From IMG/VR virus record IMGVR_UViG_3300036766_000371, positions 1 to 42,554 of that record: a DNA stretch of 42,554 nucleotides; one strand, written 5' to 3'. Source of the DNA: a virus. Position numbers and translations under genes: made by a program. The notes beneath the pieces are model-generated. The model did not search any database, was not told the origin of the DNA, and saw only the letters and a program-made list of their open reading frames with translations. How positions within the stretch are numbered: the first letter of the stretch is position 1; each line of letters begins with the position of its first letter. Shown here in pieces: positions 1 through 42,554 of the stretch.

Positions 1-32
1 CGCCCGCCGCGCCCCCCCGGCCCCCCAACCCT

Positions 33-57
33 CGGGCGGCCGGGATTGCACCGCCCG
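33..57. repeat. 7-bp perfect inverted repeat with GGGATTGCA loop
   Basis: CGGGCGG (33-39) pairs perfectly with CCGCCCG (51-57) around an 11-base loop that contains GGGATTGCA. It lies just beyond the last small leftward ORF and could be a terminator or RNA element for leftward transcription, although no T-run follows. The same GGGATTGCA word forms the loop of another hairpin at 1043-1063. The first 32 bases of the window are C-rich low-complexity sequence. Confidence 0.55.
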
Positions 58-62
58 ATAAG

Positions 63-113
63 CTAGGCGTTAGCGCGGTCCTTCGTGAGTAAGAGTTCAT
101 GAAGATCGGTCAT
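63..113 (-). CDS. Very short ORF (16 aa), doubtful
   Basis: An ATG overlaps the stop of the preceding gene as ATGA, the same coupling used throughout this operon, and opens a 16-codon frame (MTDLHELLLTKDRANA) that stops with TAG. It may be a genuine micropeptide or the degraded remains of a gene. The only support is the coupled start, and no function can be proposed. Confidence 0.2.
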   Translation of the reverse strand: MTDLHELLLTKDRANA

Positions 114-304
114 AGGCGGCCTTCTTTCCAGAGTGCTAGGCGGCGTTCAAGATCGGCAAAGTCGCTGAGGTACGCAATCGCGGAACGCAGAATCAGGACC
201 GCGTCCCGGCCGAGAGATGGGTCTTTCGACTTGTGCCTGAGGATTCCGACTGGGTCGAGTGCTTCCCCTGGATCAGAGGATGCGTGTATGAATGCTTCGG
301 TCAT
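110..304 (-). CDS. Hypothetical protein, 64 aa
   Basis: The product starts MTEAFIHASSDPG and ends LERRLALWKEGRL. It is a small, charged, mostly helical soluble protein with no recognised motif. I chose ATG at 304 because it overlaps the stop of the preceding gene (ATGA), the rule in this operon. A longer reading from GTG 472 would run through another likely gene. It is probably an accessory early phage protein. Confidence 0.5.
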   Translation of the reverse strand: MTEAFIHASSDPGEALDPVGILRHKSKDPSLGRDAVLILRSAIAYLSDFADLERRLALWKEGRL

Positions 305-456
305 GCTTGGCACTCCGGCCAGCGCTTCCAGTACGTTTCCGATAACAGGCAGTTCTTGCAGCGCAGCAGGCCGCCAATACGGCTGCCGTCGTCCCGGTGG
401 GTATGCGGCACATGAACCGGTTTGCCCCGGATCGTGAACTCTTCTCGCCGTGTCAT
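301..456 (-). CDS. Small CxxC protein, 51 aa
   Basis: ATG at 456 overlaps the stop of the upstream gene (ATGA), and its own stop overlaps the next ATG. The 51-residue product begins MTRREEFTIRGKPVHVPH and carries RCKNC near residues 32-36 plus a later Cys. This may be a half zinc-binding site or a redox pair. It is too short for a normal ORF cut-off, and a competing 120-aa reading of this stretch looks non-coding. No family is recognised. Confidence 0.5.
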   Translation of the reverse strand: MTRREEFTIRGKPVHVPHTHRDDGSRIGGLLRCKNCLLSETYWKRWPECQA

Positions 457-998
457 TCCAGGCCCCCGTCACTGCGAGTCGTAAACGCCGCCCACCTTTC
501 CTCGGAGAGCGCCGGTGGAGAGTCGGACAACATCACGGAGTTGTGAAAGGTCACGTAGTTCTCGTAGGTTTTCGTGGGGTTGACGGACCTGTCTACGCTA
601 ACCATCCCCATCGCCCGTTCATAGTGGCGATCCCAGATAGCGCCCTTGTTGATCCCCGTAACCGGCGATGAGACGGGGCGGCGTTTCGGGGCGCGGTAGA
701 TATGGCGAGACACGTCTAGAATCTCTTGCCGCATAAACGCGGCTATCTTGGGGTCAATGCCCGACTCGGATACACATTGCTCTGCTTGGGTGATAAGCTC
801 CTCAAGCTCTCCGGTGAGGGGAACAAGGCGTTCTAACTTCACCCCATCCACTCTCATCTGAACTTGAGCGGGCTTATCCATGGAGTTAGCCCGCGGAAGG
901 TTGCACGCTTTTAAGCGGCGCTCCCAATGCGCTTGTACTTTGCATTCGGTCAACGCGATGGGGTCGGCGCAGTATCGGCACAGTTCAATGTTGTTCAT
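453..998 (-). CDS. Hypothetical protein with N-terminal Cys cluster, 181 aa
   Basis: The product starts MNNIELCRYCADPIAL. Cysteines at residues 7, 10 and 19 and another near residue 31 suggest a small zinc-binding region, followed by a mainly helical body. I do not recognise the family. The frame is open upstream to 1130, giving 225 aa, but that extension would cover the hairpin at 1043-1063 and has unlikely composition, so I prefer ATG 998. No strong Shine-Dalgarno sequence precedes 998, so the start is not settled. It is a member of the leftward early operon. Confidence 0.6.
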   Translation of the reverse strand: MNNIELCRYCADPIALTECKVQAHWERRLKACNLPRANSMDKPAQVQMRVDGVKLERLVPLTGELEELITQAEQCVSESGIDPKIAAFMRQEILDVSRHIYRAPKRRPVSSPVTGINKGAIWDRHYERAMGMVSVDRSVNPTKTYENYVTFHNSVMLSDSPPALSEERWAAFTTRSDGGLE

Positions 999-1042
999 GG
1001 TGGGCTTCTCATATGTGGAAGACTTGGTTGTAAGTGATTGAA

Positions 1043-1063
1043 AAGTCTGGGATTGCAAGACTT
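1043..1063. repeat. Hairpin with GGGATTGCA loop
   Basis: AAGTCT (1043-1048) and AGACTT (1058-1063) form a perfect 6-bp stem around a nine-base loop GGGATTGCA. It sits in the gap between two leftward genes. The loop word is identical to that of the hairpin at 33-57, while the stem sequences are unrelated. Confidence 0.5.
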
Positions 1064-1114
1064 GCGCGGGGGGATTGCGGGGGTCGGTTACTGCTGTGTT
1101 TGACAACATGTGAA

Positions 1115-1306
1115 TTACTCGCGCACCCATCCGCTATCCCCGCAGGTACAGGAGTAATGCTCCCACACCCGCCCGCTGTCGTCATGGCGAACCTGGCCGT
1201 CCGTGTGGCACTGCCCCTGGGGATGGTAGGGGCAGGTGAAAGAACTATAGGCGAGCGCAGAGAGCGCAAGCACAAGGATGACTAGCAAGGTGTTCATGGT
1301 TCTCAT
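1115..1306 (-). CDS. Small secreted or membrane-anchored Cys-rich protein, 63 aa
   Basis: The N-terminus MRTMNTLLVILVLALSALAY is a clear signal peptide or membrane anchor. The rest has five cysteines and several histidines (FTCPYHPQGQCH and SCTCGDSGW), suggesting an exported disulfide-bonded or metal-binding peptide. An excellent ribosome site (CAGGAGGAAACACG) precedes ATG 1306, which overlaps the stop of the recombinase gene as ATGA. A role at the host envelope, such as exclusion, is possible but only inferred. Confidence 0.65.
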   Translation of the reverse strand: MRTMNTLLVILVLALSALAYSSFTCPYHPQGQCHTDGQVRHDDSGRVWEHYSCTCGDSGWVRE

Positions 1307-1899
1307 CGTGTTTCCTCCTGAAAAACTTTGCCTACCGCTGCGGATGCCTGGGCATCATTGGACTCGAGGTACTTGCCAGTAGAAGCGAGACTCTTGTGGC
1401 CCAAGTACACCTGCAAATCCTTCAAGTCAATCCGCTTCACCAGTTGCATGGCGATGGAGTGCTTCAAAATGTGGGGGTGGCACAGCGTCTCCGGGAGGCC
1501 GGCGCGCTTGCCAGCGGATCGGAACTGCCGCCAGTACGTTGCGGCATCCTTGGTAAAAATCCGATCTTCGGGGCCGAGGCCGTAAATCTGGATAATCTCT
1601 TTCAGCGCCGAGCCTTCGTCCAGGACTAGATCGGAGGGCGCGAAGATGATGGTTTGGAGTGTGGCGTTGGAGCCTTTGAGTCGGGGAATCTTGAGGTACC
1701 CACCTTCGGTGTGCTTTACGAGAATGCCGGTTAGAAGCATACCCGCCGAGTTGGACTGCGGCACGCCCTTACGGTACTTCCCGCATACCTCAGTGATCCG
1801 TAGGCCGTGGCAGTAGGCCATGAGGAGGGCAAGGCGGGTGCGGGGGTCCGGTACTTGCCGGAGTACCTCGCGGACTTGGGACTGGGTTAGGTATTGCAT
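1303..1899 (-). CDS. Tyrosine recombinase catalytic domain, 198 aa
   Basis: The protein matches the catalytic half of the tyrosine recombinase/integrase family, which cuts and rejoins DNA through a 3'-phosphotyrosine. Visible residues are Arg34 (HGLRITEV), Lys75 (RLKGSN), His143-x-x-Lys146 (HPHILKHS), His168 (YLGHKS) and the likely nucleophile Tyr177 (STGKYLE). The second arginine (HxxR) is lysine here, which is unusual but conservative. No N-terminal SAM-like DNA-binding domain is present; the overlapping upstream ORF (1887-2126) may supply it. It could act as an integrase, resolvase or dimer-resolution enzyme. I see no repressor or attachment site, so lysogeny is unproven. Confidence 0.8.
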   Translation of the reverse strand: MQYLTQSQVREVLRQVPDPRTRLALLMAYCHGLRITEVCGKYRKGVPQSNSAGMLLTGILVKHTEGGYLKIPRLKGSNATLQTIIFAPSDLVLDEGSALKEIIQIYGLGPEDRIFTKDAATYWRQFRSAGKRAGLPETLCHPHILKHSIAMQLVKRIDLKDLQVYLGHKSLASTGKYLESNDAQASAAVGKVFQEETR

Positions 1900-2126
1900 G
1901 AGGGTGTCCGTAGTGGATTGAAAATTGAACGCAGTTGCGTTCGCACCGCTTGCGCGGCCATAACAGACAGTCTGCCGCGATCCGGTTCGGGGGGAATGAG
2001 GGCGACGCCGAAGTCCGTGAGGTAGTTCCAATACTGCCGGGCATATGCCCTCTTATCGGCGTTACGAAACCGCCGCATGTATGCGTCTGCTGCGGAGTGC
2101 TGAGTTAATGTGACTCTCTCTTTCAT
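1887..2126 (-). CDS. Probable SAM-like core-binding partner of the recombinase, 79 aa
   Basis: The product starts MKERVTLTQHSAADAYMRRF and continues RAYARQYWNYLTDFG. This is the helical pattern typical of the N-terminal core-binding domain of integrases (R..YARD...F..W). ATG 2126 overlaps the previous stop as ATGA and has GGAG upstream. The 3' end overlaps the recombinase gene by 13 bp in another frame. Together the two ORFs have about the size of a normal integrase, so this is either a split enzyme or a frameshifted one. The domain call rests on pattern only. Confidence 0.5.
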   Translation of the reverse strand: MKERVTLTQHSAADAYMRRFRNADKRAYARQYWNYLTDFGVALIPPEPDRGRLSVMAAQAVRTQLRSIFNPLRTPSCNT

Positions 2127-2461
2127 GTTCGGTCTCCCTCCGTCAGATTTGTGCTTACCTCCACAACGGTAAAGCCTTTCGTATGGTTTTCCCATACATG
2201 GCGATAGCAGTGGTGGCTTGCCACGGTGAAGCGGGCTAGTATAACCGCGCCCACTTCAAGACAAATGTTTTTTCGTTCGGTGAACCAAACTATGCAGTGT
2301 CCATCCCCATCCCGAAAGCGCATAGTAAAGCCCACAGGATTGCCGAGGTCATCCGAGCGAAGAAACTTTTCCACCAGCAGCAGTTTCATTTCCAGTTCGC
2401 CATCGGCATAGGGGCACTTGCTGCCTACATACTGCTTTTTCCATATCGAAGAGGGCACCAT
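2123..2461 (-). CDS. Hypothetical protein, possible OB-fold, 112 aa
   Basis: The central part, GFTMRFRDGDGHCIVWFTER followed by LEVGAVILARFTVASH, has the alternating strand pattern and the W-F...G...V..H signature seen in small phage OB-fold domains that bind nucleic acid. This is inference from pattern. The ATG at 2461 directly follows the TAG of the upstream gene, so translation is probably coupled. The stop overlaps the next ATG. A role in replication or recombination would suit the neighbouring recombinase. Confidence 0.55.
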   Translation of the reverse strand: MVPSSIWKKQYVGSKCPYADGELEMKLLLVEKFLRSDDLGNPVGFTMRFRDGDGHCIVWFTERKNICLEVGAVILARFTVASHHCYRHVWENHTKGFTVVEVSTNLTEGDRT

Positions 2462-2824
2462 CTAGCGGCCGCCTTCCCGGACGCCTTCCACACTCAGCCA
2501 TACTGGGCGGTCAGCCTTCGCAATCGTATCGAGCCATTCAATAGCCCTAGGCTGGTAGGTTGTACTTTGATGGTCGACGGTGTAGATCCTCGGTTGAGCA
2601 TACCCAAATTTGTTGACAGCAAACGTGTGGTCGCCGTGAATATCAGCATCCGGCATGAACCAATGGAAGTGCTTTCGCTTGGCTGGATTCTCGCCGAAGC
2701 CCATAAAACCAATCTGCTCGGCGTGTCTGACAACACGGTCCTGAAGAACGTCGGAATACTTCATTTGATCCTCCTTTAGGGGGAGCGCCAGATTGAGCGT
2801 TCTTTGCGGGTCTTGCCAAGTCAT
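2462..2824 (-). CDS. Hypothetical protein with duplicated N-terminus, 120 aa
   Basis: The first 13 codons (MTWQDPQRTLNLA) and the bases just upstream are a near-exact copy of the start of the gene at 3042-3263. The body (from MKYSDVLQDRV) has histidines and aromatic residues (FHWFMPDADIHGD) but no family I know. An internal ATG at 2764 has an even stronger ribosome site (AAAGGAGG), which also encodes Lys-Glu-Asp, so a second product of about 100 aa is likely. Start 2824 has AAGGAG five bases upstream and overlaps the previous stop. Confidence 0.65.
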   Translation of the reverse strand: MTWQDPQRTLNLALPLKEDQMKYSDVLQDRVVRHAEQIGFMGFGENPAKRKHFHWFMPDADIHGDHTFAVNKFGYAQPRIYTVDHQSTTYQPRAIEWLDTIAKADRPVWLSVEGVREGGR

Positions 2825-2829
2825 CTCGT
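2783..2829. repeat. 47-bp direct repeat, copy 1
   Basis: This segment is identical to 3222-3268 over 47 bp. It covers the ATG, the first 13 codons and the last bases of the leader of the minus-strand gene 2462-2824. The copies differ just outside, including in the core of the ribosome site. Confidence 0.95.
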
Positions 2830-3045
2830 CTCCTTGGGGCGGCCAGTTTGTGAGCATGTTTTTAGACAACACGTGCAAAGCGTGGGGAACACCGTCGTGA
2901 ACGGCGCTAACCGTTCCATCCTTGCGGGGTACGGCGTGTGGTTATAGATGCGGGCCAGTGAATGCAGAAGCACGTGAGCGAAGGATACGTCCTTGGCTTT
3001 GAGTGCTGCCCCTATTCGGTTTTGTAGGGGCGCGTGAATCGTCAT
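2821..3045 (-). CDS. Hypothetical protein, 74 aa
   Basis: The product begins MTIHAPLQNRIGAALKAKDV and is mostly helical in its first half, with Cys-Thr-Cys-Cys near the C-terminus (FPTLCTCCLKTC). ATG 3045 has GAAGGAG seven bases upstream and overlaps the previous stop as ATGA; its own stop overlaps the next ATG in the same way. It lies between two genes that share a duplicated start, so one may have arisen by copying around it. Function unknown. Confidence 0.6.
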   Translation of the reverse strand: MTIHAPLQNRIGAALKAKDVSFAHVLLHSLARIYNHTPYPARMERLAPFTTVFPTLCTCCLKTCSQTGRPKETR

Positions 3046-3263
3046 AAAGTCTCCTTCGTGAATACGTCCTCCAGCATCGGCAGCCATGAGTCCAGTTCTC
3101 CGGTTTCCCCTTCGGCAGGGCACCAGTTGCCAATGTGGGCGTGTCTGCCGTAGGAGTAGCCGCAGTTCGAGCAGATGTCGGTCATCTGGTCGACCAAGGC
3201 TTGCGGATCGTGCTTCAAAACGAGCGCCAGATTGAGCGTTCTTTGCGGGTCTTGCCAAGTCAT
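3042..3263 (-). CDS. First gene of the leftward operon, small Cys protein, 73 aa
   Basis: The product starts MTWQDPQRTLNLALVLKHDP and then carries CSNCG with a third Cys (NWCPAEGE) and nearby histidines, suggesting a zinc-binding fold. ATG 3263 has AAAGGAAA upstream and lies about 20 bp from the expected transcription start of the promoter at 3289-3317. An in-frame extension to 3497 would run across that promoter and its dyads and is rejected. As the first early gene it may be made in quantity soon after infection; its role is unknown. Confidence 0.65.
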   Translation of the reverse strand: MTWQDPQRTLNLALVLKHDPQALVDQMTDICSNCGYSYGRHAHIGNWCPAEGETGELDSWLPMLEDVFTKETL

Positions 3264-3268
3264 CTCGT
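3222..3268. repeat. 47-bp direct repeat, copy 2
   Basis: Identical to 2783-2829. It covers the start codon and first 13 codons of the gene 3042-3263. The two copies lie 439 bp apart in direct orientation, so recombination between them would remove one small gene (2821-3045) and fuse its neighbours. Confidence 0.95.
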
Positions 3269-3288
3269 TTCCTTTCTTTACTGGGTGG

Positions 3289-3317
3289 ATTATGCGCTTT
3301 TCGCGGATTGATGTCAA
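3289..3317 (-). promoter_or_regulatory. Near-consensus sigma70 promoter for the leftward operon
   Basis: Read on the minus strand, a perfect -35 box TTGACA (3317-3312) is followed after exactly 17 bp by CATAAT (3294-3289), one mismatch from the consensus -10 box. Transcription should begin near 3282, about 20 bp before the first start codon at 3263. The same pair of hexamers with the same spacing recurs at 32815-32843. Confidence 0.85.
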
Positions 3318-3333
3318 GGAAAAAATGCAAGCT

Positions 3334-3474
3334 ACGCAAAAATAATCTTGCGTGTCCCAGGGCGCGTGTTTCACCGTTCGGTGAAATCGGCAATTACAGC
3401 AGAAGGCCGGGCAACCACACGGCAACCGTGTAAATCTTACATAGTGGGGTGCAAGAGTCAGATAGACTCTTGCA
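3334..3474. promoter_or_regulatory. Operator-like cluster of four perfect inverted repeats
   Basis: Immediately upstream of the leftward promoter lie four dyads: ACGCAA/TTGCGT (3334-3353, 8-bp spacer), TTTCACCG/CGGTGAAA (3369-3386, 2-bp spacer), ACACGG/CCGTGT (3417-3431, 3-bp spacer) and TGCAAGAGTC/GACTCTTGCA (3450-3474, 5-bp spacer). The 18-bp dyad at 3369 has the form of a repressor operator. The last one could also form an RNA hairpin. No regulator gene is recognised in the window, so the binding proteins are unknown. Confidence 0.6.
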
Positions 3475-3897
3475 TCGTGTAAGTCCTTTGGTTTCATGCT
3501 ATTACATCGGCCCCCGTTCGCTTGATCTTCGCCATTTATGCACGTTTCGCGTCCCTCTATCTAGTTTGTTATCAGTATGTTACGTTTGCGAGATCGGGAG
3601 TAGGAGCATGCTTTTCGTTGAGATTCGAGGCCGGGTGGGGGAGCCCCCGTGGCGCGGCGCGTGGGGGATTTTGCCTAGTCAAGAATTCTTGTTTCTGAGA
3701 AGTGCAATACTTGCGGTAGGACGGTTGCGTGGTATCTGACTTTCTCACGCGGGGTGCGGGGTCACTTTGCTTCCATCATGGAACGAAACCGACCTGGGTC
3801 AGAGAGAGAGAGAGAGAAAGGGGGGGGGGGGGTGGCACTAGGGAAAGGGAGGAGATAAGAGAGAGAGAGAATATACCCCTAGCAACCCTACGGCAAG
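3475..3897. other. Non-coding part of the divergent control region
   Basis: No convincing gene lies here: the open frames have poor composition and no ribosome sites. It holds TAAGTCCTTTG (3480-3490), the reverse complement of a motif repeated at 3898, 3950 and 16574, and the purine tract described separately. I looked for a rightward sigma70 promoter and found only weak matches (for example TTGCGG, 16 bp, TATCTG near 3710-3735), so the late promoter is not identified. Confidence 0.5.
3801..3832. repeat. (AG)8 microsatellite joined to a run of 13 G
   Basis: An AG-dinucleotide tract from 3801 runs through AAA into thirteen consecutive G (3820-3832). A second, shorter GA tract follows at about 3860-3870. 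The region is almost pure purine on the plus strand, a composition able to form triplex or G-rich structures and prone to slippage. Its exact length may be unreliable in the assembly. Confidence 0.85.
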
Positions 3898-4009
3898 CAA
3901 AGGACTTAGCAGCCTCCGGGGAGGCTCCGGGGAGATTTCGGGGAGGTGCAAGTCCTTTGTAATCAACAAATCTTCCGCCAATCTCCCCGGAGATTTCTCC
4001 CCGGGGAGG
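3898..4009. repeat. GC-rich iterons and nested hairpins, candidate origin
   Basis: Five copies of a CGGGGAGG/A core occur. Three are direct and spaced exactly 11 bp (cores from 3915, 3926, 3937), one is inverted (3982-3991) and one is a 12-bp palindrome CTCCCCGGGGAG (3997-4008). CAAAGGACTT (3898-3907) pairs with AAGTCCTTTG (3950-3959) and encloses a second perfect stem AGCCTC/GAGGCT (3911-3926). Iterons phased to the helix between divergent operons suggest a replication origin or a multi-site operator; this is inference. An AT-rich stretch follows at about 4010-4075. Confidence 0.55.
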
Positions 4010-4330
4010 TTTTCGGTTTTTATACCGGTTTCTTCCGGTCTTTTTCTCGAAAATGTCTTTGTACTCAACAACTTAGCCCGTCTAGCCGCGGTCATGCCCG
4101 GAGCGGCCGGGCGGAAACGGGCGGGGGCGTAGTACGTTTTTGTGCACAGTTTTGTGCGCCGACCAGCACATTTTTCAGCCCAGACCACCCGCACGTGTTT
4201 TCAACAACATACAGCCAAGTCTTACATCTATGAGAGGCAGTGTAAAAACTACCTCCCTTTAGCCGGTGCGGGCCAGCCCCGAGTCCTTTATAGAGACGGG
4301 CACCTGTCGTCCCCGACACCGGCTCACCTT
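4010..4330. other. Leader region of the late operon
   Basis: An AT-richer stretch (4010-4075) is followed by a perfect 6-bp hairpin GCCCGG/CCGGGC (4096-4112) and a direct repeat of TTTTGTGC near 4138 and 4152. A frame open from 4142 runs into the endonuclease VII gene, but its early part has no resemblance to that family and no ribosome site, so I treat it as untranslated. No promoter is called. Confidence 0.4.
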
Positions 4331-4738
4331 ATGACTTCCCCTTCCGAGCGCCGAACCGCCCCTTCCGAGCGCCGAACCGCCCGCCTGTGGGAGCTCTACC
4401 GCCTAACCGATGAGGACTACGCCAGAATCCTTGCCCTACAAGGGGGCGTCTGTGCGATTACAGGCCGTCTGAGCGCCCGGAACCTAAACGTGGACCACGA
4501 CCACACCAACGGCCTGATCCGCGGCCTACTGTCTCCCTGGGCCAACCGGGGCCTATCGTTCTTCAACGACGACCCGGCCCTCCTCGAAGCCGCAGCCCGC
4601 TACCTCCGTAACCCCCCGGCGGTTACCGCCCTGGGAGAGAAGTACGGTCTGATAGGCCGCGCCCAGCGCAAGAAGAGGATGAGATACGGCGGTCAAGATT
4701 GCGATCTGCCGGGGACGGGATCAGTGGCGCAAGCCTAA
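4331..4738 (+). CDS. Endonuclease VII-like protein lacking zinc ligands, 135 aa
   Basis: The core LNVDHDHTNGLIRGLL (residues 52-67) followed by ANRGLSFFNDDP and AARYL is the signature of phage recombination endonuclease VII (T4 gp49-like), which resolves branched DNA before packaging. The catalytic D-H-D-H (55-58) and Asn72 remain. The zinc ligands do not: the usual CxxC is CAIT (41-44) and the usual CxxCN is SPWAN (68-72). It may fold without zinc or be degenerate. The N-terminus contains a perfect seven-residue tandem repeat (PSERRTA). No clear ribosome site is seen, so the start is tentative. Confidence 0.75.
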   Translation: MTSPSERRTAPSERRTARLWELYRLTDEDYARILALQGGVCAITGRLSARNLNVDHDHTNGLIRGLLSPWANRGLSFFNDDPALLEAAARYLRNPPAVTALGEKYGLIGRAQRKKRMRYGGQDCDLPGTGSVAQA

Positions 4739-4806
4739 CCCCGAGCCCCAACACCCCAGGGGAGCCAATTCCGCCCAGCGCGGTATGGCTCCCTCCCACC
4801 TTCCAA

Positions 4807-5166
4807 ATGAGATACCAAGAAAAAACCTTCACGCTGCCGGCCTCACCTCCAGTGAGTCAGGAGCGCTGGGACGCAATCTGGAACGCCGGAGCAGAGGGCT
4901 CGAAAGAGACCGGCAACTTACCCCCGGGCGATGCTCTGTCAATCCCGGGAACGGAACTCCCATGTCCGCCGAAGCTAACCAGCGCCTCTGTCGTAACCTC
5001 CCCACCCTCCTCCTCTGCCTCCTCCTCACCCTCCCCACCTTCGGATCCGGGATGCCGGCGCCCGTCCTGTCAACCACTCACCGCACCGAGATGTCCGTTG
5101 ACCGCCCCTCCGGCCACGAAGGCAGCATCTGCTCCGCCACGGCAATCGGCCCGCACGCGCTCCTGA
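4807..5166 (+). CDS. Hypothetical protein overlapping the protease start, 119 aa
   Basis: The start MRYQEKTFTLPASPPVSQER then WDAIWN resembles a kind of small phage protein with a beta strand followed by a Q..WD helix. The frame continues across the first 200 bp of the protease gene, where it becomes Pro/Ser-rich, as a shadow frame would. The first 50 or so codons look coding, but the C-terminal part may only reflect constraint from the protease frame. Function unknown. Confidence 0.35.
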   Translation: MRYQEKTFTLPASPPVSQERWDAIWNAGAEGSKETGNLPPGDALSIPGTELPCPPKLTSASVVTSPPSSSASSSPSPPSDPGCRRPSCQPLTAPRCPLTAPPATKAASAPPRQSARTRS

Positions 5167-5597
5167 CGGCGACCCATTGTGACCTTGGCTCTGCGCTGGT
5201 AACTATCGACGACGGCATCCCCACCGCCATCATTTCCCGCACCAACGACAGAGACGACCACACCATCTACTTCGTCGCGGCGACCTTCCCGGCCTGGGCT
5301 CACCTCACTACCTCCCGCCCCAACATAGGCGACGAGGTTTGGCTCCGCGGTAATCCAGACGGCCTCAATCAACTCGTCCGCCGCGGCATCCTATCCGGCT
5401 ACGTAGTCAACGTCGACGAGATTGTCCAGATGTTTGACATCAACGGCTGGCAGGGAGACTCCGGTTCCGCGATCTTCAACTCCAACGGCGAGATCATCGC
5501 GGTAGTTTCCTACGGATTTGTAGCCGGCGGTTTCACCATGCTAGGCTGTCTCGAACTTCGATTCTCCCAAACGCAACTTCTAGCGGCGGAGAAATGA
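4962..5597 (+). CDS. Secreted trypsin-like serine protease, 211 aa
   Basis: A signal peptide (NLPTLLLCLLLTLPTFGSG, residues 12-30) precedes a chymotrypsin-fold domain. The triad is visible: His72 in LLTATHCD, Asp98 or Asp99 in NDRDDHTI, and Ser167 in GWQGDSGSAIF. It should cleave peptide bonds in the periplasm or outside the cell. ATG 4962 directly precedes the signal peptide; the frame is open to 4785, but that part looks non-coding. The gene is coupled to the next by ATGA. Placement just before the lysis genes suggests a role in lysis, virion maturation or exclusion. The target is unknown. Confidence 0.85.
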   Translation: MSAEANQRLCRNLPTLLLCLLLTLPTFGSGMPAPVLSTTHRTEMSVDRPSGHEGSICSATAIGPHALLTATHCDLGSALVTIDDGIPTAIISRTNDRDDHTIYFVAATFPAWAHLTTSRPNIGDEVWLRGNPDGLNQLVRRGILSGYVVNVDEIVQMFDINGWQGDSGSAIFNSNGEIIAVVSYGFVAGGFTMLGCLELRFSQTQLLAAEK

Positions 5598-5806
5598 CGC
5601 TTTCGGCGATATGCAAGAACTGCAACGCTCCGCTTGACGCCCGCTGCTCCTGCGCCTTCTGCTCCGCCTGCTTAGGCGGTAACCCAACTTACTGCCACGT
5701 CTGCCGCGCCCTCTACAGTGTGGTTTACACATCCTCCTACTTCACCGCCAAGCACCATGAGTGGGAGCGAGAACAGATCGCCCTCCGCAATCGAGCCGGC
5801 CTATGA
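5594..5806 (+). CDS. Small zinc-ribbon-like Cys-rich protein, 70 aa
   Basis: Nine cysteines lie in the first 40 residues (CKNCNAPLDARCSCAFC, then CLGG and CHVC), typical of a treble-clef or double zinc ribbon. The C-terminal half is polar and helical (HHEWEREQIALRNRAGL). ATG 5594 overlaps the protease stop (ATGA) and its own stop overlaps the next ATG, so it is translated with the protease and endolysin. It is probably a small cytoplasmic adaptor; function unknown. Confidence 0.7.
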   Translation: MTLSAICKNCNAPLDARCSCAFCSACLGGNPTYCHVCRALYSVVYTSSYFTAKHHEWEREQIALRNRAGL

Positions 5807-6153
5807 TAGGCGTAACCCGCGTCAAACCCGGCGTCCAGTTCTCCACCATTCTCCCCGCGGGCTTCCGGCTTCTATCCGCGATAGACCAGGCAGCCTCGGC
5901 CCTGTCCGTCGACCTCACTATTACCTCTGGTACTGACGGAGAACACTCCGGCCCAATCGACCCCCACCATCGCGGTGAGGCCTATGACGTTCGGAGTCAG
6001 GGTTTCAGCCCGGAACTCAAAGCCGCCGTTCTCGAGGGTGTTATGCGCCGGGTGGGCTGGGATAGTTTCTACGGCTTCCTCGAATCCCCCAACACCCCCA
6101 ACGAGCACTTCCACTTTCAAGTCAAGAAGGGAATCGTATGGCCGCACTCGTAA
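5803..6153 (+). CDS. M15-type peptidoglycan peptidase (endolysin), 116 aa
   Basis: The product has the zinc-binding signature of the DD-/LD-peptidase M15 fold: HHRGEAYDVR (HxxGxAxD, residues 55-62) and NEHFHFQV (E101, H102, H104), after SGTDGEHSG. Such enzymes cut the peptide stems of peptidoglycan. At 116 aa it is one minimal catalytic domain with no wall-binding module and no signal peptide, so it needs the holin. ATG 5803 overlaps the previous stop (ATGA), and its end overlaps the holin gene by 16 bp. It is most likely the lysis enzyme. Confidence 0.8.
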   Translation: MIGVTRVKPGVQFSTILPAGFRLLSAIDQAASALSVDLTITSGTDGEHSGPIDPHHRGEAYDVRSQGFSPELKAAVLEGVMRRVGWDSFYGFLESPNTPNEHFHFQVKKGIVWPHS

Positions 6154-6563
6154 CCAGTCTCCTCTCCGGCGGCCTTCTCCAAGGCATCAGCGGCCTCATC
6201 AACACCATCAAAGGCCGATCCCCCGAAGACGCGATGAAGCTGGCGGAGATAACCGCCAAGTACCAAGGCGAGATTCTCCAAGCCGACATCGACGCCGTCA
6301 GGGGCCAGCTTGCCGTCAATCAAGCGGAAGCGGCATCCTCTTCCCCTTTCGTGGCGTCTTGGCGCCCGCTCATTGGGTACGTATGCGGCGCAGCCTTTGC
6401 AATCAACTTCGTAGTCGGCCCGATCGGAACGTGGGCTGCGGCCCTCGCAGGATATCCCGTGGAGTTTCCTAAATTGGACATGACCGACATGATGCCCGTG
6501 CTTCTCGGAATGCTCGGCCTCGGGACGATGCGAACGTATGAAAAAGTCAGCGGGGTCAAGTAA
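6138..6563 (+). CDS. Holin, 3-TM superfamily, 141 aa
   Basis: A polar helical N-terminus is followed by SWRPLIGYVCGAAFAINFVV, the typical entry of the GTA/phage 3-TM holin family, then hydrophobic segments near residues 75-95, 97-110 and 118-132. Holins form membrane lesions that release the endolysin and set the time of lysis. The gene overlaps the endolysin gene by 16 bp, and the next gene follows its stop directly. Size and layout match the family well. Confidence 0.85.
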   Translation: MAALVTSLLSGGLLQGISGLINTIKGRSPEDAMKLAEITAKYQGEILQADIDAVRGQLAVNQAEAASSSPFVASWRPLIGYVCGAAFAINFVVGPIGTWAAALAGYPVEFPKLDMTDMMPVLLGMLGLGTMRTYEKVSGVK

Positions 6564-6929
6564 ATGGTTCAAGCCTTCTTCCGCGCCCCTCTCGCCGCCG
6601 TCCTCACCGACACTCGCGGGTACACTCTCGACAACACCGTCCCTCTCCCCGTCAACCCCGCGGAGTCCGGCACCGCGAACATCACCACCGGCCAGATTTC
6701 TATCACTGCATCCGCCGGCCAGATCGTCGCCGCTAACGCCACCCGCCGCGCCGTCGCCATTAAGAACTCCGACGCCACGAACATTCTGTTTGTAGGCTCC
6801 GCCGGCGTCACCGTCGCGACCGGCCATCGCATCGACCCCAAGGAAACCCTCGTCGTCCCCTTCGTCGGTGCCATCTCCGGCATCGGCTCCGGCAACCTCA
6901 CCGCGACCTTCCTTGAAGTGTACGACTAA
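6564..6929 (+). CDS. Hypothetical small beta-rich virion protein, 121 aa
   Basis: The sequence is rich in Ala, Thr, Val and Gly with alternating beta pattern (TANITTGQISITASAGQIVA, then RRAVAIKNSDATNILFVGSA). Proteins of this style are common small structural or decoration proteins in phages, and the product at 19109-19456 has similar character. The ATG follows the holin stop directly. Its place among fibre-like genes supports a virion role, but no family is certain. Confidence 0.6.
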   Translation: MVQAFFRAPLAAVLTDTRGYTLDNTVPLPVNPAESGTANITTGQISITASAGQIVAANATRRAVAIKNSDATNILFVGSAGVTVATGHRIDPKETLVVPFVGAISGIGSGNLTATFLEVYD

Positions 6930-6932
6930 CCC

Positions 6933-7301
6933 ATGACAAACCTTCACCTCGCGATCCTCTCCGCCGTCCTCCCTCTTGCGATACTCGCCGGCCTGTGGTT
7001 CATCTATCGCCGCATCCGCGCCTGCTTCACCTCCCTGGCGACGTGCCTTCTGCGGTTGGATCGGTCTCTCCGCAGCCACGTCGTAGATGAAATAGACAGC
7101 CTCCACGACGCTGTTGTTGAGCATGTGTCGGGGGAAGTGGGGAACGTAGCGGACCTCGTTGCGAAAGCCACCGACCACTTCATCGCCAGCGCAGAAGAAC
7201 TCCGCACCAACGCCGAGCGCATCAAAGCGCACTCCCAAGAGATGCACGACCGCGCAGTCTCCCGGGACATCGCCCCGCGCCAGGCTGTAACCCGAACATA
7301 A
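6933..7301 (+). CDS. Membrane-anchored coiled protein, possible spanin, 122 aa
   Basis: One N-terminal membrane segment (LAILSAVLPLAILAGLWFIY, residues 5-24) is followed by a basic stretch and a long helical region with many Glu, His and Ala. An N-in anchor with a periplasmic helical domain located after endolysin and holin is the layout of an inner-membrane spanin (Rz-like), which fuses the membranes at lysis. No paired lipoprotein is seen, so this remains inference. A tiny membrane peptide follows at once. Confidence 0.5.
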   Translation: MTNLHLAILSAVLPLAILAGLWFIYRRIRACFTSLATCLLRLDRSLRSHVVDEIDSLHDAVVEHVSGEVGNVADLVAKATDHFIASAEELRTNAERIKAHSQEMHDRAVSRDIAPRQAVTRT

Positions 7302-7400
7302 GTGATTGACTTTCTCAAATTCTGGGCGGCGGGCGCGCTTGTCTTCGCTGCGGTAATCGCTGGCCTGGTGGGTCTGGGCTGGCTGATCGGAAGAGATTAG
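7302..7400 (+). CDS. 32-aa membrane peptide
   Basis: A GTG start directly after the previous stop opens a 32-residue frame. It begins (V/M)IDFLKFWAAGALVFAAVI and ends WLIGRD, which is one complete transmembrane helix with charged ends. The frame fills the gap to the next gene almost exactly. It could be a small holin, antiholin or lysis regulator. The ribosome site is weak, so confidence is moderate. Confidence 0.45.
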   Translation: MIDFLKFWAAGALVFAAVIAGLVGLGWLIGRD

Positions 7401-7405
7401 CTAAC

Positions 7406-8770
7406 GTGAGCGTACCTCTATATCAAAGCGGCGGTGGTTCAGGCGGCGGAGGATCGTCCGCATGGTCCGCTCTCACGTCCGCGGCAGGTGCCCTCTCTCT
7501 CTCAAACGCCGGCTTCGCTACCACGTTCAACCAAACCTCCGCGGTTATCTGGACCTGGGGCAACACGACGGCAGCGGTTGTCGGAACTCCACAGAACAGC
7601 CCGCTGATAAAGCTCGCCGGTCAATACTGGACCGGGGCCGCAACAGCAGAAGACTCATGGAGTATCGGGAGCGCCCTCACTGCAGGGACAAACGGTGTTT
7701 CGACCCTCCTCGTCGCCCACGCAGGGTCTACCGGAGGGCCGCAGATTCAGCTTCCAGCGGCGAACGCCTTAGGGGTGTCCGTACCGCAGATCATAGGCAC
7801 GGCCGGTACCTCTGTCGGGATCAGTGTTGGTGGGAACGCTATTTTTCCTTTAGTGATTGCCTCCACCACCGGCGGCGTCGACCACGTACGCTGCTATCAG
7901 GGTGGGGTACTTCAGGGCAATATTTCCGCGCAATCGACCAGCCTCTCTTATCAGTTTAGCGCCCGCCCCAACGCCAGCACAGTCTATATCCAAACTTTAG
8001 GAACACCAGGAGCGACGCAGACCACCGCGCAAGTCTCGCTAGGACACGGCCCCACACAGACCTGGGCCACGACGGACTCAGGCGTAGAACACCTCGGAAT
8101 CAACTGCGGGAGGGCTGTAGTAGCAGCAGGTGATACGGGTCCTAGACTGGCTTGGGCTCCGACTGCGGGGACCTCGACCTTCACGGCGCTCCTCTCTGAA
8201 TCAATCATTAACCAGACCAGCACCGCGTCTGGGAGCTACACCGCGATAAAGGCAAACGTCGTAGAGACCGCCCTTCTCGGGACTGCACACCTTCTGTTGG
8301 ACCTCCAGGCCGGCGTAACTGGCGGTGTCAGTCGCTTCAAAGTAGATAACTCCGGCCAGTTTACGGAATCCTCCGCAAACGGCGCGACTTGGCAACATGG
8401 CCAAGCCTCCGAGCTTCTGACCCTCAGCACCGGCGGCCTAACGACCGACACGGCGGCGAACCTCCTCCCCGCCAACGCGATCATCGAAGCGGTCGTTTGT
8501 CGCATCACCACCACCATCACGACCACGACCAACTGGGCCGTAGGCGACCCCACCACTGCGGCGCGGTTTTCCGCTGCGAACGCAACTCTTACAGCGGGCA
8601 CTATTTCCGTGGGCATTGATTGCTGGTCGGGCGCCGTCACGACTCTCGCAGCTGGCCCCTCCCAAGCCGCCGCCGCCAAAGTCCGCATCACCTGCACCGG
8701 TGCCAACCCCGGAGCCGGCGTTATTCGGATCACCTGCTTTTATCGCGTCTTCGTAGCACCCACGAGCTAA
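7406..8770 (+). CDS. Tail fibre-like structural protein, 454 aa
   Basis: The N-terminus carries a flexible Gly/Ser linker (SGGGSGGGGSS, residues 8-18). A long beta-rich region of Thr, Ser, Ala and Gly follows, and then a C-terminal domain beginning LLTLSTGGLTTDTAANLLPA and ending ITCFYRVFVAPTS. I associate that C-terminal pattern with phage fibre or appendage proteins. No enzyme motif is seen. It starts with GTG 7406. It probably sits on the virion surface and may bind the host or a capsid partner. Confidence 0.6.
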   Translation: MSVPLYQSGGGSGGGGSSAWSALTSAAGALSLSNAGFATTFNQTSAVIWTWGNTTAAVVGTPQNSPLIKLAGQYWTGAATAEDSWSIGSALTAGTNGVSTLLVAHAGSTGGPQIQLPAANALGVSVPQIIGTAGTSVGISVGGNAIFPLVIASTTGGVDHVRCYQGGVLQGNISAQSTSLSYQFSARPNASTVYIQTLGTPGATQTTAQVSLGHGPTQTWATTDSGVEHLGINCGRAVVAAGDTGPRLAWAPTAGTSTFTALLSESIINQTSTASGSYTAIKANVVETALLGTAHLLLDLQAGVTGGVSRFKVDNSGQFTESSANGATWQHGQASELLTLSTGGLTTDTAANLLPANAIIEAVVCRITTTITTTTNWAVGDPTTAARFSAANATLTAGTISVGIDCWSGAVTTLAAGPSQAAAAKVRITCTGANPGAGVIRITCFYRVFVAPTS

Positions 8771-8772
8771 CC

Positions 8773-9141
8773 ATGAGCATAACTCTGCCGGCCTCCCTTA
8801 TCTCCTCCCTCGTCATCGGCGGAGTTATCGTCGAAAGCGACCCCAACGACGCCGTGACTTCCCTAATGGCGGATTACGTTACGAACGTCCTTCGCTTCAC
8901 CATCAAAGGCGGAACTACGACCGGGGCGGCGTTCGCGCCCGGGCAAGTCGCGACAACGTACGAGTTCGTCATCGACGCTCTCACGGGGAAATGGTTCGTC
9001 AACGGTTCGGCCATCACCGGAACCCTCTCGGGCGTGGCCCTCACAAGCATTCAAACGACTTTCAAAAACCTCCGCAACAGCGCGGAAACTCTGGCCGTCA
9101 ATCAAAACTTGCTACCCGGTGCAACGCAAGTGCCCTGGTAG
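8773..9141 (+). CDS. Hypothetical structural protein, 122 aa
   Basis: The product starts MSITLPASLISSLVIGGVIV and is beta-rich, with YVTNVLRFTIKGGTTTGA and YEFVIDALTGKWFVNGSAI. It ends TQVPW. It has no recognised domain. ATG 8773 lies two bases after the fibre-like gene's stop, and it is probably a virion component made with it. The last codons begin the first copy of a 28-bp direct repeat whose second copy ends the methylase gene. Confidence 0.55.
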   Translation: MSITLPASLISSLVIGGVIVESDPNDAVTSLMADYVTNVLRFTIKGGTTTGAAFAPGQVATTYEFVIDALTGKWFVNGSAITGTLSGVALTSIQTTFKNLRNSAETLAVNQNLLPGATQVPW

Positions 9142-9159
9142 AAGAAAACAGGAGAGCAC
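9132..9159. repeat. 28-bp direct repeat, left copy, flanking the MT-A70 gene
   Basis: Identical over 28 bp to 9716-9743. It contains the final codons and stop of the upstream gene and an AGGAG ribosome site, but here the ribosome site is followed by TTAGCCC instead of a start codon. The two copies are 584 bp apart and enclose the methylase gene. Confidence 0.95.
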
Positions 9160-9194
9160 TTAGCCCAACTGATGGAAAAGGAAGACGGCGCGGA

Positions 9195-9725
9195 ATGACG
9201 TACCGCACCATTATTGCGGACCCGCCCTGGCAACAGCCCCTTATGGGCGGCCGTGCTCGGGCGAAAGGTGGGATGGCAAAGACGTTGCCCTACCCCACCA
9301 TGCCGCTGGAGGACATAAAGGCACTGCCGGTGGGCGAGCGCGCCGCACCCGGTTGTCACTTGTGGCTATGGACCACTAACAGCTTTTTGCGCGCGGGCTT
9401 TGAGGTAATGGAAGCGTGGGGCTTCAAGTATCTTGCGCCCATCCATTGGGTGAAGCCCTCGGGCTGCGGAAACTATGTCATACACCGGACCCAAACCGTG
9501 TTACTTGGATATAAGCCTCCGTGCGTGTTTGCTCGCAAGCGGTACTTCCCCAACGTGGTGAGCATTCCGCACAACCCACCGCGCCACTCTGAGAAGCCGC
9601 CCGAGTTTTACGAATTGATAGAGGAAGTCTCCGAGCCCGCGCGGTTGGAAATGTTCGCACGGAAGCCCCGCGAAGGCTGGGCGCAGTGGGGCAACGAAGT
9701 GGCTAACCCAATTTCGCCCTGGTAG
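9195..9725 (+). CDS. MT-A70 family DNA N6-adenine methyltransferase, 176 aa
   Basis: The product starts MTYRTIIADPPWQQP; DPPW (residues 9-12) is the catalytic motif of MT-A70/Dam-like N6-adenine methyltransferases, and LWLWTTNSFLRAGFEVMEAWGF plus KPREGWAQWGNE fit this family. It would methylate adenine in phage or host DNA with S-adenosylmethionine, for example against restriction. The length is normal for phage members. It lies between structural genes and is framed by 28-bp direct repeats, which suggests later insertion. No target-recognition domain is visible. Confidence 0.88.
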   Translation: MTYRTIIADPPWQQPLMGGRARAKGGMAKTLPYPTMPLEDIKALPVGERAAPGCHLWLWTTNSFLRAGFEVMEAWGFKYLAPIHWVKPSGCGNYVIHRTQTVLLGYKPPCVFARKRYFPNVVSIPHNPPRHSEKPPEFYELIEEVSEPARLEMFARKPREGWAQWGNEVANPISPW

Positions 9726-9743
9726 AAGAAAACAGGAGAGCAC
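9716..9743. repeat. 28-bp direct repeat, right copy
   Basis: Identical to 9132-9159. Here the repeat covers the end and stop of the methylase gene and provides the AGGAG ribosome site directly before ATG 9744. In an ancestor without the methylase one copy could serve both neighbours. Confidence 0.95.
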
Positions 9744-9980
9744 ATGAGCAACATCCGAGTCGCCGGCGGTTTCCGGAATCAGCTATTGGAGACCATGGTC
9801 GACCTTCGCAAGATTCAGACGCAGCACAAGGCCCTGACGGACGAGTTGGAACAGATTGCAAACAGTGCCGCATCGTTTCAGGGAGTGGACCTCACGGATT
9901 ACGCCCTCGACGTGGACATTCTGGAATTCGTGAAACGCCCCGCGCCCCCCGCGCAGGCGGAAGCCAGCAGTACCCCGTAA
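9744..9980 (+). CDS. Hypothetical protein, 78 aa
   Basis: The product starts MSNIRVAGGFRNQLLETMVD and has a helical, coiled-coil-like stretch (KIQTQHKALTDELEQIANS), then an acidic region and a Pro/Ala tail. ATG 9744 lies at a good distance from AGGAG within the direct repeat. No family is recognised. It precedes the packaging genes and might be a small terminase or assembly helper by position, but I see no helix-turn-helix. Confidence 0.55.
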   Translation: MSNIRVAGGFRNQLLETMVDLRKIQTQHKALTDELEQIANSAASFQGVDLTDYALDVDILEFVKRPAPPAQAEASSTP

Positions 9981-9995
9981 CAAAGAAGGTGCGGC

Positions 9996-10166
9996 ATGAT
10001 GGACGAGCTAGACACCGAAGAGGAGGCCCAGGGCGACCTACTCTACACATTTATCAAGCCGGTACTTCTCTTCCCCTCGGAAGCCCGGCAAAGGAACCCA
10101 CATGTCTGGAGCACTAGGAACACCCCGAGGCGCGCTCGGCACGCCAAAAATGACTCCGGTCTCTAA
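9996..10166 (+). CDS. Possible small ORF, 56 aa
   Basis: ATG 9996 (followed by a second ATG) has AGAAGG upstream and opens a 56-residue frame starting MMDELDTEEEAQGDLLYTFI. The first half is acidic and plausible; the second half overlaps the next gene and is Arg-rich like a shadow frame. It would fill an otherwise empty 120-bp gap. No function is suggested. Confidence 0.35.
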   Translation: MMDELDTEEEAQGDLLYTFIKPVLLFPSEARQRNPHVWSTRNTPRRARHAKNDSGL

Positions 10167-10326
10167 AGGCCACAAGCCTAAGGGAGCCCACGGCCGCGCC
10201 GCCGTTCGCGCACTCGGTCGCACCAAGACCACCGGCAACTTCGCAAAAATCGAAGCGGCAAGCGGCAAAGGCGCGGCGATTGCGGCCTATCAAAACAAGT
10301 TGGCGGCCCACAAGGCGGGTAGGTAG
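10102..10326 (+). CDS. Small basic protein, 74 aa
   Basis: The product is rich in Gly, Ala, Lys and Arg. It has a near repeat at the start (GALGTPRGALGTPK), then HKPKGAHGRAAVRALGRTK and a helical end. Very basic small proteins upstream of packaging genes may bind DNA. AAAGGAA lies upstream of ATG 10102. The next gene begins two bases after its stop. Function not established. Confidence 0.55.
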   Translation: MSGALGTPRGALGTPKMTPVSKGHKPKGAHGRAAVRALGRTKTTGNFAKIEAASGKGAAIAAYQNKLAAHKAGR

Positions 10327-10328
10327 AG

Positions 10329-10652
10329 ATGGAGATTTGGGCGTTGTTGGTGAGCGCAGGTTTGTACGCGGCGGCCACGAGTTTTGACGTGGAAGCCACA
10401 ACTCGAGGATTGCAGTTGGGTTTGGCGGAAGAGGGCAACCCGATCATCCGCAAACTGTTCGGCCCGCGACCGGCGCGGTTCGACCTCTACCTGTATGAAT
10501 GGACCTTCTTCGTACTCGGCGTGTTCCTGTACCTGCTGGCGATGCACTTCGGGTCATGGAAGTTCGAGGCGCTGATCTGGGGCGGGTTGTTCGGTGCAAG
10601 CGTGGGGCACGTCCGGGGAGGATTGGCGTGGCACAAACTCTCGAGCCGTTAG
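10329..10652 (+). CDS. Membrane protein, 107 aa
   Basis: Three or four hydrophobic segments are visible: IWALLVSAGLYAAATSFDVE, LYEWTFFVLGVFLYLLAMHF and ALIWGGLFGASVG. The early motif D..AT...L..G..E.NP resembles small membrane proteins of the DUF5658 type; this is a weak match from memory. It lies directly before the terminase, an uncommon position for a membrane protein. It may act at lysis, or in exclusion at the host membrane. Confidence 0.55.
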   Translation: MEIWALLVSAGLYAAATSFDVEATTRGLQLGLAEEGNPIIRKLFGPRPARFDLYLYEWTFFVLGVFLYLLAMHFGSWKFEALIWGGLFGASVGHVRGGLAWHKLSSR

Positions 10653-10677
10653 CTCACATTGCACCGAACGAGGCGGG

Positions 10678-12270
10678 ATGACCGAGGAGCGACTCAACAA
10701 AACTCAGCAGCGTAATAAGTGTAGGTTCGACCCCGTATACCTGTCTAAGGCCCTCGGATATAACTTCCATGAGGTATCACATGGATTGGAGCTACTACGC
10801 AGCGTAGCACCCGACATCCTTGAATCGGACAAATTCGGCACCGCCGTCCCGCTGTTTGAGCTATCTGAAATAAAGAATCGGTTGGTGCTCTGGGCACGCG
10901 GGCATTATAAGACTTCTGCTATAGTCCTTCGGATCGTTCAATTTGTTCTCGCCTATCCCGACATCCGCATTCTACTGATGCAATCCACGGTGAAGAACTC
11001 CCGCGGGTTGCTTCGCGAAGTGAAGTCTCACTTCAACGGGCAGAATCAGATGTCGAAGCTGCCCATTCTGTTCCCCGAGTTTTGCAACACCGAGACTCGC
11101 ATGGGAACCGCGGAAGGCTTCGTGTCTCCCGCTCGTAAGCGCACGCACTTGAAAGAGTGGACGGTCGGCATCGCATCCCCCAAGTCCGTGAAGACTGGAC
11201 AGCATTTTGATTTCATGTGCGCCGATGACCTCGTATCAGATCAGAACTTCCGGTCGAAAGAGCAGCAAGAAAAAACCATTGAAGATTTTCAGAACTACAC
11301 GCCCCTTATCGAGCCGGGGGGTTTCAAAACAGTTACAGGAACAAGGTATACTTTCGCTGATTTGTACGGACATCTCATACGAGGGGATGCCGAGCGGCGG
11401 GAGTGGGACATCAGCATCCGAACTTGCTGGCGAGACGGCCTCCGCGCCAACGGCGTCCTCTTCCCCCAAGTCAAGACCGATGATGGGCGCACGATAGGCT
11501 TCACGCCGGAACTCCTTGACAAGATTTTCAAGGATGACCCCGGAATCTTCTCGTGCCAGTACCTCAACCAGCCCCTTCTAGCCGGCACTCAGCTTTTCAC
11601 CGAGCCGCTACTGATGGGTGCTTGCAAGATATACGCGCCCGCGCAATACGAACTTCTCGGGCCGGCAACCCTCTTCCTGGACCTTGCCGCCTCGAGGCGC
11701 GCCGAGTCCGACCACAGCGTAGTCCTCTGCGGGCGTCTGGACAGCGCGGGGCAGATGTACGCTTGTGACCTGCGTTCCGGCCACTACTCCCCGCTCCAAC
11801 TGGCGCACACCACCCTTGAAATGGCGCTGATTCACAAGCCCCAGACCGTGCAAATAGAAGGCACGGCAGCCGGCAACTACTTTATCGAGTACCTGCGGAT
11901 GATCGCGCAGTCCAAAGGCATCGTCCTCCAGATCATGCCGATGAAGGTCTCTAACACCAAGGACGCGAAGCATATCCGAATCGCCGCCATAGAGGGCGTC
12001 ATCCGGCAGCGGCGACTGTTCTTCCTGACCGGCCTCCCCCGATGGGAAGAGATAGTCGAGCAGTTCACGACCTTCCCCCGCGGGCGCCACGACGACGAAA
12101 TCGACACCATCTCCCTGATGGTCCAGTTCTACACGCAGAACGCGGGCGCTTTCACCATACGCCCGGTTCAAAGTTTCATGCAGTTCATCACGCGCACCGA
12201 GCCCACGCTGATGACGGAGTCGTTCAAAGAAGTTGACGACATGGAGTCTGTCGGCGGCTTCCTCTCGTAA
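10678..12270 (+). CDS. terL: Terminase large subunit, 530 aa
   Basis: The ATPase domain shows a Walker A variant ARGHYKTS (73-80) and Walker B FDFMCADD (177-184), followed by a VTGTRYTFADLY segment. The C-terminal RNase H-like nuclease shows LFLDLAASRRAESDH, VQIEGTAAGNYF and GRHDDEIDT with its acidic residues. The enzyme cuts the concatemer and pumps DNA into the prohead through the portal encoded next. Length is normal. ATG 10678 has GAGGCGGG upstream; the longer frame to 10594 overlaps the previous gene and is unlikely. No small subunit is recognised nearby. Confidence 0.92.
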   Translation: MTEERLNKTQQRNKCRFDPVYLSKALGYNFHEVSHGLELLRSVAPDILESDKFGTAVPLFELSEIKNRLVLWARGHYKTSAIVLRIVQFVLAYPDIRILLMQSTVKNSRGLLREVKSHFNGQNQMSKLPILFPEFCNTETRMGTAEGFVSPARKRTHLKEWTVGIASPKSVKTGQHFDFMCADDLVSDQNFRSKEQQEKTIEDFQNYTPLIEPGGFKTVTGTRYTFADLYGHLIRGDAERREWDISIRTCWRDGLRANGVLFPQVKTDDGRTIGFTPELLDKIFKDDPGIFSCQYLNQPLLAGTQLFTEPLLMGACKIYAPAQYELLGPATLFLDLAASRRAESDHSVVLCGRLDSAGQMYACDLRSGHYSPLQLAHTTLEMALIHKPQTVQIEGTAAGNYFIEYLRMIAQSKGIVLQIMPMKVSNTKDAKHIRIAAIEGVIRQRRLFFLTGLPRWEEIVEQFTTFPRGRHDDEIDTISLMVQFYTQNAGAFTIRPVQSFMQFITRTEPTLMTESFKEVDDMESVGGFLS

Positions 12271-12280
12271 GGAATTTCTA

Positions 12281-14242
12281 ATGTCTGGATTCATCGACCT
12301 TCCGCAAGCACAAATCTCCGCGCTGGCGCAGGACCAGATCACCGCCGCCGAAGTTACCAAGGCCGTCATCTCCGACGAGACCGCCTTGAAGATCGTAACG
12401 CAGGATGTAGCTATCGCGGAGGCGTATCGGATTCAGAAAAGGCGTCCGCAAGCGTGGACTAGCGCGGACAATCTGTATGCGGCGTCTATCGTCGCAAAGA
12501 ACTGGCCGGGGACGGACATCCCCATGTCCAACCTGTCCATGCCTGTCGTGTTGGATGCGGTGGAAAAGATCATGCCGGTGGTCTTCGCTTCCTTCTTCTC
12601 CGACAAGACCCCCTTCCTACTCACCCCCACGGGGAAAACCACCCCCGAGGTCGCCCGCGCTCAAACCTCCCTCTTGAAATGGGCTATCAAGATGTCCGGG
12701 TTCAAAGAAGGAATCCGGCAGTGCATGAAAGGATGGATGCTGTACGGAACGGGAGTCGCAAAGTGGGGTTGGAAGACCTCGGAAGTGCGGTCCCGCAAGT
12801 ACCAGTTGGACCCCGAGACGAAGAAAGTCGGTCGCAAGCCGGAAGATGCCCAGGAAGTTAGTCATCCCACCTTCGAGAATGTGGAGTTGCCTACGGTCCT
12901 GTTCGATTCCGTCCTCCGGGAGCAAGACTGCCGGAAGGGAAAGTTCGTAGTTGGGCAATATTTCATCACCGCCTCTGGCCTCGAAGACCTCCGCAACGAC
13001 CCGGCCTACAAAAACATCCCCACCCTCGGGCAGCTGGCCGAAATCCTCGCGGAAAAAGGCGAGCCCGCAGTCGATTCCTTCAACTCCTCCAAGCTCCAGA
13101 ACATCCGAGACCTCCAGGCCGCCCCGGAGACGGCGCAATCCTCCTCAAACCCGTTGGAGCAGCCCCTGGAGATTCTCGAATACGTCACCGAGGACTACAT
13201 CTTCTGCGTCCTACAGCGGAAGATCGTAATCCGCAACGAAAGCAACGACCTGGACAAGATGAACTATCTGTCCGCGGCTTTCATTGACGTTCCGGGCTCC
13301 GCCTACGGCTTCGGAATCGCAAAGCTCCTCTCGGGAGAGCAGAAATTCCAGACCGGCGTCCAAAACGCCTGGATCAACCAACTCACTCTGCAACTGAACC
13401 CCTCCTACCAGTTGAAGAAGGGTATGGGGCCGGGAACGCAGAATATCAAGCTGTCCCCCGGGAAGATTGTCAACGAGTCTGGCGACCTAGTGCCGCTCGC
13501 AACAGTTTCCGTTACGCAGGAAGCTATGGGAGCTATCCAGGGCTCCGAACTGCGTTCGGACAGGCGTGTGGGCGCCAATAGCGCCGACTCCATGCCCACC
13601 CAAGCTCTTAGAACGAGCGCAGGCGTGCAAGCCTTCAACAGCGGCACGGTGGATCGGCTTCAATACGAGATCGGAATCTTCGCGGACCTGATCTACGAGC
13701 CAGCCCTTGAGGCCTTCCTCGAAATCTGCAAAGACAAGCTGCAACCCGAAGAAATTCAGGCCATCCTGTCCGAACAGGACGGCAAAGCCTACGAAGGCGA
13801 CCCGATGGACCTATACAACGGCACGTGTTGCGTGGAAGTTCTCTCCTCCACAAAACTCGCCGCCCGCCGCGCAGCCGCGCAACTGGTCCCCCTTCTGATG
13901 CAGCTCGTTTCCTCCGCCCCGGTGCAAGATTCCCTGACTTCTCAGGGCAAAAAGTTCGACTACGCGGAGTTCATCGAACAGGCAATCGAGCTGGCCGGGT
14001 GGGATTGCGACCAGTTGATCGTGGACGCGACCCCGGAAGAAATTCAGCGTGCGATGGCGATGCAGCCAGGAGCGCAGAAGGCCGCAGCCGACCAAGCCGG
14101 CCTAGCCGTCCAACACCAGTACGACCTGGAAAGTATCCAGGCGCAGGGCGAAGCGAGAGCGGGAGTACAGGTTGTCCGGCATCTTCTCACGGAGAGCGGC
14201 AAGGACGCACTGTCCGCCGTCCCGGAAACCTTGAAGGGGTAA
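12281..14242 (+). CDS. Portal (head-tail connector) protein, 653 aa
   Basis: The size, the position right after TerL, and segments such as FKEGIRQCMKGWMLYGTGVA and IDVPGSAYGFGIAKLLSGEQ identify a podovirus-type portal. Twelve copies form the ring through which DNA enters and leaves. The C-terminal part (from about residue 590) is Gln/Ala-rich and helical (QRAMAMQPGAQKAAADQAGL), as in portal barrel regions. ATG 12281 has AAGGAA upstream. It is followed by a small gene with a one-base gap. Confidence 0.88.
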   Translation: MSGFIDLPQAQISALAQDQITAAEVTKAVISDETALKIVTQDVAIAEAYRIQKRRPQAWTSADNLYAASIVAKNWPGTDIPMSNLSMPVVLDAVEKIMPVVFASFFSDKTPFLLTPTGKTTPEVARAQTSLLKWAIKMSGFKEGIRQCMKGWMLYGTGVAKWGWKTSEVRSRKYQLDPETKKVGRKPEDAQEVSHPTFENVELPTVLFDSVLREQDCRKGKFVVGQYFITASGLEDLRNDPAYKNIPTLGQLAEILAEKGEPAVDSFNSSKLQNIRDLQAAPETAQSSSNPLEQPLEILEYVTEDYIFCVLQRKIVIRNESNDLDKMNYLSAAFIDVPGSAYGFGIAKLLSGEQKFQTGVQNAWINQLTLQLNPSYQLKKGMGPGTQNIKLSPGKIVNESGDLVPLATVSVTQEAMGAIQGSELRSDRRVGANSADSMPTQALRTSAGVQAFNSGTVDRLQYEIGIFADLIYEPALEAFLEICKDKLQPEEIQAILSEQDGKAYEGDPMDLYNGTCCVEVLSSTKLAARRAAAQLVPLLMQLVSSAPVQDSLTSQGKKFDYAEFIEQAIELAGWDCDQLIVDATPEEIQRAMAMQPGAQKAAADQAGLAVQHQYDLESIQAQGEARAGVQVVRHLLTESGKDALSAVPETLKG

Positions 14243-14243
14243 C

Positions 14244-14519
14244 ATGGACAACGCAGTAAGAGAAGCTCGAGCAAGAGCGGTATCCAACACCGTAAACAGC
14301 CAGGGGTGGCCCGTCATTATCGAAACCGCCCTTGCAGTTCTGAAAATCAAAGAAGCCGAAGCTCTGGAATGCGAGGACGACGCCCAAGTCATCCGGCTAC
14401 AGCGCAAGGCACAAGCCGCCAAGGACTTTTTGACGGCGTGGATGCATGAGGTTGATCGGGTGCAGAACCCCGACCTTACCTCCCCCGCAGACGAGTTCAT
14501 TACCGTAACTACCGAGTAA
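14244..14519 (+). CDS. Hypothetical helical protein, 91 aa
   Basis: The product is almost wholly helical and charged (NAVREARARAVSNTVNSQGW, then VLKIKEAEALECEDDAQVIR). Small helical genes between portal and scaffold are common in podoviruses and often serve assembly. ATG 14244 follows the portal stop at once. Its stop overlaps the hairpin that leads the scaffold gene. No family recognised. Confidence 0.6.
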   Translation: MDNAVREARARAVSNTVNSQGWPVIIETALAVLKIKEAEALECEDDAQVIRLQRKAQAAKDFLTAWMHEVDRVQNPDLTSPADEFITVTTE

Positions 14520-14541
14520 GCCCGGGATTGGGCTAAAGGAG
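14519..14541 (+). promoter_or_regulatory. Hairpin plus ribosome site before the scaffold gene
   Basis: AGCCC (14519-14523) and GGGCT (14530-14534) enclose the loop GGGATT, and AAAGGAG follows at once, five bases before ATG 14546. The same loop and downstream arrangement occur at 18027-18049 with a different stem. Confidence 0.5.
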
Positions 14542-14545
14542 CCGT

Positions 14546-15388
14546 ATGCCCGAGATCGACCCCGAAACAATGTCCTTAGAAGAACTCAGGGCCTTGGCGA
14601 ACGCCAAGCCTGAAGCCGTCCTCGAGCCGGCAGTCGAGCAGCCGCGCAACGCCGACGGAACCTTCGCCGCAATAGTGCCGCCCATCGAAGAACCCCTCAC
14701 ACCCACGACCTTCTCCCGCACGATTGACTTGGGGGATGGGTCGGGGAAGCAAGTCTTCACCGCGGAGACGCTTGAGGGGCTGGTCGACAAACTCACCGAC
14801 GCGCAAACCCACGCGACCCGCAAGATTCGCGAGTTGAGTCAGGTCGCGAAGCTCGCTCCGAAAGCGCCGGCGAAGAAGGAACTGACCGCCGACGAAGAAT
14901 ACGTCCTGGGCCAGCGCTTCATCTCCGAGCCATCCAAGGCTATGCGGGAACTGCTGGAAGTGGAATACGGGATGTCTTTCGAGGATATCAAGAACTCAGC
15001 CGCCCAGGCCCGCCAGATCACGCAGGAGCGAGTGGACACCGCCAATGCAAACGCCTGGCTGGAAAAGAACCCGGCCTTCTTCAACAACGATTACAACGGG
15101 CGTAAAATCCGGCAGTATGTCTCCCGTTTCTGCGAAGGCGGCATGACGCAGGAGAACCTGGACACGGCCTACGCCGAACTCAAGACCTCCGAACTGTTGC
15201 AAGAGAAGTCGGCGGATGCGGTCGCTATCGTGCCCGCCGTAGTCGCTGCCGCTGCCCCGAAAGCCCGCGCAAGCTCCCTTTCTGCTCGAGTCTCCACCGT
15301 AGCGCCCCTACCCACCGGCCCCACGCTTGACGAGGCGTACAAGATGCCGATGGACCAGCTGTACGAACTCGCTAACAAACGAGGCTAA
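14546..15388 (+). CDS. Scaffolding protein, 280 aa
   Basis: The product is acidic and helical: MPEIDPETMSLEELRALANA at the start, RNADGTFA near residue 35, and a Pro/Ala-rich linker near residues 225-260. This composition and the position directly before the major capsid gene mark a scaffold that guides prohead assembly and leaves or is degraded before packaging. The end, DEAYKMPMDQLYELANKRG, looks like a short capsid-binding helix. The start is fixed by AAAGGAG. The call is from context and composition, not a strict motif. Confidence 0.75.
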   Translation: MPEIDPETMSLEELRALANAKPEAVLEPAVEQPRNADGTFAAIVPPIEEPLTPTTFSRTIDLGDGSGKQVFTAETLEGLVDKLTDAQTHATRKIRELSQVAKLAPKAPAKKELTADEEYVLGQRFISEPSKAMRELLEVEYGMSFEDIKNSAAQARQITQERVDTANANAWLEKNPAFFNNDYNGRKIRQYVSRFCEGGMTQENLDTAYAELKTSELLQEKSADAVAIVPAVVAAAAPKARASSLSARVSTVAPLPTGPTLDEAYKMPMDQLYELANKRG

Positions 15389-15586
15389 GTTTTGGGAGAA
15401 GGCCACACTACCTCTTCGCTTAGGCGAAGCTCCCAATTAAAGTGTTGGGCTTCCCGGATTGGGAAACCTTGTACCCCCTTGATAAGTACACCCAGGCGAT
15501 CCCTGAGGCACTGTAGAGGAGCCAAGACGCCGAGAGATCGGGTCTGACGGAAAAGCCAGTAACTCAGTACCAAGGAACCCCGCATT
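15389..15586 (+). promoter_or_regulatory. Structured 5' leader of the major capsid gene
   Basis: This 198-bp gap is the longest between late structural genes and is full of possible RNA stems: CTTCGC/GCGAAG with a four-base loop, CCCAA/TTGGG, TTCCC/GGGAA around GGATT (15451-15465), TGTAC/GTACA, and AGAC-CCGA/TCGG-GTCT with a GAGA tetraloop. It may stabilise the capsid mRNA or control its translation. The capsid gene itself has AAGGAA nine bases before ATG 15587. Confidence 0.5.
15442..15516 (+). CDS. Possible 24-aa leader peptide
   Basis: GTG 15442 opens a frame reading (V/M)LGFPDWETLYPLDKYTQA then IPEAL and TAG, with composition like a real protein. It lies inside the capsid leader and covers the TTCCC/GGGAA stem, so translation would affect that hairpin. 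No clear ribosome site is seen, so this is speculative. Confidence 0.22.
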   Translation: MLGFPDWETLYPLDKYTQAIPEAL

Positions 15587-16573
15587 ATGGCTCTTCCCAC
15601 AGTCGCATCCGTTACCAGCGCCGTTACCAGTTTCCCGAGCGTATTTTATGATCGCGTAGCGGTGCAGGAACTCCAGAACAACCTCCACCTGTACGATTGC
15701 ATTGACCGCAAGCCCATGCCCGAGAAGTCCGGCGTGGCGATGCAAATCTTCGGGTATACCAAGCTGGCCGCGAACACCGTGGCCGCGACCGACGGCACGC
15801 CCCAGGCTGCCGGCGTCGCGCTAACAGCTTCCACCGGCACCATCACCCTCTCGCAGTACGTCGACTACGTCACGTACTCCGACAAAGTCATCCTGACGGG
15901 CATCAGCCCGATTGTTCAGGAAGGCTCTGAGCTTCTGGGGTATCGTGGCGCACTCACGGTGGACACCGTCATCAGCACTGCGGTCGACGCCGCGGCCACT
16001 GCGGACGCAACCACCAAGATCGACCTCGCGCACACGGCCTTCATGACCGCCGCGATTGCCCGCAAGGCTGCCATGCAGCTTCGCTCTGTCGACGGTAAAC
16101 CCCGCGAGAACGGATTGTTCGCGGCGGTGATTTACTCGCTGATGGCGTTCGATCTCATCAATGACAGCGCAGCCGGCGGCTTCATCGACCTGATGAAGTA
16201 CACCGACAGCAACGCCAAACAGCTTCAGACCGGCGTCAATCCGGCCTCTCAGGTTGTGGCGACGGTGGGCGGGATTCAGTTTGTCGAATCCAACAGCCTG
16301 CCGGTGATCGCTAATTTCGCCTCCACGGGCGTTAACGGCTATCGCGCTTACGTGTTCGCGAAGAACGCTTTCTTCCAGGCGTCGTTGGGCAAAACCCAAG
16401 TCGGCTCGAAGAACTTCAGCGTGGAACAGAAGATGTTCGACGGGACCAACTCTTTGGACCCCGCCGGCGTCATCCGTGCCGCGTCTGTCTACAGCTTTTT
16501 CTACGGTATCGCCAAGCGCCCCCAGGGCGTGAACGTATTCCGTAGAATAACCTCTGAGTCAAGTATCGGATAA
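15587..16573 (+). CDS. Major capsid protein, N4 gp56 family, 328 aa
   Basis: The start (VFYDRVAVQELQNNLHLYDC), the segment LSQYVDYVTYSDKVILTGIS and the end GVIRAASVYSFFYGIAKRPQ fit the N4-gp56 family of HK97-fold capsid proteins. It forms the icosahedral shell with help from the scaffold encoded before it. The length is slightly below the larger family members. ATG 15587 lies after a long structured leader, which may allow extra-high expression. A strong hairpin follows the stop. Confidence 0.85.
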   Translation: MALPTVASVTSAVTSFPSVFYDRVAVQELQNNLHLYDCIDRKPMPEKSGVAMQIFGYTKLAANTVAATDGTPQAAGVALTASTGTITLSQYVDYVTYSDKVILTGISPIVQEGSELLGYRGALTVDTVISTAVDAAATADATTKIDLAHTAFMTAAIARKAAMQLRSVDGKPRENGLFAAVIYSLMAFDLINDSAAGGFIDLMKYTDSNAKQLQTGVNPASQVVATVGGIQFVESNSLPVIANFASTGVNGYRAYVFAKNAFFQASLGKTQVGSKNFSVEQKMFDGTNSLDPAGVIRAASVYSFFYGIAKRPQGVNVFRRITSESSIG

Positions 16574-16622
16574 CAAAGGACTTAGCGGTTCTTATAGAGA
16601 ACCTGCTTAACGAGCCGCTTTG
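16574..16622 (+). other. Nested hairpin after the capsid gene
   Basis: GGTTCT/AGAACC (16587-16603) forms a perfect 6-bp stem with loop TATAG. An outer pairing AGCGG/CCGCT (16584-16588 with 16615-16619), partly sharing bases, and CAAAG/CTTTG (16574-16578 with 16618-16622) are also possible. No T-run follows, so this is more likely an RNA processing or stability element than an intrinsic terminator. It starts with the 13-mer also found at 3898. Confidence 0.5.
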
Positions 16623-16646
16623 CCTTTCCCTCCTGTAGTAACTCAT

Positions 16647-16781
16647 GTGACCAAAACATGCAGCCAATGCGGTGTAGAGAAGCCTCGGTCGGAATTCTAT
16701 CGAGTTACCGACAAAGGCCCCTACAGCGTAAAGGCTGCTTGTAAGGTCTGCACTTGTTCTCGAATACTTGGAGGCACGTAA
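16647..16781 (+). CDS. Orphan zinc finger of endonuclease VII type, 44 aa
   Basis: A GTG start opens a 44-residue frame beginning (V/M)TKTCSQCGVEKPRSEFYRV and continuing AACKVCTCSR. The pattern CxxCGxxKPxxEF...CKxC is the zinc finger found in HNH/endonuclease VII proteins, where it normally precedes an HNH core that is absent here. It may be a remnant of a homing-type nuclease or a small DNA-binding protein. The upstream ATG at 16645 is followed at once by TGA. The ribosome site is weak. Confidence 0.5.
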   Translation: MTKTCSQCGVEKPRSEFYRVTDKGPYSVKAACKVCTCSRILGGT

Positions 16782-16784
16782 CTG

Positions 16785-17303
16785 ATGCTGATCTACGACA
16801 GTTCCGCCAGCCTCGGTGATAAGCTGCTCTCCCCCGAGGAAGGCAATTTCAAACTGAGGGAAGGGAATCAGACCCTCATCGATTCAAAGAAGCTCCCCGG
16901 CCAATCCCTCCTCGAAAACAAAGACATGGCAATCGGCCGAGCCATGCAGCCCTCCGAGTTTATCGCGAAGCTCCAGAAGTTGAACCACAAGATCATCGTT
17001 GAAAAAGGCGGCTTCCCCAACGCCGTCGCCGTGCGCTACCCCACGTGGGATGAGGACGAGAAGAAAACCGTCCGCAAGTACGTCTCCGGCTTCATGGTGA
17101 ACGACGTGCTACAGGAGTTCTCCAATATCACCGTTGACGCGAAAGGCCTCCCCCACCGCGAAGTGCGGGGATGGCGCTCCGTCCTTCTCGCCCTCATTAA
17201 GCAGGGCATACTGACCTACCCCCAAGTGAAAGCGATGTTTGGGGAAGCCATCGGCCAGAGAAGCAGCCTGTGGGACCAGCAAACGAGGGAACGCCGAGTA
17301 TGA
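16785..17303 (+). CDS. Hypothetical protein after capsid gene, 172 aa
   Basis: The product starts MLIYDSSASLGDKLLSPEEG and contains VVKGG-like and RYPTWDEDEKKTVRKYVSGF segments with mixed alpha/beta composition. No motif is recognised. Its stop overlaps the ATG of the glycosyltransferase gene as ATGA, so the two are translationally coupled. It could be a head-completion protein or a partner of the glycosylation genes. Confidence 0.6.
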   Translation: MLIYDSSASLGDKLLSPEEGNFKLREGNQTLIDSKKLPGQSLLENKDMAIGRAMQPSEFIAKLQKLNHKIIVEKGGFPNAVAVRYPTWDEDEKKTVRKYVSGFMVNDVLQEFSNITVDAKGLPHREVRGWRSVLLALIKQGILTYPQVKAMFGEAIGQRSSLWDQQTRERRV

Positions 17304-18019
17304 GTCAGACAAGAGTCAAGCGGGCTCCGATCCAGGGGCAGCACAATGAAGACCCCTTCGCAGCGGCAAGAGTGCTCAACATGGGCACCTACAAAGACCT
17401 CTCGACGGTGTGGGTAACCCCCGTCAAGGACGGCAAGCTCGACCTCCAGATCATGTTTCAATCCTGGCTGCCGATGCTCACCCCCCTCAACCAGAAGGTG
17501 ATGCGCCTCGGCATAAAGAACGCCGAAGTTGGCCAAGCCTACGAAGCCGCGGTCGAGATGATCCTTCGCGATCCAATTCCGTGGAAGTACATGCTCACCT
17601 TGGAGCATGACAACCTTCCACCCCGCGACGGTCTGCTCCGGCTGTACGAGGCCATGACCACCTCCGACTACGACGTTATTGGTGGGTTGTATTGGCTGAA
17701 AGGCGAGTTCGGCGCTCCGATGATCTACGGAGACCCGGCCGTCCCCGGCGACTTCGCTCCGCAAGCCCCGGTCCCGGACACGCTACAGCGCACCAACGGG
17801 CTAGGCATGGGCTTCAACCTCTTCAAGGTTGAGATGTTCCGAAAGATTCCGCAACCGTGGTTTATACCCCCCTCGGTCATTGCCGGCATCCCCTCCGACG
17901 AAGACGCCTCCCAAGATTTGTTCTTCTACAACAAGGCCGCGAAGTACGGCTTCAAGTTTGCCTGTGATACGCGGATCAAAGTGGGCCACATGAATTTGGA
18001 ATCGCGGGAAGTATGGTAA
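17300..18019 (+). CDS. Glycosyltransferase-like (GT-A fold) protein, 239 aa
   Basis: The order ILRDPIPWKYMLTLEHDNLP, then YEAMTTSDYDVIGGLYWLKG, then GLGMGFNLFKVEMFRKI is the layout of GT-A-type glycosyltransferases: a metal-binding E/D-H-D box, then a sugar-pocket region and a GxGF loop. It would transfer a sugar from a nucleotide donor to a protein or glycan. It is coupled to the preceding gene (ATGA). An FkbM methyltransferase and a second, two-domain transferase follow within 1.5 kb. The acceptor is unknown; virion proteins are likely by context. Confidence 0.7.
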   Translation: MSQTRVKRAPIQGQHNEDPFAAARVLNMGTYKDLSTVWVTPVKDGKLDLQIMFQSWLPMLTPLNQKVMRLGIKNAEVGQAYEAAVEMILRDPIPWKYMLTLEHDNLPPRDGLLRLYEAMTTSDYDVIGGLYWLKGEFGAPMIYGDPAVPGDFAPQAPVPDTLQRTNGLGMGFNLFKVEMFRKIPQPWFIPPSVIAGIPSDEDASQDLFFYNKAAKYGFKFACDTRIKVGHMNLESREVW

Positions 18020-18026
18020 CAACTAA

Positions 18027-18049
18027 GCGCGGGATTGCGCAAAAGGGAG
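18027..18049 (+). promoter_or_regulatory. Small hairpin plus ribosome site
   Basis: GCGC (18027-18030) and GCGC (18037-18040) enclose GGGATT, followed by AAGGGAG, nine bases before ATG 18058. It mirrors the element at 14519-14541, with a different stem and the same loop. The stem has only four base pairs. Confidence 0.4.
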
Positions 18050-18057
18050 TAACAACA

Positions 18058-18453
18058 ATGGCAGAAGGAATGAACCTCACCGCAGAGCAGTTGCAAACGC
18101 TCATCACCTCGGCAGTAACCGCCGCCGTATCGGAATCACGGAAGCCGGCCCCCCTCACGGACGCACAGGAGGCGGAGATTCTGCAAGCCAACGACATGCG
18201 CCTTCAACAGCGCGACCTCGTTCTCCAGGGTGAGGCCAACAAGCGAGCTCTCCAGGCCGCGTGCTCGCACATGCGCCGCGATAACACATGCAGTTGCGTG
18301 TATGTCGCCTCGGGGAATTACATCATCGACCAACAGTGTCAGGCGATCATCCGCCCCGGCACCGCCCCGGAAGGCTACGCGGGCAACGACATCTACGACA
18401 CCCAACTGTTCAACCGCCTGTTCCAGATGAGCGAATCAGCAGCGACGTTCTAA
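18058..18453 (+). CDS. Hypothetical protein, 131 aa
   Basis: A helical N-terminal half (LTAEQLQTLITSAVTAAVSE) and a C-terminal half with several cysteines (ACSHMRRDNTCSCVYVASGN) and a Gly/Pro loop. It lies between two glycan-modifying genes. The ATG at 18058 has AAGGGAG upstream; a frame open from 18013 overlaps the previous gene and is not used. It might be the modified protein or a small virion protein, but that is a guess. Confidence 0.55.
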   Translation: MAEGMNLTAEQLQTLITSAVTAAVSESRKPAPLTDAQEAEILQANDMRLQQRDLVLQGEANKRALQAACSHMRRDNTCSCVYVASGNYIIDQQCQAIIRPGTAPEGYAGNDIYDTQLFNRLFQMSESAATF

Positions 18454-18454
18454 C

Positions 18455-19108
18455 ATGAACGTCACCCTCTCCGGCGAGTCCTTCCGCGTCGTGCCCGACC
18501 CCTTCTGGGAGTGGGCAGCCTCGGGGACGTGGGAGCCGTACACCTTCGCGACACTCGCGAAGTACCTCCCCCTTCACAAGACCTACCTCGACGTGGGCGC
18601 GTGGATCGGCCCTACGGCCCTGTACGCATCGCGCTTCTGCAATCGCATAATTGCGATAGAGCCCGACCTGGTCGCGTACCAAACGCTACGGGAGAACGCC
18701 GCCCTGAACGGCAACGTGATCCGCGCCATGTACCCGGTGGCGCTGATGGACTACGACGGCACGGTGCTCCTCGGAAGTGAGGAGATGGGTAACAGCATGA
18801 CCCGCCTTTCTGCCGCGCACCCCGGCTGCGCCGTCGCCGAAGTCCTCTGTGAGACCATCAGCACCTTCGTAGACGATCTCGAGGTGGAGCGCCCCATCTT
18901 CATTAAGATGGACGCAGAGGGCGCGGAAGAGTTCATCCTCCGCGACAAGGCCTTCTTCGAGAAGCACAAGCCCACGCTCTACCTCAGTCTGCACCCACAG
19001 TGGTTCAGAAATCCGGATACCGCGATGGAAACCATTGACGGCATCGGAAAGCTGTACGCACACCGGCACGAAATCAGCAACAACATTCTCCTTTTCACGG
19101 ACCTCTAA
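18455..19108 (+). CDS. FkbM family SAM-dependent methyltransferase, 217 aa
   Basis: The Rossmann motifs are clear: motif I TYLDVGAWIGPTALYASRF (residues 43-61), the acidic ribose-binding IEPD (68-71), and IKMDAEGAEEFIL typical of FkbM-type enzymes, which O-methylate sugars or natural products. Full length for the family. It lies between two glycosyltransferase genes, so it probably caps or decorates the glycan they build. The ATG is two bases after the preceding stop. Donor and acceptor are not shown by the sequence. Confidence 0.85.
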   Translation: MNVTLSGESFRVVPDPFWEWAASGTWEPYTFATLAKYLPLHKTYLDVGAWIGPTALYASRFCNRIIAIEPDLVAYQTLRENAALNGNVIRAMYPVALMDYDGTVLLGSEEMGNSMTRLSAAHPGCAVAEVLCETISTFVDDLEVERPIFIKMDAEGAEEFILRDKAFFEKHKPTLYLSLHPQWFRNPDTAMETIDGIGKLYAHRHEISNNILLFTDL

Positions 19109-19456
19109 ATGCCCTCTATCAAGCAATCCGAAACCTCGCAGGCTACCACCATCGGGGCGTCTACCGCCGAGACCACGATTGTGGCCGCGGACCCGAACTT
19201 CCGCCGCAATCTGTCCGGGTTGGTCATCACCACCCTGAACGCCGCTGCCTCCACTCTTACGCTCCGTGACTCCGCTGCCGGACTTACAAAGGCAGTCTTT
19301 GATTACCCCAACGCCGCGGCGGTTCCGACCACGCCCTTCATTGTGAACTTCGATCCTCCGCTACAGCAAGACACGAAGAACACCACCTGGACGATCCAGG
19401 CGTCGGCCAGCGCCACGGGGTTTAAGATCACCGCGCTGTTCGTCTCGGAGAACTAG
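19109..19456 (+). CDS. Hypothetical beta-rich protein, 115 aa
   Basis: The product (SETSQATTIGASTAETTIVA, then LSGLVITTLNAAASTLTLRD) is an Ala/Thr-rich beta protein ending ITALFVSEN. It resembles small phage decoration or fibre-associated proteins and the product at 6564-6929 in style. It sits inside the glycan cassette, directly after the FkbM gene, so it could be a glycan acceptor; that is inference only. Confidence 0.55.
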   Translation: MPSIKQSETSQATTIGASTAETTIVAADPNFRRNLSGLVITTLNAAASTLTLRDSAAGLTKAVFDYPNAAAVPTTPFIVNFDPPLQQDTKNTTWTIQASASATGFKITALFVSEN

Positions 19457-19462
19457 GACGGG

Positions 19463-20797
19463 ATGGACTACACCCTAGTAATTACGAGTAGCAACCGGCA
19501 CTGGCTGCTACAGCAAACCTTGGCGTCGTTCGAGGCCACCGCGGACATCCAACCCCGGCACATAATCGTGGTGGAGGACAGCAACGCAGAACGGCCGGCC
19601 TTCCTCCCCGCTCACCGAGTCCAGTGGATTTCCAACGGAGAGCCCCGCGGCCAAATCTACTCCGTCGATAAAGCCTATGAGCATGTCAAAACCCCCTACA
19701 TCTTCCACTGCGAAGATGACTGGGGATTTCGAAATACCGGCTACATGGCCGACTCCCTGGCGATACTGGAACAGAATCCAGACATCCTTCAAGTGTGGCT
19801 GCGCGGCGTTCCGACTCGCTTGGATATTATCAATACTCGAATCGTTTACGAGTGCCAGCCTGACCCGCGTGGTTTCTCCACAGTCAAGTGGTCGTGGCCG
19901 GGGTATCCGAATCTGCCTGACGGCCTCGGTTTCAGTTTCAACCCCGGGCTCCGCCGCTTCTCCGACTACCAGCGGATCGGCAGCTATGGGCGGCACGTTG
20001 GATATGACCCCCAAGGTTGCGGGGAGCAGGCCATCGCTAAGCTCTACTCTGATCTTGGGTACAAGTCGGCTATCCTCCCCTACGCCCACGTCTATCATAC
20101 CGGCGAAGAGTCTCACGTCCCCCGGAAGTCAAACAAGCCCGCTCCAAAGATTCTACTCGCCGTCCTGACCGCGAACCATCTCGACTACTCTCTTTTCCGG
20201 GCTCTCCAACAGAAGACGTGGGGCCGGGTGTGGGAGAACGGGGTTAGCGGGCTCCAGAAGGACGGCCCGAACGAGCGTCAACAGGCCGTTCAAGAAACGT
20301 GGTTCAAAGACGCGGAGGCGCACAAGAATGTTACTGCGAAGTTCTTCACCGGAGAGGAGCTCAATACCCCGGACGACCACGTCCACCTCCCGCTCAAGAT
20401 GCGTGCAGTATGCCGATGGATGGTCGATCACGACTACGACCTCATGTTCCGCCCCGACGATGACACCTTCGTCCACGTTGACCGGCTCGTCCGGGAGGGC
20501 ATGGATTTCTACGGAGACTACGCCGGAGTCGACGAAGGTGGCTTCATTATCGGTGGTCCCGGGATGTGGCTCTCCCGACGGGCCTGCGAGTTACTATCGG
20601 CCGCAGACGTTCCCCCCTACGAAGTAGAGTGGCGCGATGATGCTTGGATTGGAGATGTCCTTCGCTCCCATGGCATACGCCCCGGCAACGACCTCCCCGG
20701 CCATCATATCCAAGGCCAGTCGCAGTACGGAACGAGAATCGCGCTGCACCCCGTTTCACCAACCCAAATGAGAGAGATGTACAAGGTGGTGGTATGA
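19463..20797 (+). CDS. Two-domain glycosyltransferase fusion, 444 aa
   Basis: Residues 1 to about 225 form a GT2-like domain: MDYTLVITSSNRHWLLQQTL, then IIVVEDSN and the metal-binding FHCEDDWGF near residue 85. Residues from about 228 form a second GT-A domain of fringe/galactosyltransferase (GT31-like) type: LLAVLTANH, QETWFKDA, FRPDDDTFVHVDRL (DxD near 330) and EWRDDAWIGDVLRSHGI. Two complete transferase domains in one chain could add two sugars in sequence. It is coupled by ATGA to the next gene. Such a fusion within a phage head-tail operon is unusual. Confidence 0.75.
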   Translation: MDYTLVITSSNRHWLLQQTLASFEATADIQPRHIIVVEDSNAERPAFLPAHRVQWISNGEPRGQIYSVDKAYEHVKTPYIFHCEDDWGFRNTGYMADSLAILEQNPDILQVWLRGVPTRLDIINTRIVYECQPDPRGFSTVKWSWPGYPNLPDGLGFSFNPGLRRFSDYQRIGSYGRHVGYDPQGCGEQAIAKLYSDLGYKSAILPYAHVYHTGEESHVPRKSNKPAPKILLAVLTANHLDYSLFRALQQKTWGRVWENGVSGLQKDGPNERQQAVQETWFKDAEAHKNVTAKFFTGEELNTPDDHVHLPLKMRAVCRWMVDHDYDLMFRPDDDTFVHVDRLVREGMDFYGDYAGVDEGGFIIGGPGMWLSRRACELLSAADVPPYEVEWRDDAWIGDVLRSHGIRPGNDLPGHHIQGQSQYGTRIALHPVSPTQMREMYKVVV

Positions 20798-21057
20798 ACG
20801 TACCGAAGTTCTTCCTAGTGTCCTCACGCTGTACGGAAGCGCAGATCGAAAAGGCAAGGGAAGCCTTCGACCTCACTCCCGTGGATGTAGCGTTGGTTGC
20901 GCGGCCCCAAGACGTTGAACTGGCGCGGAAGATCACCGAGCAGGTTACGGGGCTGCACCGGCCCGTAGCCATCGTCGCGGACTTTGAAAACCCCCTCACC
21001 ATCATCATGGAAGACGGCTCTGTTGTAGCCGTCAGCTTGGACCCCATCAATGCCTAA
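20794..21057 (+). CDS. Hypothetical protein, 87 aa
   Basis: A small alpha/beta protein, starting MNVPKFFLVSSRCTEAQIEK and ending EDGSVVAVSLDPINA. The ATG overlaps the stop of the glycosyltransferase gene and its end overlaps the next gene by eight bases. No family is recognised. Position suggests a link to glycan transfer or tail assembly. Confidence 0.55.
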   Translation: MNVPKFFLVSSRCTEAQIEKAREAFDLTPVDVALVARPQDVELARKITEQVTGLHRPVAIVADFENPLTIIMEDGSVVAVSLDPINA

Positions 21058-22072
21058 CCTAAACGAGACACTCACCCTACAGAACGTCGTGGACTTCGCC
21101 TCCACGCACGTCGAACTCATGCCCCTCTCGGGCGTGGGCGGCGTTATGAGTGAGCCGGCACTGAGCCTGTGTAACGACGTTCTGTCGGAGTTGTTGGCCC
21201 AGCCTAACAACTGGAAGTTCAACTCCGTCGCGATGCCGCCGTTCGTCACAGCCGCGTATCGGCAGGACTACACCTTCGGCGGGGCCGTGGCCTTCACCCA
21301 GGCTGCGGGAGGGGCAGGAATCGCGCTCAAAACCGCCGGCACTCCAGGCGTCTCCCGCACCGGCACGACGGTCACAGTCACGACGTTGGAGCCGCACAAC
21401 TTCACGGTTGGCGACACAGTGTTCATGTTGGGGAACGTGGATGCGCCCTTCAACAGCGCCTATCTACCCACCCCGACCGGGTCCAGCTACACCGGCGGAT
21501 GGGTAATCACTTCCGCCCCCACCACGACCTCGTTCGTCTTCACGCACGCGACCTCCGGCACTACCACCTCCGGCGCTCCGGGGATTCTGGATTACGGGTG
21601 GTTGGAAACCCTGAGCATGCGTGCGCTAAACTCCACATCCCCCCTCCCGCAAGTATGGCACCCGGAAGTGGTCAACTTTGTCCCGCCGACTTCCTACGCC
21701 GCGCAACCCACGAAGCTGTGCGTGATCGACGACAATGGAGACGGCACCCTCCATCTCCGGTTCGACTACGCCGGCAGCAATACCTTCTTCGTGGTGAATG
21801 CTTACTACCAGGCACAGGCCCCCCTAAGGACCGCGCTCTCACAAACGTGGGCGCCGTTCCCCGATGCGGTGTCCTTTGTAATCCGGCAGTGCTTCCTAGC
21901 CCGCGCCTATCGGTTCATCAACAGCCCCCTGGCCGCGATTGAATACGCGAAGTCGGAGCAGGCGATCCAAAAAGCCATAGGTCGGGACAACAACGAGCCC
22001 TCGGATCAGCGCCTCTACCCCGAGCAATCCCTGATGTCGATGTCGGACGGGTGCTATTATGACGACTACTAA
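21050..22072 (+). CDS. Tail/head-completion protein with beta insert, 340 aa
   Basis: The helical start (LNETLTLQNVVDFASTHVEL) and end (SFVIRQCFLARAYRFINSPL, then AIEYAKSEQAIQKAIG) resemble podovirus adaptor or tubular-tail A proteins, which dock under the portal. Between them is a beta-rich insert of about 100 residues (TVTVTTLEPHNFTVGDTVFM). The order portal, scaffold, capsid, adaptor, nozzle supports this role. The assignment is from context and general architecture. Confidence 0.6.
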   Translation: MPNLNETLTLQNVVDFASTHVELMPLSGVGGVMSEPALSLCNDVLSELLAQPNNWKFNSVAMPPFVTAAYRQDYTFGGAVAFTQAAGGAGIALKTAGTPGVSRTGTTVTVTTLEPHNFTVGDTVFMLGNVDAPFNSAYLPTPTGSSYTGGWVITSAPTTTSFVFTHATSGTTTSGAPGILDYGWLETLSMRALNSTSPLPQVWHPEVVNFVPPTSYAAQPTKLCVIDDNGDGTLHLRFDYAGSNTFFVVNAYYQAQAPLRTALSQTWAPFPDAVSFVIRQCFLARAYRFINSPLAAIEYAKSEQAIQKAIGRDNNEPSDQRLYPEQSLMSMSDGCYYDDY

Positions 22073-22292
22073 CGATCTGCTTGGCCTCCTCAACCAAATC
22101 CGCGACACGCAGCTTGAACAAGCCTCGGAGATCGGAAAGATGTCGGGGCAGTTGGAGAGTCTTGCCGGCCCGCTTGGACGGGTGAAGGCCCTTGAGGACA
22201 CTAACGTCCGGCAATACTGGCTGCACGCCGCTGTCCTCCCCGTTCTGCTTACCATCCATGGCTTCGCCCGAAAAGTCGGCCTCACCCTCTAA
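22059..22292 (+). CDS. Small membrane-associated protein, 77 aa
   Basis: A helical N-terminus with coiled-coil character (LLGLLNQIRDTQLEQASEIG) is followed by one hydrophobic segment (YWLHAAVLPVLLTIHGFA) and a basic end. This layout is common among small phage membrane proteins, some annotated as holin-like. Here it lies between tail genes, overlapping the previous gene by 14 bp. It may be a virion ejection accessory or a second lysis factor. Confidence 0.5.
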   Translation: MTTTNDLLGLLNQIRDTQLEQASEIGKMSGQLESLAGPLGRVKALEDTNVRQYWLHAAVLPVLLTIHGFARKVGLTL

Positions 22293-22301
22293 GGAAAAAT
22301 A

Positions 22302-24119
22302 ATGGCGCAGCAACCGCAGCCCCTTTACGTCACGAAATGGGAGACCGGTCTGTACACCCAGCGGTCCCCGCTCGTCTCACCTACGAGCGCCCTGGGGCTG
22401 CACGTCGTTCCGCACACCGACGCGCTGATCGACGGGCTAAACATTGAACTGTCCTCGAACAACACCCTCGTCCGCCGCCCCGGCTTCACCAAGTATTGCA
22501 GCGCCGCGTTCGGGGCCGGGGACTGGCCGCTGAACTTCTTCTCGTTCCGTAACATCGCGGGCACCATCCGCCTGATGGTCGACACCCCCACCAAGGTCTA
22601 CACCTTCACGACCGGGGCCATCACGGCGGTGTTCACCAAGACCACGACCGCCCAGACCTTCTTCCAGACCGTTGCTAATATGGTGTACTTCGTCAACGGG
22701 ACGGACTTGAAGAAGTGGGACGGCACCACCGTCTCCGGTATCGGCATAGCGGCTCCCGCCACTGCCCCGACCATTACCCCCGCCGCGGGCTCTCTCAGCC
22801 CCACCTCCGGCTACCGGTACGTGTACGCCTACAAGAACAGTTCGACCGGGCATGTCGGCACGTCGAGCCCCGTGTCCGCCAGCACCGGCCCTCAGACCTC
22901 GAAGCAGTTTGGCGTGGGTTACACGGCCAGCGCCGACGCCCAGGTTGACAAGATCAACATCTTCCGCACGCTCGACGGCGGGTCGATCTACTACTTCCTC
23001 ATTGAAGTCGCGAACGCCACTTCCTCTTACACCGACACCACAACCGACGCGAACCTTAATACGGCCATCAGCGCGCCTATCAACCACGCGAACGATCCCC
23101 TCTTAGCGGGCGCAAGCAACCTGGTCTTTCACTTGGGCCGGCTGTTCGCAGCCATCAACAACAAGGTGTACTTCGCCGGCGGCGGCGACACCCTCATCGG
23201 CGTCCCCGAGGAGGCCTGGCCCCCCGCTAATGTCTTCGTGTTCCCCGGCAAGATCAACGCGATGGCGTCCACCAGTCAGGGTTTGGTCTTGTGGACGGAC
23301 GGCGACAGCTACATCATTCGCGGGGCCGACGCATCCACCTTCTACTCGCAAAAGTGGTTGGCGAACTTCGGGGCCTCCTCACAGAACTGTGTCGCGCAAG
23401 ACGGCGACCTGGTCTTCGTCTATACCAACCAACGCCAGCTATGGGAAATTGGCGACAACCTTGAGGAGATAGGCTTCCCTATTGGGGACCAGCTACTTTC
23501 AGGGTTCGATCCCACGGTCACGCGGCTTGCCCTGCATCGTGCGGGAAGTGATGTCGGCCTTTTCATCGCCAACGGAACGACCGACGTTTACCGCTACAAC
23601 GTAGCAAAGAACTCGTGGTCGACGAAGGCGCAGCCGGTCGGCACTGGCGGCGTTCTGGCAATCGCCAGCATCGCGACTACGACCTCGGACTACCGCCTGA
23701 TGATGGGGCGGACGGTTCAGAGCCGATTCATTATGTACCGCGACGTGGCGAACTGGCAGGACGAGGCAACGAACTACTCCGGCTTTGCAACCGTTGGGAC
23801 GCTAGTATTGGCTCCGCTTGGCGGGCTCGCCGGGCTCAGCGCCATTCTGATTGAGAGAGTGGCGACGGGAACGGACATGACGGTGTCCGTGATGCTCAAC
23901 GAGATCGCCGGCTCGTTCACCACCCTGCCTAACCCCGTGTCGGACCCCCCGATGCTAACAGCCTCCACTACTATTATCGCGAAACGGCACTATTTGAAAT
24001 CCGCCGCCACGCCCCTCGCGCAGAAGCTCCGGCACCTTCAAGTCAAGATCACCCTTCCCACCGAGAACGCCAAGAACGAGATTCTCAGCGGCGCGCTACT
24101 CCCTCTTGTCGGAGCCTAA
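22302..24119 (+). CDS. Tail stabiliser/nozzle-like beta-propeller protein, 605 aa
   Basis: A long all-beta protein. The early segment YVTKWETGLYTQRSPLVSPT with NNTLVRRPGFTKYCSA is the start typical of podovirus tubular-tail B or stabiliser proteins. Repeated blades follow, such as LVFHLGRLFAAINNKVYFAG, INAMASTSQGLVLWTDGDSY and NCVAQDGDLVFVYTNQRQLW, as in a propeller. It probably plugs or extends the tail below the adaptor. The ATG has AAGGAAAA upstream and the fibre gene follows two bases after its stop. Confidence 0.75.
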   Translation: MAQQPQPLYVTKWETGLYTQRSPLVSPTSALGLHVVPHTDALIDGLNIELSSNNTLVRRPGFTKYCSAAFGAGDWPLNFFSFRNIAGTIRLMVDTPTKVYTFTTGAITAVFTKTTTAQTFFQTVANMVYFVNGTDLKKWDGTTVSGIGIAAPATAPTITPAAGSLSPTSGYRYVYAYKNSSTGHVGTSSPVSASTGPQTSKQFGVGYTASADAQVDKINIFRTLDGGSIYYFLIEVANATSSYTDTTTDANLNTAISAPINHANDPLLAGASNLVFHLGRLFAAINNKVYFAGGGDTLIGVPEEAWPPANVFVFPGKINAMASTSQGLVLWTDGDSYIIRGADASTFYSQKWLANFGASSQNCVAQDGDLVFVYTNQRQLWEIGDNLEEIGFPIGDQLLSGFDPTVTRLALHRAGSDVGLFIANGTTDVYRYNVAKNSWSTKAQPVGTGGVLAIASIATTTSDYRLMMGRTVQSRFIMYRDVANWQDEATNYSGFATVGTLVLAPLGGLAGLSAILIERVATGTDMTVSVMLNEIAGSFTTLPNPVSDPPMLTASTTIIAKRHYLKSAATPLAQKLRHLQVKITLPTENAKNEILSGALLPLVGA

Positions 24120-24120
24120 C

Positions 24121-27048
24121 ATGGACAAAGACACTACGCTGATAAACTCGACCCCGGTCCTGATCGACAAGGTCTGGCGACCCATATCCCGGCTGTCCGA
24201 CAAGAAGATTGACTCTATCTACAATCGTCTCACGCGAGTTGAGAAGAAGACCGTCGCCGCACCGGCGTCAACAGCTACGAAAGGCCCGCCTAAGTACCAG
24301 GTCACGAACCTCAGCGTCACGGAGAGCCCCCTAAAGCGGCAGGACCGGACCTTCTCAGAAGTATCAGTCAGCTTCACAAGGGACCCGAGTGACGCGGCCT
24401 TCGGCGGCGTCAAGATTTGGTTCACGGGCTACAAAGGCGTGGCGACCCCCGTTCTCGTTGCGGACGGGCGCAACTCCCCCTTGTCGTTTCTCGTCGAGAC
24501 GACTGGCGAGACCGTAGTCGTCACTTGCCAAGCCGCGGGTTCGGACGGCTCGACCATCGACTTCGCGGGGGCTCCAACCACAACCGTCCTTCTCGACGGC
24601 GTCATCAGCGCCCCGCCCGCGCCAAGCATCAGCCAGTCTCTAGTGGCAACGCCCCTTGGCTATCAGTTCGCGTTTACACAGGTCTCGGTCGGCTCGACGC
24701 AGGATGTCATAGACAGCTATCGGGTCTACAAGTTCACGGCGGACACGCCCGGCAGCGCCGCGCTTCTCAAGACGTTCAAACACGACCCGACGAGCGTCGG
24801 GGCCATCGTGGTACAGGACAATGTCGGTGGGGGCAACACCTTCTACTATTGGGTCACGTCCGTAAACACGGTCGGCCTCGAATCCGCTAAGACCGCCGCA
24901 CAAAGCGGCGCGGTCATTAGCGGCACAGCCAGTCTCGACACGGACGTGAATGATGGTACCACCTTCTTCCGCCCGGCCAATTTCGCGGGCGGATACATTG
25001 TCGTCCAAAACGGAAACTTTGAGGCATCCGCGTCACTCTTTAACGGGGCACCTCCGGGTTTTGTGGTCAACGGGCCCGCTACTCTCACTTACGAAACCGC
25101 GACCCCGCAGTCCGGGACACGCAGTCTCAAGGTAGTAACATCCCAGCAGTACGCGGGAGCTAAGAGCCCTACTCTCTGGCGAGTGACTCCGGGAGAGATC
25201 TACAAGGTATCAGGTTTTGTGAAAAGTCTCTCGGGTGCGACGGCTCTAATCCAACTGGCCTACCAAGACTCTGCCGGATTATATGTCGATGCCGCGCAGC
25301 CTTTTTCGACCTCTGCCTCTTGGGTGGCCGTGTCTGCGTCTACAGCGGTGCCGGCAGGCGCGATACAGGCCCTCTTCAACTTCGGCTCCTGGGATGTCGG
25401 GGGCGGCACGACCTACTTCGACAACCTGTCAGTCACACGGGTGCATGCGCTGGACGATGAGGTCGCGGACGGCACCACATACGGCAAGGTTGTGCAGACG
25501 GGGCTGACCTCCGGCGCGATTGACCCCTCCAGGGTGGGCGTGCTGACGAAGGGGAGCATTCCCCCCGTGTTGAATGGGGGATTCACATATACGGCTACGG
25601 CAACCTCTGTAACGTGGTCTTGGCCCGCTCAAACCGCCGTCTACCGAGCTGATGGGACCGTCACGGTCATCGGCGCGGGTACGCAGGCGGTTACCGGGTT
25701 GACCAATACGCAGGTCTACGAATTTTACCCTATCTTTGATGAGGCAACGCAAACCTTAAAGTTCTTGGGCAATACTGAGGTCACGTTCCCAAACATTGTA
25801 GGTTTCCATGGCGACGGCACAACCGGATACGCCACGGGCGATACATCCCGCTCGCAGATGGGCAGCTTCAGCGCGGAAATCTGGATTTGCGGTACGTCAA
25901 TCGCAACTCAACCCCTGTTTGACTTGTCCGCCCCGCTGGTCATCGGCACGGCGGGCAATAAGTCCTTCCACATGTATTGCACAACAACGGCGATTGTCGC
26001 CTATGCTGACCTCAACACAGCGGGCATCCACCAGATTGCTAGTGTCTCGGGGCAGAAATTAAATGATGGTGTCAATCACCATATAGTTCTCACTTGGGAC
26101 AACGCAACCTTCGTTTGTGCGGTCTACGTGGACGGCGTGCTTCAGACTAACGCGGATACTTCTGCCAACAGCATGCTGGCTCTATCCACAATGTACTGGC
26201 ACATCGGCGCGGTCAACGGCAAGACCTCATGGGGATTGACCACCAACACTTTCGCGGCCAACACGCTGTCTAATGCGGCCATTTATTCTACGGTGCTCAC
26301 CCTGGCCCAAGTTCAAACCCATTATCAGAGCGCGGTCAATATCTCGCTGACGCAGTACAACACAGCTGTGGCAGCGGACTCCCCCCTCAACTGGTGGAAG
26401 CTCAACGAGACGAGCGGCACGGCGGTCACGGATTCCGGCTCCGCTGCGAACAACGGCACCTATCGGGGCACGGTGACTCTAAACAACGCGAATCCGACAA
26501 ACGCGGCAGTCGGTTCTCCGGCCATCGCGTACAACAATAAGACTTACGCTCTGTCTGCGGCGGCGGCTAAACAAAGCCGGGTCCCCCTCTCGTCCGGGTC
26601 TATTGAGGCAACCGCTTCGGCGGGGGGCGGTGGTGGGGGCGGGGGGTCCGGTGGCGGCGGCGGGGGCGGGTGCTTCACGCCTAACACGCGGGTCCAGACC
26701 TGGCGCGGAAATATTCCGTTCTCTGAAATCGTTGAGGGCGATATGGTCCTCACGGCCAAGGGCACCTGGCTGCCCGTGGAGAACGTTCTTGTCCACGACT
26801 GGAATCAGCCAATGCTCGACATGGGCGACGGCGAAGGTATCACATACAAGCACCCCGTATGCTATGAAGGGCAGTGGCAGCCGGGAGTGAAACTTTTTGG
26901 ACACGCCCAGCCCTACGAAGGCATCGTTATGAACTTGGAAGTTAAGACAAACGAGCCGGAGGGGCTCCGCATGAGCCCCACCACGGAGCGTTCCTATACG
27001 TTGGCAAATGGCCTGACGGTCCACAATGCCGGCTTGCCCAGCAAGTAA
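24121..27048 (+). CDS. Tail fibre with LamG-like domain and C-terminal Hint domain, 975 aa
   Basis: The first 60 residues are polar with a short helix (KKIDSIYNRLTRVEKK), probably the tail-binding part. Beta modules of fibronectin/carbohydrate-binding style follow (YQVTNLSVTES; then near 300-440, EASASLFNGAPPGFVVNG). Residues about 560-740 look like a laminin-G/concanavalin sugar-binding domain (SFSAEIWI..., YWHIGAVNG). A glycine linker (about 837-850) leads to a Hint domain: Cys851 in CFTPNTRVQTW, EIVEGDMVLT, YKHPV, and the end LTVHN (His968-Asn969) followed by Ala970. Hint domains cleave their own backbone. With Ala at +1, splicing is unlikely but cleavage is possible. I start at ATG 24121; a TTG at 24106 overlaps the previous gene. 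Confidence 0.85.
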   Translation: MDKDTTLINSTPVLIDKVWRPISRLSDKKIDSIYNRLTRVEKKTVAAPASTATKGPPKYQVTNLSVTESPLKRQDRTFSEVSVSFTRDPSDAAFGGVKIWFTGYKGVATPVLVADGRNSPLSFLVETTGETVVVTCQAAGSDGSTIDFAGAPTTTVLLDGVISAPPAPSISQSLVATPLGYQFAFTQVSVGSTQDVIDSYRVYKFTADTPGSAALLKTFKHDPTSVGAIVVQDNVGGGNTFYYWVTSVNTVGLESAKTAAQSGAVISGTASLDTDVNDGTTFFRPANFAGGYIVVQNGNFEASASLFNGAPPGFVVNGPATLTYETATPQSGTRSLKVVTSQQYAGAKSPTLWRVTPGEIYKVSGFVKSLSGATALIQLAYQDSAGLYVDAAQPFSTSASWVAVSASTAVPAGAIQALFNFGSWDVGGGTTYFDNLSVTRVHALDDEVADGTTYGKVVQTGLTSGAIDPSRVGVLTKGSIPPVLNGGFTYTATATSVTWSWPAQTAVYRADGTVTVIGAGTQAVTGLTNTQVYEFYPIFDEATQTLKFLGNTEVTFPNIVGFHGDGTTGYATGDTSRSQMGSFSAEIWICGTSIATQPLFDLSAPLVIGTAGNKSFHMYCTTTAIVAYADLNTAGIHQIASVSGQKLNDGVNHHIVLTWDNATFVCAVYVDGVLQTNADTSANSMLALSTMYWHIGAVNGKTSWGLTTNTFAANTLSNAAIYSTVLTLAQVQTHYQSAVNISLTQYNTAVAADSPLNWWKLNETSGTAVTDSGSAANNGTYRGTVTLNNANPTNAAVGSPAIAYNNKTYALSAAAAKQSRVPLSSGSIEATASAGGGGGGGGSGGGGGGGCFTPNTRVQTWRGNIPFSEIVEGDMVLTAKGTWLPVENVLVHDWNQPMLDMGDGEGITYKHPVCYEGQWQPGVKLFGHAQPYEGIVMNLEVKTNEPEGLRMSPTTERSYTLANGLTVHNAGLPSK

Positions 27049-27057
27049 GGGGGAGGT

Positions 27058-27354
27058 ATGCGAAACCTGTACATCATCCCGATGGAGCACATCCCGACTG
27101 TCATCGGGTACTGCGAACTGTGGCACGGAACGGAACTCCCATCGGGGGAGGTTCTCGTTTCGGTACAGTTCACGCACGACTATGCCCAACGAGAATGGGA
27201 AAGTCTGCCATTTGTCCAGATTGTCGGTAATGAGTTTGACGGCAACCCGATTGATGACACGTCCGCCGCCAAGCTGACGGGTCACGGCATCAAAAAGGGC
27301 GATGCCGCGAAGACGGTACGGGCGGCGGCAAAGGCAAAGAACAAACTGATGTAG
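27058..27354 (+). CDS. Hypothetical protein after the fibre, 98 aa
   Basis: The product starts MRNLYIIPMEHIPTVIGYCE and is a small alpha/beta protein with a Lys/Ala-rich C-terminal tail (KTVRAAAKAKNKLM). GGGGAGG lies just before ATG 27058. Located directly after the Hint-ended fibre, it could be a fibre assembly chaperone; the sequence shows no motif to support that. Confidence 0.55.
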   Translation: MRNLYIIPMEHIPTVIGYCELWHGTELPSGEVLVSVQFTHDYAQREWESLPFVQIVGNEFDGNPIDDTSAAKLTGHGIKKGDAAKTVRAAAKAKNKLM

Positions 27355-27371
27355 CACCTGGGGGAGAAGAC

Positions 27372-27782
27372 GTGCAAAGCTCTGTAAAGACTCGTTTTGC
27401 AACGCCCGAGGACGCGCCGGCTTTCGCGGAGTGGGCCGCTTCCAACCCCGACATCCCCCGTGAGGACCTCGAGGCGCTACAACGCTGCGCCACCCCCCTG
27501 ACTCTCGTGGTCGAGATCGACGGGAAGGCAGAGATGTACATGCCTCTTCTGCCCGCCGTCACGATTGCCTTTCTAGGGTTTCGACCGGGGCAAGACTTAC
27601 GCAAGAAGGCCACGGCGCTACGCGAAATGCGTAAGGCGCTTCGGCGGTTTCAGAAACAGCTACAAATCCCGGACGCCTACGTCTTCACCAAAGCAGAGTA
27701 CCCCATGGGTAGGTGGGCCTTGCGAAACGGCTTCCGGCAGAAGTTGAACGATGGTTTCACGTTGGAGAACAATAATGTGTAG
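27372..27782 (+). CDS. GNAT acetyltransferase-like virion-assembly protein, 136 aa
   Basis: The start TRFATPEDAPAFAEWAASNP and the end YPMGRWALRNGFRQKLND have the shape of GNAT-fold proteins, as in the T7 gp13-like group needed for internal virion protein assembly. No acetyl-CoA P-loop (RxxGxG/A) is obvious, so it may be a non-enzymatic relative. It starts with GTG after GGGGAG and overlaps the next gene by eight bases. It precedes the internal virion genes, in keeping with a helper role. Confidence 0.55.
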   Translation: MQSSVKTRFATPEDAPAFAEWAASNPDIPREDLEALQRCATPLTLVVEIDGKAEMYMPLLPAVTIAFLGFRPGQDLRKKATALREMRKALRRFQKQLQIPDAYVFTKAEYPMGRWALRNGFRQKLNDGFTLENNNV

Positions 27783-28608
27783 CTCAGGCGATAAGACAGC
27801 GAAGGCATCGGAAGTAGCGCAGGCCAACTTCACCAATACTTTGCAGGCGAACTACTCGAAGCAGTTTGCGACACAGACGGCGGTTCTCGCGCACCTGACG
27901 AAGACCCTCGACCCCATGATCGACCACCCCACGGGGTACTCTCCCGAAGCCCTTGCCGCGATGCGGACATCGGCAACGGAGGGCGTGACGACCGCCTATG
28001 ACAATGCCGAGCAAGCTACCCAGAACCGGCAGTTCGCCTTGGGCGGAAGAGACCTTCCCTCCGGTGTTTCCGCAATGGAGTTGGGCTCCCTCGAGGGCGG
28101 CAAGGCATCCGACATTGCAGGATCGCAGCGGCAGATCACGCTCCAGAACGAGCAACAGAAGAACGCGAACTTTTGGAATGCCATCAACGCCGAGCAGGGC
28201 AACTCCGCGCAGATGAATCCTACCAACGCCGCCGATGCGGCAAACTCCGGCTCCAACTCCGTCGCTAACCTCTCCGGGGCGTACCAAGCCTCGAAGCAGT
28301 CTCAGTTAATGGGGGTCCTCGGTGCCGCCATCGGGGGTGCCGCTACGCTGGGCAGCGCCAAAATAACGAAGTGCTGGATTGCTGCGGAACTCTACGGGGG
28401 GTGGGACAAGCCGGAGGTTCACGCTATCCGCTCATGGCTGTCCTTCCAGGCAGAGACCCGGTGGTTCTGGTCCCTGTTCGTATCCCTGTACCTCGTCTTC
28501 GGACGCGCCGGTGCATGGACAGTGAGACATTCGCGTGCGGCCCGCTGGGTCGCCCGGAAAATCTTTGATAGCATCCTGAAAGCGGCCTATGCAACGGACC
28601 TATCTTGA
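27775..28608 (+). CDS. Internal virion protein with CWIAAELYG-type C-terminus, 277 aa
   Basis: The N-terminal two-thirds is Gln/Asn/Ala-rich and helical (FTNTLQANYSKQFATQTAVL), as in small internal virion proteins. After a Gly/Ala-rich segment (GVLGAAIGGAATLGS) comes KCWIAAELYGGW, then WLSF and FWSLFVSLYLVFGRAGAW. This Cys-aromatic module is a recurring C-terminal domain in phage and bacterial proteins, often near membranes. It probably enters the host envelope during ejection. ATG 27775 overlaps the preceding gene by eight bases. Confidence 0.65.
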   Translation: MCSSGDKTAKASEVAQANFTNTLQANYSKQFATQTAVLAHLTKTLDPMIDHPTGYSPEALAAMRTSATEGVTTAYDNAEQATQNRQFALGGRDLPSGVSAMELGSLEGGKASDIAGSQRQITLQNEQQKNANFWNAINAEQGNSAQMNPTNAADAANSGSNSVANLSGAYQASKQSQLMGVLGAAIGGAATLGSAKITKCWIAAELYGGWDKPEVHAIRSWLSFQAETRWFWSLFVSLYLVFGRAGAWTVRHSRAARWVARKIFDSILKAAYATDLS

Positions 28609-28963
28609 AGCTCTGGCGGAAGCCATAGCTACCTACTCCGGCTACTTCGACCCGGCATCCCCGCTGTACGCGGCGCGTAATCCCGGCGGGCTGAAAGCCT
28701 CCGGGGGACAGGCCGCGGACAGCAAGGGGAACCGCACGTTCCGCTCCGTCATTGACGGCTATCAAGCACTCTTCTATGACGTTGAGCTAAAGGTGTCGGG
28801 GCGGTCACGGGCGCGGTTGCTCCCCACAAGCACCCTCATTGATCTATCCCTTGCCTACAACCTGCCCATCCTGACCGCGACCGCGTGGGCACGCTTCCTG
28901 CGAAAAGCCCTCAACGATACCACCCTCTCGGCACACACGCCACTCTCGCACTTCAAGGAATAA
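28589..28963 (+). CDS. Small virion-associated protein, 124 aa
   Basis: The product contains LAEAIATYSGYFDPASPLYA, RNPGGLKA and NRTFRSVIDGYQALFYDVEL. The N-P-G-N/G-L and G..AL..D pattern resembles the fold of phage structural lysozyme- or transglycosylase-like domains that open the wall during ejection, but no clear catalytic Glu is placed. It overlaps the preceding gene by 20 bp. Context among internal virion proteins supports a role in DNA ejection. Confidence 0.5.
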   Translation: MQRTYLEALAEAIATYSGYFDPASPLYAARNPGGLKASGGQAADSKGNRTFRSVIDGYQALFYDVELKVSGRSRARLLPTSTLIDLSLAYNLPILTATAWARFLRKALNDTTLSAHTPLSHFKE

Positions 28964-28965
28964 TC

Positions 28966-30666
28966 ATGTCCTCGTTTGGAATCCCCGACCCTCAGCAGCC
29001 TCAGTCCCCCGACGCGGCCCCCGCCGCCCCCGCCAGCGCGCCCCCACCCTCCCCGGGCGCCCTCGGCGCGCCCCCCGCGGCTCCAGCGAAGCCGGCCTTG
29101 TGGCGAAACCTACTTCAAGGGGCGCTAGAAGGTATGGCCGGCGCGCAGGGCGCTACGTCCTTTGGCGGAGGACTTGCCGGCGGCATGGGCGGCGTGATGG
29201 CCGCGAAAGCGCGGCGGGACGACATGGCAATGAAGCAGCGTGCGGCGGATAGGGCCGATGCCGAGTCGAACGCACAGATTGAAGCACAGCGAACCAATAC
29301 GGCGGTAGCTCAGCAACGTTTGAGCCAGATGCCGACCGAGGCCGCAGATACGCACCAGGCGGCTACCGACACATCAAACAACGCTAACTTTGATGCTGCG
29401 GACAAAGCACAGAGGCTGGGGCTGCTGCCGCTGACGGCGCAGTTTACCGGCGTCCCTGCTGCGGCGGCTGTGGCCCAGGCCTACAACGACTCCAAAGCGG
29501 CAGACACCCTTCCCCCGAAGGCGCGTGATGCTCACGATACGATGCAATCGGGTTTGGGAAACTTTTTGGGGGCTTCCGGTGTTCACCCCTTTCTCGTCTC
29601 GGATAACACTCACAACGACGTAGTGGGCGCTCTGAATCAGGCGGGCACACAGCAGCCCCTCCCTCAATTGATGAACCTCACAATAGGGGGTAAGCATGTC
29701 GCTTATGACCTAGAAGCCCTTTCACGAGCCCCGCAAGGGCTGATGATTGTCAATCAGGTCCGGGCGATGAACGGCCAGCCTCCCGTGACGGTTCCACCAA
29801 GCCCACAGCAACTCGATCAGGCGACGAAGTTCCTAGCCCCGGCCTTTTCTAAGTCTCCGAATGAGGCTAAAGGTCAGGCAATAGGGTACCAGAGCATTCT
29901 TGAGGCCCGAAAAGCAGACCCCAACGCGGACCCCGCAATGATAAAGAGTCTTGAAAGTCTTGCCTCCCTGACGAAGCAGAGGGCGGATGAGGCTGCCAAG
30001 GGGGATAGGTCGGACAGGTCTGCGGACGCCTACGCAAACGCATCCGCGCAGAAGCAAGCGCGTTTGGATGTGGACGAGAAGGCTTACCTGCGCTTTGCAG
30101 CGAACGACTCGACCGGCTGGACCCCCAAGCCTGGGCTGGTCCTGTCGGAACAGCAGATCGCCGCCGCCGACGCCAAGTTCGTTTCCGGGCCGCTCAAGAT
30201 AGCGCAGATGACTGAGAAGAGCTACGAGATGTTTCAGAACGCCTACGACGCTCGTAAGAATGCGAAGACGGGCGCCGGCTCCATGCTGGCCCTCTCGACC
30301 CATCTCGCTACGACGTTCGGCGGCGTTCCGGGCAATCGGATCACGGAGGCCATGATCCAGAAGCATCTTGGGGCGCGGTCGATTCCTGACGAGGCTCGCG
30401 TTGCGACACAGAGGTTGGTCAACGGCGACGCACTCTCTGAGGGGCAGTGGGGCGACTTCAAGACCCTCATCAGCGAAGCCCGCGCAATCAACTGGAAGAA
30501 CGCCGTTCAGAGCGCACACGCTTTGGGGCTGCCGGTCACTTCCGACATTCTTCCCGCAGACCTCCCCGGGTCATTCAACAAGGCCGGGTCATCCAACAAG
30601 GCCGGGGCGGCACCCGATAAAAACAAGCACGCAGATCTGGGCTTCGTCCCATCAAAGGGGAACTAA
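28966..30666 (+). CDS. Large internal virion protein, 566 aa
   Basis: A Pro/Ala-rich start (residues 10-45) is followed by a Gly/Ala segment (GGGLAGGMGGVMAAKARRDD) and long Gln/Ala/Asp-rich helices. The C-terminus has two copies of a seven-residue unit (KAGSSN-like, about 547-560). This composition, length and position match podovirus core or ejection proteins that line the channel between capsid and host membrane. No enzymatic motif is seen. Its TAA overlaps the next ATG (TAATG). Confidence 0.65.
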   Translation: MSSFGIPDPQQPQSPDAAPAAPASAPPPSPGALGAPPAAPAKPALWRNLLQGALEGMAGAQGATSFGGGLAGGMGGVMAAKARRDDMAMKQRAADRADAESNAQIEAQRTNTAVAQQRLSQMPTEAADTHQAATDTSNNANFDAADKAQRLGLLPLTAQFTGVPAAAAVAQAYNDSKAADTLPPKARDAHDTMQSGLGNFLGASGVHPFLVSDNTHNDVVGALNQAGTQQPLPQLMNLTIGGKHVAYDLEALSRAPQGLMIVNQVRAMNGQPPVTVPPSPQQLDQATKFLAPAFSKSPNEAKGQAIGYQSILEARKADPNADPAMIKSLESLASLTKQRADEAAKGDRSDRSADAYANASAQKQARLDVDEKAYLRFAANDSTGWTPKPGLVLSEQQIAAADAKFVSGPLKIAQMTEKSYEMFQNAYDARKNAKTGAGSMLALSTHLATTFGGVPGNRITEAMIQKHLGARSIPDEARVATQRLVNGDALSEGQWGDFKTLISEARAINWKNAVQSAHALGLPVTSDILPADLPGSFNKAGSSNKAGAAPDKNKHADLGFVPSKGN

Positions 30667-32276
30667 TGCCGGATAACCAAACCGCCGTCATCTCTCCCGA
30701 AGGCGAGACAGGCTACATCCCGGTCGAGAACCTTCAAGCCGCAGTGGCGCGGGGGTTCAAACCCGCCGCTATGGTCACTTCGCCAGAGGGACAGTCGGGC
30801 ATGATCCCCCGGGAAAACGTACTGCGGGCCGTCAAAGACCGCGGCTTCACGGTTGGACAGCCTCTTACAGCAACGGAAGCCTCTCCCTCTCGGCCGCTTA
30901 CTTCGCAGTGGGAGGCCACCAAGCAGGGGGCGCACAACATCGCAAAAGGCGCGGAAGATTTAGTGTCGGGCGCGGTGGGTGCGTTCGGCGAAGCCAACGA
31001 CAGCAAGGAAAGCGCGATTGAATCGGCGGGGTCAAACACGCCCGCCGGTGCGTTAGGCGGACGCGGCCTTCTCGCTCTCTATCGCATGGCGAAGGGCGCG
31101 GTGGATACAGCGATGGCTGTACCGCAACTCCCCGGAGCCATCAAAGACATCGCGGCCAATCCGCAAGCCGCCAACTACCTCAGCAACATCGTGGGGGAGA
31201 CGGCGGGTGGGGTGGCGGTTGCTGCTGCTGCGGAAGGTTTACTCAGGGGTGTGGGAACCCCGGCGGCGAAAACTGCCGCACGTACGGCGGGTACGGCGGC
31301 GAAAACTGCCGCACGTACGGCGGGTACGTTCGCGAAGGGCGTAATCTCCGACATCCCGGCGGCGGCGGAAACTGCCGCACGTACGACGGGTAAGTTCGCG
31401 AAGGGCGCAATCTCCGACACCCCGGTCGTTCGGCAGGTGTTGAAACTAGGGGAGTACGCCAGAGAAGCCAGCAAGGAAACGGCGGCGCGGAGAGCGCCGG
31501 TGCCCGAATCAACTCCCCCGGCGCCCGAACCAGCCCCGGCAGCGAAGTTCCCGCAGTACGATAAGCCGGCACCGGCTGCGGCACCCGAACCAACGACTGC
31601 ACCCCAAGAGGGTACTGCCGCATCGACTGCACCCAAAGCGGGTACGACCGTACCCAAAGAGGGTACTGCCGCACCGATGCACCCCGATGCCGCGGAGTTC
31701 GAGAAGACCTTCGGAGTGCCTATCGACAACTACGTTGACGCTTCCGGCAAGTTCAACACCCAGGACTTTCTCACTGAGGTGGTGAAACCCGGAGAACAGC
31801 CCGTCAACCAAGTGCTCGCTAAGGTGTTCGGGGCGGACGGGGTGGAACTCGTCAAGAAGTTGAACGGGGGGAAATACCTGTCGAAGTGGGAATCCCAGGC
31901 GCCTGCCGGGGAACCTCAGGGCGGGAGCGCACGGCTCCGGGCGAAGGTGGCATCCCAATATGAAGGCCGGACCGTGACGAATGAGAAAACGGGAGCGGTG
32001 TCAGCGCGGGGGTTCTTGAAGAAGGTCGGTGCGGACGAGAACAGCATCCTGAACGGGGCGGGGCGAACGCCGGGGGAACACGCGGATAGCGTAACCTATC
32101 ACCGCGGGCAACTTCGGGCGGGAACCTCGACGCCGGTCGAGCTTCATGTGGACGAGTCCGGGAATGTGATCGGTGCGGACGGCCGGCACCGGGCGATGGC
32201 CGCGATTCAAGAGCACGGGCCGGACGCCAAAGTCAAGGTCAAGATCGTGAAGCACTCGTTTCGCGGAGTGGAGTAA
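30666..32276 (+). CDS. Internal virion protein with ParB-like C-terminal domain, 536 aa
   Basis: Two tandem copies of a module open the protein (ISPEGETGYIPVENLQAAV... and SPEGQSGMIPRENVLRAV...), a pattern typical of N-termini of large phage internal proteins. A Gly/Ala membrane-active region and imperfect repeats (KTAARTAGT, about residues 200-250) follow, then a Pro/Ala linker. The last 100 residues end in PVELHVDESG and ADGRHRAMAAI (near 503-513), the DGRHR box of ParB/sulfiredoxin-like domains. It is the last late gene. The role of that domain in the virion is unknown. Confidence 0.65.
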   Translation: MPDNQTAVISPEGETGYIPVENLQAAVARGFKPAAMVTSPEGQSGMIPRENVLRAVKDRGFTVGQPLTATEASPSRPLTSQWEATKQGAHNIAKGAEDLVSGAVGAFGEANDSKESAIESAGSNTPAGALGGRGLLALYRMAKGAVDTAMAVPQLPGAIKDIAANPQAANYLSNIVGETAGGVAVAAAAEGLLRGVGTPAAKTAARTAGTAAKTAARTAGTFAKGVISDIPAAAETAARTTGKFAKGAISDTPVVRQVLKLGEYAREASKETAARRAPVPESTPPAPEPAPAAKFPQYDKPAPAAAPEPTTAPQEGTAASTAPKAGTTVPKEGTAAPMHPDAAEFEKTFGVPIDNYVDASGKFNTQDFLTEVVKPGEQPVNQVLAKVFGADGVELVKKLNGGKYLSKWESQAPAGEPQGGSARLRAKVASQYEGRTVTNEKTGAVSARGFLKKVGADENSILNGAGRTPGEHADSVTYHRGQLRAGTSTPVELHVDESGNVIGADGRHRAMAAIQEHGPDAKVKVKIVKHSFRGVE

Positions 32277-32409
32277 GGGACTCGAAGTAGCGGAGGAACT
32301 CTTCCGCCGCATCCCGTACCTCTCGGCTTTTGCCGGGGGCTCCGCAGATGGGGCAGACAGAGACAAGACTGCTGTAGCGAAACTCCGCGCAGACGGGGCA
32401 CTCGCTCAT
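32239..32409 (-). CDS. Zinc-ribbon protein, 56 aa
   Basis: ATG 32409 overlaps the stop of the preceding leftward gene (ATGA). The product begins MSECPVCAEFRYSSL and continues VCPICGAPGKS, an ideal four-Cys zinc ribbon (CxxC...CxxC), followed by an acidic helix. Its last 38 bp overlap the end of the rightward internal virion gene tail-to-tail. It is likely transcribed from the promoter at 32815-32843. Function unknown; a small transcription or nucleic-acid adaptor is possible. Confidence 0.65.
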   Translation of the reverse strand: MSECPVCAEFRYSSLVSVCPICGAPGKSREVRDAAEEFLRYFESLTPLRETSASRS

Positions 32410-32642
32410 ACCGCCCTCCAGATGACCTTGAGGATGTAGATCGCGACCACAAGCATGCCCACCAGCCCCGCAAAACTCATCGCGAAGCCGAGAAGCATGG
32501 TTCCCACCCCCGGCTCGTAAGGCTTCGCCACGTAAGGCTTCGCCACGTAAGGCTTCGCCACGTAAGGTTTGCGGCTAAAGAAGTTACCCGGCTTGCCGTT
32601 AATGTGGTCCCACACCGTCCAGCCCGGCTTAGTGAGTTGCAT
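32406..32642 (-). CDS. Small membrane protein with KPYVA repeats, 78 aa
   Basis: The product starts MQLTKPGWTVWDHINGKPGN, has four tandem KPYVA/KPYEP units (15-bp DNA repeats near 32508-32575), and ends with a transmembrane helix (FAGLVGMLVVAIYILKVIW). The start MQLTK and the helix LVVAIY-LKVI are shared with the upstream gene 32629-32784, so the pair are paralogues. The gene overlaps that neighbour by 14 bp. The function is not known; the layout suggests an inner-membrane peptide facing the cytoplasm. Confidence 0.6.
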   Translation of the reverse strand: MQLTKPGWTVWDHINGKPGNFFSRKPYVAKPYVAKPYVAKPYEPGVGTMLLGFAMSFAGLVGMLVVAIYILKVIWRAV

Positions 32643-32784
32643 ATATGACCTTGAGGAGGTAGATCGCGACCACAAGTATGCCCACCATCACCACAAAATC
32701 CTCCACGAAGCTGAGTGGCGAAGCATTACGAGCTGGGGGTGGGAACCATGAGTTATCCGGCTTGCCGTTCTTAGTGAGTTGCAT
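32629..32784 (-). CDS. Small membrane protein, 51 aa, paralogue of the next
   Basis: ATG 32784 has CTGGAGG five bases upstream. The 51-residue product begins MQLTKNGKPDNSWF and ends with a transmembrane helix (VVMVGILVVAIYLLKVIY). It lacks the KPYVA repeats of its neighbour but shares start and helix. It is the first gene after the promoter at 32815-32843, about 24 bp from the expected transcript start. Confidence 0.6.
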   Translation of the reverse strand: MQLTKNGKPDNSWFPPPARNASPLSFVEDFVVMVGILVVAIYLLKVIYATH

Positions 32785-32801
32785 ATAGCCTCCAGAAGAA
32801 T

Positions 32802-32838
32802 AGCCTACCCCATCATTATGGTGGGGTAGGCTTTTTTT
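32802..32838 (+). terminator. Intrinsic terminator of the late operon
   Basis: AGCCTACCCCATC (32802-32814) pairs with GGTGGGGTAGGCT (32820-32832), a 13-bp stem with one G-T pair and a five-base loop ATTAT, followed by a run of seven T (32832-32838). This is a textbook rho-independent terminator for rightward transcription, about 520 bp past the last late gene. It overlaps the leftward promoter. Confidence 0.9.
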
Positions 32839-32843
32839 GTCAA
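32815..32843 (-). promoter_or_regulatory. Near-consensus sigma70 promoter inside the terminator
   Basis: On the minus strand TTGACA (32843-32838) is followed after 17 bp by CATAAT (32820-32815), the same hexamers and spacing as the promoter at 3289-3317. The -10 box lies in the loop of the rightward terminator and the -35 box uses its T-run. It should drive the three small leftward genes 32784-32239. Confidence 0.75.
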
Positions 32844-32880
32844 CGCGCTTTCGTGCTAGACCCTACACTTTGGTAACGTC

Positions 32881-33111
32881 CTAGTAACATCGCCCTTTTT
32901 CCCGGCATTTGGCGCAGAGGTTCCCCGGGGGCGTAGTGGCGGCTTGTATGTAGAACTTTCTGGCCGCCTTCCACACCGGCCACCCGGCGTCGGTCCGGGG
33001 GTCTTTGTAGACCTTCCCCGACAGACCGGTGTAGAAGCCATTGTCGCAGAGCTCTACATCCCAACCCTGGCTCTCAGCGAATATCAGGTATTCATATCGT
33101 GTGTCCAACAT
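32881..33111 (-). CDS. Hypothetical protein with C-terminal Cys box, 76 aa
   Basis: The product starts MLDTRYEYLIFAESQGWDVE and ends CAKCREKGRCY, a small zinc knuckle. The middle (GFYTGLSGKVYKDPRTDAGW) has an aromatic-rich character. ATG 33111 is preceded by AGGAG. It follows the polymerase fragment in the replication operon and is the last gene before the terminator/promoter element. Function unknown. Confidence 0.65.
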   Translation of the reverse strand: MLDTRYEYLIFAESQGWDVELCDNGFYTGLSGKVYKDPRTDAGWPVWKAARKFYIQAATTPPGNLCAKCREKGRCY

Positions 33112-33139
33112 AGTCTGGTCTCCTATCCGCAATTTTATC

Positions 33140-33976
33140 TTAGGCCTTGGTGTAGCGTTCGCCCTCCCACCCTTCCGCAGCGAGAGGGAGGCCGGGAGCC
33201 CAGGAGATTGGCTTGGACATGCAACCCTCCAGGGCAAGGGCGTCCAGGCCGGTGGAGGGGCCGGCCGTTTCGCAAATGAGTTCATCGTGGCAGTGACCTA
33301 CGACCTTGAGACCGTCGGCTTCTGCCCGGAACATGCCTTCAACGAGAACGTCGCGGGCGACGGCCTGGACCACATTCTCAGTGAGTACGCCGCCCCATGC
33401 GGTAATCGTCCACCAATGCCCGTTGCGGAGTCCGTCGTAGCGTATCTCTATGCCTTTCTCGCCCTGCCACGACCGAGGGTTGAGGTAGTGAATGCGGCGG
33501 CCGGAGGGGAGCTCTATGTATGTCGCGCCGTTCGAGTACCCGAAGATCACCGCCCCAACTTGCTGCCGCTTCTTTGTCTTCGTGGCGGCGAAGAAGGCTT
33601 CTTCGAGGTAGCGCCAGTACTTTGGTACGTCTGCGAAGGTCCGGCGGAAGGTCTGGACCAGGCCCCGGCTTTCTTCCGGGACCAGCGCCACGCCCATGTT
33701 TGATGCGTAGGCCATCAGGCCGGTCCACTGGAGGGTGCCGTTTGCCATCTGCCGCCGCTGGCCGGCTCCCAAGCCGTACCCGCAGCCCAGCACCGCAGGC
33801 TTGCAGATGTTTCGCTGCGCCTTCGTGACGGCGTCATATTCGATCCCGTAGAACCGGGTGGCAAAGTCCTTGTAGGGGTCGCGGCCCTCGGAGTAGATTT
33901 CAAGGCCGGCCTCACAGCCGGAGAGCCAGAAGAGGGCGCGGTTCTCGATAGCGGACAGATCGGAGACTACGAGCAT
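33140..33976 (-). CDS. DNA polymerase family A, palm-fingers part, 278 aa
   Basis: All three polymerase motifs are present: motif A MLVVSDLSAIENRA (Asp6, Glu11), motif B/O-helix with K52, R55, K59 and Y67 (TKAQRNICKPAVLGCGYG), and motif C GHCHDELICE (Asp231, Glu232). It catalyses template-directed DNA synthesis. The exonuclease, thumb and first palm segment are in the overlapping ORF 33967-35055. ATG 33976 has GGAGGG just upstream, so separate, coupled translation is possible; the frame is also open to 34126, so a -1 frameshift could give a fusion. Confidence 0.85.
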   Translation of the reverse strand: MLVVSDLSAIENRALFWLSGCEAGLEIYSEGRDPYKDFATRFYGIEYDAVTKAQRNICKPAVLGCGYGLGAGQRRQMANGTLQWTGLMAYASNMGVALVPEESRGLVQTFRRTFADVPKYWRYLEEAFFAATKTKKRQQVGAVIFGYSNGATYIELPSGRRIHYLNPRSWQGEKGIEIRYDGLRNGHWWTITAWGGVLTENVVQAVARDVLVEGMFRAEADGLKVVGHCHDELICETAGPSTGLDALALEGCMSKPISWAPGLPLAAEGWEGERYTKA

Positions 33977-35055
33977 GGTCCCTCCGGGGAATAGATCATG
34001 GGGCGGACGCAGGTTGAAAGGGTGTCGATTGTCGGCACCATCCCGCGGCGGATGAGGTTCTCTAACTCTGCTGGGTCGTGGGGGGCGCGGGTGAGGTTCT
34101 GTGGTTGGGCACCGCGACCGGACCACCGCCCGGTGTGGGCTCCGTAGTAGCGGAACTGGTTTCGGAGGCGGCCGTCCGGCGAAGTGCCCGCCACGATGGC
34201 GGCGAACTTCTTTACTGAGGACTTCGCGGACTCAAGCCGGATTTCCAGGACGGCGCGAACGTCACCTTGAATCCGCTCATCTTCGAGGGCCTTGGCGACG
34301 AAATCTTTCCCGAGCGAGTCATGGGGGTAACCCCGCTCTTGCAGCCAGCCGTGAAGCTGTTGGACGGAGTTGGGATTGTCGAGGCCGGTTAGTTTCCGTA
34401 GCTGCTCGTAATTCTCGGCCCCCAGGCGTACCGTCTCCGATGCGGCGTGGGTCGCGGTTCGGATGTCAATGGGCAACCCGCGCTCGTTGATGACCTGGTC
34501 CAGAATCCAAACGCGGCGCTCCGACTCGGGAAAGGGAAATTCCTTGGCGAGCTTCTGATGGATAAAGCGCGTGCTCAGTACGTCCTTCCGGCAATACTCC
34601 ACGAAGGTGTCGAACTCGGCGGGGGTGCCGGGGGTCTTGTCGTAGGGCGTGCAGAATTTGGTAATGAGGCTGCCTTCCGACTTCGTTTTCATCTCGGGCG
34701 GGATGCCGAGAAGATCGACGGCGCAGCACGGCTTCAATCCGCCGGGGAGCCCCACGTACCGAGCGTGGATCATTGTGTCGTACCAGCGTTCGATTGGGGT
34801 GGGGAAGCCCTGGCCGGCCAAGACCGTGCGCTCGTACCCCACGTTCCAGGCGTTGAGGGGAGACTTGCCCCGAAGCAGCGCCAGGAACGATTCAATGGGG
34901 TCGTAGTCGCCCCGGTCGGCGAAGGCCAAGACATCGCCGCTGTCGTATGCCGCGCACGCCACGATGATCTTCGTGGAGGGATGGGCGGCGTAGACATCCA
35001 AGGGTGAGGCCGTCAGGTCGATTTCCGAGAATACTTCCAAGTCAACGTAAAGCAC
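33967..35055 (-). CDS. DNA polymerase family A, 3'-5' exonuclease and N-terminal palm part, 362 aa
   Basis: The start LYVDLEVFSEIDL carries the exonuclease I motif (Asp5-x-Glu7); LNAWNVGYERTVL and FVEYCRKDVLSTRFIH fit motifs II and III. The thumb and first palm parts follow, with YYGAHTGRWSGRGAQPQNLT as the T-GR-S...QN template-binding motif. It stops at PMIYSPEGPCS, exactly where motif A should begin; that continues in 33140-33976. GTG 35055 directly follows the stop of the preceding gene and has GAGGTGAA upstream. The 10-bp overlap with the next ORF links both. Confidence 0.85.
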   Translation of the reverse strand: MLYVDLEVFSEIDLTASPLDVYAAHPSTKIIVACAAYDSGDVLAFADRGDYDPIESFLALLRGKSPLNAWNVGYERTVLAGQGFPTPIERWYDTMIHARYVGLPGGLKPCCAVDLLGIPPEMKTKSEGSLITKFCTPYDKTPGTPAEFDTFVEYCRKDVLSTRFIHQKLAKEFPFPESERRVWILDQVINERGLPIDIRTATHAASETVRLGAENYEQLRKLTGLDNPNSVQQLHGWLQERGYPHDSLGKDFVAKALEDERIQGDVRAVLEIRLESAKSSVKKFAAIVAGTSPDGRLRNQFRYYGAHTGRWSGRGAQPQNLTRAPHDPAELENLIRRGMVPTIDTLSTCVRPMIYSPEGPCS

Positions 35056-35382
35056 TTACTTCACCTCTTGCTTCATCTGGTAGTAGACGACGAGGTAGTT
35101 GATTGCGTCGAGCACGGTGTCGCGGAGCTTCTCATCCGTGACGGCGAAGACCCCGGTCTCCTCGAAGGAACGGAGACGGGAGAGCTTGTCGGATAGGCGG
35201 ACGAGGACGCCGAGCGTGCCGAAGGCCCGGAAGTTGCGGTAGGGGTCGGCGGAGGTGGCGTAGTCTCTGTTCTTCGTGATCATCAGGTCCAACGCTTCCT
35301 CCATTAAATTGGCGTGGGCGTCAAAAAGGCGTTGCCGAGCATCCGTTTCCGAAGACCAGCCATCAGCTTGTGCGTCGCTCAT
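35056..35382 (-). CDS. DUF1599/Nmad1-like nucleotide-modification-associated protein, 108 aa
   Basis: The segments ITKNRDYATSADPYRNFRAF, GVLVRLSDKLSRL and VTDEKLRDTVLDAINYLVVY match the DUF1599 family (nucleotide modification associated domain 1), related to MazG-like all-alpha NTP pyrophosphatases. Members accompany phage DNA-modification genes and may control the nucleotide pool. The gene ends one base before the polymerase start. ATG 35382 has GGAGAG upstream. It fits the methyltransferase-rich operon. Confidence 0.75.
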   Translation of the reverse strand: MSDAQADGWSSETDARQRLFDAHANLMEEALDLMITKNRDYATSADPYRNFRAFGTLGVLVRLSDKLSRLRSFEETGVFAVTDEKLRDTVLDAINYLVVYYQMKQEVK

Positions 35383-35611
35383 TTTCTCTCCTGTATAGCG
35401 TTCGGAATTGACTCAGAGTTACCGGCCATTTGTGGGTTGCTACCCCGTACTTCGAGACCGCCGTGACCTGGATAGCGCACTCCTCACAGCAGACCCACAC
35501 CGTTGACTTACGTTTGCCCTTGAAGGCGTTCTCCGCGGGCCGGATGATTTGCAAAGTCTCTCCGGGGGAGGTCTTCGCGCCGGGTGGGAGGCCACAGTTT
35601 TCACAGGTCAT
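35363..35611 (-). CDS. Small zinc-finger protein, 82 aa
   Basis: Two CxxC pairs are visible: MTCENCGLPPG at the start and WVCCEECAIQV near residues 40-47, a good four-Cys zinc site. The remainder is basic. The gene overlaps both neighbours by about 10-20 bp (35601-35611 and 35363-35382). It probably binds nucleic acid or a replication protein, but no specific family is recognised. Confidence 0.65.
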   Translation of the reverse strand: MTCENCGLPPGAKTSPGETLQIIRPAENAFKGKRKSTVWVCCEECAIQVTAVSKYGVATHKWPVTLSQFRTLYRRENERRTS

Positions 35612-36131
35612 GGGTAAGCTCCGAGGGTACCGGCTGACCGTTGTTTGACATCCACCGGACCCGCTGGCCTTTTAAGTCAACTATGGCGATCAGGTCGGAG
35701 GTAATGCTGCTACGTCGTGAGTTAAGACGGACCGCGCCAGTCTTAATGTTAACCGTTCCTACCTTGACCTGAACGGTGTGCCACGTGCCTAGCTTCACGA
35801 ACAGATCGTGCTTACCGTTCTGGTTATACGGTCCCCCAACCTCAAGGTTCCGCGCCAGCAACTGAGACACTACAAGGTGCTCTCCGGCGGCACCCCGGTC
35901 GCGGGTAGTTGCCCCCGCAAGAGGGGACTTACGCCTGTTCTTAGCTTGGTATTGGCGGTAGTACTCCGCCCGCTTCAGCCTGTTCTTAGCTTGGTATTGG
36001 CGCTGGTACTCCGCCACCTTCAGCCTGTTCTTAGCTCTGTATTGGCGGTCGTACTCCGCCGCCTTCAGCCTGTTCTTAGCTCTGTATTGGCGGCCGTACT
36101 CCGCCTGCTTCACGGGGTCTTTATTTGGCAT
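35601..36131 (-). CDS. PD-(D/E)XK-like nuclease with N-terminal 15-residue repeats, 176 aa
   Basis: Residues 8-67 are four tandem copies of a basic helical unit of the form KxAEYxRQYxAKNRL. The C-terminal domain has GAAGEHLVVSQLLARNLEVG, then NGKHDLFVKL and VQVKVGT, the Glu...Asp...x-x-Lys order of a restriction-type nuclease fold (the usual E-x-K is Q-V-K). It may be a structure-specific or resolvase-like nuclease whose repeats bind DNA. ATG 36131 has GGAGG six bases upstream and overlaps the previous gene. Activity is uncertain. Confidence 0.6.
   Translation of the reverse strand: MPNKDPVKQAEYGRQYRAKNRLKAAEYDRQYRAKNRLKVAEYQRQYQAKNRLKRAEYYRQYQAKNRRKSPLAGATTRDRGAAGEHLVVSQLLARNLEVGGPYNQNGKHDLFVKLGTWHTVQVKVGTVNIKTGAVRLNSRRSSITSDLIAIVDLKGQRVRWMSNNGQPVPSELTHDL
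35931..36110. repeat. Four tandem 45-bp repeats in the nuclease gene
   Basis: Four head-to-tail copies of a 45-bp unit encode residues 8-67 of the protein at 35601-36131. Copies differ at a few bases that mainly change residues 2, 6 and 10 of the unit. Copy number could vary by slippage or recombination. Confidence 0.85.
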
Positions 36132-36933
36132 CTTCGCCCTCCGCTTCGACATTGAGAGCCAGGTGCTCCACCCTCGGGTGAAATCCTTCAAGGGTGCTCT
36201 GTGAGCCTTCGTAGATGCTGCGCTGATAGATCGGGGCGTACGGGTAGTTCTCCGGGCGGACGGGGAGCGAGATTGCACGCGGCCACGGCTGTTCGATTCC
36301 GTAGGTCGCTATCCAATGGGTGATCGTGTCAGCGATCATCACGACCGAGTCTTGAAACGCCCGCAACTCCCACGCCGCACGGTGAACTTCCCGCTCGGAA
36401 ATCTGAATACACCCTTTCGCGTCCTTCCACAAGAACCGGAAGATGAAGTCCCGGACGCCGGTCGCGATCATGTAGAAGTCGACCTGGGGTGACTGCGCAT
36501 GCCCGTCGCGGTAGCTCGCCATATCCACCTTCGTCCGCAACTTCGTAGTCTTGTAGTCGAGAATCTTCTCGGTTCCAAAGCGGCGAATCAGCGTGTCGAT
36601 ACGGCCGACCAGGCGGTGCTCGGAACCGGGCACCGCCTTGCAAAACTCCCGCTCCCGCCAAACGATCTCATCCTGAAGCCGAGTGGAGTACGACTGGTTA
36701 GCCTCGAACATCTCCAACGCGACCTGGGCAGCGGTGTCGCCGTACTTCTCTTCGAGGCCGGCGTATGGAACGCCGTCGAGGAGGTCGTGGAACGCGGAGC
36801 CGCGGCGGCGGCCGAAGGTCGTCTGGCTGTGTTGGCCTGATCCGGCGTCCGGGGAGAGATTCCAGAGATACCGCAGCCGAAACTCTTCGGGGTTGGTGCA
36901 GAATAGGCGGTAGCGTGAGGCGTCAATTTTCAC
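36121..36933 (-). CDS. PD-(D/E)XK nuclease, RecB/Cas4-like, 270 aa
   Basis: The core GRIDTLIRRFGTEKILDYKT followed by TK is the classic D...D-x-K (GxxDxxx...hDYKT) motif of RecB/Cas4-type exonucleases, with RRRGSAFHDLLDG upstream as motif I and QVDFYMIATGV as the QxxxY motif. Such phage enzymes process ends for recombination-dependent replication. I choose GTG 36933 because GGAGGGA lies at proper distance before it; the ATG at 36951 has no ribosome site. It overlaps the next gene by 11 bp. Confidence 0.8.
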   Translation of the reverse strand: MKIDASRYRLFCTNPEEFRLRYLWNLSPDAGSGQHSQTTFGRRRGSAFHDLLDGVPYAGLEEKYGDTAAQVALEMFEANQSYSTRLQDEIVWREREFCKAVPGSEHRLVGRIDTLIRRFGTEKILDYKTTKLRTKVDMASYRDGHAQSPQVDFYMIATGVRDFIFRFLWKDAKGCIQISEREVHRAAWELRAFQDSVVMIADTITHWIATYGIEQPWPRAISLPVRPENYPYAPIYQRSIYEGSQSTLEGFHPRVEHLALNVEAEGEDAK

Positions 36934-36999
36934 TGGTCTCCCTCCGGTCATTGTGAGTCAGTATTTGGTAGCCTTCCTCGTTTCGTGACGGTCGTCTGG

Positions 37000-37956
37000 T
37001 CATCCGGCTCCCTCCGCCGCCGTCACTGATAAGGAAATGGCCAATTGTCCCGCCACTGCCCTGGCAACCGGTGGCGGGAAGGCATTTCCAACCTGCCGAT
37101 AGGCTGCTGTTTTGCCTCCTACAAACTGCCAGTCGTCCGGAAAACCCTGGAGTCGCGCCACCATCCTAACCGTCAAACGGGGCATACCCACAAAATCTCT
37201 GAGGGGAGCTTCGTTCCCTATCCCTAAGCCATCCACACCAAGACCAGCCCACGCCCTACGGGCCCGGGTCGGCCCCAGGTCTGGCCCGCCGTGCTTCAAA
37301 CTGCCTCCCACTATGGTAGGCGCTATCTTGTTCGCCCGGTCATGCCAAAGGCGGGCACCCTTCCACCCGTTGGCTGCCATCAGGTCGCAAAGCACTTCCC
37401 CCACCGTTGGCGGGAGCCCGAAGGTTCCCGATGGCCACCCGAACTCGTGAAAGACATGCTTTCGCAGAGCGACAAAGACAACCCGGGGCCGCAGTTGCGG
37501 GACGCCAAAGTCAGAAGCATTCAAGAGACGCCAGTCACAAACATAGCCCAGCTTCGCGAGCTGTCTTGCGACGTTCTCTCTGTAATCCTCGAAAACAGCA
37601 TCCAAAATGCCCCGGACGTTCTCAATCATGACCGCCCTGGGAAGCGCTTCGGAGATGATCTTAATTGCCGCGGGGAAAAGGTTCCGCTCATCCTTTTGTC
37701 CCAGTTGTTTTCCGGCCACAGAGAATGGAGGACAGGGCAGACCGGCCGACACAATGTCGACCCCGCGAAAGGGTCGGCCGTCGAACTCTCGCATGTCAGC
37801 CTGGATCACATTCCACTTCGGCCGGTTTAGGCGAAGGGTTTCACACGCGTAGCGGTCGATTTCAACCAGAGCGACATGCTCTATCCCGGCTTGCTCTAGG
37901 CCGAGGGCCTGCCCGCCAGCGCCTGCGCACAGCTCAAGGGTCGTAAGAGGTTTCAT
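37000..37956 (-). CDS. DNA cytosine-5 methyltransferase, 318 aa
   Basis: The conserved C5 motifs appear in order: motif I LELCAGAGGQALGLEQAG, motif IV GLPCPPFSVAGKQ with catalytic Cys, motif VI AVMIENVRG, motif VIII VPQLRPRVVFVAL, and motifs IX-X RLQGFPDDW and QVGNAFPPPVARAVA. It would methylate cytosine at C5 in phage DNA, shielding it from host restriction. The variable target-recognition region is short. ATG 37956 lies just before motif I; a longer reading to 38034 adds an unlikely leader. A second C5 enzyme is encoded at 41750-42523. Confidence 0.9.
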   Translation of the reverse strand: MKPLTTLELCAGAGGQALGLEQAGIEHVALVEIDRYACETLRLNRPKWNVIQADMREFDGRPFRGVDIVSAGLPCPPFSVAGKQLGQKDERNLFPAAIKIISEALPRAVMIENVRGILDAVFEDYRENVARQLAKLGYVCDWRLLNASDFGVPQLRPRVVFVALRKHVFHEFGWPSGTFGLPPTVGEVLCDLMAANGWKGARLWHDRANKIAPTIVGGSLKHGGPDLGPTRARRAWAGLGVDGLGIGNEAPLRDFVGMPRLTVRMVARLQGFPDDWQFVGGKTAAYRQVGNAFPPPVARAVAGQLAISLSVTAAEGAG

Positions 37957-38104
37957 GTTTGGATTGCCGCCTGGTCTCTCGTCCTCCCTAAAATTTTTGC
38001 TGGCGGTCTGCGGCGTGGGTGGGTGTTCCCACACTTGCGACCATCCGGATTTTCAGACCGCCAGACTTTCCGGGGTGTCTCCCGGCAGCGTGTCCGGCCA
38101 GAAG

Positions 38105-38536
38105 CTACTTCGAGGCTTTGCGCTCGAAGTCGACCGGAATGTTGACTGTTCCGCCGGTGGATTTCAAGATGGACGTGACGTTCGCGTACACCTTGCCCTC
38201 CTTGCCCTCGACGTGTTGGATGACCAACCGCGCTTGCGTCCCCAACAGAGTTTCCAAGTCGAACGAGCCGGAAGCCGGCACCTTGGTGATCTGCTTGACG
38301 GTCTTAGTCATGGTCGCCTTCTCATGCAGCGACTTGGTGAAGGTTTGAAAGGCACGCATGGTGCGGCCCTCCTGATCGACCTCGGAGGTCAACCAGACGA
38401 AGCGGACCTTCTCTTTCGGTCCAAAGGCGGTGTCCACTACCCCGAGATCGACAATGTCGGCCAAGACGGCGGCATAGACGCCCTCCGGCAGAATCTCGTA
38501 GTCTTTCCCTGAGTCGATTGAAACGATGATTGGCAT
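38105..38536 (-). CDS. Probable single-stranded DNA-binding-type protein, 143 aa
   Basis: The start MPIIVSIDSGKDYEILPEGV with YAAVLADIVDLG, KVRFVWLTSEV and the final VNIPVDFERKASK fits a group of phage proteins encoded next to helicases and recombinases, with an OB-like strand pattern and a KSLHEKATMTKTVKQITK segment. I infer ssDNA binding; there is no diagnostic motif. ATG 38536 has a fine AAGGAG; the frame is open to 38701 next to the preceding stop, so a 198-aa form is possible. Confidence 0.55.
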   Translation of the reverse strand: MPIIVSIDSGKDYEILPEGVYAAVLADIVDLGVVDTAFGPKEKVRFVWLTSEVDQEGRTMRAFQTFTKSLHEKATMTKTVKQITKVPASGSFDLETLLGTQARLVIQHVEGKEGKVYANVTSILKSTGGTVNIPVDFERKASK

Positions 38537-38705
38537 GTTTGTATTTCTCCTTTTTGGTTTTGGTCTAAGCCCTTGAAATTTCTCCGAAGGCGTAAGAGAA
38601 CGCCCGGGCAGTCGTGCGCCAGAGAACAAAGTTCGGTGTGAGATCGCGTTTAGCAGTTCGGAGGGGGTATGGAACAGTTCTCGCCAATCGCGCTCCTTCA
38701 TAGCC

Positions 38706-40316
38706 TCATGAGCCCCCCTTGTACTTTTTCAACATCCGGCAGGCTTTGGAGTTTGCCCACCCGAAGGCTTCCGTTACCATCGGTCCCGTGGCGTTGGGGT
38801 TGGCCCGCACCCACTGGATAAAGGTCTCTTCCGGGCCGATCACGATATTGGGATCAACCCGTGCCAGAACCCCGCCCTGAAACTCCATCTTGAAGACCTC
38901 GGCCCGGGCGTTGCGGAGGAGAAGGGACACCTCTCGCTCTCCCGTCTTCGGGTCTTCAACGATGTCCAGGACGGTGTCCGCCATGCGTGACCAGGCTGCG
39001 GAGCCGAAGGCCCTGTCCCGTGGCGAAGCGTACCGCTCCTTGGGCTTCGTCTTGGGAGTGCCGAGGATGCCGATGATGGAGATGTGATAGTGCTCGGCTA
39101 CTTCCCGAATCTGAGATACCGCGGCGGACACCGCGTCCATCGAAGACTGGTCCTTAACCCACATATCCAGGCCTTCGACCAAAAGAATCTGGGGCCGGTT
39201 ATGCTCCAGGTACACCTTCTCCAGGGCGGGGGCGGGGGGCATCTGTCCCTGCTCTGCCGTCAGGACAAGGTGAGGCAGCTTCGGCACCTTCATCCGGACG
39301 AGGGTGCGAGTAAGGGATGCCCGGCCCCGGTCGCGCATGACAACGAGGAAGGTCTTGCCAAAGGTGTTTCTCCCCAAGAAGGGTTTGCCTTCGGCCTGGG
39401 CGCATAGCATCTGATACGCCAAGGTGGACTTGCCGGACCCCGAAGCGCCTTGGATGAGGTGGATATCTTCCGCGGCGAAGCAGCCTTCGTCCTCACCGGG
39501 CGCGGGGGCGAGAACGAAATCGAAAGGGTCGTGAAGGGCCGGCCTCCCCTTGAGAAGTATCTTGGGGCCGCGATCCATCGGCTTCCGGCGCTCCATGAAG
39601 TGTCTAACAATGTCCAGGACATGCCCCGCCGTTTTGGGCGGGTCGCAGTATTGGAGGTTGATGTCGTTGAGGCGGTCAAAGAAGTCGGTCTCCGTGATCT
39701 CCCCATCCCACATTTTTGCCGCTTGGGAGACGAGCATCGGGTGGCGGCCTTCTCCTTCGCCTAGTGTGTGGCCCTCGGCGGGAAGGGGCGCGGAGACGCG
39801 ATGGCCGGTTCCCGAACGCAGCTTGCTTAACGTAGCGACCAACCAGTCCGGAATGGGGATGATCGGGTCATCGTTGAGGCAGGTATACGCCGGGCCGGTG
39901 GGGTGAATGGAGCCTTCGCCTACCACGTACTTGTTGTTCTGCTTGAACTCGAACAGACCGGGGCAGTCCATATTGCCGGCCTTCCTGGACGCCTCGGTCT
40001 GAAGAAAGTAAATGTGGGGCCGGTTAGCCCGCGCACCTACAATGTAAGTGGGCGGTAGGGGAGTGTTGCCCAGGAGCCCACGTAACTCAGAGTAATTGTC
40101 GCTTTCGAGGATGCAGAAGGTGTTGTCCGCAATCACGCCGTAGTTGGACGTGGGGTAGAGACGCGCCCACTCCGCGATCTGCCCGGGGTCCCGAGTCGCC
40201 TTCTCCGTCCAGGCGGTAAGTAGGGGACGCTTATCGAACGGCTTGAGCGGGTGAACCGCCAACCCACGGCGAAGGGCCTTCTCCGTTATAGCTGCGAAAT
40301 CGTTGTCAGTTACCAT
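38706..40316 (-). CDS. Primase-polymerase and RecA-like helicase fusion, 536 aa
   Basis: Residues 1 to about 165 resemble the N-terminal prim-pol domain of phage replication proteins (AVHPLKPFDKRPLLTAWTEK, NYGVIADNTFCILESD, GSIHPTGPAY). The second half is a RecA-like ATPase with Walker A GASGSGKST (290-298), RPQILLVEGLDMWV as Walker B and IIGILGTPKT as sensor. It probably unwinds and primes the phage replication fork with the polymerase encoded downstream. ATG 40316 has GGGAG upstream; the longer frame enters the preceding gene. The usual DxD of the prim-pol site appears as ESD. Confidence 0.8.
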   Translation of the reverse strand: MVTDNDFAAITEKALRRGLAVHPLKPFDKRPLLTAWTEKATRDPGQIAEWARLYPTSNYGVIADNTFCILESDNYSELRGLLGNTPLPPTYIVGARANRPHIYFLQTEASRKAGNMDCPGLFEFKQNNKYVVGEGSIHPTGPAYTCLNDDPIIPIPDWLVATLSKLRSGTGHRVSAPLPAEGHTLGEGEGRHPMLVSQAAKMWDGEITETDFFDRLNDINLQYCDPPKTAGHVLDIVRHFMERRKPMDRGPKILLKGRPALHDPFDFVLAPAPGEDEGCFAAEDIHLIQGASGSGKSTLAYQMLCAQAEGKPFLGRNTFGKTFLVVMRDRGRASLTRTLVRMKVPKLPHLVLTAEQGQMPPAPALEKVYLEHNRPQILLVEGLDMWVKDQSSMDAVSAAVSQIREVAEHYHISIIGILGTPKTKPKERYASPRDRAFGSAAWSRMADTVLDIVEDPKTGEREVSLLLRNARAEVFKMEFQGGVLARVDPNIVIGPEETFIQWVRANPNATGPMVTEAFGWANSKACRMLKKYKGGS

Positions 40317-40320
40317 TCCG

Positions 40321-41256
40321 CTACTCCCGGCCTTCCTTTGGGTAATAGAGTGTCTTGCGAACAAGGATTGCCTGACGCTTTAGAGATGCGGCGTAGGCGG
40401 CGGCGCAGGCGGTGTCGGCGGCGTAGGCGGCGGCGGCGTAGGTGGCGGCGCAGGTGGTGTCGGCGGCGCAGGCGGCGTGGGCGGCGGCGCAGGCGGCGTG
40501 GGCGGCGGCGTGGGCGGCGGCGCGGGCGGTGTCGGCGGCGCAGGCGGCGGGGGTGGCGGCGGTGGTGGCGTAGGCGGCGGCGTAGGCGGCGGCGCAGGCG
40601 GTGTCGGCGGCAGCGGCGGCGTAGGCGGCGGCGCAGGTGGTGTCGGCGTAGGTGGCGGCGTAGGCGGCGTAGGCGGCAGCGGTGTCGGTGGTGGTGTAGG
40701 TGGTGGCGGCGGCGTAGGCGGCGGCGTAGGCGGCAGCGCCGGCGTAGGCGGTGGTAGCGGCAGCGCCGGCGTAGGCGGCGCGCTTGCCGGCGTAGGCGGT
40801 GGTAGCGGCAGCGCCGGCGTAGGCGGCGCGCTTGCCGGCGTAGGCGGTGGTAGCGGCAGCGCCGGCGTAGGCGGCGCGCTTGCCGGCGGCGGCGGCGCGC
40901 TTGCTGGCGGCGACGTATGTGTAGGCGGCGTAGGCGGCGTAGGCGGCGGCGGCGCCGACGTGTTGAAGTGTATCTTTGCCGTAGGCCCATCGGCGTGCGG
41001 CTTTGATTGCTGCGCGGGGCCGCATTTCCCTTTTAGCTACATACGGCAGAGCGGTTTCGGCGCAGTCGCAGCAAGCGAGCACCAATTCTTTTCGTGAAGG
41101 CCAGCCTTTCTTACCAATCATGCGAGCGCAGAGCCAAAGCAACCAATCGGCCCGCTCGCATTGTTCCCAGGCTTCGGCCAAAGTCTTGTCCTGTGCCCAG
41201 GCCCGGGCCGGCGGACAAGCCTCGAGGTCCTCTAAGAGATTATCGAGATTGGTCAT
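40321..41256 (-). CDS. Ala/Tyr-repeat protein with Imm-5-like N-terminus, 311 aa
   Basis: The first 100 residues (LEACPPARAWAQDKTLAEAW, then CERADWLLWLCARMIG, ACCDCAETALPYV and AIKAARRWAYGKDTLQ) resemble the helical domain of proteins annotated as putative immunity (Imm-5-like). About 190 residues of Ala/Tyr-rich repeat follow (AAYAAAY, with Asp, Thr and Cys at some positions), predicted to be one long helix, and then a basic end. The DNA is a GGCGGCGTA-rich satellite with three exact 48-bp copies. ATG 41256 has GGAGGAA. The role is unknown; related proteins occur in phages and bacteria. Confidence 0.65.
   Translation of the reverse strand: MTNLDNLLEDLEACPPARAWAQDKTLAEAWEQCERADWLLWLCARMIGKKGWPSRKELVLACCDCAETALPYVAKREMRPRAAIKAARRWAYGKDTLQHVGAAAAYAAYAAYTYVAASKRAAAAGKRAAYAGAAATTAYAGKRAAYAGAAATTAYAGKRAAYAGAAATTAYAGAAAYAAAYAAATTYTTTDTAAAYAAYAATYADTTCAAAYAAAAADTACAAAYAAAYATTAATPAACAADTARAAAHAAAHAACAAAHAACAADTTCAATYAAAAYAADTACAAAYAASLKRQAILVRKTLYYPKEGRE
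40741..40884. repeat. Three exact 48-bp tandem repeats
   Basis: Units 40741-40788, 40789-40836 and 40837-40884 are identical and encode a 16-residue piece (AYAGKRAAYAGAAATT) of the Ala/Tyr-repeat protein. They lie within a larger GGCGTA-rich satellite from about 40390 to 40960. Exact identity implies recent expansion. Confidence 0.95.
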
Positions 41257-41302
41257 TGCAAGTTCCTCCGGGCAATCACACGTTTTCGGATCGGCCAGTA
41301 AG

Positions 41303-41428
41303 TCACTTCACCCCGCCTAAGTACGCCAATAGCTGCATCACGGCGAAGTACCAGACGCCGTAGCAGAATGCGAGGGCGGCGACGAAGCCCCAGTTCACGT
41401 TGCGGAGGAAAGCTGTGAGCCGGGTCAC
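41303..41428 (-). CDS. 41-aa membrane protein
   Basis: GTG 41428 overlaps the stop of the preceding gene as GTGA. The product starts (V/M)TRLTAFLRNVNWG and has one long hydrophobic segment (FVAALAFCYGVWYFAVMQLL). A small membrane peptide in the early operon may act on the host envelope. A longer reading from 41488 lies inside the preceding gene and is rejected. Confidence 0.55.
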   Translation of the reverse strand: MTRLTAFLRNVNWGFVAALAFCYGVWYFAVMQLLAYLGGVK

Positions 41429-41745
41429 CGCTTTTTCCCGGCGGCTTTCAGAATGCGGTTGAGGGTGTAGCGAGTAAAATCGCAGCACCCCAAAAAGCCG
41501 TACTGCCTACCAAACATCGCGTTGACACAGGCGCGGCGGCCCCCGGAGTCCCGAATCACAATTGTGACCCAACGGTTGGCGGGCAAGCGGCGGGCGCAGG
41601 CGTAGGCGTAGGCGCGGCGTAACTCCGCAAAGGACACGGACCAGTCATGGTGGTCTAGTGCTGACCCCGTCTGCGTAAGGTGTGTCTTGGTTAGGTGCAG
41701 AACCTCTCCGGTACAGGTTCTTACAACGCCGCTGTTTCGCTTCAT
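41425..41745 (-). CDS. Hypothetical protein, 106 aa
   Basis: The product starts MKRNSGVVRTCTGEVLHLTK, has a middle ELRRAYAYACARRLPANRWV helix and strand, and ends in a basic tail (RILKAAGKKR). A few Cys and His are scattered without a zinc pattern. ATG 41745 has GGGAG upstream, three bases after the methyltransferase stop. It may be a DNA-binding protein given its charge. No family recognised. Confidence 0.6.
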   Translation of the reverse strand: MKRNSGVVRTCTGEVLHLTKTHLTQTGSALDHHDWSVSFAELRRAYAYACARRLPANRWVTIVIRDSGGRRACVNAMFGRQYGFLGCCDFTRYTLNRILKAAGKKR

Positions 41746-41749
41746 TGGG

Positions 41750-42523
41750 CTACTCCCTTTCTAGATATGCGCGGATGAAGGCTTCCGCGACCGGCGCGAC
41801 AATGGCGTTACCATAGCCGCGCAAACGTCCCACGTGGTTGGTAATCCTAGGAGCCAGCGGGCGTGTGCCGGGTTCAACTGGCCGGGCTTTTCCGTCACGG
41901 CAGGGGAGCCAATCGGCGGGGTGCCAGAAACCGTTAGTCGCGCCGTTGCCTGTAGGTCGGCGGCCGATTGATGTTTGGGATTGGTGCTGCAACCCCTCGG
42001 TCCGTGGGGGCCGTTGCACGTATCCGGTGTCGGCCACGAAGTACAAGCGCTGCCGGATATGCGGTGCCCCGAAGCCGCAAGCCGGTAAACTAACCGGCCC
42101 GACGGTGTAGCCGATTGCTTCCAAGTCAGTCTGTACAAGATCGAGCCAACCCTGGCGGATGCCCGCGTCAACCTGTTCCCCAAAAACGACGCTAGGGCGG
42201 CACTGCTCGAGGAGATGGAACCACGCGGGCCATAAGTGCCGCTCGTCAGCAACCCCGCCTCTTTTGCCCGCCGTGCTGAAAGGCTGGCAGGGGCAGGAGC
42301 CGGTCCAGACGGGGCGGTCATCGGGCCATCCGGCTTGACGGAGGGAGTAACTCCAGACTCCGATACCGGCGAAGAAATGGCATTGCGTGTACTGTCTGAG
42401 TTCATCAGGTGCTATGTCCTCAACTGACCGCTCGTCTACTACGCCCGGCGCGATATGCCCGGCCTTGATAAGTTCGCGCAGCCAAGCGGCGGCAAATGAA
42501 TCGTTTTCGTTGTAAAAATTCAT
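41750..42523 (-). CDS. DNA cytosine-5 methyltransferase, Dcm-like, 257 aa
   Basis: The motifs are CHFFAGIGVWSYSLRQAGW (I), WTGSCPCQPFSTAGKRGG (IV, catalytic Cys in PCQ), VVFGEQVDA (VI), PHIRQRLYFVA (VIII) and GYGNAIVAPVAEAFI (X). It is a short C5 methyltransferase with little target-recognition sequence. The N-terminus (MNFYNENDSFAAAWLRELIK) is the usual lead-in for this phage subgroup. Directly upstream of the ATG is a run of 16 C on the coding strand instead of a ribosome site, near the window edge. A long second frame on the same strand runs inside this gene (41761-42405). Confidence 0.85.
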   Translation of the reverse strand: MNFYNENDSFAAAWLRELIKAGHIAPGVVDERSVEDIAPDELRQYTQCHFFAGIGVWSYSLRQAGWPDDRPVWTGSCPCQPFSTAGKRGGVADERHLWPAWFHLLEQCRPSVVFGEQVDAGIRQGWLDLVQTDLEAIGYTVGPVSLPACGFGAPHIRQRLYFVADTGYVQRPPRTEGLQHQSQTSIGRRPTGNGATNGFWHPADWLPCRDGKARPVEPGTRPLAPRITNHVGRLRGYGNAIVAPVAEAFIRAYLERE

Positions 42524-42539
42524 GGGGGGGGGGGGGGGG
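42524..42539. repeat. Homopolymer of 16 G next to the methyltransferase start
   Basis: Sixteen consecutive G on the plus strand lie immediately upstream of the ATG of the leftward gene 41750-42523, where a ribosome site is expected. The window ends 15 bases later with TCGGGCGGCCG, also present at 32-42. The tract may be real and variable or an assembly artefact at a contig end. Confidence 0.85.
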
Positions 42540-42554
42540 AAGATCGGGCGGCCG

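Follow-up and report, generated by a model that had tools for sequence, protein, structure and literature searches.

A bacterial intein-like Hint domain as a candidate detachable cap at the end of a phage tail fibre

The window analysed here is a 42,554-bp IMG/VR virus record from an uncultured tailed phage. Its tail fibre-like protein ends in a Hint domain that, in the sequence features tested, resembles the bacterial intein-like (BIL) domains of type A. The reading that we favour, drawn from sequence comparison and a structural model, is that the last 119 residues before a short tail form a working domain of this type, which caps the C-terminus of an adhesive tail fibre and can detach from it; we give this reading an even chance of being right.

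The Hint fold and the logic of BIL domains are known, and some predicted viral proteins already bear the name Hint. In the open-access literature searched, no paper was found that describes Hint domains capping the C-terminus of tail fibres or phage tail proteins. The natural role of BIL domains is largely unsettled. Unrelated phage virion proteins that all end in a Hint domain, with the chemistry kept and the splicing nucleophile absent, provide a concrete and easily tested setting for this role. If active, these Hint domains would give phage fibres a second way of maturing by self-cleavage, chemically distinct from the Ser-based intramolecular chaperones, and would be compact formers of Gly thioesters, possibly useful in protein ligation.

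The fibre gene and its C-terminal domain

The features of the fibre gene and of the virion genes upstream are listed in table 1. The in-frame TTG at 24106, from which the frame is open, is an alternative start giving a protein of 980 aa; residues are numbered here from ATG 24121, which makes Cys851 the first residue of the Hint domain. Within the LamG-like region, a stretch of about 275 aa is 46–49% identical in the fibres of two relatives (L165 and L167). The preliminary description had reported a Gly-rich linker before Cys851 of a 975-residue fibre, followed by the motifs CFTPNTRVQTW, EIVEGDMV, YKHP and LTVHN, with Ala at +1 and almost no C-extein. All of this is found in the sequence: the motifs lie within 26671–27048 (tail and stop included), YKHP as part of the block-B sequence TYKHP, the numbering holds from ATG 24121, and Ala970 opens a tail that runs directly into the stop. 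A detail beyond that description is Arg957 at position F:13, where most of the family has His. The domain carries no endonuclease.

Table 1. Features of the fibre gene and of neighbouring virion genes in the window.
Feature	Position	Strand	Evidence or remark
Terminase	10594-12267		
Portal/head-tail adaptor	12233-14239		
Major head protein	15587-16570		
phrog_3287/head-closure-like gene	22302-24119		immediately precedes the fibre gene
Tail fibre-like gene, 975 aa from ATG	24121..27048	+	GGAG ribosome-binding site before ATG 24121
Carbohydrate-binding domain CBM_4_9	25003..25383	+	Pfam E=3.2e-9, above curated cut-off
LamG-like adhesin region	25801..26640	+	weak Pfam Laminin_G_2 match, E=0.06
Poly-glycine linker G8-S-G7	26623..26670	+	sequence
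Hint domain, 119 residues, Cys851-Asn969	26671..27027	+	Pfam, alignment, AlphaFold, Foldseek
Block A CFTPNTRVQT, nucleophile Cys851	26671..26700	+	Cys 19/19 in family
Block B TxxH, T908-Y-K-H911	26842..26853	+	Thr and His each 19/19 in family
Block F position 4, Asn938	26932..26934	+	Asn 16/19, Thr 3/19; Asp in most inteins (role: PMC4031507)
Block F position 13, Arg957	26989..26991	+	His in most family members (role: PMC4031507)
Block G LTVHN, penultimate His968, terminal Asn969	27013..27027	+	Asn 19/19, His 16/19
Six-residue tail AGLPSK after the Hint domain	27028..27045	+	3–7 residues in relatives (26 in L217), sequence variable

The assignment of residues 851–975 to the Hint superfamily, made from the letters alone, was examined with profiles and a structure prediction. 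The Pfam profiles agree with it in part: over the last 125 residues of the fibre, Hint_2 matches with E=5e-6 and Vint with E=6e-6, but both scores are just below the curated cut-offs (27.3 bits against 28.4 and 26.6 bits against 27, respectively). The relative L214 exceeds the Hint_2 cut-off, with 30.8 bits. Because such thresholds are set by convention, membership is judged here by fold and motifs.

The structure prediction upholds the assignment. An AlphaFold2 model built with 11 family sequences has the Hint fold, with a pLDDT of 94 and a pTM of 0.86, and its top Foldseek matches in the PDB all belong to the Hint superfamily (inteins, BIL, Vint and other Hint domains), the best being Tetrahymena BIL2, the gp41-1 intein, Vint, the NpuDnaE intein and the Clostridium BIL domain. 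The predicted Hint fold at the fibre C-terminus is therefore as good as settled. A phmmer comparison with the PDB returned chance matches only and no Hint domain. Relatives at 35–55% identity show the same architecture as the window fibre and, together with the Pfam E-values, the model confidence and the Foldseek matches, indicate that the domain is not a chance resemblance.

A family of C-terminal Hint domains in virion proteins

A single-sequence search of viral contigs found no close relatives, nor did a search with the upstream gene. Relatives were retrieved with motif-based DNA patterns (block G, Gly4-Cys-Phe and two internal motifs), supplemented by an alignment search, and an HMM pass over all frames of the fetched loci yielded the family set. 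It comprises 19 distinct C-terminal Hint domains, that of the window and about 18 further ones, all of the latter in uncultured viral contigs. The median pairwise identity is 36%; close pairs are identical in sequence, which leaves dN/dS without signal. The Hint domain is the last domain of the host protein in all 19 members, nearly always behind a Gly-rich linker, and the last Asn is followed by three to seven residues in 18 of them (26 in L217).

The host proteins fall into three or more kinds of virion protein that are not related to one another. In the window and in L165, L167, L214, L220, L222 and L224 the host is an adhesin fibre bearing LamG, PA14/GLEYA or CBM domains. J-like tail-tip proteins, recognized by Phage-tail_3 with Rcc01698_C or by PHROG matches to tail fibre, J or tail proteins, carry the domain in L201, L202, L205, L209 and L218, and head-closure-like proteins of phrog_3287 carry it in L208 and L215. 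The host in L217 is a tail protein of phrog_2048, and some hosts have no match. This recurrence at the same last position looks like the reuse of a self-processing end cap, as judged from sequence.

No family member was found in 50,697 phage records. The weak matches in named phages include inteins in polymerases, nucleotide reductases and methylases, an Rhs-type Hint domain (L227), one ORF of a Lak phage and a MuF-type minor capsid protein. The latter, gene 14 of Gordonia phage SchottB (L226:2128-5229), has an internal Hint domain that ends in VHN-C and is apparently a true intein. One scan of 84,980 bacterial and archaeal genomes gave distant Hint domains only, and no close homologue of the fibre lacking the Hint domain was found in the phage collection.

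Related arrangements were also observed. A 989-aa virion protein (L203:5406-8372, the same as L172 and L019) has two tandem C-terminal Hint domains, the first ending in AHN-KAAV and followed directly by the Cys of the second. In a second, abundant class in viral contigs (L048–L164), J-like tail-tip proteins carry the Hint domain close to their N-terminus, within a Gly-rich leader, in the layout GGGG-CFTGDT...TPNHW...VHN-AGLG or -GGGG; of its 28 distinct members, 18 have Ala at +1, nine Gly and one Lys, and none has Cys, Ser or Thr. Five contigs (L053, L079, L083, L088 and L119) code for proteins of about 370–390 aa in which a poly-Gly linker precedes a different, longer C-terminal Hint domain, with Lys at +1 and a tail of about 10–16 residues.

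Conservation of catalytic residues, the +1 position and the tail

Residue roles were assigned after PMC4031507. Cys1, the Thr and His of block B and the terminal Asn are each present in all 19 members and account for four of only seven invariant columns, at a median identity of 36%. The window fibre has the catalytic residues for an N–S acyl shift (Cys1 and the block-B Thr and His) and a terminal His-Asn, in support of the earlier reading. Some search patterns required catalytic residues, and the subsets retrieved by patterns that did not were checked separately. Members found with the pattern GDxxLTAxGTW, which requires none of the four, keep them all (L220, L222, L224, L069/L225, L214, L026/L205 and L044/L202); those found with LDMG...TxxH, which leaves the ends unspecified, keep Cys1 and His-Asn (L215, L217 and L218). 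This preservation could be due in part to constraints of the fold. The residues that would help Asn cyclisation, the penultimate His and F:13, are less strictly kept: the former is His in 16 of the 19 sequences and Ser or Thr in L220, L222 and L224.

At +1 the family has A, G, L, V, I, M, Q, F, Y or N but no C, S or T, so that the absence of a +1 nucleophile, noted at Ala970 as a BIL-like trait, is family-wide. With the pattern Y.LANG..VHN, which leaves +1 unspecified, C, S or T was found at this position in 13 of 13 internal Hint domains (some of them near-duplicates) and in none of six terminal ones.

Six adhesin-type fibres (window, L165, L167, L220, L222 and L224) have a Lys in the tail, at the very end in five of them; the adhesin-type tail of L214 and most J-like tails have none. 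Overlap with the next start codon, which would be a trivial cause of a final Lys, is absent from both the window and L198; in L225 it is the stop, not the Lys codon, that the next start overlaps (TAATATG). The tail Lys is a weak lead.

Comparison with known systems

The comparison with BIL domains, already proposed in the preliminary description, is the best that the literature offers (PMC4031507, PMC7664689). The window domain has the A-type features Cys1, block-B Thr and His, His968-Asn969 and no Cys, Ser or Thr at +1. Like the A-type domain of Clostridium thermocellum (PDB 2LWY), it has the fold (TM 0.67 of the query), Cys1, TxxH and a terminal His-Asn, has neither a +1 nucleophile nor an endonuclease, and occurs in variable host proteins. 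Unlike it, the phage domains are located at the extreme C-terminus of virion proteins, after poly-Gly and with three to seven residues past the Asn, and have Asn or Thr at F:4.

BIL2 of the Tetrahymena BUBL1 polyubiquitin locus (6Y75, 6TMM) gives the best Foldseek E-value, 1.4e-5, and acts without ordinary splicing, by acyl transfer to lysine (PMC8616854); it differs in being eukaryotic, internal between ubiquitin-like domains and regulated by zinc. The Hog-Hint domain of hedgehog (1AT0) is likewise a C-terminal processing domain; it cleaves the chain at its own Cys1, and the N-terminal product that results is modified. Its structural similarity to the fibre domain is lower (Foldseek E=6e-3), and the fibre domain lacks a sterol-recognition region and has the terminal His-Asn with which inteins cyclise their Asn. 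Vint (PF14623; 8R2C) has the highest TM-score, 0.75; it was defined in eukaryotic VWA-Vint proteins (PMC2362128), and a VWA domain was not found in the fibre. The S74-type intramolecular chaperones of phage fibres and spikes share the C-terminal position and the proposed logic of a domain that frees itself, but they have another fold and Ser-based chemistry, and none matches in the fibre.

Several class assignments were rejected: class 1 intein because of Ala at +1, the six-residue tail and the lack of a C-extein completing a host protein; hedgehog-type Hog domain because only six residues follow the Hint domain and the sterol-recognition region is absent; and B-type BIL because block G, LTVHN, is present where an intein-like block G should be absent.

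Proposed role and alternative explanations

The family is best read, on its sequence pattern, as A-type BIL-like autoprocessing domains that would cut at Gly850-Cys851 through a thioester, and the fibre domain is probably able to cut its own chain. After folding, Cys851 would attack the carbonyl of Gly850 in an N–S acyl shift aided by Thr908 and His911. Breakage of the thioester, presumably by hydrolysis as the main outcome, would free a Hint part of about 13.5 kDa and leave a mature fibre ending in poly-Gly. The AGLPSK tail would hold the Asn969 junction in place, and cyclisation of the Asn could release it. Such a cap may act during synthesis or assembly, for instance by restraining the sticky end or its trimerisation, and would be gone from the mature virion.

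A self-detaching cap fits the complete N-side chemistry, the lack of a +1 nucleophile, the flexible poly-Gly donor and the near absence of sequence after the domain; it is further supported by the non-homologous virion proteins that carry the domain last, nearly always behind a Gly-rich linker. BIL domains without a +1 nucleophile yield mostly cleaved products (PMC7664689, PMC4031507), and the removal of detachable C-terminal domains by self-cleavage is well established for phage fibres (PMC10579305, PMC7824862). Against the cap count the Asn or Thr at F:4 throughout the family, where Asp is usual in inteins, Arg at F:13 in the window and the loss of the penultimate His in L220, L222 and L224. 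The same altered support residues (F:4 Asn, F:13 Arg), with the location of receptor-binding domains at the distal tip, would suit a Hint fold kept as fibre tip or folding aid and uncleaved in the virion. This is unlikely: conservation is strongest at the residues that carry out the chemistry, while the rest varies, and a pure binder need not retain Cys1, TxxH and the terminal Asn. A mini-intein inserted near the gene end that has lost splicing is very improbable. Inteins are common in phage genes and the endonuclease is absent here, but inteins occupy conserved enzyme sites and keep C, S or T at +1, as all 13 internal Hint domains do. A single decayed insertion would not place the domain at the same end position, behind a Gly linker, on unrelated proteins, as is seen here; because of this family-wide pattern, self-processing at the fibre end is the likelier of the two.

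The other alternatives concern the fate of the thioester. The invariant Asn and the ever-present short tail of at least three residues, neither of which a pure hedgehog-like N-terminal cut needs, suggest that the C-side junction also matters; they argue against such a cut and leave room for short-peptide splicing. Asn969 would then cyclise and the freed amino group of AGLPSK would attack the N-terminal thioester, the route described for BIL splicing (PMC4031507, PMC7664689), giving a fibre that ends in poly-Gly-AGLPSK with the Hint domain excised. A-type BIL domains can splice without a +1 nucleophile (PMC4031507), but splicing is a minor product in known BIL domains, the tails are not conserved in sequence, and Arg at F:13 here and the loss of G:6 in three relatives should weaken Asn cyclisation; we regard this outcome as improbable. 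As the preliminary description had suggested, the fibre–Gly thioester might instead form a covalent link to a partner or the host, through attack by an amine of another fibre subunit, of a virion protein nearby or of the host surface. The structural proximity of BIL2, which needs no ATP to form isopeptide bonds with lysines in various substrates (PMC8616854), the suitability of flexible poly-Gly as a donor and the Lys in the six adhesin-type tails speak for it. No acceptor protein was identified, the small downstream gene (27058) is common to some members only, and the Lys pattern comes from six related sequences and is absent from L214 and most J-like tails; this fate is quite unlikely. In its general form, by analogy with the transfer by BIL2 of its N-flanking protein to lysines (PMC8616854), a mobile Hint module at the tip of the fibre would serve tailed phages as an acyl donor that activates itself, passing a poly-Gly thioester to an amine of a virion partner or the host surface in a covalent, ATP-free linkage; to this we assign a low probability.

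Genes around the fibre

The product of the gene preceding the fibre (22302-24119) is related to gp19 of Tunturiibacter phage Tunturi_3, with which synteny is weak; its PHROG family bears the Hint cap in L208 and L215, instead of the fibre. Directly 3' of the fibre gene is a small gene (27058-27354) whose orthologues, at 35–40% identity, adjoin the Hint fibre in L027/L165 and L069/L167; its product is a possible functional partner of the fibre. Further downstream, 27751-28608 codes for a virion-region protein that has no match in Pfam, NCBIfam, PHROG or the named phages. Its C-terminal domain is led by a Cys (CWIAAELYGGWDKPEV...), and the start of this domain, C-[WF]-x-A-A-x-x-[WY]-G, is conserved in the orthologues of L200 and L220.
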